NCBI GenBank assembly: GCA_025352375.1
Contig: JANXTL010000195.1
Span: forward strand, 1-41,870
DNA: 41,870 bases
Origin: Acetobacteraceae bacterium
Lineage (GTDB): Bacteria > Pseudomonadota > Alphaproteobacteria > Acetobacterales > Acetobacteraceae
Direction: 5' to 3'
Positions within the stretch are counted from its first letter, which is position 1, and every line of letters begins with the position of its first letter. The notes under the pieces are model-generated. The model saw only the letters and a program-made list of their open reading frames with translations, was not told the DNA's origin and searched no databases. Made by a program: the position numbers and the translations under genes. This document shows, in pieces, positions 1 to 41,870 of this stretch.

Positions 1-56
1 CTTAGGCCCTGTCCAAAGATAATCGAATCGATCATGCGGATCGGACAGGGCCTAAG
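1..56. repeat. Perfect 14-bp inverted repeat (palindromic element)
   Basis: Bases 1-14 (CTTAGGCCCTGTCC) are the exact reverse complement of bases 43-56, with a 28-base spacer. The CTTAG/CTAAG ends recall the CTTAGACC/GGTCTAAG segment inside the MITE-like element found elsewhere in this window. It lies 60 bp beyond the stop codon of thrC (minus strand), so it could be a small mobile palindrome, an IS end or a transcription-ending hairpin. There is no T run to favour an intrinsic terminator. It may continue to the left of the window. Confidence 0.6.
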
Positions 57-115
57 CTCTTGTTTTGAACGGCAACTTTGCCGGCGTGCTGACGCACTTA
101 TTTGCCGGCGTTGCC

Positions 116-1513
116 TTAGTTCCGCCCCACCAACGCCCGCACCTTCGCCTGTACGGCCGCCAGATCGTTCGGCATCACGTCGAACCGCTCCTCGCGTTCG
201 AACAGATCCGCCATGCGTGGCGGCAGCGCCGGACGCTGGCCGGTGGCGCGTTCCATCGCGTCGGGAAATTTGGCGGGGTGCGCGGTGGCCATGGCGACGG
301 TGGGAATGCCGTGCCCCGGCGCTTGCGTGCGCGCTGCCGCGATGCCGACGATCGTGTGCGGGTCGGCGAGGTAGCCGGTTGCCGCGTGCAGACGGCGAAT
401 CTCGGCCTCGGTCCCGGCGTCATCCAACCGGAAACTGTGCAGCACACCGCGTGCCCGGTGCCACACAGCATCTGAAATGGGCATGCGGCCGGTTTCGCGG
501 AAGGCCTGCATGGTCCGGGTCAACGCGGCGGGATCGCGCTCCATCAACTCGAACAGCAGCCTCTCGAAATTGGAGCTGATCTGTATATCCATGCTCGGCG
601 ACAGCGATGGCTCGACGGGTTTCATCGACATGTCGTTTTTGTCAAGGAACCGGTGCAAAATATCGTTGCGATTCGACCCGACGATCAGGCGCGCCACCGG
701 CAAGCCCATCCGACGGGCCGCCCAGGCCGCGAGGATATTGCCGAAATTGCCTGTGGGTACGCTGAAAGCAACCTCCCGCTCGGGTGCGCCGAGGGCCAGC
801 GCGGCTGCGACATAATAGGGGATTTGCGCCGCGATGCGGGCCCAGTTAATCGAATTGACGGCGGACAAATGAACTTCGTTCCGGAACGGCACGTCGCCGA
901 ACATGGCCTTCACCATGTCCTGACAATCGTCGAACGTACCCTCCAGCGCGATGTTGCCGACGTTGGGGGCATGCACCGTTGTCATCTGCCGGCGCTGCAC
1001 CAGGCTGGTGCGCTCGTGCGGATGCAGAATCACGATGTCGACCCGCTCGCGTCCGGCGAAAGCCTCGATCGCCGCCGCTCCGGTATCGCCGGACGTCGCG
1101 CCGACGATGGTGACGCGCGCATCGCGCTGGGTCAGCACATGGTCGAACAGGCGACCGAGGACCTGCATGGCCAAGTCCTTGAAGGCCAGGGTCGGGCCGT
1201 GAAACAGCTCCTGCGTGAAAAGATGGCTATCCAGCTGTATCAACGGGGCCACGGCGGGGTGGCCGAAGCCGGCATAGGCGTCGTGGCAAATTTTTTCCAG
1301 TATTTCGAATGAGATAGCCTCACCCACGAAAGGCTGCATCACCCGCGCCGCCAGGGCGTGGTACGGCAGGCTGCGCATCGCGCGCCAGTCCGCGGGCCCA
1401 AAATGCGGCCAGGTTTCGGGCACGAACAGCCCGCCGTCCTCGGCGAGACCGGCGAGAAGGACAGCGGGGAAGTCGCCGGCGGGGGCTTGGCCGCGTGTGG
1501 AAATGTAGCGCAT
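116..1513 (-). CDS. thrC: Threonine synthase
   Basis: The 465-residue protein is a PLP-dependent (fold type II) enzyme converting O-phospho-L-homoserine to threonine and phosphate in the cytoplasm. The N-terminal MRYISTRG, the PLP lysine in FHGPTLAFKDLA (K112), the phosphate-binding GATSGDTG loop (about 138-145) and the VPTGNFGN segment are all typical. The frame is open for 103 more codons upstream, but that part is low-complexity (SPRPSPRPG from a tandem DNA repeat) and unlike the family, so the start at MRYIS is preferred. The length fits the 460-470 residue class. It is divergent from the cupredoxin gene, sharing the 1514-1731 intergenic region. Product confidence is high. Confidence 0.95.
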   Translation of the reverse strand: MRYISTRGQAPAGDFPAVLLAGLAEDGGLFVPETWPHFGPADWRAMRSLPYHALAARVMQPFVGEAISFEILEKICHDAYAGFGHPAVAPLIQLDSHLFTQELFHGPTLAFKDLAMQVLGRLFDHVLTQRDARVTIVGATSGDTGAAAIEAFAGRERVDIVILHPHERTSLVQRRQMTTVHAPNVGNIALEGTFDDCQDMVKAMFGDVPFRNEVHLSAVNSINWARIAAQIPYYVAAALALGAPEREVAFSVPTGNFGNILAAWAARRMGLPVARLIVGSNRNDILHRFLDKNDMSMKPVEPSLSPSMDIQISSNFERLLFELMERDPAALTRTMQAFRETGRMPISDAVWHRARGVLHSFRLDDAGTEAEIRRLHAATGYLADPHTIVGIAAARTQAPGHGIPTVAMATAHPAKFPDAMERATGQRPALPPRMADLFEREERFDVMPNDLAAVQAKVRALVGRN

Positions 1514-1539
1514 GGACCGGAGTTTAGCGCGGCGCCCCG

Positions 1540-1563
1540 GGCGGGGCGAGGGGCGGGGCGAGG
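1540..1563. repeat. 12-bp tandem duplication
   Basis: The unit GGCGGGGCGAGG occurs twice in direct tandem (1540-1551 and 1552-1563), followed by a further G run, in the leader region just upstream of thrC. It is probably a slippage-prone G-rich tract, and no function is evident. Confidence 0.7.
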
Positions 1564-1663
1564 GGGGCCCGTTTGCGATTAACGCTCGCGAACGATGGCG
1601 ATCCAGGGCCGCCATCGATTGGTTCCAAATTTTCCAGTCAGCATTCATTTGCGTGACCATTGC

Positions 1664-1692
1664 TTGACAGGATTGGACCCGCCTGCTAGTTT
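1664..1692 (+). promoter_or_regulatory. Sigma-70-type promoter for the cupredoxin/oxidase genes
   Basis: A consensus -35 box TTGACA (1664-1669) is followed by a 17-base spacer and a -10-like TAGTTT (1687-1692). The predicted transcription start is near 1699, about 30 bases before the cupredoxin ATG, with the Shine-Dalgarno GGGGAGA in between. No other promoter this strong is visible before the mos genes. Confidence 0.6.
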
Positions 1693-1731
1693 CAAGGGTG
1701 GAAAGTGATCGCTGTCGGGGAGAAACATGCC

Positions 1732-2073
1732 ATGCCAACGTGGTCGGTCGATATCGTTCCAGGCACAAATGCGGGCGATCCCGCGACGTTTGTCGCGCAA
1801 AACCAACCGTCTGCTCCGGCATCGCCGCCGCAGACCCTCTACACCGACCCCGGCGACGTGGTCAGCTGGAACAATACGACCGGGCAGGATCATTGTATCA
1901 GCCTGCTCGCCGATCCCAACATGCAAGCCGCCAACCCCAACAACCCTGGCTTGGTCATTCCGCGCCACCAGACCTCGGCTTTCGCGGTCAGCAACGGCGG
2001 GACCGTCGCTGTCAATCTGCCCTACACGTGTCTGATACATCCCAACGAAACAGGCACGATCCAGGTATCCTGA
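1732..2073 (+). CDS. Small cupredoxin-like protein without signal peptide
   Basis: The 113-residue protein has the plastocyanin/azurin-type copper-binding pattern. H54 lies in the first strand motif (GQDHCISL), and YTCLIHPNETG supplies C100 and H103. The position where plastocyanins carry the axial Met is Gly, so this would be a type 1 site without Met, or not a copper site. The start at MPTWSV is supported by GGGGAGA about 9 bases upstream. An in-frame GTG at 1705 would add nine residues but still gives no hydrophobic signal sequence. It lies 69 bp upstream of the multicopper oxidase and is probably co-transcribed, which suggests a redox or copper role. Localisation is unclear because no export signal is seen. 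Confidence 0.7.
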   Translation: MPTWSVDIVPGTNAGDPATFVAQNQPSAPASPPQTLYTDPGDVVSWNNTTGQDHCISLLADPNMQAANPNNPGLVIPRHQTSAFAVSNGGTVAVNLPYTCLIHPNETGTIQVS

Positions 2074-2142
2074 GTTGGGGCGGTTCGACGCGCCGCTGGC
2101 CGGGAATCGATTGGTTACAATTGACAATCGTGGGAGAATGCC

Positions 2143-4725
2143 ATGACCGAGTCCGAGATGAGCCACCCTCACGCTGGCGTATGCAACTGGGCCAGAGCCC
2201 TCGTGACCAGCGTGCTGACGATCGCCGGCTACGTGCTGGCCGGTTCGACGGCGCACGCCCAGCAGCCGGCCTGGAAAGGGCAATCGCCGCAATACGTGCA
2301 GTGTCCGTCGCCGTTCCAACCGCTGCTGCGGATTCCGGAAATCGTCGCCGCGGACGGCAAGTTACGCGGCACGATGCTATTGTCCAACAACACCAGCCGG
2401 ATGTACTTCGCGGCCACGGACCCGAGCCAATGCCTGGTGCAGGACGTTCGGCAGCTCAGCAGCCTGACGGCGGTGCTTCCGGCCTATCCAGGCGCCATCC
2501 CGCCCAATTACCCGAACTACGCGCCTCCGCCGCCTTTTCCCGGCTATGTGCCGCCGCCTCCCGTTGCGGTCACCGACCCAGTACCCGGCCCCACGCTGCG
2601 GGCACGTGTCGGGGATATCGTGGAACTGAGCTTTCTGAACCAGATCGGCAGCGGTCCGTATTGGGCGACGCAGGATCGCGGCGAGAAAGGCCTCGGCTGC
2701 GATCAAGCCTTCACTGGCCAGCCCCCGACGGCGATTTATCCAGGCAACGATCCGTTTCCCGATTGCTTCCATGGCTCGACCACGGGCAATATCCATTTCC
2801 ATGGGACGCATACCAATCCTGGTTCGACCGGCGACAATATCTTTATCGAGGTACGGCCGTCGCTGCGGGATGCCAGCGGCGCGCCAATCGTCACCCCGGC
2901 CAGCATAAAACAGCCGTTCGACCAATTTTTTGCCAATTGCGAAGCGCACCTGAAAAACAACGTTCTGTCGCAGTGGCCCAACAGGTGGAGCGATATGCCC
3001 GCCGCCTGGGCCGCCACCCAGAAAGCGCTGCTCCAGCGTTACGACCAGAATCCGACCATCGTCGCGAAACTATGGCCGGCCAACGCGGCCCAGCTGGCAG
3101 TCGGTGCATGGCCGGAATTTTCGATCGGCGCGACCCCATATTGTTTCCGCCTGCCGGAGTACACACCGCCCGGGCCGCACCAAACGGCGCATCCAGCCGC
3201 TCACAGCATGCCTGGCATGGAAGATACCCGTGCCCTGTTAATGGGGCAGGCACCTGGCACGCATTGGTATCACGCACATAAGCATGGTTCGACCGCGATC
3301 GACGTGTCGAACGGCATGGCCGGCGCTTTCATTATCGAGGGCCAGTACGACGACGCGCTGAACGCGTTTTATGGCACCGGCGCACCGGCTTCGACCTGGG
3401 CCAGGACGCAGCCGGTGATGGTGATCAATCAGTTGGGCACGCTACCCAATCTGTTCGTCGCCGGGAATGCCAATGGCCCGCTTCCGTTCTCGGTCAACGG
3501 GCGGATCGCGCCGACGGTCACCATGCAACCCGGCCAGGTTCAGTTGTGGCGTATCGTCAACGCGTCGTCCCGCAGCGGTGTGTACCTGGCTGGTTTCGCG
3601 CCGTACAATCCCAACCCGCAAAACGCGACGTCGCCACCGGTTCCGCCGGCCCCTCCGACCGCGCCCAGCGCGCCCCAGGTCTTCGCGTGGAAACAGACCG
3701 CGCAGGATGGCGTGCAGTTCAATGGTTCCAACTATCAGAACAGCGTAAGCCCGACATTGATGATCGCATCGGGTAACCGAGCGGACCTGCTGGTTCAGGC
3801 GCCGTCTGCGGCTGGTACCTACGTGCTGCTGGCCGGCGGGGTTATCAGTCGGTGCATGACCGTGGCAGCCCAAAATCCCGCCTTCGTGCCGACGATACCG
3901 GTGGCGTCGAAGACCGGGCCAGCATTACCAATCTGCCCGACGCCGGGGCTGACACCGTTGTTGATCGTGACAGTCACCGGTTCGCCCGCCACGGGCCCGC
4001 TGGCACAATTCATACCGCCAGCCAACCTCGATAAGGTGTTCCCGACTTTCCTGAGCGACATTAAAGACTCGGAGGTGAGGGGGACGAAGACAATCGTCTT
4101 CGACACCACGCGCACCGGCGGCAAACCCTCGACCGTCCATACCATCGACGGCCACAGGTTCGACGGCAATATCGGCGCGGTCGTTCTCCTCAACAATGCC
4201 GAGGAATGGAAGATCGAAAACCGGACGGTCTTCGGCGAATTCACCGCCGGCGCGCCCGCCAGGCCGAAAGGCCCGCCCGGCGAGGTCATCGATCACCCGT
4301 TCCATATCCATATCAACCCGTTCCAGATCGTGGAGTTCTTCGATCCGAATGAAGTGCTGATGCCGTTGGGCATCATGAAATACGTCTTCTACCAGGGGCC
4401 GGCGCCGACCAATTTGCAGCCGGGCCAGTGCGCTTTGGATATCGATAAGCCCGATAGCTGGAAGCCGTGCGGCACATCGCCGCCAGGGAGCCCAATCTGG
4501 TGGGATGTGTTCGCGATCCCCTCGGCACGAGCGGTTTATGTTCCCACAGGCGGCGCTTCGCCGACCGGTGTCGTGGTTGTCCCGGGCTACTTCAAAATGC
4601 GCAGCCGCTTCGTCGATTTTACCGGCCAGTATGTCATCCATTGCCACATCCTGGCGCACGAGGACCGGGGCATGATGACGGTGGTGGATGTGGTGCCGTT
4701 CACGACGCCTTACTCCCATCACTAG
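2143..4725 (+). CDS. Secreted multicopper oxidase, laccase/bilirubin-oxidase-like
   Basis: The 860-residue protein begins with a Sec-type signal (hydrophobic about 18-36, likely cleavage after AHA near residue 39), so it is periplasmic or exported. All four copper motifs are visible: HFHGTH (H218-H223), HWYHAHKHG (from H374), HPFHIH (from H718) and HCHILAHEDRGMM (H833, C834, H835 and following, including the type 1 Cys and Met). The trinuclear and type 1 centres therefore look complete, and oxidation of a phenol or metal with reduction of O2 to water is expected; the substrate is unknown. It is longer than the usual 500-650 residues because of Pro-rich (YAPPPPFPGYVPPPPV) and inter-domain insertions. 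GGGAG precedes the ATG. Its TAG stop overlaps the left end of a MITE-like element. Confidence 0.9.
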   Translation: MTESEMSHPHAGVCNWARALVTSVLTIAGYVLAGSTAHAQQPAWKGQSPQYVQCPSPFQPLLRIPEIVAADGKLRGTMLLSNNTSRMYFAATDPSQCLVQDVRQLSSLTAVLPAYPGAIPPNYPNYAPPPPFPGYVPPPPVAVTDPVPGPTLRARVGDIVELSFLNQIGSGPYWATQDRGEKGLGCDQAFTGQPPTAIYPGNDPFPDCFHGSTTGNIHFHGTHTNPGSTGDNIFIEVRPSLRDASGAPIVTPASIKQPFDQFFANCEAHLKNNVLSQWPNRWSDMPAAWAATQKALLQRYDQNPTIVAKLWPANAAQLAVGAWPEFSIGATPYCFRLPEYTPPGPHQTAHPAAHSMPGMEDTRALLMGQAPGTHWYHAHKHGSTAIDVSNGMAGAFIIEGQYDDALNAFYGTGAPASTWARTQPVMVINQLGTLPNLFVAGNANGPLPFSVNGRIAPTVTMQPGQVQLWRIVNASSRSGVYLAGFAPYNPNPQNATSPPVPPAPPTAPSAPQVFAWKQTAQDGVQFNGSNYQNSVSPTLMIASGNRADLLVQAPSAAGTYVLLAGGVISRCMTVAAQNPAFVPTIPVASKTGPALPICPTPGLTPLLIVTVTGSPATGPLAQFIPPANLDKVFPTFLSDIKDSEVRGTKTIVFDTTRTGGKPSTVHTIDGHRFDGNIGAVVLLNNAEEWKIENRTVFGEFTAGAPARPKGPPGEVIDHPFHIHINPFQIVEFFDPNEVLMPLGIMKYVFYQGPAPTNLQPGQCALDIDKPDSWKPCGTSPPGSPIWWDVFAIPSARAVYVPTGGASPTGVVVVPGYFKMRSRFVDFTGQYVIHCHILAHEDRGMMTVVDVVPFTTPYSHH

Positions 4726-4839
4726 AGCGTGATCGCCTGAGGTTGACTTCAACCTCGGGCGTGAATCACCCTCTCAAACAAAGGCTTAGACCATGATCCA
4801 ACGCCGAGATCGCGTGCAACCTCAAACGATCATGGTCTA
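4723..4839 (+). mobile_element. MITE-like element, copy A (in the oxidase stop codon)
   Basis: This 117-bp element runs from TA to TA. Its left end TAGAGCGTGATCG and right end (read inward) TAGACCATGATCG form imperfect terminal inverted repeats (11 of 13). Inside it carries a GAGGTTGA/TCAACCTC hairpin and a second internal inverted repeat, TAGACCATGATC (4787-4798) with GATCATGGTCTA (4828-4839). It has no transposase gene. TA-bounded ends are typical of elements moved by IS630/Tc1-mariner-type transposases (inference). Copies B and C, at about 16.75 and 17.35 kb, differ from it at only one or two positions. It occupies nearly the whole gap between the oxidase and the methyltransferase. Confidence 0.85.
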
Positions 4840-4847
4840 GCGCCGGT

Positions 4848-5621
4848 ATGACCGTCTATGACCGTCTGGCGGCGGGTTTCGACCGGCAACGCCCGCTCCC
4901 CGAGGGCGTGCCAGGCGCAATCCGAACCGCGGTTCTCGACGCACTGACCGTGCATCCGAAGCTGATCGATCTGGGCTGCGGGGCTGGCCGGATTGGCTGG
5001 CCCTTCGCCTTGGCAGGTGACGATTACACCGCCGTCGATCTTTCCCTCGGCATGCTACGGCAATTCGCGGCGCGAGATCTGCCCCATCGGCCCCGTCTGG
5101 CGCAGGCCGACGGTACGCGCCTGCCGTTTCCCGATGCCAGTTTCGATGGGCTACTGCTGGTTCAGGTCCTCAGTGGCGCCAGCCAATGGCGCGATTTGCT
5201 GGCCGAAGCAGCACGCATCCTGCGCCCCGGCGGCGCGGTGTTCGTCGGCCAATCCATCGCCCCGGACGACGGGATCGACGCTCGGATGAAGCAACGGCTG
5301 GCGCACATCCTCGACGAAATGCAGGAGCATCCCTACCAGCGCAAATCCAAGGAAGACGCCTTCGGATGGCTGGCACGCCGTGGCGATCTGACCACGCAAC
5401 AGGTCGCCCGCTGGCCGATGTCCCGCACGCCGCGTCAGTTCATCGAACGCCACGGCAACGGGGCGCGCTTTTCGGCGCTCGACCCCACCGTCCAAACGAT
5501 CGCGATGACGCGTCTGACCGACTGGGCGCAGGCGACTTTCGGAACCCTCGACGCCCCGACGGCGGAGGAACAACGTTTCGAGCTCCGCATCTACCGACTC
5601 CACCAAAGGACCAAAAACTAA
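4848..5621 (+). CDS. Class I SAM-dependent methyltransferase (UbiE/Methyltransf_11 type)
   Basis: The 257-residue protein has the SAM-binding glycine motif LGCGAG at about 42-47, the acidic residue of motif II in YTAVDLS, and DGTRLPFPDASFDGLLL typical of Methyltransf_11 enzymes. The substrate cannot be read from the sequence. Its TAA stop directly abuts the ATG of the mosB-like gene with no intervening base, so translational coupling is likely. No good Shine-Dalgarno precedes its own ATG. The eight bases before the ATG are all that separate it from MITE copy A. If the MITE is removed it follows the multicopper oxidase stop by 7 bp. This suggests a role tied to the oxidase or the Mo storage proteins rather than a general housekeeping role. 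Confidence 0.85.
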   Translation: MTVYDRLAAGFDRQRPLPEGVPGAIRTAVLDALTVHPKLIDLGCGAGRIGWPFALAGDDYTAVDLSLGMLRQFAARDLPHRPRLAQADGTRLPFPDASFDGLLLVQVLSGASQWRDLLAEAARILRPGGAVFVGQSIAPDDGIDARMKQRLAHILDEMQEHPYQRKSKEDAFGWLARRGDLTTQQVARWPMSRTPRQFIERHGNGARFSALDPTVQTIAMTRLTDWAQATFGTLDAPTAEEQRFELRIYRLHQRTKN

Positions 5622-6473
5622 ATGTCTAACGCGGTCACCAATTCCATGCTGACGGAGCTGGGCAAACGCCTGGTCGGCGGCTCCCTCAGCGATGAAGCGC
5701 TCATGCGCGCCACGGGGGACACTCCGGATTTCGCTATTTTGCCATGGGCCAACGTCGTGAAGATCGGCGGCCAGAGCATTATGGATCGCGGCCGCGCCGC
5801 TTTGATGCCGGTGGTCAATGAGATCGTGGCGAATCTGCCGCATCATAAAATGATCCTCGGCACCGGTGCGGGTACGCGCGCGCGGCATATCTATAGCCTG
5901 GCCATCGATCTGGGTCTGCCGGTCGGCGTGCTGACCGTGCTGGGGACCGCCGTTGCCTGGCAGAACGCCCAGATGCTGCAATATTTGCTGGCCCGCCATG
6001 GCATCGCCTTCCTGGAGCCCGAGGGCTTCCCGATGCTGACCCATTATCTGATGGAGCGTGGGGCGGTGATCTGCCAGGGCATGCCGCCCTACAAGTTGTG
6101 GGAACACAACCCCGACCTCGGCCGCATCCCGCCGCAGCGCACCGACACCGGCTGTTTCCTGATCGCGGAGGCCTATGGCGCCCGCAAAATGATCTACGTG
6201 AAGGACGAGGACGGGCTGTTCACCGCCGATCCGAAAAAGGACAAGCACGCGACGTTCATCCCCCGTATTGCCGTCCAGGAATTGCTGGAAAAGGACCTCA
6301 ACGATCTCGTGGTCGAACGCGCCGTTCTGGAAATGATGCTGAACGCGCGGCAAATCCGCGAGATACAGTTCGTGAACGGGTTGAAACCCGGCCAGCTCAC
6401 CGCCGCCCTGAACGGCGAGCCGGTTGGGACCATCATCTACAACGACATCGCTGTCCCAGGACAAAAACTATGA
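5622..6473 (+). CDS. mosB: Molybdenum storage protein, MosB-like (beta) subunit
   Basis: This 283-residue amino-acid-kinase/UMP-kinase-fold protein matches the beta subunit of the Azotobacter MoSto complex, which stores polyoxomolybdate clusters in an ATP-dependent cage. Diagnostic stretches are NVVKIGGQSIMDRGRAA, GTGAGTRARHIYS, GMPPYKLWEH, RIPPQRTDTGCFL, KDEDGLFTADPKK and FVNGLKPGQLTAAL. A plain PyrH assignment is unlikely because the IGGQS/DRG and GTGAGTRARH signatures are MoSto-specific. AAAGGA lies 11 bases before the ATG, and the gene overlaps the MosA-like gene by 4 bp (ATGA). The subunit order here is beta then alpha. As I recall it, the loop that reads KLWMRP in Azotobacter MosB reads KLWEHNP here. 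Confidence 0.9.
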   Translation: MSNAVTNSMLTELGKRLVGGSLSDEALMRATGDTPDFAILPWANVVKIGGQSIMDRGRAALMPVVNEIVANLPHHKMILGTGAGTRARHIYSLAIDLGLPVGVLTVLGTAVAWQNAQMLQYLLARHGIAFLEPEGFPMLTHYLMERGAVICQGMPPYKLWEHNPDLGRIPPQRTDTGCFLIAEAYGARKMIYVKDEDGLFTADPKKDKHATFIPRIAVQELLEKDLNDLVVERAVLEMMLNARQIREIQFVNGLKPGQLTAALNGEPVGTIIYNDIAVPGQKL

Positions 6474-7279
6474 GCACCGGCGCGCAACATGTCGTCTCCC
6501 CTTTGATGCGGGAGTCGCTGATGGACCGTCGCGTCCTCGCCGGCACGGAATCCCCCGTCCGCCGCATTCTGCCGCATCTGAACGTGGTGCAAATCGGCGG
6601 CCTGTCGATCATGGATCGCGGGCAATCGGCGGTGATGCCGCTGCTGGACGAGATCGTTGCAAATCAGGCCGAACACACCCAGGTCATCGGCGTCGGACCC
6701 GGCGTGCGGGCGCGTCACATCCTGTCGGTGGGTCTGGACCTCGGCCTGCCGACCGGCGCGCTGGCAACCCTGTCGGCGAAATCGTCGGCCCAGAACGCCT
6801 ACATGGTGTCCTGCCTGCTGGCGAGCCAGGGATTCGTGTACCTCGAAGCCCCGTTCATCGTGCAGCTTTTGCCCGCCATGTTGGCGGCGGCGCGCGGCGC
6901 GGTGTTCAACGGCATCCCCCCGTACGATCTGTGGGAACATCCGCCCGCCCTCGGCAAAATTCCGCCGCATGGCAGCGATTCCGGGTCCTATCTGGTGGGT
7001 GAGGTGTTCGGCGCCCGCAACGTCATCCTGATCAAGGACGTCGACGGCCTGTATACCGCCGACCCCAAGACCCACCCGGATGCCAGGTTCATTCCCGACA
7101 TCCGAGCGGGGGAGCTGATGGCGATGCGGCTGGAGACCCTGCCGGTGGAGCCCGTGGTGTTGGAGCTGCTCACCCGCTCCAAGCTGGTCAAATCCATCCG
7201 GCTGATCAACGGGTTGGTCCCCGGCAATCTGACCAAGGCCCTGGCCGGCGAAGACGTTGGGACGATCATCAGAGCGTGA
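6470..7279 (+). CDS. mosA: Molybdenum storage protein, MosA-like (alpha) subunit
   Basis: The 269-residue partner of the preceding subunit begins with HVVSPLMRESLMDR, the alpha-type N-terminus. NVVQIGGLSIMDRG, GVGPGVRARHILSVGLDLGLP, IPPYDLWEH, KIPPHGSDSG, DVDGLYTADPK and LINGLVPGNLTKAL follow. The frame is open upstream inside mosB, but the ATGA overlap at 6470 gives the family-length start. From memory, Azotobacter MosA has a His cluster at PPYHHHE, a Mo-cluster contact; here this is PPYDLWEH, so cluster-anchoring residues may differ. The last codons (AGA GCG TGA) coincide with a 12-base match to the MITE left end. The expected product is a cytoplasmic heterohexameric storage cage with MosB. 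Confidence 0.9.
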   Translation: MSTGAQHVVSPLMRESLMDRRVLAGTESPVRRILPHLNVVQIGGLSIMDRGQSAVMPLLDEIVANQAEHTQVIGVGPGVRARHILSVGLDLGLPTGALATLSAKSSAQNAYMVSCLLASQGFVYLEAPFIVQLLPAMLAAARGAVFNGIPPYDLWEHPPALGKIPPHGSDSGSYLVGEVFGARNVILIKDVDGLYTADPKTHPDARFIPDIRAGELMAMRLETLPVEPVVLELLTRSKLVKSIRLINGLVPGNLTKALAGEDVGTIIRA

Positions 7280-7284
7280 TCGGC

Positions 7285-7348
7285 GGCAATGGTACGGACG
7301 CTATGATTGCCCCCGGATGACGCGCTAATGTCCGGGGGCGAAACGCCC
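7285..7348 (+). terminator. Cluster of overlapping GC-rich hairpins after mosA
   Basis: Three possible stems lie in the 90-bp gap before the macroglobulin gene: GGCAAT/ATTGCC (7285-7290 with 7306-7311), CCCCCGGA/TCCGGGGG (7310-7317 with 7331-7338), and GGGCG/CGCCC (7336-7340 with 7344-7348). The second and third share bases and would be mutually exclusive. No T tract follows, so this is at best a non-canonical terminator or attenuator. Confidence 0.4.
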
Positions 7349-7369
7349 TCCGTCCCATGAGTCCCCCCT

Positions 7370-10300
7370 ATGAAACGTCTGACCGGGTTTTTTACAGCGG
7401 CGCTGCTGATTGTCATCGCCGCCGTGGTCATCACCTGGCAAATGCAAAAGGGGACGCAACGGGACGCAACGGTCGTGGCAATCGCCGCACCAGCGCCAAC
7501 GCCGGCAGCGGTGCCCGCACCCGCACCCACAGCACCCACCGCAACGGCCCCGGCACCGGTCGCGGTCGCACCGCCTCCCCCGCCGGTTGTCGTGCCCTTC
7601 AGCTTCAGCCGCGCCGTGGCCGACCTGTCGCACGCACGCCCCGGCGCCTGCCTGAATTTCACGCAGCCGCTCGATGCGCGTCCGGAAGTCCATTACCAGG
7701 ACTACGTCAAAATCACCCCGGCCCCCGACGCCCAGTTCCGCGTCCAGGATAAGTCGCTGTGCGTGGAGGGCCTCGTCCTGGCCAAGAAATACAAAATAGA
7801 AATCGCCGCCGGCCTTCCCGCGCGCGACGGGAGCAAGCTCGCCGCGGCGGCAGAGGCAAATCTCGACTTCGGCGATCGCCCCAAAATGGTCGGTTTCGGC
7901 GGCGCGGGCTACATCCTGAGCCGGGAAACCGCCACCGCCGGTGTCACGATCGATACTATCAACGTCGACACCGTCGCGATCGAGGTGCTGCGCGTCGGCG
8001 ACCGCCTGTCCCCCAGCATGATCAAAGCGCTGCGAACCGACACGCCCTCCTACGAATACAGCCTCAGCCAACTCGTCGACCAATCCGCTCGGCCTGTCTG
8101 GTCGGGCACCATGGAAACCAAGGGCCCGCGTAATGAGATCGTGCATACCGCGTTCCCCCTGAGCCAGGTGGCTGAACCGCGCCAGCCCGGTGTCTATTTG
8201 ATCGTCGCCGCCAATGCCGCGGACCTGAAACCGAGGGCCAAGGATAAGACGCTCCTCTGGCTGCGCAGCGATAACAACGAATTCGCCGCCCAGGTGGTGG
8301 TGCAAACCGATATCGCGCTGACCACGGTGACCGCCGCCGACGGGCTGCACGTATTTACGCGCTCGCTCAGCACCGCCGGCCCGATCGGCGGGGTCGAAAT
8401 TCAGTTGCAGGCACGCGACAGCCAGATTCTGGGCAAGGCGACCACCGACGCGGGCGGCCATGCGGTGCTGCCCCCCGGCCTGCTGCGCGGAACCGGCGCG
8501 GCCAGTGCCAACACCGTAGTTGCCTACGGACAGAACCAGGATTTCGCGATCCTGGACGTGACCCAGGCCGCCTTCGACCTGTCCGATCGCGGCGTCGCCG
8601 GGCGCGATGTGCAGGGCCCGCTGGACGCGTTCGTCTACACCGATCGCGGGATCTACCGCCCCGGCGAGCACATCCACGCCATGGCGCTGCTGCGCGACCG
8701 CGTCGGTGCGGCCCTTGACGACGGGGGCATTACCCTGTCGCTGAAGCGCCCGAACGGGGTCGTATTCAAACGGTCGGTTCTGACCCCGCAGCCGGCGGGC
8801 GGGTTCCGCATGGATTACGACCTGCCCGATACTGCGAGCCGCGGCGTCTGGCGCATCGTGGCGACCGACGCCGACGACAAAACCATCGGCGAGACCGCCT
8901 TCGAAGTGCAGGATTTCGTCCCCCAGCGCATCAAAGTGACCGCTCGGAGCGACGCCACGAAATTGCAACCCGGTGACGCCATTTCAATCGCCATCGACGG
9001 ACGGTTTCTGTATGGCGCACCTGCTGGGGGCCTCGGCGCCGAAGCGCATATGAATGTCACAGTCGATATGGCACCGTTTTCGCAATCGGCACAGGGTTTC
9101 CATTTTGGCCTCCAAGCGACGGATTTCAAACCGGTCGAGGCCGATTTGACCGCCGAGAACAGCGACGACCAGGGCCACGCAGTCGCCACCGGCAAACTGG
9201 AGCTGACGCCGCCGCCGAACGTCGCGCTTAAGGCGACCATCACCGCCGGCTTGCAGGAACCGGGGGGCCGGGTGACGTCCGACACCGTCATCCTGCCGAT
9301 CCGGCCGGGCAAATCGATGATCGGCATCCGCCCGCGCTTCAAGGACGCCCAGGTCGGTGAGGGCGATGAGGCCGGCTTCGAAATCATCGCCGTCGACAAC
9401 GATGGCAAGCCGATGGCCGGACACCTGCATTGGACCGTAATCCGCCAGGACCACCACTACGACTGGTATTTGTCCGGCGGCCGCTGGACGTTCCACAAAT
9501 CGGATACCGAAAAAGCGATCGACTCGGGCGACATGGACGTCGTCGCCGACCGGCCGGGCGTCATCCTCCGCAAATTCGGCTGGGGCGATTACCGTCTGGT
9601 TGTCGAGGGCGCCGACAAGACGATGGCCAGCTTCGCTTTCCGCGCCGGCTGGGCCGAAACCGATGGCGCCGCCGAAACCCCCGACAAAGTCGAAGTCACC
9701 GTCGAACACGATCGCGTCAAGCTGGGCGAAACCGCCCGCGTGCGCATCGTGCCGCCGTTCGCCGGCAAGGTCCGGCTGATGGTCGCCCGCGACAAGGTTT
9801 TCGAAATCCGCGAACTGGACGTGCCGAAGGAAGGCGCGACCGTGGAAATACAAGCGAGCGCGGATTGGGGCAGCGGCGCCTACATGCTGGCATCGCTCTA
9901 CCGCCCGGCGGACGGCGGGCGCGGGCATATGCCGATCCGAGCAATTGGGCTGGCATGGGTGGGAGTCGATCCGGGATCGCATCTGTTTAACGTCGCGTTG
10001 ACGCTGCCGCCGAAGGTGACTCCCCGCCAGACGGTCGATATCCCGCTCACCATCGTGGGCGGGACGGCTGGCGAACAGGTCTATCTGACCCTGGCGGCGG
10101 TGGATGAGGGCATCCTGCAACTCACCCGCTTCAAGACGCCCGACCCCGAAAAATACTATTTCGGGCAGCGCCGCCTCGCGCTGGAAATCCGTGACGATTA
10201 CGGGCATTTGCTCGACGGCACCCAGGGCGATGTGGGTAAATTACGAGCGGGCGGCGACGCGTTTGGGGGTAAGGGTCTGCCGGTGGTGCCGACCAAATCG

Positions 10301-12397
10301 GTGTCCCTGTTCGAAGGCCCGGTAAAAGTCGGCGCCGACGGCAAAGTCACCGTTCCGATCGTGATCCCCGATTTCGAGGGCGAGCTGCGGGTGATGGCCA
10401 TCGCCTTCAGCCACTCCGCCATCGGCAAAGCCGAGTCGCCGCTGACGGTGCGCGACCCGGTCGTGCCCGATCTGGCGATGCCGCGCTTCCTGGCCCCCGG
10501 CGACGCGGGCAAGATGACTCTGCTGATCGACAATCTCGACGGCGATGCCGGGGCCTACAAGGCCGACCTCGCCATCGCCGGGGCCGCGACCATGCCGGGT
10601 TACAAACCCTGGCAGGCCTCGCTGAAAGCCAAAGAGCGGCAGATCGTTACTTTTCCGATCACCGGTTCGGCTGAGGGGATCGCAACGGTCACCGTCACCC
10701 TCACCGGTCCCAACAATCTGTCGATTGTCCGGTCGTGGTCCATCGCGGTGCGGGGCGCGCATTACCCGGTCACCCTGGAATCGGTCGTGCTGCAAAAGCA
10801 GAACGAACCATTCAAACTCGAACCGATGCTGATGGATGCGTTCGTGCCCGGCAGCGCCTCGGTGCAAATGAGCTACGCGCGGCTCGCAGGCATGGATGTC
10901 GCGGGCCTGCTGCAATCGCTGTGGCGCTACCCCTATGGATGCACCGAACAGCTGTCGTCCACGGCGTTTCCGCTGACGTATTACGACGATCCCGCGCTCA
11001 GCAGCGGTTCTGCGGACAAGCTCGCGGTGCATAAGCGGGTGCAGGACGCCATCGACCGCATTGTCGACCGTCAGGACCCCGAGGGCACCTTCGGCTTGTG
11101 GCGCGCCGGCGACGGGTTGGCCAGCAACTGGCTGAACCTTTATGCGCTGGACTTCCTGCTGCACGCCAAAGCGGCCGGCTACGACGTGCCGGATTCGGTG
11201 ATCGAGCGCAGCTACACCAACGCCGAATCCATCTTCCGGGGCAACGATGCGTCCTCGGGTATGCCGGGCAGCAAGGGGGATGCGGCTGCCTATGCCGCGT
11301 GGCTGCTGGCGCCGGTGCATCGTGTGGACCTCGGCCGCTTGCGGCAGATCCATGACGGCTTGCAGGTTCGTCCGGAACTGGTGACCTGGGATACCAAAAA
11401 GGACGACCAGACGATCGCCAATCCGATGGCGTTGGCGCAGTTCGGCGGCGCCCTGGCGGTTCTCGGCGACCGCTCCCGCGGATCGAACGCGATGAGCCTC
11501 GCGGTCAATCATGTCGAGCGCGGATATTTCTCCGAATGGTGGGAAGCGACGGGCTACTGGTCCCGCATTCGCGACGCCGCCGGCATCCTCGCGATCTCCG
11601 CCGAGAGCGACCAGCTTCCAGTCGTGCGCCCGTTGCTGCCGCGCTTGCAGGCAATGAGCAAATCGCCCGAACGGCTGACCACGCAGGAAAAAGCGTGGCT
11701 GCTGGTCGCGGCGCACGCCGTCACGGCGGGCGACAAGGCGATCGGGCTTTCGGTCAACGGCAAACCGGTCGAGGGGCCGCGCGGTCAGGCGGTGCTGCAT
11801 CCGACGGGTGCGGACATCGCCGCGGGTTACAGCGTGGCGCCCACCGGTCAGGATTTGTGGCGCACCACGATTGTCCGCGGCTCCCCCAAGGACGCCGCGC
11901 CGGCCATGGCCAATGGGCTGACCTTGACGAAGCGGTATTTCACCACCGACGGCAAGCCGCTCGACCCCGCCAGCGTCCCGCAAAACCGGCGCTTCATCGT
12001 GGTGCTGCAAGGCGCGTCCACTGACCACGTAGTGCACCGGTTGGCGCTGGTCGATCTGCTGCCCGCCGGTTGGGAGATCGAGGGGATCGTCAAACCCGAC
12101 CAAGCGCCCGACTTCCTCGACCAGATCACCCGTCCCCGGGTGCGTGAAGCCCGCGACGACCGGTTGGTGGTTGCCCTCGATATCGGCGCGGACGCCTACT
12201 ACTACCGCGACTGGATCACCGACGAAGACAAGGAAGCCGACAGCGAGGCCAGGAAGGGCCACTTCACCGTGGCCTACGTGGTGCGGGCCGTCACGCCCGG
12301 CACGTTCACGCTGCCGGAAGCCGTGGTCGAGGACATGTACCGCCCCGGCGTCATGGCCCGCACGGCCGCGGGCCGCGTGCGTGTGACAGAGCCGTAA
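7370..12397 (+). CDS. Bacterial alpha-2-macroglobulin family protein (YfhM-like)
   Basis: This 1675-residue protein is a periplasmic protease-trap homologue. It has an N-terminal membrane segment (about 5-24) without a lipobox Cys, then an Ala/Pro-rich linker (about 38-75), macroglobulin domains, a bait region and the thioester motif CTEQ at 1191-1194 inside YGCTEQLSS. The intact Cys and Gln mean covalent trapping is possible. The length is close to E. coli YfhM (about 1650). A 10-bp tandem duplication (7451-7470) lies in the linker codons. Five bases separate its start region from pbpC downstream, the family's standard partner, which is thought to repair peptidoglycan where the macroglobulin has trapped an invading protease. 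Confidence 0.93.
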   Translation: MKRLTGFFTAALLIVIAAVVITWQMQKGTQRDATVVAIAAPAPTPAAVPAPAPTAPTATAPAPVAVAPPPPPVVVPFSFSRAVADLSHARPGACLNFTQPLDARPEVHYQDYVKITPAPDAQFRVQDKSLCVEGLVLAKKYKIEIAAGLPARDGSKLAAAAEANLDFGDRPKMVGFGGAGYILSRETATAGVTIDTINVDTVAIEVLRVGDRLSPSMIKALRTDTPSYEYSLSQLVDQSARPVWSGTMETKGPRNEIVHTAFPLSQVAEPRQPGVYLIVAANAADLKPRAKDKTLLWLRSDNNEFAAQVVVQTDIALTTVTAADGLHVFTRSLSTAGPIGGVEIQLQARDSQILGKATTDAGGHAVLPPGLLRGTGAASANTVVAYGQNQDFAILDVTQAAFDLSDRGVAGRDVQGPLDAFVYTDRGIYRPGEHIHAMALLRDRVGAALDDGGITLSLKRPNGVVFKRSVLTPQPAGGFRMDYDLPDTASRGVWRIVATDADDKTIGETAFEVQDFVPQRIKVTARSDATKLQPGDAISIAIDGRFLYGAPAGGLGAEAHMNVTVDMAPFSQSAQGFHFGLQATDFKPVEADLTAENSDDQGHAVATGKLELTPPPNVALKATITAGLQEPGGRVTSDTVILPIRPGKSMIGIRPRFKDAQVGEGDEAGFEIIAVDNDGKPMAGHLHWTVIRQDHHYDWYLSGGRWTFHKSDTEKAIDSGDMDVVADRPGVILRKFGWGDYRLVVEGADKTMASFAFRAGWAETDGAAETPDKVEVTVEHDRVKLGETARVRIVPPFAGKVRLMVARDKVFEIRELDVPKEGATVEIQASADWGSGAYMLASLYRPADGGRGHMPIRAIGLAWVGVDPGSHLFNVALTLPPKVTPRQTVDIPLTIVGGTAGEQVYLTLAAVDEGILQLTRFKTPDPEKYYFGQRRLALEIRDDYGHLLDGTQGDVGKLRAGGDAFGGKGLPVVPTKSVSLFEGPVKVGADGKVTVPIVIPDFEGELRVMAIAFSHSAIGKAESPLTVRDPVVPDLAMPRFLAPGDAGKMTLLIDNLDGDAGAYKADLAIAGAATMPGYKPWQASLKAKERQIVTFPITGSAEGIATVTVTLTGPNNLSIVRSWSIAVRGAHYPVTLESVVLQKQNEPFKLEPMLMDAFVPGSASVQMSYARLAGMDVAGLLQSLWRYPYGCTEQLSSTAFPLTYYDDPALSSGSADKLAVHKRVQDAIDRIVDRQDPEGTFGLWRAGDGLASNWLNLYALDFLLHAKAAGYDVPDSVIERSYTNAESIFRGNDASSGMPGSKGDAAAYAAWLLAPVHRVDLGRLRQIHDGLQVRPELVTWDTKKDDQTIANPMALAQFGGALAVLGDRSRGSNAMSLAVNHVERGYFSEWWEATGYWSRIRDAAGILAISAESDQLPVVRPLLPRLQAMSKSPERLTTQEKAWLLVAAHAVTAGDKAIGLSVNGKPVEGPRGQAVLHPTGADIAAGYSVAPTGQDLWRTTIVRGSPKDAAPAMANGLTLTKRYFTTDGKPLDPASVPQNRRFIVVLQGASTDHVVHRLALVDLLPAGWEIEGIVKPDQAPDFLDQITRPRVREARDDRLVVALDIGADAYYYRDWITDEDKEADSEARKGHFTVAYVVRAVTPGTFTLPEAVVEDMYRPGVMARTAAGRVRVTEP

Positions 12398-12401
12398 GTT
12401 C

Positions 12402-14438
12402 ATGCGCTGGCGCCATGTCGCCGCGGGCCTGCTGATCCTGGCCAGCGGCGTGGTTGCCCTCGACCGGGTGTTTCCGCCCGACCTGGCCCGTTGGCGGAAC
12501 CGGTCGAGCGTGGTCCTCGCCGTCGACGGGACGGTGCTGAACGTGGCCACCACCAAGGATGGCATGTGGCGTTTGGCGACCCGGCCGCACGCGGTAAATA
12601 CGTACTACCTCGACATGCTGTTGGCGGCCGAGGACCATCGGTTCCGCGCCCACCTCGGGGTCGATCCATTGGCAGCCGGCCGTGCCGCGTGGCAGCTCGC
12701 CACCAACGGGCGAATCGTCTCCGGTGGCTCCACCCTGACGATGCAGGTAGCCCGGCTGTTGGAACCGCACCGAAGGTCGATCCTGGGCAAGTTACACGAC
12801 GCCATTCGTGCCGTGCAGCTGGAGGTTCGGTTCAACAAAGACGAAATCCTGGCGATGTACCTGACCCTCGCCCCGTTCGGCGGCAACGTCGAAGGGGTTC
12901 GGGCGGCATCGCTCGCCTGGTTCGGGCATGAGCCAGACCGTCTCACACCGGGGGAGGCCGCGATTCTGGTCGCCCTCCCGCAACGCCCCACCGCGCTGCG
13001 GCCGGACCGGCACCCCCAGGCCGCCATCGCCGCCGCGGCCCATTTGATGCGCCGGCTGGCCGACGGGGGCCGCATCCCCCTCGCCGATCTGGAAACCCCA
13101 CCGCCTGCCATCGCCGCTCGGCGGGCCTTTCCACGCTTCGCGATGCACGTCGCGCAACGCTTCGGCGTGGACGGCAGCCAACCCATTCGCACCACCCTGG
13201 ATGCACGCATTCAGACGGCGACCGAACGCCTCGCCGCCGACGCCGCCGCGCGCATGACGGATGGCGGCGACCTTGCGATCCTCGTTGTCGACAACCGGGA
13301 CCTTTCCGTCCGCGCCTGGATCGGCGGCGTTCGCAGTGCGCTGGACCTGGTGCGCCGCCGCCGCTCCCCCGGGTCGGCGCTGAAACCCTTTATCTACGGG
13401 CTTGCCTTCGACGATTTGGCGCTGCTGCCAGATAGCCTGATCGAGGACCGGCCGATCCGCATCGGCGACTACGCCCCCGAGAACTTCGACCGCGGCTTCC
13501 ACGGCCAGGTCACCGCGCGCTTTGCCCTGCAACAATCGTTGAACGTACCGGCAATCGTGCTGCTGGACCGCGTCGGGCCCGGAAGACTGGCGGCGACACT
13601 GCGCGATGCCGGGGTGCGCCTCGATTTTCCGGCGGGCGATGCGGCACCGACGTTGCCGCTCGCGTTGGGCGGCGTCGGCATCAGCCTGCTGGATCTGACC
13701 CAGCTCTACGCTGGCCTGGCGCACAACGGCCGCAGCGCGGCACCGCACATCTTGGAAAACCAGGCGCACCAAGCCGGCACGCTGATGACGCAGCACGCAG
13801 CGCGCATGATCACGGATATCCTGCGCGCCTCCCCTCCGCCGGAGGGCCGCATGGCGGTCGGCCTGATAAAGGACCCCCGCCCGATCGCCTACAAGACCGG
13901 CACGTCCTACGGGTTCCGCGACGCCTGGGCGGTTGGGTATTCGCCGAGCTGGACGGTAGGGGTGTGGACGGGTCGGGCGGATGGGACGCCACGGCCAGGG
14001 TTTTATGGGCGCAATACCGCCGCGCCGCTGCTGTTCGCGGTGTTCGACAGGCTGCCGGCTGAGACGGAACCGGACCCTCTGGCCCCGGCGGCCGAGGGGT
14101 TGCGAACCGCCGTTTCAGCGCCGGTGCCACGCGGGTTGCGTCGGTTTGCCGAACGCGACAGCCCGCGCATGCCCGGCAACACATCGCCGCCGCGCATTCA
14201 ATTTCCGCCGGATGGCGCGCAGTTGGATCTGACTCGCGAAGACGGACAGCGCGGCGCGTTAAAGCTGGAGGCCAACAGCGGCACCCCGCCCTATCGCTGG
14301 TCGGTGAACGGGATGCCCGTGCCGGCCCCACTTTGGGCCGCGGTGCCGTCGTGGCAACCAGACGGGCCTGGGTTCGTGCGCGTGACGGTGGTCGATGCGG
14401 CCGGAAAGCGGGCGAGCGCCACGGTGCGGGTGCGTTGA
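12402..14438 (+). CDS. pbpC: Penicillin-binding protein 1C
   Basis: This 678-residue bifunctional peptidoglycan synthase has an N-terminal membrane anchor (about 5-20). The glycosyltransferase domain carries the catalytic Glu in AAEDHRF (E77) and GGSTLTMQVARLL. The transpeptidase domain has the SxxK serine at S325 (SALK, K328), SLN at 379-381 and KTGTS from K498. A C-terminal BiPBP_C-like domain (about 595-678, ending in VTVVDAAGKRASATV) is characteristic of PbpC. The ATG lies 4 bp after the macroglobulin stop, so the two form one transcription unit. The gene is convergent with, and only 3 bp from, the next minus-strand gene. Confidence 0.95.
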   Translation: MRWRHVAAGLLILASGVVALDRVFPPDLARWRNRSSVVLAVDGTVLNVATTKDGMWRLATRPHAVNTYYLDMLLAAEDHRFRAHLGVDPLAAGRAAWQLATNGRIVSGGSTLTMQVARLLEPHRRSILGKLHDAIRAVQLEVRFNKDEILAMYLTLAPFGGNVEGVRAASLAWFGHEPDRLTPGEAAILVALPQRPTALRPDRHPQAAIAAAAHLMRRLADGGRIPLADLETPPPAIAARRAFPRFAMHVAQRFGVDGSQPIRTTLDARIQTATERLAADAAARMTDGGDLAILVVDNRDLSVRAWIGGVRSALDLVRRRRSPGSALKPFIYGLAFDDLALLPDSLIEDRPIRIGDYAPENFDRGFHGQVTARFALQQSLNVPAIVLLDRVGPGRLAATLRDAGVRLDFPAGDAAPTLPLALGGVGISLLDLTQLYAGLAHNGRSAAPHILENQAHQAGTLMTQHAARMITDILRASPPPEGRMAVGLIKDPRPIAYKTGTSYGFRDAWAVGYSPSWTVGVWTGRADGTPRPGFYGRNTAAPLLFAVFDRLPAETEPDPLAPAAEGLRTAVSAPVPRGLRRFAERDSPRMPGNTSPPRIQFPPDGAQLDLTREDGQRGALKLEANSGTPPYRWSVNGMPVPAPLWAAVPSWQPDGPGFVRVTVVDAAGKRASATVRVR

Positions 14439-14441
14439 CCT

Positions 14442-14741
14442 TCACACCGTTAGTTCGACCACCACCGGCCCCGACACCGCATCGGTGACGCCGCGGCCCT
14501 CTCCCTGATCCTCCAAGGTGTCGCGGAAACTATCGAGGGTCGCGATCATCCTGCTCCGAGCGGCGGCGATGGCCTCGGTGTCGGTCCATTCCGCGATCAG
14601 GCAGAATGTTCGCTCGCCGGTTTGGATGATCTCGCCGCGTAACAGACCCGGCCAACTCGCCTTGCCCCCGCGATGCGCATCGAGGAATTTCTGTTCCTGG
14701 CCCGATTTCACCCGGAACCTGACGGTATTGAACGCGGACAT
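14442..14741 (-). CDS. Antibiotic-biosynthesis-monooxygenase-like (ABM) small protein
   Basis: The 99-residue protein looks like a dimeric alpha/beta-barrel (ABM) domain: NTVRFRVKSGQEQKFLDAHR, CLIAEWTDTEAIAAARSRM. Such proteins are small cofactor-free oxygenases or stress-related proteins, and the substrate is unknown. The frame is open 14 codons further, but AAGGAGA lies 6 bases before the ATG of MSAFNTV, which decides the start. It is the last gene of a three-gene minus-strand set with the SnoaL-like protein (29 bp upstream) and the methyltransferase. Confidence 0.7.
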   Translation of the reverse strand: MSAFNTVRFRVKSGQEQKFLDAHRGGKASWPGLLRGEIIQTGERTFCLIAEWTDTEAIAAARSRMIATLDSFRDTLEDQGEGRGVTDAVSGPVVVELTV

Positions 14742-14770
14742 GTCGCAGTCTCCTTCGTTGGGGTAATCGG

Positions 14771-15121
14771 TCAGGAATCCCACGCCTGGATCGCGGTCTG
14801 GCGGACGATCTTGCCGCCCTCCAGCTCCAGCGTGGCGGAGCAGAACACGCGGTTCCCATCCGGGTAGGTGCAGGCCTGGGTGAAGGCCAGCTTGTCGCCC
14901 TCGGCAATGCCGAACTCGACGCGGTGCGTCATGGTGCGGCCGCAGACATCGTTGTAATATGCCCCGATGGCCTCCCGCCCCTTGATCTCGTGCGGCCGGC
15001 CGGGCGGATTGTCCTGGTCGATGATGCGCAGGACGGCATCGTCGGCGTAAAAGCCGCTCAATGTTGGCCCGTCGCGGGTTTCGATGGCGCGCCGCAGCGC
15101 GGGAATTGTCAGCGTTTCCAT
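14771..15121 (-). CDS. SnoaL-like / NTF2-fold protein
   Basis: The 116-residue protein has the NTF2/SnoaL pattern: DGPTLSGFYADDAVLRIID, GREAIGAYYNDV, and alternating strands ending in GGKIVRQTAIQAWD. Members are small ketosteroid-isomerase-like enzymes or binding proteins, and no catalytic assignment can be made. GGAG lies 8 bases before the ATG. The stop of the upstream methyltransferase is 11 bp away, indicating an operon. The grouping with an ABM-like protein and a methyltransferase resembles small-molecule tailoring sets, though no other biosynthetic gene is near. Confidence 0.7.
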   Translation of the reverse strand: METLTIPALRRAIETRDGPTLSGFYADDAVLRIIDQDNPPGRPHEIKGREAIGAYYNDVCGRTMTHRVEFGIAEGDKLAFTQACTYPDGNRVFCSATLELEGGKIVRQTAIQAWDS

Positions 15122-15132
15122 GGTGTTTTCTC

Positions 15133-16191
15133 CTAAGGCCGTGCTTCCAGCACGAGGTTGAACGGGGTTTCGGTCGCTCGGCGGAATCGGGTGAATCCGC
15201 CGGCGGTCACGACTTCGCGCAGGCGCAGTTCCCCGGCTTGCGCGCCGAGGGCGGCCCCGACCTCCTGCGATAAAGACGCGGGCGTGCAGATCATGGTTGA
15301 GGCCGCGTAGTAGATGCGCCCGACCGGGTTGAGGTTGTCGGCCATCCGGTCGTGCGCGAAGGGCTCGACGATCATCCAGGTGCCGTCCGGCTTTAACGAT
15401 GCTCGGACATGCGCCGCTGCGCCCTGGGGGTCGCCCATGTCGTGCAGGCAGTCGAAGAAGGTGACCAGATCATAGCCCCGCGCGGGGAATTCCTTGGCAG
15501 AGGCAACCTCGAACGCGATCCGGTCGGCGACGCCGGCTTTGGCCGCGGCGTCCCGCGCCGTTTCGATCGACGGGAGGTGGTAGTCGAAGCCGTAGAAGCG
15601 GGATTTTGGGAATGCCTGCGCCATCAGGATGGTGGAGGCGCCGTGGCCGCAGCCGACGTCGGCGACCGTGGCGCCGCGTTGCAGTTTCGCCGCGACGCCG
15701 TCCAACGCCGGCAGCCATTCCGGCACCAGATGGTGGTTGTAGCTCGTGCGGAAGAACCGCTCGGTGCCGCAGAACAGGCAACGATGATGCTCATGCCAGC
15801 CGACGCCCTTGCCGGAGCGGAAGGCGTCGGTGACGCGGGGCACGGCGCGGAAGACGGCTTCGGCGATCTCGAAAAAACCGGCCATGAAGGCGGGGCTGCC
15901 TTCCTGGGCGAAGACCATCGCCTGTTCGGGTTCGAGATGGAATTGCCCGGTGGTGGCGTCGTGGGTGACGTAGCCCGAGGCCGCCTGCGCGGCCAACCAT
16001 TCACGCACATACCGCTCGGTGGTGCCGGTGCGGCGGGCGAGGGCGGCGGCGTCCATTGGGCCGGCGGCTTCCATGGCCTTGTAGAGGCCGAGCCGGTCGC
16101 CGACGACGACCAGCGCGGCGTTCAGCGTCGCGCCCATGTCGCCGAGCATGCGGCCGAGGAAAGCGTTGAGCCGGTCGGGATCTGGTTGCAT
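15133..16191 (-). CDS. SAM-dependent methyltransferase with N-terminal winged helix (Rv2258c-like)
   Basis: The 352-residue protein has an N-terminal winged-helix region (about 10-80: LNAALVVVGDRLGLYKAMEAAGPMD, RTGTTERYVREWLAAQAASGYV) and a C-terminal class I SAM domain with VADVGCGHGAST and FYGFDYH. This architecture matches the Rv2258c-type methyltransferases of unknown substrate. AAGGAGG lies 5-6 bases before the ATG of MQPDPDR, which decides the start against 44 further open codons. It is the first gene of the minus-strand trio. Confidence 0.85.
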   Translation of the reverse strand: MQPDPDRLNAFLGRMLGDMGATLNAALVVVGDRLGLYKAMEAAGPMDAAALARRTGTTERYVREWLAAQAASGYVTHDATTGQFHLEPEQAMVFAQEGSPAFMAGFFEIAEAVFRAVPRVTDAFRSGKGVGWHEHHRCLFCGTERFFRTSYNHHLVPEWLPALDGVAAKLQRGATVADVGCGHGASTILMAQAFPKSRFYGFDYHLPSIETARDAAAKAGVADRIAFEVASAKEFPARGYDLVTFFDCLHDMGDPQGAAAHVRASLKPDGTWMIVEPFAHDRMADNLNPVGRIYYAASTMICTPASLSQEVGAALGAQAGELRLREVVTAGGFTRFRRATETPFNLVLEARP

Positions 16192-16690
16192 CGTTTGCCT
16201 CCTTGGAAGGTTCGATGCGGGGAGGATGGCAGGGTTGGGTGGGGCGCGCTTCACCCGGAAGAGCCAGTGGGGGATGGCTCGTTTGGGGGGTATTGGGGCG
16301 GGCATCGGGTAGTGCGTGGCCACCCGTTCGGCGTCGTCACCCTCGGCCAGCCTACCGCCCGCCTGTCTGTGCTGGACGTTTCGGCAACCGCGGCGACCGA
16401 CCCGGCCGGTTACGGACCAACGACCTGCTGGCGAAACACGGCCCGGCTCTGCCGGTCCCGGCGTTTCGCGGCCTCATCGCGGCGGACTGCCCTCGGATGA
16501 TCGAGAACCGAATGCACGAGGTATACCGGGTCCACTTCCCCCAACTGTCAACATTGGTCTGGTAGGCGAAGCCCGGCCGCGTCTGCGGCCCGTATGGAGC
16601 GCGTGCGGGGGCGTGACCCCTACATCATAAACGGATGCCAATGGTCACGGTCCTTGAACCGAATCGCGGAGTAGTACTAGCCACTCCAAC
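16192..16690. other. Gene-poor stretch with a possible gene remnant
   Basis: No intact gene is visible in these 499 bases. On the plus strand, 16419-16565 reads TNDLLAKHGPALPVPAFRGLI, then AADCPRMIENRMHEVYRVHF, to a stop. This looks like the C-terminal end of a small conserved protein whose 5' part is not recognisable, so it is probably a relic (weak evidence). GC-rich hairpins follow at 16575-16590 (GGCCGC/GCGGCC) and 16608-16621 (GGGG/CCCC). The upstream end contains the promoter region of the minus-strand methyltransferase. Confidence 0.4.
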
Positions 16691-16751
16691 ATGGCCCTTG
16701 CACCAATTCAATTCAGATTTGTCTATCAGCCCACGGACAAATCCAACGCGC

Positions 16752-16868
16752 TAGAGCGTGATCGCCTGAGGTTGACTTCAACCTCGGGCGTGAATCACCC
16801 TCTCAAACAAAGGCTTAGACCATGATCCTACGCCGAGATCGCATGCAACCTCAAACGATCATGGTCTA
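16752..16868 (+). mobile_element. MITE-like element, copy B
   Basis: This 117-bp element has the same orientation as copy A and differs from it at two positions (T for A in GATCCTACG, A for G in CGCATGC). It is bounded by TA at 16752-16753 and 16867-16868, and interrupts codon 21 of the broken gene after Ala20. Confidence 0.85.
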
Positions 16869-17349
16869 AATGCTTATGACGCTGGCCTAGCATTGTATGG
16901 CATAGGGCGAAGCATGTCCATCGCAACTCACTACGTAACAAGCGGGAGGGTCATCAAACAAGCCCCGTCGTTAGACGGCGCGCGGGTTCTCATCATGCCG
17001 CCCCAACCGGGAAGCTTTGCATTCCTCACACTCATTGAGATCGCTTCAGTCGCTTCAGGCTTGGCCCTCGGAGTAGCCGGAAATCTTCTAACTGACCTTG
17101 TAAAATTCATGTATCGTCGAGGAGCTGGCCTTACTGACCAGCCGAAAGACTCTCAGGACTCTCACTTGCAGGGTATATTACGACGAAGCCCCGGTGACAT
17201 CGATGCTCTAAATGACGCCATTGACGAAGATATGGTGAGAATCCACAGGCCCTTCGAAGGCCCGGTCAACGTTCTTAATATATATGGAGGCACCGTTCAT
17301 ATCGGCACCTTTAACCACTCCACATATGCATACACGCGCGCGCGTGACT

Positions 17350-17466
17350 TAGACCATGATCTTTTGAGGTTGCACGCGATCTCGGCGTTGGATCATGGTC
17401 TAAGCCTTTGTTTGAGAGGGTGATTCACGCCCGAGGTTGAAGTCAACCTCAGGCGATCACGCTCTA
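17350..17466 (-). mobile_element. MITE-like element, copy C (inverted)
   Basis: This 117-bp element is inverted relative to copies A and B and differs from A at one internal position (AGATC for CGATC near the right end). TA dinucleotides bound it at 17350-17351 and 17465-17466. It splits the same gene that copy B interrupts and shifts the reading frame by one. Confidence 0.85.
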
Positions 17467-17748
17467 GGCAAAGACCGCGAAGAATTTTACGGGAATGTGG
17501 CTTCTTATAATGGCAACGAAAATTCAGGCAGACTATGGCTTGTTGATGAACAACGGACCGTGGGCTTCAGAAGAGACAAGTCTTTGAAGCACCTGCCCCA
17601 AGAAGACCGCCAACTTCTGTCACGGAGCCTAGATCGATACGTGAACGGCCAGGATGGAAATATTACACTTAAAGGGCACGCCTTGCGGAATAGAGAGGGA
17701 AAGCTAAAAATGATTTTTCTAGTCAGTGTCTCTGAAGATGACGACTAG

Positions 17749-18036
17749 TTTCTATCCTTCAATGGTCTACAAAAGCCGGACAAGCCCTCGCGCCAAAAGA
17801 TTCTAATGACTCACGAAGTTCTGGGACGGCCATTTAGGCTTCGAGGCCAGCCAATGCCGGCAGTACCCGGCCCGGCTCACCCCCCGGCCAACGCGCACAT
17901 CCGCTCGATCCCGTGCCTCTGCATTGCGACTGCGTCCGCGCACGGATCACCGCGTAGACGTCGTCTCGCGAGGAACGCCTCTCATACGGCGTGGCCCCCT
18001 GACTTGCCGCCAGGCTGCGCGAAACAAATCCACCCA
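17749..18036. other. No gene recognised
   Basis: These 288 bases lie between the broken gene and the mqsA-like antitoxin stop. Open frames on both strands have no recognisable features or plausible starts. No clear terminator or promoter was seen. Confidence 0.5.
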
Positions 18037-18477
18037 TTACCGACGATCGGCAGTCTGAAGCTCCGAAACCAACTCGGGATGCGTATCGAGCAAACGCAAA
18101 AGCTGAATCGTCGGACCGCTCGGTTCGATCAGGCTCCGCTCGTATTTGTCGAAAGCCCTGTCACCCACCCGGAACACCGCACCCGCCGCCCGCTGACTCA
18201 GCCGCAGCTTATGCCGAATACGCCGGATCGTCGCCGGCGCGGGCACGCCATCGACACGCTCCTTCAACGTACGCAACGCCTCCTCGGCGGCGGTCATATC
18301 GGAACCGACATGGATCGACTCGCCATCCCCCTCCGGATAGTAGCCCGGCAGATCGACAATCGCCTCCTGTCCCTTGTAGCGCACCGTGAACGGGCGCGTG
18401 TCCCGGCGCAACATTTGTCCGGTCTCGGGACAGGGCATGCTCGGCGGCAATACGGTTGCCTTATCAACCATCGTCAT
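18037..18477 (-). CDS. mqsA: MqsA-family antitoxin (HTH)
   Basis: The 146-residue protein has an MqsA-like N-terminal domain (CPETGQMLRRDTRPFTVRYKG, then DLPGYYPEGDGESIHVG) and a C-terminal XRE-type helix-turn-helix (about 85-140: IRHKLRLSQRAAGAVF, FDKYERSLIEPSG, TIQLLRLLDTHPEL), which matches the DNA-binding half of E. coli MqsA closely in pattern. The zinc-binding CxxC pairs of E. coli MqsA are missing (CPET and YYPEG), as in a zinc-less subfamily. Its ATG overlaps the toxin stop (ATGA), the standard mqsRA order. It probably autorepresses the operon. The toxin upstream is frameshifted, so this antitoxin may be orphaned in function. Confidence 0.8.
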   Translation of the reverse strand: MTMVDKATVLPPSMPCPETGQMLRRDTRPFTVRYKGQEAIVDLPGYYPEGDGESIHVGSDMTAAEEALRTLKERVDGVPAPATIRRIRHKLRLSQRAAGAVFRVGDRAFDKYERSLIEPSGPTIQLLRLLDTHPELVSELQTADRR

Positions 18478-18778
18478 CTCTCCTTGAACGACATCAGCCG
18501 AAACTCGGTCACCACATCAGCCTGGAATTTGATGTAGAGAACCGCCCCTCCGGTCGGGACATGATAGACATCTTGCCATGTCCGGTGATCGGCATACGTC
18601 GTCATCGACTTAAGAACATCGGACTCAGAATCTCCTGAATGACGTCCGCGATGCCGGCACGGCTGAAGCCCATGGACAAGGCGTCGGCGAAGGCCGATCG
18701 CGTGATGGCCAACGTCTCCGGGAAGCCGATGGCCGCCTTGATCGCGTCCAGGTTATAGGTCGGGCGCCGCTTTTCCAT
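18474..18778 (-). pseudogene. mqsR: MqsR-family toxin (mRNA interferase), frameshifted
   Basis: The N-terminal half, MEKRRPTYNLDAIKAAIG... to ILSPMF, reads from the ATG at 18778 and runs into TGA at 18602-18604. The C-terminal half continues in the -1 frame from about 18612: KSMTTYADHRTWQDVYHV, then LYIKFQADVV and LMSFKER, stopping at 18474. Together they match E. coli MqsR end to end (about 101 residues versus 98), including the KSMTTY.DH..WQDVY segment with catalytic Lys and Gln. One base is missing at the TTC TTA AGT site. No convincing slippery heptamer is present, so mutation is likelier than programmed frameshifting. A sequencing error cannot be excluded. Confidence 0.8.
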
Positions 18779-18850
18779 CAATCGAGAGTATGCCACCATA
18801 AAGGTGTCAAAACAAGGATTATCGCGGTCGCACACGCGGAAAGCCGTGGG

Positions 18851-18898
18851 TGCCGGCATCCGCCGGCATGACGGTGTGGACCGGCATGACGGTGTGGA
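18851..18898. repeat. REP-like hairpin followed by an 18-bp tandem repeat
   Basis: TGCCGGC (18851-18857) and GCCGGCA (18862-18868) form a perfect 7-bp stem with a 4-base loop. This sits in the GTGGGTGCCGGC...GGCATGACG context of the widely dispersed proteobacterial palindromic repeats. The unit CCGGCATGACGGTGTGGA then occurs twice in tandem (18863-18880 and 18881-18898). It lies between mqsR and the downstream end of the hydrolase-cyclase gene. Confidence 0.6.
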
Positions 18899-18932
18899 CC
18901 GGGCGGCACGTCATTCGTTGGGGCCGTCGGTA

Positions 18933-20438
18933 TCACAGCAACCCATGTTGCACGGCATAGACTGCGGCAGCGGAGCGGTTGCCGAGGTCGAGCTTGGTCA
19001 GAATGTTGCCGACATGCCGCTTGACGGTGTGCTCGCTCAGCCCGAACTGGATCGCGATTTCGCCGTTCGTAAGCCCACGCGCGACGGCGACGATGATTTC
19101 CGTTTCGCGACGACTCAAGGCCACGGTCGCAGCCCGAGGCGGCGCGTCGTCGCCCAGGATCAGCACCCGGGACACCCTGCGATCCCCAGCCTCGGTGAAC
19201 CGCAAGCCAGATCCAGGAACAATGTCGCGCACCGTAGTGGAGACCAGGATTTCGTCCGCCCGCGCCAGCGCCGTCAGGCTGGCGGCGGCCTGCACCGCAG
19301 CGCCCCCGACCGCCATTCCCGCGATTTCAACCTCTCCGGTGTGGACGCCGCCGAGCAGCACCATGTCCAGCGACCGCGCCGCCGCGCGCAACGCGAGGGC
19401 GCAGCGCAAGGCGCGCACCGGCCCGTCGAACATCGCGGTGGTGCCGTCCGGCCGCGCGCCGATCTCCCGGCCGCGATGTTGCCGCAACAAGGATTCCGAC
19501 ATCGCGCGATACTGAGACAACCGCTCCAGCCAGGGTTTCGACCGGCCAGAGCCTCGCCTCAAGGGTTCGCGGACATCCGCGGAAAACACCGTCGCCAGCA
19601 CGCGGTCGGGTTCCGGGGCCGGACGCACGCCGGTCAGAAATTCCTCGATCTCATCCACTACGCGGTCGGTGTCGCCGACCCAGATCGGGTGGTCGTCGCC
19701 GGGAATTTCAACGTATTTGGCCCCGGCGATGTGCGCCGCGAGGTAGCGGCCGGCCGCCAGCCGCACCCGCGGATCGCGGTCGCGATGCAGCACCAGCGTC
19801 GGCACCCGCACGCTCGGCAACACATCGCGCACGTCGATCAGCGCGTTCATGCGGGCCAAAGCGATGGCACCGGCCGGGCTGGTGCCCAGGCGCTCGAACC
19901 TGGCCCACCACGCGCGGAAGCGTTCGTTGGACACCATGTTGGGGGCGAAGCTGGCCAGGCTGCTGCCGGTGCCCCAGTTATCCTCGGCCGAGGCGACGAA
20001 AGCCTCCACCTGTTGGGCGGACAGTACCCAGGAATGGAAATGCGCGTATGCACCGTACAACACCAGGGCCCGCGTCCGTTGCGGGTAGGTCGCGGCGAAC
20101 AGGATGGACATCGGCCCGCCCTCCGACCCGCCGATCAATGCTGCCTGGGCAGAACCGGCGGCGTCCATGACGGCCCGCACGTCGTCCATGCGGGTTTCCA
20201 GATCGGGCATGTCGGTGACCCGATCCGACAGGCCCGAACCGCGTTTGTCGAATATGATAACCCGAGCGAACGCGCCGAGGCGGTTGAACATGTGGCTAAG
20301 GCCGGGGTCTTCCCACTGGACCTCCAGATTGGAAAGAAAGCCCTGGACGAAGACGATATCGAACGGACCGTCGCCGACGATCTGGTACGCGATATGAACG
20401 TTGCCGCTGCGCGCGTACCGCGTTTCAGGACTGTTCAT
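18933..20438 (-). CDS. Alpha/beta hydrolase - class III cyclase-like - LuxR HTH hybrid regulator
   Basis: The 501-residue protein has three parts. Residues about 1-285 are an alpha/beta hydrolase with nucleophile S105 in GGSEGG, an acid in HRDRDPRV and a His in GDDHPIW. Residues about 290-430 resemble a class III adenylate/guanylate cyclase domain (VLATVFSADV, FDGPVRALRCALALR, GGVHTGEVEIAG), with both expected metal Asp positions apparently kept but the motif around the second degenerate (RPDGTTA). Residues about 440-501 are a LuxR-type HTH (LSRRETEIIVAVARGLTNGEIA, HTVKRHVGNILTKL). Such a protein would sense or hydrolyse a small ligand and bind DNA. Whether it makes cyclic nucleotide is doubtful. 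The next gene upstream on this strand is the binding protein, 98 bp away. Confidence 0.85.
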   Translation of the reverse strand: MNSPETRYARSGNVHIAYQIVGDGPFDIVFVQGFLSNLEVQWEDPGLSHMFNRLGAFARVIIFDKRGSGLSDRVTDMPDLETRMDDVRAVMDAAGSAQAALIGGSEGGPMSILFAATYPQRTRALVLYGAYAHFHSWVLSAQQVEAFVASAEDNWGTGSSLASFAPNMVSNERFRAWWARFERLGTSPAGAIALARMNALIDVRDVLPSVRVPTLVLHRDRDPRVRLAAGRYLAAHIAGAKYVEIPGDDHPIWVGDTDRVVDEIEEFLTGVRPAPEPDRVLATVFSADVREPLRRGSGRSKPWLERLSQYRAMSESLLRQHRGREIGARPDGTTAMFDGPVRALRCALALRAAARSLDMVLLGGVHTGEVEIAGMAVGGAAVQAAASLTALARADEILVSTTVRDIVPGSGLRFTEAGDRRVSRVLILGDDAPPRAATVALSRRETEIIVAVARGLTNGEIAIQFGLSEHTVKRHVGNILTKLDLGNRSAAAVYAVQHGLL

Positions 20439-20501
20439 GCCCGGGCCCCATGTTCCCCACGATCCTGAACCAATTGGAGACCGCGGGGAAGGGCAATCGT
20501 T

Positions 20502-20527
20502 CCGGGGCGGCCGCGCGACCGCCCCGG
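20502..20527 (-). terminator. GC-rich hairpin after the binding-protein gene
   Basis: CCGGGGCGG (20502-20510) and CCGCCCCGG (20519-20527) form a perfect 9-bp stem with an 8-base loop, 9 bases past the minus-strand stop of the binding-protein gene. No T run follows on the minus strand, so it may act with Rho or protect the 3' end. Confidence 0.5.
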
Positions 20528-20536
20528 CTTACGCGG

Positions 20537-21760
20537 TCACTTCATCGGGAAATGGCACTTGTCATTCAGCGGGTGCAGCACGCCCTCGGGCGGGGTCGTG
20601 GTCACCAGCTTGTACAGATCCCACTCGCCCTTGCTCTCGGCGGCGGACTTAATCTCGAACAGATACGCCGGGAACACGCCGCGGCCGTCGGCGCGGATGC
20701 TGCCCTTGCCGAAGGCGTCGTCCTCCGTCGGGATGGACTTCATCCGCGCTATGGTGTCGCGGCCGCTTTTCTTCGCCTCGACCCCGCCCATCGCCTGCGC
20801 GGTCTTCAAGAAGTGGGTCGTGATGCCATAGGAGCTGGCATGAGCCTGGTTCGGGTAGTTTTTCGGCGACTTGGTCAGCAACCGCTTAGTGAAGGCGCGG
20901 GTGCGGTCGTTCAGATCCCAGTAGAACGTCTCGGTCGTCGTCAGGCCGTTGCACACTTCCAGCCCCAGCGAGTGCACATCGGTGATGAACAGCAGCAGCG
21001 GGGCGATTTTCATCGTCTTGCTCAGGCCGAACTCGGCCGCCTGCTTGATGCAGTTCTGGGTGTCCAGACCGGCGTTGGCAAGACCCAGCACCTTGGCACC
21101 GCTCGTCTGCGCCTGCGTGAGGTAGGACGAGAAGTCGGTGGTGTCGGGGAACGGGTAACGCAGGTCGCCCTTCACCTCCCCTCCGCCCTTCAGCACCACT
21201 TCCTTGGTCAGGTCGGCCAGCGACTGGCCGAACGCGTAGTTGGCGGTGATGAAGAACCAGGACTTGTGGCCCTGCGACATCAGCGCGCCACCGGTGGAAT
21301 GCGCGTTCTCGTAGGTATCGAAGCTCCAGACGATGGTGTTAGGGCTGCACTGAGCATCCGTCAGCGCCGCCACCGTGGCGGACGCATTCAGCATCATCTT
21401 GTCCTTTTCTTTCGCCACCTGCCCAACGGCCAGCGCGACAGAGGACGTCGGCACGTCGATAATCCCGTCCACGCCCTGATCGTACCATTGGCGCGCGATC
21501 GAGGCCGCGATGTCCGGCTTGTTCTGATGGTCGGCGCTGATCAGTTCGATGTCGAAATTTAGGTGGGTCTTCATCTCCTCGATCGCGAGTTGCGCGGCGG
21601 CAACCGAGGTCGGGCCGGTGTTGTCGCGATAGGTGCCGGACAGATCCGTCAGCACGCCCAGCTTGATGGACGGTCTGGCTTGCGCGCGGGCCCGGACGAG
21701 GGGGACGGCAGACGCGGCGGCGGCGGCAGTACCCAGAAGGGTCCGGCGGGAAAGCGACAT
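20537..21760 (-). CDS. ABC transporter substrate-binding protein (branched-chain amino acid/amide type)
   Basis: The 407-residue periplasmic protein of the Peripla_BP_6 (LivJ-like) class has a twin-arginine-style signal (SRRTLLGTAAAAASAVPLVRARA), followed by IKLGVLTDLSGTYRDNTGP and a type 1 periplasmic-binding fold (DIELISADHQNKPDIAASIARQWYDQGVDGIIDVPTSSV in pieces). The start at MSLSRRTLL gives a proper signal; the open frame further upstream does not. No permease or ATPase gene is adjacent, so it serves a transporter encoded elsewhere. The acyl-CoA dehydrogenase gene lies 56 bp upstream on the same strand, which hints at a carboxylate or acyl substrate. Confidence 0.85.
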   Translation of the reverse strand: MSLSRRTLLGTAAAAASAVPLVRARAQARPSIKLGVLTDLSGTYRDNTGPTSVAAAQLAIEEMKTHLNFDIELISADHQNKPDIAASIARQWYDQGVDGIIDVPTSSVALAVGQVAKEKDKMMLNASATVAALTDAQCSPNTIVWSFDTYENAHSTGGALMSQGHKSWFFITANYAFGQSLADLTKEVVLKGGGEVKGDLRYPFPDTTDFSSYLTQAQTSGAKVLGLANAGLDTQNCIKQAAEFGLSKTMKIAPLLLFITDVHSLGLEVCNGLTTTETFYWDLNDRTRAFTKRLLTKSPKNYPNQAHASSYGITTHFLKTAQAMGGVEAKKSGRDTIARMKSIPTEDDAFGKGSIRADGRGVFPAYLFEIKSAAESKGEWDLYKLVTTTPPEGVLHPLNDKCHFPMK

Positions 21761-21816
21761 AGATGTTTTCTCCGATTGGTGTTGGGTGCTTCTAACGCAG
21801 GGAAACGCGGGGGGCG

Positions 21817-22983
21817 TCAATACGATTTCGCCTGGCCGAGCACCCGTTCGGCCAGGTAACTTAGAATTAACTCCCGGCTGATGGGGGCGATACGGGGGAT
21901 GAGGCTTTCGCGGAACAGGCGTTCGACGTGGTATTCCTGCGCGTAGCCCATGCCGCCATGGGTCATCACGGCTTGTTCGCAGGCGTGGTAGCCGGCCTCG
22001 GCGCCGAGGTATTTGGCGGCGTTCGCCTCGATGCCGCAGTCCCGACCGTTGTCGTAGAGCCACGCGGCCTTCAAGGCCATGAGGTTGGCTGCTTCCAGTT
22101 CCGCCCACAGTTTTGCCAAGGGGTGCTGGATGGACTGGTTCTGGCCGATCTGCCGCCCGAACACGACGCGTTCACGCGCGTAACGGGCGGCGCGATCGAT
22201 GGCGCAACGGCCCATGCCCACGGCCTCGGCGGCTATCAGGATGCGTTCGGGATTCAGGCCGTGAATGAGGTAGCGGAAGCCCTCGCCTGCTTCGCCGATG
22301 CGGTCTTCCACGGGGATGCGCATGTCGGTGAAAAAGACCATGTTCGAGTCCACCGCGTGCCGCCCCATCTTGTGGATCAGCCGCACCTCCGCATGCGCTC
22401 GGTCCAGGTCGGTGTAGAACAGCGTCATGCCCTGGGATTTGCGCTTCACCTTGTCCAGCGGGGTGGTGCGTGCCAGCAGCAATATCTTGTTGGCGACCTG
22501 CGCGGTGGAGGTCCAGATCTTCGTCCCATTTACCAGATAGTGGTCACCATGCAGGTCGGCGCGCGTGGTGATCTCGGTTGTGTTCAGGCCGGCATTCGGT
22601 TCGGTGACGCCGAAGCAGGCTTTGTCTTTGCCCGCGATCAGCGGCGGCAGCATGCGTTGTTTCTGTTCCTCGTTTCCGTACACGACGACGGGGTTGAGAC
22701 CGAAGATGTTGATGTGGATGGCCGACGCGCCCGACATCGCCGCGCCCGATTCCGCCACCGCCTGCATCATGATCGACGCTTCGGTGATGCCGAGGCCCGA
22801 GCCGCCGTAAGCCTCGGGCATGGCGATGCCGAGCCAGCCGGATTCGGCCATGGTGTCGAAAAAGGCGTGCGGGAAGGTGGCGGTGTTGTCCCGCTCCAGC
22901 CAATAGGTGTCGTCGAATTTGGCGCAAACGCGGAGGACCTGGTCGCGGATTTGCTGCTGGGCGTCGGTCAGGGCGAAGTCCAT
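21817..22983 (-). CDS. Acyl-CoA dehydrogenase
   Basis: The 388-residue FAD-dependent enzyme has the N-terminal helical domain, the GVTEPNAGLNTTEITTRA and KIWTSTAQVA beta-domain motifs, and the C-terminal helix bundle (RERVVFGRQIGQNQSIQHPLA, THGGMGYAQEYHVERLFRES). At the C-terminal site of the catalytic Glu in short/medium-chain enzymes it reads RIAPISREL. The base may instead be the Glu in GLNPERIL, as in isovaleryl-CoA-type enzymes (inference). The substrate is unknown. It forms a minus-strand pair with the binding protein and is divergent from the DUF29 gene. Confidence 0.9.
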   Translation of the reverse strand: MDFALTDAQQQIRDQVLRVCAKFDDTYWLERDNTATFPHAFFDTMAESGWLGIAMPEAYGGSGLGITEASIMMQAVAESGAAMSGASAIHINIFGLNPVVVYGNEEQKQRMLPPLIAGKDKACFGVTEPNAGLNTTEITTRADLHGDHYLVNGTKIWTSTAQVANKILLLARTTPLDKVKRKSQGMTLFYTDLDRAHAEVRLIHKMGRHAVDSNMVFFTDMRIPVEDRIGEAGEGFRYLIHGLNPERILIAAEAVGMGRCAIDRAARYARERVVFGRQIGQNQSIQHPLAKLWAELEAANLMALKAAWLYDNGRDCGIEANAAKYLGAEAGYHACEQAVMTHGGMGYAQEYHVERLFRESLIPRIAPISRELILSYLAERVLGQAKSY

Positions 22984-23061
22984 GGGCGGGGCTTTCTTGT
23001 GGGCGAGTTAGCGGCGTATATGTGTCATGCCTGACGCCGGACTACCAGCACGAGGCAGCGC

Positions 23062-23496
23062 ATGAACACGACCCTCTACGAGCAGGATTTCTACGCCTGG
23101 GCTAACCAGCACGCTTCCCTGCTGCGCGCGGGCCGACGGACCGACGCCGATATCGCCAATATCGCCGAAGAGATCGAGAGCATGGGACGCAGCGAAAAGC
23201 GGGAACTGGTCAACCGTTTGGCGGTGTTATTGCTGCATTTGCTGAAATGGCAGTTCCAGCCGGGACTGCGCGGTAACAGCCGGCGGTTGAGCGTCGAGGA
23301 GCAGCGATATCGCCTGGAGAACCACCTGCGGGATAACCCAAGCCTGAAGGCCATGTTGGATACCGCAACGGACGAAGCGTACCGGCTCGCGTTAATCGAG
23401 GCGGAGCGGGAGACCGGTCTGGCTCGGCGCACGTTTCCGGCGGTCTGCCCCTATGGGTTCGAGCAGGCGATGCGCGCCGATTTCTGGCCTGAGTGA
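23062..23496 (+). CDS. DUF29 family protein
   Basis: The 144-residue helical protein matches the DUF29 pattern: LYEQDFYAWANQHASLLRAGR at the N-terminus, IAEEIESMGRSEKRELVNRL, LLHLLKWQFQP, and the closing CPYGFEQAMRADFWPE. The function is unknown; the family is common in cyanobacteria and Acetobacteraceae, often in many copies. The ribosome site is weak (GAGGCAG). It stands alone, divergent from the acyl-CoA dehydrogenase. Confidence 0.85.
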   Translation: MNTTLYEQDFYAWANQHASLLRAGRRTDADIANIAEEIESMGRSEKRELVNRLAVLLLHLLKWQFQPGLRGNSRRLSVEEQRYRLENHLRDNPSLKAMLDTATDEAYRLALIEAERETGLARRTFPAVCPYGFEQAMRADFWPE

Positions 23497-23835
23497 AATC
23501 CCCAACGTCCGGCCAGGATAACATCAATCGACGCGAACGATGAGGCCGTCGGCAGGCTGGTCGGACAAGACCTCGGTCGCGTGGCCTTTGCCGTCGCGCG
23601 ATCTCAGGCATCAGCCTAGTGTCGCGCTTCGTCCGCGCCGGCAGAAGCGACGGATCCGCCCGCCTGGCGGCATGGCTGTGATAGGTCGATGGGGCGATCG
23701 GCAGTATTCGAGAGGGGTTCTCGGACTGCTGTCGGGGTAAAATTGCCAGCGTCGTCTACCCGGGCGAGAGCGCATGCAGTTATAACGTGGCGGAGTTGCG
23801 CCCGTGCTTGATTGCTTCGGGTGGCCGCCTCGTGC
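23497..23835. other. No gene recognised
   Basis: No convincing coding region, RNA or terminator is visible in these 339 bases between DUF29 and the transposase relic. Short open frames on both strands lack plausible starts and family features. The stretch may be the decayed 5' part of the insertion sequence whose 3' end follows. Confidence 0.5.
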
Positions 23836-24042
23836 CGGTTCACTCGCCTGACGAACGCATTCTCAAAGAAGGCCGAGAACCACGCCCATTCGGTTGCCAT
23901 CCACACGATGCATTACAACTTCGTGCGTATTTACCAGACCCTGCGTTGCACGCCGGCTATGGGGGCTGGCGTGACGAAGACGCTTTGGGAACTGGCGGAT
24001 ATGGTGAGGGTGTTGGAAGACTGGGAAGCGGCGCAAAGCTAA
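23836..24042 (+). pseudogene. C-terminal relic of an IS1-type transposase
   Basis: The frame reads RFTRLTNAFSKKAENHAHSV, then HYNFVRIYQTLRCTPAMGAG and TKTLWELADMVRVLE to a stop. This is the end of the transposases commonly annotated as IS1-like in alphaproteobacteria (typical form: LTNAFSKK.ENHA..VAL.FMHYNF.RIH..LRVTPAM.AGV). The catalytic N-terminal part and both IS ends are missing. The frame ends four bases into the stop of the convergent methyltransferase gene. Confidence 0.7.
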
Positions 24043-24698
24043 TCAGCCGCTGCGCCCAGCCCAGCCAGTTCCTCCTGCTTTGCTACACGCCGCTTTGCCG
24101 CCGTCGCCACGTTATTCGACACTTTGGCATCTCGCCGCCGAAAGATCGTGATTCCCCGGAATCGGTGGTTGGTTGATTTCCACATGCCAATCGCCGCTTC
24201 CTGCTCAAAGGCGTCTTTCCGATACATCGGGAGAACCTGATCCAGCCAAACTATATGCGCCCCAATCGGGAGCCGTTGCAGCGCGCGCATGACCACGTTT
24301 CTCTTGACCATGGTGGTCTGGTAGTGGTCCGCGTCTTCCACGCTGTAGGGCGGATCGGCCAGAACCAAGTCATATTTTTCGAGAGGAACGCGCTCAAGCG
24401 TCTGCGCATCGTCGATGTACGTCGGCTTGAGCTTGGGGTTGATATCGACGGTATCCCCTGGGAACGTCGAAAGATCGACCTGACCACTGAATAGGTGTAG
24501 CACCTTGCGCTTATCAGGGAACAACGCCTTGATGCGTCGCAGGTAACCAGCTGGGTAGCCCCCGTAATAAGTGGACTTTACCCGGTAATCGTTACCCATG
24601 ATCCACGTGCCTACGGCCCGGCCGTCCGGCCCGACAAAAAGGCACTTGGGGAATCCCGTCTCTTTAGCGTAGTTATCGATTCGATCTTCCCAGTCCAT
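24039..24698 (-). CDS. Phage-type DNA adenine methyltransferase-like protein
   Basis: The 219-residue protein carries the amino-methyltransferase catalytic motif DPPY in YDLVLADPPYSVEDADHY and a SAM-site-like VLHLFSGQV segment. The DPPY followed by a short C-terminal part is typical of small phage and plasmid methyltransferases whose target may be DNA. The frame is open 31 codons further, but GGGAGG sits 5 bases before the ATG of MDWEDRID, which decides the start (an ATG one codon earlier is too close). It is divergent from two small phage-like genes, with repeated TGTACA sites between. It is probably part of a prophage or plasmid remnant. Confidence 0.75.
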   Translation of the reverse strand: MDWEDRIDNYAKETGFPKCLFVGPDGRAVGTWIMGNDYRVKSTYYGGYPAGYLRRIKALFPDKRKVLHLFSGQVDLSTFPGDTVDINPKLKPTYIDDAQTLERVPLEKYDLVLADPPYSVEDADHYQTTMVKRNVVMRALQRLPIGAHIVWLDQVLPMYRKDAFEQEAAIGMWKSTNHRFRGITIFRRRDAKVSNNVATAAKRRVAKQEELAGLGAAAD

Positions 24699-24748
24699 CA
24701 TAACCTCCCGCGTGAGTGCTTGGTACGATGGCGATGGCTTGGTGAGGC

Positions 24749-24768
24749 TGTACAGTGCGTTTTGTACA
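24749..24768. promoter_or_regulatory. Paired TGTACA palindromes in a divergent promoter region
   Basis: TGTACA occurs at 24749-24754 and 24763-24768, 14 bases apart. Related GGTAC sites lie nearby at about 24722 and 24785, between the methyltransferase and the small phage-like gene. Spaced identical palindromes suggest binding of a dimeric repressor. No repressor gene is adjacent, so this is inference. Confidence 0.4.
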
Positions 24769-24811
24769 ATCCTGGTATGCGGTGGGTACATGGGTCAATT
24801 AGGAGGCTGAA

Positions 24812-25066
24812 ATGGACGTCATGTTAACGAAATCTGAGATTGCCGAACTGTTTATCCAGCCGGCCCGCACGAAAAGGGATGGGGGTTACCAAAGCTTGCT
24901 TGTTGGATTGCAACAGAGAATCAATCGAGAGACTGGCCATATCGTCCTGAACAAGCGCGACCTCGAACGTATCCCGCGGTACGCTTTCGACTATGGCGTA
25001 GGAGGCTGGGAAAATAGATTGGTGGCTATCTTTGGTCGGACCCTTGGCTCGAAACTTGGTCGGTGA
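24812..25066 (+). CDS. Small phage/plasmid-like hypothetical protein
   Basis: The 84-residue protein is preceded by a strong AGGAGG 7 bases before the ATG. Visible segments are LTKSEIAELFIQPARTKRDGG, QRINRETGHIVLNKRDLERI and a C-terminal WENRLVAIFGRTLGSKLGR. The family is not recognised with certainty; the build (short, charged, helical) suits an accessory phage or plasmid protein. It is divergent from the DNA methyltransferase and followed 13 bp later by another small gene. Confidence 0.6.
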   Translation: MDVMLTKSEIAELFIQPARTKRDGGYQSLLVGLQQRINRETGHIVLNKRDLERIPRYAFDYGVGGWENRLVAIFGRTLGSKLGR

Positions 25067-25079
25067 CGCCGTAACGCCC

Positions 25080-25352
25080 ATGCTCTACGTTGTAGTCCGT
25101 GAGATAGAGGGGGCCAAAAGGGAAGCGGCGGCATTCCGATCGCGGCAGGATGCCCAGGACGCATACGATGAAGCCGCACGTATCTGCGACGAAGGGCCGG
25201 ACGATGGTCCGGGAGACGATCCGGCCATCGTGACAAATTGCTGGCTGGGGTGGGTTGATACGCCAGACCGCGATATTGCGAAGCGGTCATCGCTAGCCGG
25301 ACACTTCACCGTGAGCAAAGCTTATTTTCCCACCCCTCAATCTCATTCCTGA
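25080..25352 (+). CDS. Hypothetical small protein
   Basis: The 90-residue reading frame from ATG 25080 reads MLYVVVREIEGAKREAAAFR with an acidic middle (CDEGPDDGPGDDP) and CWLGWVD. The frame is open 16 codons further upstream, overlapping the previous gene. No family is recognised and the Shine-Dalgarno is poor. It is probably the last gene of the small phage-like group. Confidence 0.45.
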   Translation: MLYVVVREIEGAKREAAAFRSRQDAQDAYDEAARICDEGPDDGPGDDPAIVTNCWLGWVDTPDRDIAKRSSLAGHFTVSKAYFPTPQSHS

Positions 25353-25482
25353 TACTGACCCACTACCCAATCGTGCTCTAATGCCGCGCTGGAGATGATC
25401 GAGCAGGTGAAATCGACACTGTTATCGCTGGCACCGGACAGATTCTTCCCCTTTTCTTCCCTGACGGCGCCATACTCGCTCC

Positions 25483-26451
25483 ATGTACAGCCAGGCCCTC
25501 AACACGCGTGACACCAGCACCGACTCCTCCCCGGAAGCCATCCGCTTCCAGGCGCGCATCGACGATGAGCAGCGGATCGAGCCTAACGACTGGATGCCGG
25601 AAGCCTATCGCCGCACCCTGATCCGGCAGATCTCGCAGCACGCACACTCCGAAATCGTCGGCATGCTGCCGGAGGGGAACTGGATTACCCGCGCCCCGTC
25701 CCTCCGCCGCAAAGCCGCCCTGCTGGCCAAGGTGCAGGATGAGGGTGGCCACGGCCTGTATCTGTATTCCGCCGCCGAGACACTGGGCGTCGCTCGGGAA
25801 GATCTCGAGGACCAGTTGCTGTCCGGCCGAGCCAAATACTCGTCCATATTCAACTACCCGACCCTGAGTTGGGCGGACATCGGCACCATCGGCTGGCTGG
25901 TGGACGGTGCGGCGATCATGAACCAGATTCCTCTATGTCGCTGCTCGTATGGCCCCTACGCCCGCGCCATGATCCGGGTCTGCCGGGAGGAAAGCTTCCA
26001 CCAGCGCCAGGGCTACGAGATCGTGCTGACCCTCTGCCGTGGCACAACCGAACAAAAAGCGATGGCGCAGGACGCGCTGGACCGCTGGTGGTGGCCGTGT
26101 CTGATGATGTTCGGGCCGCCGGATACCGACAGCCTGCACTCCGACACGTCGATGCGCTGGAAGATCAAGCGCTTCTCCAATGACGGGCTGCGGCAGAAAT
26201 TCGTGGATGCGACGGTGCCGCAAGGGCATTTTCTGGGGCTGACTTTTCCGGATCCCGAGCTGCGGTTCGATGAAACCGAGGGCCATTGGCAGTTCGGCGC
26301 CATCGACTGGGACGAATTCCGCGCCGTCCTGTCGGGCAACGGCCCCTGCAACCGCGAACGCCTGGAAGCCCGCCGCAAAGCCCATGACGACGGCGCATGG
26401 GTGCGGGAAGCCGCCCTCGCCCACGCCGCCAAGCAACGGAAAACAGCATGA
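25483..26451 (+). CDS. paaA: 1,2-phenylacetyl-CoA epoxidase, catalytic subunit A
   Basis: The 322-residue ferritin-like di-iron protein is the catalytic subunit of the PaaABCE oxygenase, which epoxidises phenylacetyl-CoA. It carries [19 protein letters not shown], the first iron-ligand helix ([17 protein letters not shown]) and the second ([13 protein letters not shown]), all diagnostic of PaaA. The start MYSQALNT is family-like, although no clear Shine-Dalgarno is seen. The stop overlaps the paaB ATG by 4 bp. It leads a paaABCD run. Confidence 0.95.
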
Positions 26452-26726
26452 ACACGCCGCTCTGGGAGGTTTTTGTCCGCACCCGCAACGGCTTGGCCCA
26501 TAAGCACGCCGGATCGGTGCACGCCGCCGACGCGACGATGGCGTTGCAGGCAGCGCGCGACGTTTATACGCGGCGCGGGGAGGGATTGTCCCTCTGGGTG
26601 GTGCCATCGAACGCCATTGTCGCCTCCGACCCCGCCGATCGCGACATGTTGTTCGAGCCGACCGGTTCCAAGATTTACCGGCACCCGACGTTTTACGAGG
26701 TTCCGGACGAAGTCGGGCATATGTAA
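26448..26726 (+). CDS. paaB: 1,2-phenylacetyl-CoA epoxidase, subunit B
   Basis: The 92-residue protein begins [20 protein letters not shown], the standard PaaB opening, followed by [22 protein letters not shown] and a C-terminal [15 protein letters not shown]. PaaB bridges PaaAC heterodimers. ATGA overlaps the paaA stop. A 70-bp gap with a GC-rich CCCCCTCCCGCAAGGAGAGG stretch precedes paaC. Confidence 0.95.
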
Positions 26727-26796
26727 TGAGAAAGGAAATATGCCCCCAGCCCCCTCCCGCAAGGAGAGGCGGCGTTTTCCTTCCTTTCTCCGCCCC

Positions 26797-27495
26797 ATGA
26801 CCACAACGTCTATCGCCGTCGAAGAATCCCCCCGCATCCGCACCCTTCTGGCGCTGGCGGACGACGCCCTGATTCTGGGACACCGGATCAGCGAGTGGAC
26901 CGGCCATGCGCCAACGCTGGAAGAAGAACTCGCTTTCGCCAACATCGCGCTCGATCTGATCGGCCAGGCGCGGGCGCTGTATCAGGCGACGGGCCAGAAC
27001 GAGGACGAACTGGCCTATCTTCGCGATCCCCATCGGTTTCGCAACGCGCTTATCGCCGAGCTGCCGAACGGGGACTTCGCCTTCACCATCGTGCGGTTGT
27101 TCCTGGTGTCGGTCGCGTCCGACCAGTTCTGGCGCAGCGCGGTGCAAAACGACGACCCCGACATCGCCGCCATCGCAGCTAAAGCGCAGAAGGAAACCGC
27201 CTACCACGTCCGCCACGCCGCCGACTGGCTCGTCCGGCTCGGCGACGGCACAGCCGAATCCCACCGCCGCGCGCAGAACGCCCTGGACGCACTCTGGCCT
27301 TATACCGGCGATATCGTCGACCGCGACGCATGGCTGCAAGCCGTCGCGCCGGTGCTGGCACGCGCCACGCTGACGCAACCGGCCGAGGGCTGGATGCAGC
27401 CCAGTGGGCGGGACGGGCGGCACACCGAACACCTCGGGCATTTGCTGGCCGAGATGCAGATCCTGCCGCGCACCTATCCCGGCGCGACATGGTAA
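26797..27495 (+). CDS. paaC: 1,2-phenylacetyl-CoA epoxidase, structural subunit C
   Basis: The 232-residue ferritin-like partner of PaaA shows LALADDALILGHRISEWTGH, EEELAFANIALDLIGQAR and KETAYHVRHAADWLVRLGDG, then EGWMQPSGRDGRHTEHLG near the end. The ATG at MTTTSIAVEES gives the usual length; an in-frame upstream extension is low-complexity. The stop overlaps paaD by 7 bp. Confidence 0.93.
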   Translation: MTTTSIAVEESPRIRTLLALADDALILGHRISEWTGHAPTLEEELAFANIALDLIGQARALYQATGQNEDELAYLRDPHRFRNALIAELPNGDFAFTIVRLFLVSVASDQFWRSAVQNDDPDIAAIAAKAQKETAYHVRHAADWLVRLGDGTAESHRRAQNALDALWPYTGDIVDRDAWLQAVAPVLARATLTQPAEGWMQPSGRDGRHTEHLGHLLAEMQILPRTYPGATW

Positions 27496-27944
27496 CCCGC
27501 CTGGCCCAGGCCAGAGCTGCCGCCGCCGCGGTCGAAGACCCGGAAATTCCGGTGCTGACGATCGAGGATCTGGGCATTCTCCGAAATGTCCGACTCGACG
27601 GCGACACGGTGGAGGTCACGATCACCCCCACCTATTCGGGCTGCCCGGCGATGAACGTGATCGCCTGGGAGATCGAGGCCGCGCTGTCCCGCGCCGGTTT
27701 CCCCCGCACCGTTGTACGGTCCGTCCTGTCGCCGGCCTGGACCACGGACTGGATGTCCGAAGACGGTCGCCGCAAGCTGCGTGACTACGGCATCGCCCCG
27801 CCGGACCCGTCCGCGCATCCCGCCTGCCCGCAATGCGGAAGCAAAAACACCGAGCTAATCAGCGCGTTTGGCTCCACCGCCTGCAAAGCGCTGCATCGGT
27901 GCCTGGCATGCCGGGAGCCGTTCGACGCGTTTAAATGCCACTGA
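27489..27944 (+). CDS. paaD: PaaD, Fe-S assembly-type protein for phenylacetyl-CoA epoxidase
   Basis: The 151-residue protein has a DUF59 (MIP18-like) domain (VEDPEIPVLTIEDLGILRNV, TPTYSGCPAMNVI) and a C-terminal four-cysteine cluster (CPQCGSKNTELIS...CKALHRCLACREPF). PaaD is thought to help mature the Fe-S protein PaaE. No paaE reductase gene follows; the next coding trace is an acetate kinase relic on the other strand. Confidence 0.92.
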   Translation: MVTRLAQARAAAAAVEDPEIPVLTIEDLGILRNVRLDGDTVEVTITPTYSGCPAMNVIAWEIEAALSRAGFPRTVVRSVLSPAWTTDWMSEDGRRKLRDYGIAPPDPSAHPACPQCGSKNTELISAFGSTACKALHRCLACREPFDAFKCH

Positions 27945-27946
27945 CG

Positions 27947-28123
27947 TCAGATCAGCGACGCCGTATGACGGGCTATCGTCAACGCCTCATCCGTCGGGAT
28001 CGTATACGCCGGCAACTTGGATGCCGCCGTCGTCAGTAACGGCCCCCCGGCGGCATTCGCGACGTCGTCCACCGCGGATTTCAGGGTTGAAGACCCCGCG
28101 TTCAATACACAGATCGTTGCCAT
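27947..28123 (-). pseudogene. ackA: Internally deleted acetate kinase relic
   Basis: A 58-codon frame begins MATICVLNAGSSTLKSAV, the N-terminal phosphate-binding signature of acetate kinase. After about 18 unrelated residues it ends KLPAYTIPTDEALTIARHTA, which matches the C-terminal IPT.EE..IA..T segment of the same enzyme. Some 340 internal residues, including the catalytic core, are missing. The ends are in frame, so a short peptide could still be made, but it cannot be an active kinase. It stops 3 bp past paaD on the opposite strand. Confidence 0.75.
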
Positions 28124-28190
28124 GGGACTTGGCCTCTCGGGGTCGGAACGTGCATGCTGACTATAGCGCCAGCCAAGGGAGTACCGCACC

Positions 28191-30488
28191 ATGACGACCA
28201 CCAAATTCGGCCTCGCCCAACCGGTCCGTCGGGTCGAAGACCTTCGTCTGTTGAAGGGCAACGGGCGGTATACCGACGATATCGCTTTGCCAGGCATGCT
28301 CGTGGGTTTGGTGGTGCGCTCCCCGCATGCCGCCGCTAGGATTGTGTCGCTGGACGTCGCGGCGGCGCGCGCGGTCCCCGGGGTGCACGCGATCTACACT
28401 GCCGCCGACCTGAAGGCGGACAAGATCGGCGGCCTGCCCTGTGCCGCGCCGGTGCAGAACAAGGACGGCACAGATATGGTCGCCCCTCCCCACCCCGTGC
28501 TGGCCGAGGGCATGGTGCGCCATGTCGGCGACCCCGTGACGTTCATCGTGGCTCATACGATACAGGCGGCGCGCGACGCGGCGGAGCTGATCGCGGTGGA
28601 TTACGAGGTGCTGCCGTCGTCCACCGATCTCGCCGCCACCATGGATGCCGGCGCGGCCCAGGTGTGGCCGGAGGCGAAGGGCAATCTGAGCTTCGACTGG
28701 GATATCGGGGACAAAGCCGCCACCGATGCCGAATTTGCCAAAGCCACCCATGTCACCCGCCTGACCATTGTGAACAACCGCATCGTGGTGTCGTCCATCG
28801 AGGCGCGGGCCGCACTGGCCGAATACGACGCGGCGAGCGGCCGCTGGACGTTGTACGCCAACACCCAGGGCGGCTGGCTGGTGAAGAACCTGATCGGGCC
28901 GGTGTTCGGGGTGGACGCCGAGCAGTTCCGGGTGATCACGCCCGATGTGGGCGGCGGGTTCGGGATGAAGCTTTTTCTGTATGCCGAGCATGTGCTGACT
29001 TGTTACGCGGCGCGCAAATTGGGGCGGCCGGTGAAATGGGCGTCCGAACGGTCCGAAGCTTTCCTGTGCGACACCCAGGGTCGCGATAATATCACGCTGG
29101 GAGAACTCGCGATCGACGCGGACGGGCGGTTTACGGCGCTGCGGACCCGCAACGTGTCCAACATGGGTGCGTATCTTTCCACCTTCGCGCCGTATATTCC
29201 GACCTATGCCGGCACCGGTGTGCTTTCCAGCATTTACAATTTCAAGGCCATTTACGCCAACGTGCTGGGTGTGTTCACCAACACGGTCCCGGTGGACGCC
29301 TATCGCGGGGCCGGCCGGCCCGAGGCCAATTATCTGGTGGAACGGTTGGTGGACGCGGCGGCGCGCGAACTCGGCGTGGACCGCGCGGAGTTGCGCCGCC
29401 GCAACATGGTGGGGCCCGAGGCGATGCCGCACAGCACCCCGGTTGGGAAGGTGTATGACAGCGGCGATTTCCGGATCGTTCTGGAAGCGGCGTTGTCCAA
29501 GATGGATTACGCCGGCTTCGGCACCCGCCGGGCGGCGGCGCTGCGGGCTGGTAAGCGGCGCGGGATCGGGTTCGCCTATTATCTGGAGGCAACCGGCGGC
29601 GACGCCACCGAACGCGCTGAAATCCGATTCGCCGAGGATGGGTTTGTCGATGTCTACGTGGGCACCCAATCCACCGGTCAGGGGCACGAAACCGCATACG
29701 TGCAACTCACGGCGGCGCAGCTTGGCATCGACGGCGATTTGATCCGCATCCGCCAGGGCGACACCGACACGATCCCGGTCGGCGGCGGCACCGGCGGTGC
29801 TCGGTCATTGTATTCGGAGGGTCAGGCCATCCTGCTGACATCTTCGTCCGTCATCGCCAAAGGCAAGCAGGCCGCGGCCGAGGAGTTGGAGGCATCCGTG
29901 GCCGATATCGCTTTCGCGGATGGGCGCTTCTCCATCGTCGGTACCGATCGCGGGATGGGCATTCTGGAACTGGCGGCGAAGCGGCACAAAGCGCTGGATG
30001 CCGCCGAAATCGCGCCCATCGACCACCACACATTCCCGAACGGATGCCACATCGCGGAGGTCGAGATCGACCCGGAAACCGGGCACGTGTCGGTCGAGCG
30101 CTACGCCGTGGCCGACGACTTCGGCAAAACGGTGAACCCCCTGATCGTGCGCGGCCAGGTGGCCGGCGGGGTGGCGCAAGGCATGGGACAGGCGTTGATG
30201 GAGCACACGGTGTTCGACCGGGAGTCCGGCCAGTTGCTGTCCGGCAGCTTCATGGACTACGCGCTGCCGCGGGCGAACGATCTGCCGGATATCGAGATCG
30301 AATTGCTGGAGGTGCCCTGCCGGTCCAACCCGCTCGGCGTTAAAGGCGCGGGGGAGGCTGGGGCCGTGGGCTCGCCCCCGGCACTGGTGAACGCGGTGCT
30401 GGATGCGCTGGCGGGGGATGGGGTGACGCAGATCGATATGCCGGTGACGACGGAGAAGGTTTGGCGGGCTTTGGCGAAAGCGGCTTGA
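28191..30488 (+). CDS. Molybdenum hydroxylase large subunit (xanthine dehydrogenase/aldehyde oxidase family)
   Basis: This 765-residue molybdopterin-binding subunit has an N-terminal a/b hammerhead domain ([19 protein letters not shown]), GGGFGMK at 254-260, AYRGAGRPE from A370, [18 protein letters not shown], and the catalytic Glu in KGAGEAG (E722). The CO-dehydrogenase active-site loop AYRCSFR is absent, so it is an aldehyde-oxidase/CoxL form II-like enzyme of unknown substrate. Its usual FeS and FAD subunit genes are not adjacent. Shine-Dalgarno AAGGGAG precedes the ATG. It is a plausible consumer of the Mo stored by MosAB about 21 kb away. Confidence 0.9.
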
Positions 30489-30526
30489 TGCGTGACGCCG
30501 CCCCTTCGCGGTGTTAACGTGATCCT

Positions 30527-31108
30527 ATGGTCGCAGCGTTAAAAATCCCTCCCGTGATGACCGTGGCGGAGTTCCTGGCCTGGGACGCGCCAGCGAATAC
30601 GCGCTGGCAGTTAGTGGACGGGGAGCCCCAGGCGATGGCTCCCGCCAGCCGGACGCACAATACGATCATGGGGCGGCTCAATCAGTTGCTCGGTGCGCAC
30701 TTCGACGAGCGTCGCAGTCCCTGTACCGTGATCCCGACGGCCGGTATCGTGCCGCGTGCCCGCGCCAACGACAATTTCCGCATTCCCGACCTGGCGGTGA
30801 CCTGCACCGGTTACGACACCGAAGAATACGCGCTCAGCGAACCGGTGCTGCTGATTGAGATATTGTCGCCCAGCAACCAAGCGCAGACCTGGACCAATAT
30901 CTGGTCCTACCTGTCCATCCCCAGCGTGCGGGAGGTTCTGGTTCTCCACAGCACCTCGATCCGAGCCGAATTGTTGCGCCGCGCACCGGATGGGTCGTGG
31001 CCGGATCGGGCGGTTACGATGACCGACGGGGTGTTGGCGTTGGAGAGTATCGATTTCCGGGTGGATTTGTCGTCGCTTTATGAGCGGACCCGGTTGGCGA
31101 CTGGTTAA
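30527..31108 (+). CDS. Uma2 family (DUF820) putative restriction-endonuclease-fold protein
   Basis: The 193-residue protein has the Uma2/DUF820 pattern: [42 protein letters not shown], and [23 protein letters not shown]. The Asp in RIPD and the Glu in LIEI are the expected PD-(D/E)xK-type residues. The cellular role is unknown; the family is common in cyanobacteria and soil bacteria and sometimes travels with mobile DNA. It lies 38 bp after the Mo hydroxylase and is followed by an intrinsic terminator. Confidence 0.88.
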
Positions 31109-31124
31109 GCCGGGTCGCTTTTTT
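31097..31124 (+). terminator. Rho-independent terminator of the Uma2 gene
   Basis: GCGAC (31097-31101) can pair with GTCGC (31114-31118), enclosing the Uma2 stop codon, and is immediately followed by six T (31119-31124). An alternative longer pairing is GACCCGG (31087-31093) with CCGGGTC (31110-31116). Confidence 0.6.
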
Positions 31125-31126
31125 GC

Positions 31127-31158
31127 CCCCTCCGCCGGCACCGGTGCCGGCGGAGGGG
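31127..31158. repeat. 32-bp perfect palindrome between convergent genes
   Basis: The 16 bases at 31127-31142 (CCCCTCCGCCGGCACC) are the exact reverse complement of the next 16, with no spacer. It lies between Uma2 (plus) and the lipoprotein gene (minus, ending 72 bp away), so it probably ends transcription from the right or blocks read-through in both directions. Confidence 0.7.
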
Positions 31159-31229
31159 CCGAAATGTCCCAACCGCCGCTGTCGCTTTACGTACCTTTGC
31201 GTCAGCGAACCCTACGCGGGGAAACCGGC

Positions 31230-31829
31230 CTACCGAACCGCGCTCCCCACCGACGCCTCCGCCTGTCCGAGCACAGCCACCGCAGCCTCCCGCAGCCCCG
31301 CCACGATCGCCTCGACGCCGGTCCCGCCCAACCGAACCTCCGCCGTCTCCGTCCGTTGCAAACGCACGCGGCTCTTGTCGCCCTTCGGCTCCAGCAGCAC
31401 CAATGAAAGCGACGCGCGAGCCGTCCCGGCCTGTGGATCCGCTACCAAAGCCGTCAGCTCGGATTCCAACACGAAATCGGCGACCACCCGACTGCCAGGC
31501 GCGACGACGCCGGCGAACAGTCCGGCATCGGATAACCAATGCCGCAGTCCCTCCTCCATCGCCTGCGCCGGGAGGGCTGTCCACTGCTCGTAGTAATCGG
31601 TGTTGAGGCTGCCATCTTTCAGCAGCCACTGGACACCCCGCGCCTCCAGCCCCGGGCCGGCCGACATGGTGCGGATCAGCAGCAAACGTCCGTTCTTACC
31701 CGGCGGCGCGACGGACGCCCGGCGCGGCGTGAGCGACCAGTCCCGCCGCTGTTGATACTCCCGCGCCGGCAACACCGAACAACTCGCGAGCAGCATACTG
31801 CCAAACCCCAGTAAAGACCGCCGTTTCAT
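31230..31829 (-). CDS. ABC-type transport auxiliary lipoprotein (PqiC/DUF330-like)
   Basis: The 199-residue lipoprotein has MKRRSLLGFGSMLLASC with the lipobox LLASC (Cys17), so it is likely anchored in the outer membrane. The body (LLLIRTMSAGPGLEARGVQWL, YYEQWTALPAQAMEEGLRHWL) is typical of the auxiliary lipoprotein of MCE-type lipid transporters. It overlaps the MlaD-like gene by 4 bp and is the last gene of the operon. Confidence 0.85.
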   Translation of the reverse strand: MKRRSLLGFGSMLLASCSVLPAREYQQRRDWSLTPRRASVAPPGKNGRLLLIRTMSAGPGLEARGVQWLLKDGSLNTDYYEQWTALPAQAMEEGLRHWLSDAGLFAGVVAPGSRVVADFVLESELTALVADPQAGTARASLSLVLLEPKGDKSRVRLQRTETAEVRLGGTGVEAIVAGLREAAVAVLGQAEASVGSAVR

Positions 31830-32800
31830 CGTCCGCTCCCGTTTTGTCGTGGTGGCGGTTGCCCCGTCAGGAGCTGCGCCGGGTCGCGGCGCAGGGACGC
31901 CATGATTTCCTTCAAGCCGGCCGCAGTGGCCACAAGGTCGCGCAACAGCGGCACCAGCGCCTGCTGCGTGTCCGCCACCGTGGCGCCGGTGCGGCTCGTC
32001 ACCCCCTGCGCCGATAGGATCAGCGGCGGGAGTTTCGCAATGGCCTGAGTCAGCTTCTCGGTCGCCGCGGCGGTGCCTGCCAAGGTGCGTCCGATATCCG
32101 GGTTATTCGCCAATCCCCGCACGGCCACCGATGTCTCCCTCAGGTCGGCCGCCAAACCCGCCAAATCGGCTGCGTGGAGCTGATCGCCAGCCTGACCGAT
32201 CAGCTTGTCCAGATCGGCCATAAGCCGGTTCGCGTTTTCCGATAACAACACGATATCGATTCGGTTGAGCTTCTCGATCAGGATTTTGGTGGCGTCCTCC
32301 ACCCGCGACAACGTCGTGGGGACTGAAGGGACGTATTCGCCTACCGGCGTCCACGGCACCGGCGCAATCGGATTCTTGTCCGGATCGACGAAATCCAGCT
32401 CGATATAGGTGATGCCGGTCAACCCGGCCGAGGCCAGCCGCGATCGCAGGCCCAGCTTCACCGCCGTGGCCGTATCCGGCATGTGCCCCAGCCGCTTGGG
32501 GTCCACCAAATAGCGGACGAAGACCAGACGATAGGTGGCCTGATCCAATTTGGTCTCATCGCTACCGCCATATTCCGCGGTCACGAGCCCAATGTCGGTG
32601 ACCCGCCCGATCACGACGCCGCGGTAGCGCACGGCCACGCCAACCTCCAGCCCCTGCACCGACTCGCCGAAATAGGACTCGTACACCCTGCCATTGCTGA
32701 TGCGAGCGCCACCCAGGAACCACACCAACCCGATCAGTATGGCGGCACCCGCCACGATCAGCAGGCCAACGCGCAGGAATGTGGCCCGACCTTCGATCAT
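31826..32800 (-). CDS. MlaD-like MCE-domain protein
   Basis: The 324-residue inner-membrane protein has one N-terminal transmembrane segment (about 8-30) and a single MCE domain (about 38-120: YESYFGESVQGLEVGVAVRY, GVVIGRVTDIGLV, KLGLRSRLASAGLTGITYIEL), followed by a long helical C-terminal region. MCE proteins bind phospholipid and hand it between membranes. It overlaps the ATPase gene and the lipoprotein gene by 4 bp each. Confidence 0.88.
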   Translation of the reverse strand: MIEGRATFLRVGLLIVAGAAILIGLVWFLGGARISNGRVYESYFGESVQGLEVGVAVRYRGVVIGRVTDIGLVTAEYGGSDETKLDQATYRLVFVRYLVDPKRLGHMPDTATAVKLGLRSRLASAGLTGITYIELDFVDPDKNPIAPVPWTPVGEYVPSVPTTLSRVEDATKILIEKLNRIDIVLLSENANRLMADLDKLIGQAGDQLHAADLAGLAADLRETSVAVRGLANNPDIGRTLAGTAAATEKLTQAIAKLPPLILSAQGVTSRTGATVADTQQALVPLLRDLVATAAGLKEIMASLRRDPAQLLTGQPPPRQNGSGR

Positions 32801-33570
32801 ACAGGTTCTATTTGGGGTATCTCACGCCGGAAAAAAGCCCTTACCATCTTGTGGGTGTCCTCGTCCCGTAAGGTGCGAGGATTGCCCTCGGCGATCGTGC
32901 CGCCGGCGTCGGGGTAGGCGTTGCGGTCCAGCATGATGCAGCGGTCGGCAATGGCCAGAATGGACGCCAGCTCGTGCGTCACCACCACGAAGGTCGTGCC
33001 CAGATCGTCCCGCAGGTCGAGAATGAGCTTGTCCAGCTCTGCCGAGGTGATGGGGTCCAGCCCCGCCGAGGGTTCGTCCAGGAACAGCAGCGGCGGGTCC
33101 AGGGCCATGGCGCGCGCGATGCCGGCGCGCCTAGCCATACCTCCAGAAATCTCGGCCGGCATCAGCGCCGTCGCGTGCCCCAGACCGACCAGCCCCAGCT
33201 TGACGCGGGCCACGGCTTCCCGCCCTTCGGGGGGAAGATCCGTCAACATTTCCAACGGCAGCATGATGTTCTCCAGCAGCGTCATGGAGCCGAACAGCGC
33301 GCCTGACTGAAACATCACCCCGATCCGCCGCTGCATGGCGTGCCGCCCGGCAGCCCCCTCCGGGCCGGTGATAACATGGCCGAGCACCTCGATCTCCCCC
33401 TCGCTGGGCGGCAGCAGGCCGATCAATTGGTTCATCAGCGTGGATTTGCCGCAGCCGGATCCGCCGAGGATCACGAACACTTCTTTCTCCGCGACCTCGA
33501 ACGACACGTCGCGGAAGATCGTCCGCGATCCGAAGCGCTGGGAGCATTTGGTGACCCGAACCGCGGTCAT
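32797..33570 (-). CDS. MlaF-like ABC transporter ATPase
   Basis: The 257-residue ATPase of the MCE lipid transporter has Walker A GGSGCGKST, signature ISGGMARRAGIARAMA, Walker B LLFLDEPSAGLDP and the H-loop in VVVTHELASI. The ATG at MTAVRVTK overlaps the permease stop (ATGA). A much longer open frame upstream is only the shadow of the permease gene. Confidence 0.92.
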   Translation of the reverse strand: MTAVRVTKCSQRFGSRTIFRDVSFEVAEKEVFVILGGSGCGKSTLMNQLIGLLPPSEGEIEVLGHVITGPEGAAGRHAMQRRIGVMFQSGALFGSMTLLENIMLPLEMLTDLPPEGREAVARVKLGLVGLGHATALMPAEISGGMARRAGIARAMALDPPLLFLDEPSAGLDPITSAELDKLILDLRDDLGTTFVVVTHELASILAIADRCIMLDRNAYPDAGGTIAEGNPRTLRDEDTHKMVRAFFRREIPQIEPV

Positions 33571-34658
33571 ATATTCAATCGGTAGAAAATCAGGGCGAAT
33601 AGCCCATCCAGGAATATGGTGGCGACAATGCCGCCCACAACCGCCGCCGTCGCCGCCTGGCCCACCGCCCTCGGCCCAACCCCCGTGCTCAATCCCGCTC
33701 GGCAGCCGATCACCGCGACGGCGGAGCCAAAGCACATGCCCTTGAACAGCCCCCCGAACAGGTCGAGCGCCGTGGCCGCCGACTGCACCTGGTGCATGAC
33801 GGTGACCAACGGATACCCGAATCCCTTCATCACCGTGGCCATGCCCAGCAGCCCCGCGACGTCCAGCGCGAGCACCATGACCGGCATCACCAGCACCGCG
33901 GCGATCAGACGGGGCAATACCAGCATGGTCACCGGGTCCAGCGACATGGTCACCAGGGCGTCGATCTCCTGGTTGACCTTCATCGACCCGATCTCGGCGG
34001 CGAACGCCGATCCCGTGCGGCCGGCCAGAATGACCGAGGACAGCAGCGGCCCCAGTTCCCGCAACAGGCTGATGGCCACCAGATTGGCCACGAACAGATC
34101 CGCCCCAAAACGGCGCATCGGCACCGCCGACTGGAACGCCAGGATCAGCCCCATGAGGTAACCCAGCAGCAGCACCAGCGGGATGGATCGGACGCCGGCT
34201 TGATCGGCGTAGCGGAGCAAGTCGCGCAGTCGCAACATGCGGACGCGGGCCGGCAAGGTGAGCACGGCCAGAAGCACTTCCCCCAGGAACGCGATACTGT
34301 CGCCGACCGCGGTTACAATGTTGGGGCCGGGGGAACGCGCGTCCTTGGCCGCGGGCGGTGGGACCGCGGCGGCAACGCGGGCGCGTTCCAGCATGGCTTC
34401 GGTTTGCGGCGACGCGCCAATCAAGCTGACCGGCTTCGCATGTGCCGTTTCGGCCGCGATCAGCAGCGCCGCCCCGGACATGTCGCAGTATTCGAGCGTC
34501 GTGAGGTCCAGCGCCATGGATTTGGCGCGACGGGCGGCGCGCAATGCCTCCCGCCAGAGGTGGCCTGCCGCCTGTGCATCCAGACGGCCCGACACGACCA
34601 GTACGGTTGTCCCATCGCGTTCCTCGGCGCGCAGGCGTGCGGTTACTTGCCCAACCAT
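33567..34658 (-). CDS. MlaE-like permease with fused N-terminal STAS domain
   Basis: The 363-residue protein joins a STAS domain (about 10-90; LDLTTLEYCDMSGAALLIAA, MlaB-like) to the MlaE permease (about 110-363: YLMGLILAFQSAVPMRRFGADLFVANLVAISLLRELGPLLSSVILAGRTGSAFAAEIG in pieces). The MlaB function is thus built into the permease, explaining why no separate mlaB is present. Multiple hydrophobic segments fit an inner-membrane location. It overlaps the upstream binding protein gene by 16 bp. Confidence 0.9.
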   Translation of the reverse strand: MVGQVTARLRAEERDGTTVLVVSGRLDAQAAGHLWREALRAARRAKSMALDLTTLEYCDMSGAALLIAAETAHAKPVSLIGASPQTEAMLERARVAAAVPPPAAKDARSPGPNIVTAVGDSIAFLGEVLLAVLTLPARVRMLRLRDLLRYADQAGVRSIPLVLLLGYLMGLILAFQSAVPMRRFGADLFVANLVAISLLRELGPLLSSVILAGRTGSAFAAEIGSMKVNQEIDALVTMSLDPVTMLVLPRLIAAVLVMPVMVLALDVAGLLGMATVMKGFGYPLVTVMHQVQSAATALDLFGGLFKGMCFGSAVAVIGCRAGLSTGVGPRAVGQAATAAVVGGIVATIFLDGLFALIFYRLNI

Positions 34659-35677
34659 GCGTCGAAGCGCGGCCGCAGCTTGGCCAGATTGTCGCGCCAG
34701 AAGGCGGTATCCACCCGCAGCGCCAACGCCATGTTCGGCGGGTTGGTCGGGGAAATCGCCGCCGATTCCGGCGCCAGGCCTTCATTCAGGCCTTTCGCCG
34801 GACCGACCAGCCCGTTCTCGCGAACCAGCCGAGCCTCGATCAGCGGCATGCCGGTGAAGTAGAGAAATTGCTGGGAGGCACGGAGATTGGGACTTCCCTT
34901 GGGAACGGCCCAGCTGAGGACGTCGTACAGGCTCGACCCAAACTGAATCCCAAAACTCCGGGCGTCCACCCGCCCTGCCGTGACGATCGCACCACTGGGG
35001 GCGCTGGTCATCAGGACATCGCCGGAGCCAAGGATTTTCGCGGCTTCCGCGCCGGTTTGCCACCACACGATGTAGGGGCGGAGCTGGTCCAGCTTCTGGA
35101 ACGCGCGTTCGACGCCATCCTTGGTGCCCAGGGTCTTGTAAATGTCGGCGGGGGCCACGCCATCGGCCAGCAGCGCGATTTCCAGCGCGCCACGGACGTC
35201 TTTTCGCAGCCCGCGCTTGCCGGGGTACTTTGCCACGTCCCAGAAATCCGCCCAGGTCGGCGTGACCGGGAACTTATCCTTGTCCCAGGCCAACACGGTG
35301 TTGACGATCGTCGCGCCGACACCGCATTCGCTGACGGCCCAGGGCTGGTAGTGGTCCTTGCCGCCCACCGCGGTCCAGTCGGTCTTTTCGAAAATGGCCT
35401 CGGCGCAGCCTGCCGCCAACTCCTCCGGATCGGTCAGGATCAGATCCCAGGCGTTGTCCGGGGCTTTCAGTTGATCGCGCAGCGCGTCGATCCCGCCTTC
35501 CCACGTCACGGCCAGCGAACGCAGGCCAGTGACATCGGTGAAGGGCCGCAAATAGGCGTCCGTCAGCGCCGCCGCCAGCAAGTCGCCGCGCGCCGCCACG
35601 CTCAGGTCGCGGGCATCGGCGGTGGCCGATCCGGCGGCGAGGATCGCCACGGCGGCCAAAAGCGTGCGGGCGTGCAT
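34643..35677 (-). CDS. Periplasmic binding protein, spermidine/putrescine (family 1/8) type
   Basis: The 344-residue exported protein has a Sec signal (MHARTLLAAVAILAAGSATADA) and the extracellular solute-binding fold of the PotD/SBP_bac_8 type (LSVAARGDLLAAALTDAYLRPF, DLILTDPEELAAGC, WADFWDVAKYPGKRGLRKDV, SAPSGAIVTAGR). No PotABC permease genes are adjacent. Its stop lies 16 bp inside the MlaE-like gene, so it is the first gene of the lipid-transport operon. A polyamine-type binding protein is unusual in that place. MlaC, the usual periplasmic lipid carrier, is absent. Confidence 0.85.
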   Translation of the reverse strand: MHARTLLAAVAILAAGSATADARDLSVAARGDLLAAALTDAYLRPFTDVTGLRSLAVTWEGGIDALRDQLKAPDNAWDLILTDPEELAAGCAEAIFEKTDWTAVGGKDHYQPWAVSECGVGATIVNTVLAWDKDKFPVTPTWADFWDVAKYPGKRGLRKDVRGALEIALLADGVAPADIYKTLGTKDGVERAFQKLDQLRPYIVWWQTGAEAAKILGSGDVLMTSAPSGAIVTAGRVDARSFGIQFGSSLYDVLSWAVPKGSPNLRASQQFLYFTGMPLIEARLVRENGLVGPAKGLNEGLAPESAAISPTNPPNMALALRVDTAFWRDNLAKLRPRFDAWLGK

Positions 35678-35757
35678 GAAGTGTCTGATCCAGCTTCGAA
35701 GTGTCGCCGAAAGCTACCGTTTGCGAAGGCAATCGGCAACGGACGTGACAGAAATTG

Positions 35758-36678
35758 TTAGCCGCCCAGGATCGTGCCGACCGTCAGCCCGGACTCGGAT
35801 GCCGCGACCTTCTTGCCGCCTTCGACGCGGACGCGATGCGCCTCGATGAAGCCACCCTGACCGTGGATGACCAGGCTCGTGCCGTTTTGCGCCACGATCT
35901 CGCCGATTTTCTTGCCTTTGACCTCGGAGAAGGTGCGGGCGTGGCGCTTGGAGCAGTCGTACAGGAACACCTTCTTGCCGTCCGGCGTTGTCGTCCAGGC
36001 GCCCGGTGCGGGATTGACGCCGCGGATGAGGTTGAAGACGATGTCGACGTGATTGGCCCAGTTGATACGGGTCTCAGCCTCACGAATGATGCCCTCATAC
36101 CCCGCGTTGGGTTCGTATTGCGCGATGGCGGGCGCCTTGCCCTTAATGACACGGTCGGCGATTTCCACCAGGCCAGCCACGCCCATCGGGAAGATTTTGC
36201 CGAAATAGAGACTCCCCAATGTGTCCTCGGGTTCGATGGGCACGCTTCGCAGAAGCAGCACGGGACCTTCGTCGAGGCCGTCGGTCGGGCGGAAGATGGC
36301 GAAGCCCGTTTCCGTCCGTCCCAGAATAATCGACCAGCTCATGGAACTCGCCCCCCGGTGCAGCGGCAGCAGACTCGGGTGGAACTGGATGGTGCCGTGC
36401 TTGGGGATGTCGCAGAAATCCTGCGGCACGAACTGGGTGACGTAGGCCATGACGGCAATGTCGACATTGGCACCCCTGAGGGCTTGCAGCGCGTCCGGGT
36501 CGGTCAGCTTGGGGAACTGGTAAACTTTGATGTCCAGGGCCTCGGCTGCGAGGCGCAGCGGGTCGGGCCGGCCCTTTTCCGGCGCGCAGAAGACGGCGGC
36601 GACGTCGTCGCCCCGCCTGACGAAGGCCTCCAGCGCGGCCTTGCCGAAATCCTGTTGGCCGATGATCGCGAGGCGCAT
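35758..36678 (-). CDS. Formyltransferase-family protein (10-formyl-THF hydrolase-domain-like)
   Basis: The 306-residue protein shares the order of motifs of the N-terminal hydrolase domain of 10-formyltetrahydrofolate dehydrogenase and of Fmt: RLAIIGQQDFGKAALEAF, AVFCAPEKGRPDPL, the catalytic segment HPSLLPLHRGASSM, TDGLDEGPVLL with the key Asp, then INWANHVDIVFNLIRGVNPAPGAW and a C-terminal oxidoreductase-like small domain. It is closer to the FDH hydrolase domain than to Met-tRNA formyltransferase, but no aldehyde dehydrogenase domain follows. It probably acts on 10-formyl-THF in one-carbon metabolism. GGAGGGAACCGCC precedes the ATG. Confidence 0.85.
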   Translation of the reverse strand: MRLAIIGQQDFGKAALEAFVRRGDDVAAVFCAPEKGRPDPLRLAAEALDIKVYQFPKLTDPDALQALRGANVDIAVMAYVTQFVPQDFCDIPKHGTIQFHPSLLPLHRGASSMSWSIILGRTETGFAIFRPTDGLDEGPVLLLRSVPIEPEDTLGSLYFGKIFPMGVAGLVEIADRVIKGKAPAIAQYEPNAGYEGIIREAETRINWANHVDIVFNLIRGVNPAPGAWTTTPDGKKVFLYDCSKRHARTFSEVKGKKIGEIVAQNGTSLVIHGQGGFIEAHRVRVEGGKKVAASESGLTVGTILGG

Positions 36679-36872
36679 GGCGGTTCCCTCCGGTGGGTAT
36701 TGGGTTGGAGGTATTGTCGGATGGGAGGGGGGTGGCTGTCGAGGGTGGGGTTTGCGGCGTCTGCCCGGGCCGCCGCCGTTCTCCGGGTCGAGCGCGTTAC
36801 CGCCCCTCGCGCCGGCCGATCATCGTATAGGCGTTCGCCTGGGGCAGGGGCGTGCGCGTTCCTGTGCTCTGA

Positions 36873-37364
36873 CTAACAAGCATCTCCCAGCTCGTGCGAC
36901 GTGCAAAGCGCCTCCTGCCTCTGGTGCTCCGTCAGCTTGAACGGCTGGCCCATATGCTGCACGCGTGCCTTGGCGCGGTCGCGGCCCTCCTCTGTCCTGG
37001 CGCGGATCAGCTCGCGCTCAAATTTGGCCGGGCCGCCGAGCACGGTCAGCATCAAGCCAGCGTGCGCCGTGGTAGTATCCACCCAGTTTTCACCGATGGA
37101 TCGGAAACCAGCCTTGCGCTCGACAATGGTGGCGAGCGTGTTCAACATGTCGCGGGTCGAGCGCGCCAGCCGGTGAAGCCGCGTCACCACCATCACGTCG
37201 TCGGCCTCGAGCGCGGCCCGCGCCTTGATAAGCTGGGCGCGATGGGTCTTCGCTCCGCTCGCGGTCTCACGGAACACCTTCTTGCGTCCGGCCTTGGTTA
37301 GTTGGCTCACCTGAGCGTCAACGCATTGGCCGTCCATGGATACCCTGGCGTAACCGTATTTCAT
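36873..37364 (-). CDS. Serine recombinase (resolvase/invertase), lacking the HTH
   Basis: The 163-residue protein starts MKYGYARVSMDGQ with the catalytic Ser9 and has VTRLHRLARSTRDMLNTL (active-site Arg pair) and KFERELIRARTEEGRDRA, the long E-helix region. The family normally continues with a C-terminal helix-turn-helix of about 40 residues, but here it stops after KLTEHQRQEALCTSHELGDAC. The DNA-binding part is therefore missing or truncated. It is typical of Tn3 resolvases and plasmid invertases, so it is likely a relic of a mobile element. It is divergent from the antitoxin gene at 37539. Confidence 0.85.
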   Translation of the reverse strand: MKYGYARVSMDGQCVDAQVSQLTKAGRKKVFRETASGAKTHRAQLIKARAALEADDVMVVTRLHRLARSTRDMLNTLATIVERKAGFRSIGENWVDTTTAHAGLMLTVLGGPAKFERELIRARTEEGRDRAKARVQHMGQPFKLTEHQRQEALCTSHELGDAC

Positions 37365-37538
37365 GACTCTGATATACTCGGGACTTGCGCAAGGAAAAAA
37401 TCAATATTGTCAATGCTACAGGTTTTGTAGGTAAGTTTCGAATTGCACACGTCGTGAGGCCCGCTCCTCGGCGGGCTTCGAGCGATGCCCTGTCGCTTTG
37501 GGCTGGAATGTTGGGCATGAAACGCCTATTTTTCGCCA

Positions 37539-37727
37539 ATGGACGATACAACGAACCACTTGGACGCGCCCCCTGACTGGCTTCAGGCGCTGGACGAAAT
37601 TGACGGCGACCTCGCTGCCGGCAGAACCGTGCCGGGACAGGTGGTGCGGCAAGGATTGCTCGACAGCATCGCGCGGATTGAAGCCAGGCATGCCAGCCGT
37701 CAGCGCGCGACCGCCAAAGCGCGTTGA
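37539..37727 (+). CDS. ParD/RelB-type antitoxin
   Basis: The 62-residue protein reads WLQALDEIDGDLAAGRTVPG, then VVRQGLLDSIARIEARHASR with a basic tail. It is like the short antitoxins that pair with RelE/ParE toxins in Acetobacteraceae. The toxin frame overlaps its stop (start TTG in TTGA), the usual coupled arrangement. A GCCCGC/GCGGGC hairpin (37459-37464 with 37471-37476) lies upstream. The toxin carries a stop codon at codon 9. Confidence 0.7.
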   Translation: MDDTTNHLDAPPDWLQALDEIDGDLAAGRTVPGQVVRQGLLDSIARIEARHASRQRATAKAR

Positions 37728-38017
37728 CCGAATACACCGCTCGGGCCTAAAGGCAGGTAACTGCCCTCCGCGATCATTACGAGGAACTCGGCCGAACAAC
37801 GGCGACCCGCGCGTTGTTCGCCGCGCTGGATGAAGCCGAGCGACGCATCGACAACGGCGACGCCGGAATGTCTGCCCCGCGACCCTATCCCCGGCTGGTC
37901 CGCCCCGGTTGCGCCTGGATTAAGGCTGGGCGATATTGGATCTCCTACAGCACCACTGCGCCCCGGATAATCGTCGGCGTTTACTTCGAGACCGCCAACA
38001 TTCCCGGACGTCTTTAA
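37724..38017 (+). pseudogene. RelE/ParE-family toxin with premature stop
   Basis: From TTG 37724 the frame reads LTEYTARA, then TAA (37748-37750), then RQVTALRDHYEELGRTTATR and RRIDNGDAGMSAPRPYPRLV to RYWISYSTTAPRIIVGVYFE and a stop at 38017. The whole matches a ParE-type toxin of about 97 residues. A single base change (for example GAA to TAA) explains the interruption. No convincing start codon with a Shine-Dalgarno lies after the stop early enough to give a full toxin. Stop read-through is possible but unlikely. Confidence 0.7.
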
Positions 38018-38259
38018 CGCCCCGGGTCTTGGGTCTTGCGGCCGGCATGTCGCTCGGTCTTCGTTCCGAGCGTGCCCTCTTGGAAATCCGAACTTCTTGA
38101 ATCCTGACATGACCCTCGGTCATTGGCTCAAAATCGGATCTTGGATCGCAATGGGTTCCAACGAATACGGCCACCTCCCTGGCACCCCGCAGACAGCGCC
38201 ACCGGCCCGAGCAACGTCGAAATCACCGACGACCAGCGACCGACACAGGACAGCCGATC

Positions 38260-38763
38260 ATGCCCCGCGCACCCATCCACCCCGGCGAACACCGCGCGGA
38301 AGAACGACGCGGACTGAACATGAGCGCGGCCGAACTCGCCCACCAACGCGACGTCCCAGTCAATCGCGTAACCCAGATTCTGAACGGCCATCGCTCCGTC
38401 ACCGCCGATACGGCGCTGCACCTCGGACACTGGTTCGGAACAGGGCCGGAAATCTCGCTCAACCTGCAACAGATCTACGAACTCTGCCACGCCGCCCCGA
38501 AGCCGCCTGACGCGCGGACCGCAAGCGTCGCATCATTTGAATACCGTTTCGTGTGTTCGGACGCTCACGCATTGCGTTTACCGCTTATGCGAAGCCCGGC
38601 TCAAAGCGAAAGGCTCTTATCGCGATGTTTGTTGGCTGACGAAATCTCTGTGGCTCAGTGTCTCTGTGTTAACGCTTCGCGGTCTCGCAACTATAGCCGC
38701 CGGCGACGGGGAGTCCGCTCAGCGATAACACAGAGACACCGACCAATAGAGATTTCAGCTTAG
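38260..38763 (+). CDS. higA: HigA-type antitoxin with an aberrant C-terminal extension
   Basis: The first about 77 residues are a HigA-family XRE antitoxin: MPRAPIHPGEHRAEERRGLN, MSAAELAHQRDVPVNRVTQI, LNGHRSVTADTALHLGHWFG, SLNLQQIYEL. After that the frame continues some 90 residues with no family resemblance, reading through an imperfect inverted repeat (38635-38759). The normal family ends about 20-25 residues after LYEL. No HigB toxin frame is visible upstream. It looks like a solitary antitoxin whose 3' end was replaced or frameshifted. Confidence 0.7.
   Translation: MPRAPIHPGEHRAEERRGLNMSAAELAHQRDVPVNRVTQILNGHRSVTADTALHLGHWFGTGPEISLNLQQIYELCHAAPKPPDARTASVASFEYRFVCSDAHALRLPLMRSPAQSERLLSRCLLADEISVAQCLCVNASRSRNYSRRRRGVRSAITQRHRPIEISA
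38635..38759. repeat. Imperfect inverted repeat, arms about 40 bp
   Basis: The left arm (38635-38675) and right arm (38722-38759) align as GCTGA(CG)AATCTCT... with a perfect 13-base core TGTCTCTGTGTTA (38659-38671 against 38726-38738). The spacer is 46 bases. The arms could be ends of a small mobile element. The CTCTGTG-rich sequence recalls a short motif dispersed in many bacterial genomes. It falls inside the extended tail of the higA frame. Confidence 0.65.
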
Positions 38764-38812
38764 CGCCATCGCCATCGCCGATATTTGTCCCGCCCACCGC
38801 CGCTCACACCCC

Positions 38813-38841
38813 TTGACAGAACTAACAAACACTGTTAGTAA
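38813..38841 (+). promoter_or_regulatory. Promoter with overlapping operator, probably giving a leaderless mRNA
   Basis: TTGACA (38813-38818), a 17-base spacer and TAGTAA (38836-38841) form a sigma-70-like promoter. A perfect 7-bp inverted repeat, ACTAACA (38821-38827) and TGTTAGT (38833-38839), lies in the spacer and overlaps the -10, as for a TetR- or Xre-type repressor. The expected start site, about 7 bases after the -10, falls at or next to the ATG at 38850, and no Shine-Dalgarno exists (CCCCTCCC). Confidence 0.6.
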
Positions 38842-38849
38842 CCCCTCCC

Positions 38850-39611
38850 ATGCACCAACCGGCGCCCACCTCCGAACGCACCCCACCGGACCAGTCCGGC
38901 CCCGCGGTCCCGCCGTGCATCGCGTTCCTCCTCAGCGTCGCCCGCGCCCTCCTCGGCTACGGCCGGCACCTCGACAAAGTCTTCCCCGACGGCGCCGCCC
39001 AGCCGGGCTTCCCCACAATCGCCGCCGCCTTCGGCACGCACGACGTCCGCCGCATCCTGGGCCACATCCAGCGCGGCATCCTCCGCGCAATGATGCTGGA
39101 ACGGTTTTTGCTCGCCCGCGCCGCTGTGGGACGCGATATCGAGCCTGTGCAGCCCCCCGCCCCCGCGGAACAAGCGGATATCGCGGACCTGGACCTGAAA
39201 CTCCGCGCCCCCGCGCGGCCGCGCGCCGCGGCGCTCCGCGTGCCTCGCACCGATCCGGACGATCCGCTGCACTTCGAAATCCCCAGCTTGAAAGAACTCG
39301 AGGCCCAGGTTCGCCGCAACCCGGTCGGCCAGACCATCGCAGAGATCTGCCTGGACCTCGGCATCACCCCGAGCGCCTGCGCCGGCGATTTCTGGTCCTC
39401 GCTCCTCGAGGCGATCACCGATTTCGGTGCCAGACTCAAACAGTTCTACGACGCGAAGACCCGCCGGCAGAAAACCTACGTGAAGGAGCGGGAAAAGCAC
39501 CCGGATACCTGGCACTGGGACTGGCAGACCCGCTCAATGGAAGCGTTCCGCCAGATACTGGGCCACCTTCTCGGCGAACCGCCGCCCGGTGCCGCGCTGG
39601 CGCGGGCGTGA
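38850..39611 (+). CDS. Conserved hypothetical protein of unknown function
   Basis: The 253-residue protein has an N-terminal helical part (CIAFLLSVARALLGYGRHLD, HIQRGILRAMMLERFLLARA), a Pro/Ala/Arg-rich middle (about 108-140) and a C-terminal part with VGQTIAEICLDLGITPSACA, FWSSLLEAITDFGARLKQFY, and WHWDWQTRSMEAFRQILGHL. From memory it resembles uncharacterised proteins frequent in Acetobacteraceae; no function is assigned. It is preceded by a strong promoter/operator and starts without a leader. It is convergent with the antitoxin at 39695. Confidence 0.75.
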   Translation: MHQPAPTSERTPPDQSGPAVPPCIAFLLSVARALLGYGRHLDKVFPDGAAQPGFPTIAAAFGTHDVRRILGHIQRGILRAMMLERFLLARAAVGRDIEPVQPPAPAEQADIADLDLKLRAPARPRAAALRVPRTDPDDPLHFEIPSLKELEAQVRRNPVGQTIAEICLDLGITPSACAGDFWSSLLEAITDFGARLKQFYDAKTRRQKTYVKEREKHPDTWHWDWQTRSMEAFRQILGHLLGEPPPGAALARA

Positions 39612-39694
39612 TTCGCACGAGGTTATTATTACGTATTAGCACCAATATGCCCGGCCCCGCCATGACGGCGTGGGGCGACGCGCCACGAAGCCAC

Positions 39695-40000
39695 CTAAGC
39701 CGCGACCGCCAACCCCCGCAACGTCGCCAGCACCGCCACCGGATCGGCATCGATCACCATCAAATACGCCCGCATGGCGCCGAGCGGGCGGTGGCGGCCT
39801 TGCTCCCATTGGCGGATTTGGTGGACGGTGAAGCCGAAGGCCGAGGCAAATTCCTCCTGCGCCATGCGGGTCTTGGCCCGGATTGCCCGCAGGTCGATCT
39901 CCGCCGGCACATACATATGCGCGGGTTGTGCGGTGCCGCGTGCGATGGCCAGGGCTTCAGTCAGGCCTTCTGCGATTTTGTCGAATGCGGCTTTCGTCAT
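39695..40000 (-). CDS. XRE-family antitoxin (HigA2-like)
   Basis: The 101-residue protein has a C-terminal HTH: IDLRAIRAKTRMAQEEFASAF, FTVHQIRQWEQGRHRPLGAM, followed by VLATLRGLAVAA. This is the standard antitoxin partner of RelE/HigB-type toxins of about 110-120 residues. The ATG overlaps the toxin stop (ATGA), so it is translated after the toxin and probably autoregulates the operon. The convergent gap to 39611 holds a GC-rich hairpin. Confidence 0.85.
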   Translation of the reverse strand: MTKAAFDKIAEGLTEALAIARGTAQPAHMYVPAEIDLRAIRAKTRMAQEEFASAFGFTVHQIRQWEQGRHRPLGAMRAYLMVIDADPVAVLATLRGLAVAA

Positions 40001-40359
40001 GACGGTATTTTCCCTTGGATAACCCTGGTGCTGTATTCCGCGACCAAAGCCTTGGTCATGGCTGCGAGTTGGTTGCGTTCTTTCTGGCTGAGATCGGCGC
40101 GCTCGCCCTTGGAGAAGATGGCGATCAGGAACACGGGGATTGTGGGTCCGCTGTAGAAGGTTATCGTGCGGTAGCCGCCGCTTTTGCCTTTGCCCCGGCC
40201 GGCGAGGCGGAACTTTCGGCAGCCACCCGTTCCGGGCATTTCGTCCCCAGCCATCGGGTTCGCGGCGAGATACGTGACAAGGTTTTCGACTTCCTCTCGG
40301 GTAAGACCTGCGTGGTTGGCGGCCCTTCGGAAACTGTGAGTTTCGCAAACCGTGAGCAG
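39997..40359 (-). CDS. RelE/HigB-type toxin, apparent CTG start
   Basis: Read from CTG at 40359, the 120-residue protein is LLTVCETHSFRRAANHAGLT, then VENLVTYLAANPMAGDEMPG, TGGCRKFRLAGRGKGKSGGY, RTITFYSG and SKGERADLSQKERNQLAAM. This is the complete pattern of the RelE/HigB toxins paired with the antitoxin that follows. No ATG, GTG or TTG occurs in frame between the preceding stop codon and the internal ATG at 40254. That ATG would drop the first 35 residues. AGGA lies 8 bases before the CTG, a good Shine-Dalgarno spacing, so the start is either a rare CTG or a mutated ATG. Confidence 0.7.
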   Translation of the reverse strand: MLTVCETHSFRRAANHAGLTREEVENLVTYLAANPMAGDEMPGTGGCRKFRLAGRGKGKSGGYRTITFYSGPTIPVFLIAIFSKGERADLSQKERNQLAAMTKALVAEYSTRVIQGKIPS

Positions 40360-40455
40360 ATTTTCGTTCCTATGCGTGTTTCACTTAGTTGTCAAACATG
40401 AACCGAAAAAAGGAAGCTGGCCCGGCGGTGTCCCGCCGGCCCAAACCCCAATGCC

Positions 40456-40908
40456 CTAACCCGGCACATCCCCAACGCGCGGCGCGTCCGGCCCCACGGT
40501 GGCGGTGGCATTCGGCACGACCGAGTCAGTCGACGTTTTCAACGCGGGCGGTGCCCCGGTCACGTGATGCAACGCGTGATGCGGCCGCAACCGGTTGTCC
40601 GGCGCCGGATGGTGCTGTGCGCGTTGTTGTTTGTGCCAGGCCTTGACGTCCTCCAGCGTCACGAAGCCCCTCTTGCCGGTATCGATGTCGATGAAGTGTT
40701 TGAACAGGGACGCATAACCGGTCTTCGCCTGCTCCGCGGTCAGATGCCCATCGTGCGTGGTATTCGCCTGGGCGAATTTCTGTTGCCAGGTCACCTTGGC
40801 ATGCGCCGCCCTTGGCGTGGGCGGGGCGGCGCCTTCGGCCAGCGCGGGAAGCGCGGGAAGCGCGAGGCATGGCAGAACGAACAGAGCGGCGAGGAACGTG
40901 TGTTTCAT
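40456..40908 (-). CDS. Exported EF-hand domain protein
   Basis: The 150-residue protein has a Sec signal (MKHTFLAALFVLPCLALPAL, cleavage after ALA near residue 24). Two EF-hand-like segments follow: FAQANTTHDGHLTAEQA (about 45-61) and FIDIDTGKRGFVTLEDVKAW (about 72-91). The second reads D.D.GKRG..T..E, a plausible Ca2+ loop; the first is weaker. A His/Pro-rich tail follows (about 94-150). It is a periplasmic calcium-binding protein of unknown role. AGGAGGG precedes the ATG by 5-6 bases and overlaps a hairpin. Confidence 0.8.
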   Translation of the reverse strand: MKHTFLAALFVLPCLALPALPALAEGAAPPTPRAAHAKVTWQQKFAQANTTHDGHLTAEQAKTGYASLFKHFIDIDTGKRGFVTLEDVKAWHKQQRAQHHPAPDNRLRPHHALHHVTGAPPALKTSTDSVVPNATATVGPDAPRVGDVPG

Positions 40909-40917
40909 AATTACCCT

Positions 40918-40943
40918 CCTGGGGATGTTGCGACGCCCCCAGG
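40918..40943 (-). promoter_or_regulatory. 5'-leader hairpin overlapping the Shine-Dalgarno of the EF-hand gene
   Basis: CCTGGGG (40918-40924) pairs with CCCCAGG (40937-40943) around a 12-base loop. On the mRNA (minus strand) the 3' arm ends in CCCCAGG and runs straight into AGGG, so the AGGAGGG ribosome site is half buried in the stem. It could modulate translation; alternatively it is chance. Confidence 0.4.
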
Positions 40944-40957
40944 ATGGCTCGGAAAGA

Positions 40958-40972
40958 TTAACGAAACGTTAA
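40958..40972 (-). terminator. Small hairpin after the threonine aldolase gene
   Basis: TTAACG (40958-40963) and CGTTAA (40967-40972) with a 3-base loop lie 10 bases past the minus-strand stop of ltaE and are followed by TCTTTCC on that strand. It is either a weak intrinsic terminator or an operator for the EF-hand gene downstream. Confidence 0.4.
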
Positions 40973-40981
40973 CACGGAGAA

Positions 40982-41870
40982 TTATTTTGACATACAATCG
41001 CGTATAATTTGCACCGCCATATCGATACCAGCGCGGTCTACATCCAAATGTGTGCAGGCGCGCACCCGGAAGGTTCCCATCACCGACACCGATAACCCCT
41101 GGCCCCGAGCGCGGGTCGCGAGTTCGTCCGCGGTCAGGCCGGTGCCTTTGACGTCGAAGAACACCAAGTTGGTCTCCGGCGCTTCCACCACGATGCCGGG
41201 CACCTGCGCCAACCCGCGCGCCAGAGCGGCGGCATTGGCGTGGTCCTCGCCCAGCCGGCCGATATTATGGTCGAGGGCGTAGAGGCATCCCGCCGCGCTC
41301 AGCCCCGCTTGCCGCAACGATCCGCCCAGCCGCTGCTTCCAGCGCCATGCCTGGTCGATAAAGGCGGTGCTCCCGCACAGTACCGCGCCGAGCGGTGCCC
41401 CCAGGCCCTTGGTGAAATCGAGCCAAACGGAATCGCAGCGCGACGCCATATCGGAAGCCGGCACGCCGGCCGCGACGACGGCGTTCATCAGCCGGGCACC
41501 GTCCATATGCGTCGCCATGCCCCATGCGTGTGCGGCATCCAGCACCGCGTTCAGCGCGTCGAGCTTCCAGACCGATCCGCCGCCGAGGTTGGCGGTCTGC
41601 TCCACCGACAGCAGCGTCTGCGGCGGGGCATTGCGGCGCTTTTCCCGGAACGCCGCCTGCATGGTGGGAACGTCGAACATGCCTTTGGGGCCGCGCAGAC
41701 CCAGCACCACGGCGCCGGCCAAAGCGCCAGGCCCGCCGCCCTCATTGGTCACGATATGGCTGGCCTCATGCGCCAGGATTTCGTCGCCGGGGCGGCAATG
41801 CACCGCGATGGAAATCTGGTTGCACATGGTGCCGGAGGGCAGAAAAACCGCCGCCTGCTTTCCTGTCAAC
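40982..41870 (-). CDS. ltaE: Low-specificity L-threonine aldolase (N-terminus outside the window)
   Basis: This PLP enzyme cleaves L-threonine/allo-threonine to glycine and acetaldehyde. The window holds about 295 C-terminal residues: LTGKQAAVFLPSGTMCNQIS, HEASHIVTNEGGGPGALAGA, THMDGARLMNAVVAAGV (PLP-site Asp/Arg), DFTKGLGAPLGAVLCGS with the Schiff-base Lys, and a typical C-terminal domain. The frame runs open through the right edge, so about 50 N-terminal residues are missing from view. With thrC at the other end of the window, both ends carry threonine metabolism, but they are 39 kb apart and not co-transcribed. Confidence 0.92.
   Translation of the reverse strand, partial: LTGKQAAVFLPSGTMCNQISIAVHCRPGDEILAHEASHIVTNEGGGPGALAGAVVLGLRGPKGMFDVPTMQAAFREKRRNAPPQTLLSVEQTANLGGGSVWKLDALNAVLDAAHAWGMATHMDGARLMNAVVAAGVPASDMASRCDSVWLDFTKGLGAPLGAVLCGSTAFIDQAWRWKQRLGGSLRQAGLSAAGCLYALDHNIGRLGEDHANAAALARGLAQVPGIVVEAPETNLVFFDVKGTGLTADELATRARGQGLSVSVMGTFRVRACTHLDVDRAGIDMAVQIIRDCMSK

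Follow-up and report, generated by a model that had tools for sequence, protein, structure and literature searches.

Two near-identical repeats in opposite orientation separate three short reading frames in an Acetobacteraceae genome, which raises the question whether the frames are pieces of one gene, what the repeats are, and why a single gene should have been hit twice. The stretch of DNA analysed here (the window, 41,870 nucleotides) is contig C172 of a 5.1-Mb assembly (G000; 355 contigs, 98% complete) and has a GC content of 64%. In the reading favoured here, to which we assign a probability of about 0.93, one high-copy IS630-type MITE, moved by an IS630 transposase into a YTAR target, inserted into the gene on two separate occasions and broke it. 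The features discussed are collected in Table 1.

Table 1. Features of the window, with positions counted from its first base
Feature	Position	Strand	Remarks
MITE copy 1, on the TAG stop of a multicopper oxidase gene (2143-4725)	4723..4839	+	1 mismatch to the consensus
First gene piece, ATG up to the first element	16691..16751	+	21 residues; weak match to L039 residues 1-17
MITE copy 2, left module (64 bp) first	16752..16868	+	117 bp; 1 mismatch to the 59-copy consensus; site C-TA-A
Middle gene piece, DUF7946-type	16869..17349	+	PF25678, 1.1e-12, 48.8 bits; L039 residues 20-183
MITE copy 3	17350..17466	-	117 bp; 2 mismatches to the consensus; site T-TA-G on the + strand
Last gene piece including the stop codon, DUF7947-like	17467..17748	+	PF25679, 7.6e-4, 19.9 bits; L039 residues 184-272
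MqsA-like antitoxin gene	18037..18477	-	adjoins the broken gene
MqsR-like gene	18602..18859	-	adjoins the broken gene; match spans only profile positions 1-51 of 95
Serine resolvase-type recombinase gene	36873..37364	-	PF00239, 6e-33
Imperfect inverted repeat	38641..38756		46-nt arms, 83% complementary; by eye unrelated to the MITE

Three gene pieces and their frames

A first-pass annotation of this DNA had described two oppositely oriented MITE copies inside one gene, and a repeat search recovered the pair as arms at 16751-16869 and 17349-17467 with 97% complementarity. The same search places a further copy, absent from that annotation, at about 4722-4839. The annotation had also given coordinates for the removal of 115 bp at each site; these and the arithmetic are right, as each copy measures 117 bp with both of its TAs and adds a net 115 bp when one TA is kept. 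As an insertion of 115 bp demands, each element displaces the reading frame by one base from one piece to the next, in agreement with the claimed frameshifts. In the present state, the frame of the first piece enters the first element and stops after 44 codons at 16825, and that of the middle piece meets a stop inside the second element, at 17423.

The pieces were searched by blastp separately and unjoined against an intact homologue of 273 aa (L039). The middle piece is 53% identical to its part of this protein (1e-58) and the last piece 43% identical over 90 positions (1e-24). On L039 the two abut exactly (183/184), and on L038 and L040 they do so nearly. In phrog_13337, a phage-protein family of 275 positions, the middle piece falls at 26-180 and the last at 186-273 (2.7e-13), in order, and the close intact homologues are single frames of 273-277 aa. 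The first piece, with its 21 residues, gave a weak match to L039 (E 0.012) and, among the matches listed, none to the other four homologues. Its shortness and weak match would suit an explanation in which the pieces are separate genes, or the gene by nature stops where the elements lie, and the matching frames are due to chance. This explanation is already contradicted at the second junction by the L039 and phrog_13337 matches, and we consider it extremely improbable. A break of the homologues at the junctions had been named beforehand as the observation that would count against a single gene, and the homologues run straight through both. The three pieces were thus once one DUF7946/DUF7947-type gene that was interrupted by two MITE copies.

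The guess that the protein would belong to a DUF7946/7947-like family holds for DUF7946. The DUF7946 match exceeds the cut-off of 27 bits, spans positions 25-165 of the 183 in the profile, and reaches 62 bits in a six-frame genome search. The DUF7947 score lies below the Pfam cut-off of 27 bits; it comes from the same piece that aligns with the intact homologue over 90 positions. For the C-terminal domain a structural model predicts an OB-like barrel. DUF7946 was not mentioned in the open-licence papers searched. Within the order, few genomes have the family (6 of 299, this one included), and it is absent from the eight other genomes of the genus drawn in that survey. No relative was found to carry this DUF7946 gene at the corresponding position, so that the empty state of both gene sites rests on the frames and on distant homologues. 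These homologues sit among unrelated neighbour genes. With a GC content of 47-52% as against 64% for the window, the gene looks foreign and AT-rich. The neighbouring MqsR-like gene may be incomplete, because its match covers only about the first half of the profile. As a broken gene, the locus is an ordinary case.

That each site originally held a single TA, as the first-pass annotation had it, is supported by the frame arithmetic, by the uninterrupted homologues, and by an element-free site at copy 1: in genome G318 the same TAG stop is present with a single TA and without the element, with some other change downstream. In a second comparison, of contig C190 of this genome with contig C109 of G307, the element-free relative had diverged at the junction and the TA itself was not visible.

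A high-copy MITE

The repeat is an IS630-type (Tc1/mariner group) MITE, being short, without a transposase gene, present in many copies, and flanked by a duplicated TA. REP/REPIN elements with RAYT were considered and rejected, judged on the duplication criterion alone, as TA duplication is supported here and REP/REPIN have none. The left end of the element reads TAGAGCGTGATCGCC and the right end TAGACCATGATCG. The element is built of a left module of 64 bp and a right module of 53 bp, both able to fold into a hairpin, and its fold z-scores are -6.1 as DNA and -7.5 as RNA. When eleven relatives of the left module, taken from nine other genomes and from the window, were compared, the stem was kept with two-sided changes at 6 pairs in 12 cells, a cell count matched by none of 500 shuffles; because the compared sequences are related, this covariation is support for the stem and not proof.

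A 23-mer from the left end, searched with at most two mismatches, has 352 matches in the 5.1-Mb genome, and the reversed control pattern has none. The number of left ends is not the number of elements, because tandem copies carry more than one. A sample of 665,101 bp, which includes stretches fetched around known copies, contained 76 clusters; 59 of these are single 117-bp copies, and the rest are tandem arrays, truncated pieces, and copies at contig edges. All 59 full copies have TA at both ends, the cluster search having been seeded on such ends. Twenty-eight of them match the consensus exactly and the largest divergence is 6 changes, which fits the recent activity that the first-pass annotation had proposed. 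Of the 32 other genomes of the genus, 16 contain related elements (E up to 0.001), with an identity of 99-100% in G307 and, among the matches listed, about 72-90% elsewhere.

Several other arrangements of the modules were seen. In four 117-bp variants (G000:C57:8600-8716, C5:10334-10450, C30:2720-2836, and C355:7565-7681) the left type of end (GCTCTA) is found on the right as well, which makes both ends alike. L042, L043, L044, and L045 are head-to-tail arrays of only the 64-bp left module and frequently lie at the ends of contigs; the repeat therefore breaks the assembly. L134 (contig C209 of this genome) and L248 (contig C162 of G307) are identical up to and through the element and diverge inside a tandem array, which means that either the two recombined at the repeat or the assembly was joined there.

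The target site

A pyrimidine precedes the left TA in 57 of 57 copies, and a purine follows the right TA in 59 of 59. YTAR was accordingly present at 58 of 58 sites in this genome with both bases known (CTAA/TTAG 31, CTAG 19, TTAA 8), against a background of 11% among all NTAN sites of the same sequence. The rule was obeyed at 20 of 21 sites in G307 and, for the diverged elements of G308 and G316 together, at 15 of 16; from the latter set, four of the 20 further rows were dropped, three with no TA end found and one at a contig edge. The target of the element is YTAR, which is new here. That IS630 prefers CTAG is known; for IS630 of Shigella sonnei the target is reported as the TA in CTAG (Tenzen and Ohtsubo 1991, cited in PMC2170065).

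These sites bear on whether the element moves at all. If the elements were immobile now, the copies would have spread by recombination or horizontal transfer, and the gene would have arrived already broken. Some copies are indeed arranged in tandem, or have long flanks identical to those on a contig of another species, and the gene has the foreign look described above. Recombination, however, does not give a strict 4-bp target at every site with flanks that are otherwise unlike, the large share of consensus-identical copies speaks against it as well, and the elements in the gene belong to the host's own family. Immobility is therefore held to be improbable, and separate insertions of a mobile MITE remain the favoured reading.

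Two insertions in one gene

The gene pieces contain 13 YTAR sites in 824 bp, or 15.8 per kb, as compared to 1.93 per kb in the sample, which amounts to eight times the sampled genome mean. Only 1 of 1477 windows of 830 bp reached 13 YTAR sites, and that window is possibly the gene itself. Occupancy was determined on an arithmetic sample of 33 contigs (282,385 bp), in which 16 clusters and 432 free sites correspond to an occupancy of 3.6%. At this rate, 0.46 insertions are expected for 13 sites and the probability of two or more is 0.08, whereas a rate uniform per base gives 0.001. Because the gene carries so many YTAR sites, two insertions are unremarkable and no special attraction is needed. 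Since the occupancy rate includes selection, a dispensable gene would expect still more insertions. Low-GC flanks show no higher occupancy per YTAR site (4/80 versus 73/1045, P 0.65), so that the gene is special only in the number of its sites. The first-pass annotation had put the double hit down to a preferred target or to loss of selection. A preferred target does exist in the form of YTAR, but the gene as such is not preferred.

Copies at stop codons

A codon model, for which 337 long frames of this genome served as training set, was used to score the flanks of the copies, and both flanks were long enough for 42 of the 59 copies. A coding frame ends exactly at the TA of the element in 17 of these 42, as compared to 79 of 919 free YTAR sites (Fisher 8e-8); at other thresholds the counts were 18 versus 94 and 14 versus 58. 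With a purine following the TA, such a site before insertion would have carried TAA or TAG in that frame, a native stop codon, whose place is now taken by the TAG of the element. As TAG begins both ends of the element, a stop is always restored when it inserts into a stop codon. Ten of the 24 frames of stop-occupied genes were checked; all ten contain a Pfam domain, and in eight the match comes within 7 positions of the end of the profile. In G307, 12 of 18 copies with both flanks sit at stop codons, and in G308 and G316 together 7 of 15. Pooled over the four genomes, 37 of 75 copies lie exactly on a native stop codon, this genome contributing 18 of 42 at another setting. At a further site (L261, G307 C109, about 634-750) the element splits a TAATG stop/start overlap, with TAG before it and ATG right after, and both codons are kept. 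A search of titles and abstracts in the open-licence literature found no report of stop-codon targeting by MITEs or IS elements. The stop-codon habit is new here and is the part worth following up.

Two explanations of this excess were weighed. Selection alone may produce it, if insertion into YTAR is random and the copies at stop codons survive; this is reasonably probable. Purging is visible in that only 1 of the 42 copies lies inside a recognised gene, versus 228 of 919 free sites, although true intragenic copies are more numerous than this one, because the codon model misses foreign genes and scored both copies in the broken gene as noncoding. Against an origin in selection only, stop sites are occupied more often than YTAR sites without a coding signal on either side (18/107 versus 12/234, Fisher 8e-4, and similarly at two other settings), a comparison class that is itself not clean, since the codon score misses foreign genes. 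The excess over noncoding YTAR hints at a choice of target beyond selection but is no proof of it.

Such a choice could be a habit of this IS630-type MITE family tuned to the genetic code, in which the transposase seeks gene ends through YTAR and some further feature of the 3' end. YTAR would then matter in that it holds two of the three stop codons, TAA and TAG, after a pyrimidine, and hardly occurs in frame in GC-rich coding DNA except at stops and rare Leu codons. We regard this tuned habit as a speculative and rather unlikely reading.

A candidate mover among IS630 elements

At the edge of contig G000:C239, the end of an IS630 transposase gene of this genome carries the terminal sequence TAGAGCATGATTGTTTTAGGTTGC, which agrees with the right end of the MITE in 21 of 24 positions. 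In G316 there is a complete IS630 of 1,060 bp (L144), and its two ends match the left end of the MITE at 20/24 and 21/24. None of 20,000 shuffles per end reached these values of 20-21, and the ends of two unrelated IS630 elements, taken as controls, match at 12/24 and 8/24. The G316 transposase scores 148 bits against the NCBIfam IS630 model NF033545 (cut-off 100). In total, nine transposase ends of the genus were compared with the MITE, taken from the 12 of 25 related loci that show a TIR-like end, with the ends of L174, L191, L194, and L199 not included; the other 13 of the 25 loci examined have no such end. By these alignments, the MITE has terminal sequences in common with IS630 elements of this genome and of the genus.

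A complete IS630 partner was not found in this genome, where the matching IS630 is the end at the contig edge. The only complete element among the five candidate transposases of the genome, at G000:C150, was rejected as it has other ends (TAGATCATCGCGG, 12/24 matches). When five genomes were searched with the first half of the transposase from G316, the outcome was one short match of 40% identity, in another context and unrelated-looking.

Discussion

The events at this locus may be pictured as follows. An IS630 transposase would recognise the ends of the MITE and excise it, and the excised element would be joined to the TA within a YTAR site with duplication of the TA. Each insertion adds 115 bp and shifts the frame, and a stop codon within the element ends translation. 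Being foreign and AT-rich, the gene is rich in YTAR sites and was easily hit. Once it had taken one insertion, the other would be free of cost. Most other copies would survive at harmless sites, above all at native stop codons, where the stop is restored by the TAG that either end of the element supplies. Mobilisation in trans, the order of the insertions, and their neutrality are predicted features of this course of events.

Among known systems, the kind that the MITE most resembles is RUP. This repeat unit of pneumococcus is described as a 107-bp element of about 110 copies, mobilised by IS630-Spn1; its TIRs resemble an IS630 of the same genome, it targets TA, and one copy is reported to split a gene (PMC3049150, PMC2229807). 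In size the two are close (107 bp as against 117 bp here), and the likeness is one of kind, drawn from the published descriptions. RUP resides in a different host and is described as favouring IS elements, and the descriptions in these two papers give no YTAR or stop-codon preference (PMC3049150, PMC2229807). Transposons of the ISY100/IS630 family are described with a DDE transposase, a TA duplication, and a preference centred on CTAG (PMC2170065), features that resemble the system of the MITE. Unlike these transposons, the MITE is geneless and its target is wider, CTAG making up a minority of its sites.

Two other small elements share fewer traits. MITEPsy1 of Pseudomonas syringae is a 100-bp MITE, its movement was demonstrated by its authors, and its site, given as CTAG or YTAA, is near YTAR; in contrast to the MITE described here, it is reported with a 4-bp duplication, IS5-like (ISPsy2) ends, and a low copy number (PMC3189936). 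Correia/NEMIS elements of Neisseria are likewise small, TA-ended, and hairpin-forming, and are also found inside genes, but as described they differ in having a 24-bp TIR, size classes of 107 and 155 bp, and another host and sequence (PMC2229807).

The locus provides a clean case of one gene broken twice by a MITE, explained by the density of target sites and not by special attraction. It calls for caution in annotation, as this one element terminates many genes precisely at the native stop codon, and in assembly, as two-species contigs can join at such repeats. A target that overlaps stop codons, combined with ends that carry a stop, is a possible simple route to a high transposon copy number. 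If the tuned habit were true, hundreds of copies would be carried without harm to the host, and AT-rich foreign genes such as the one broken here would be the exception.
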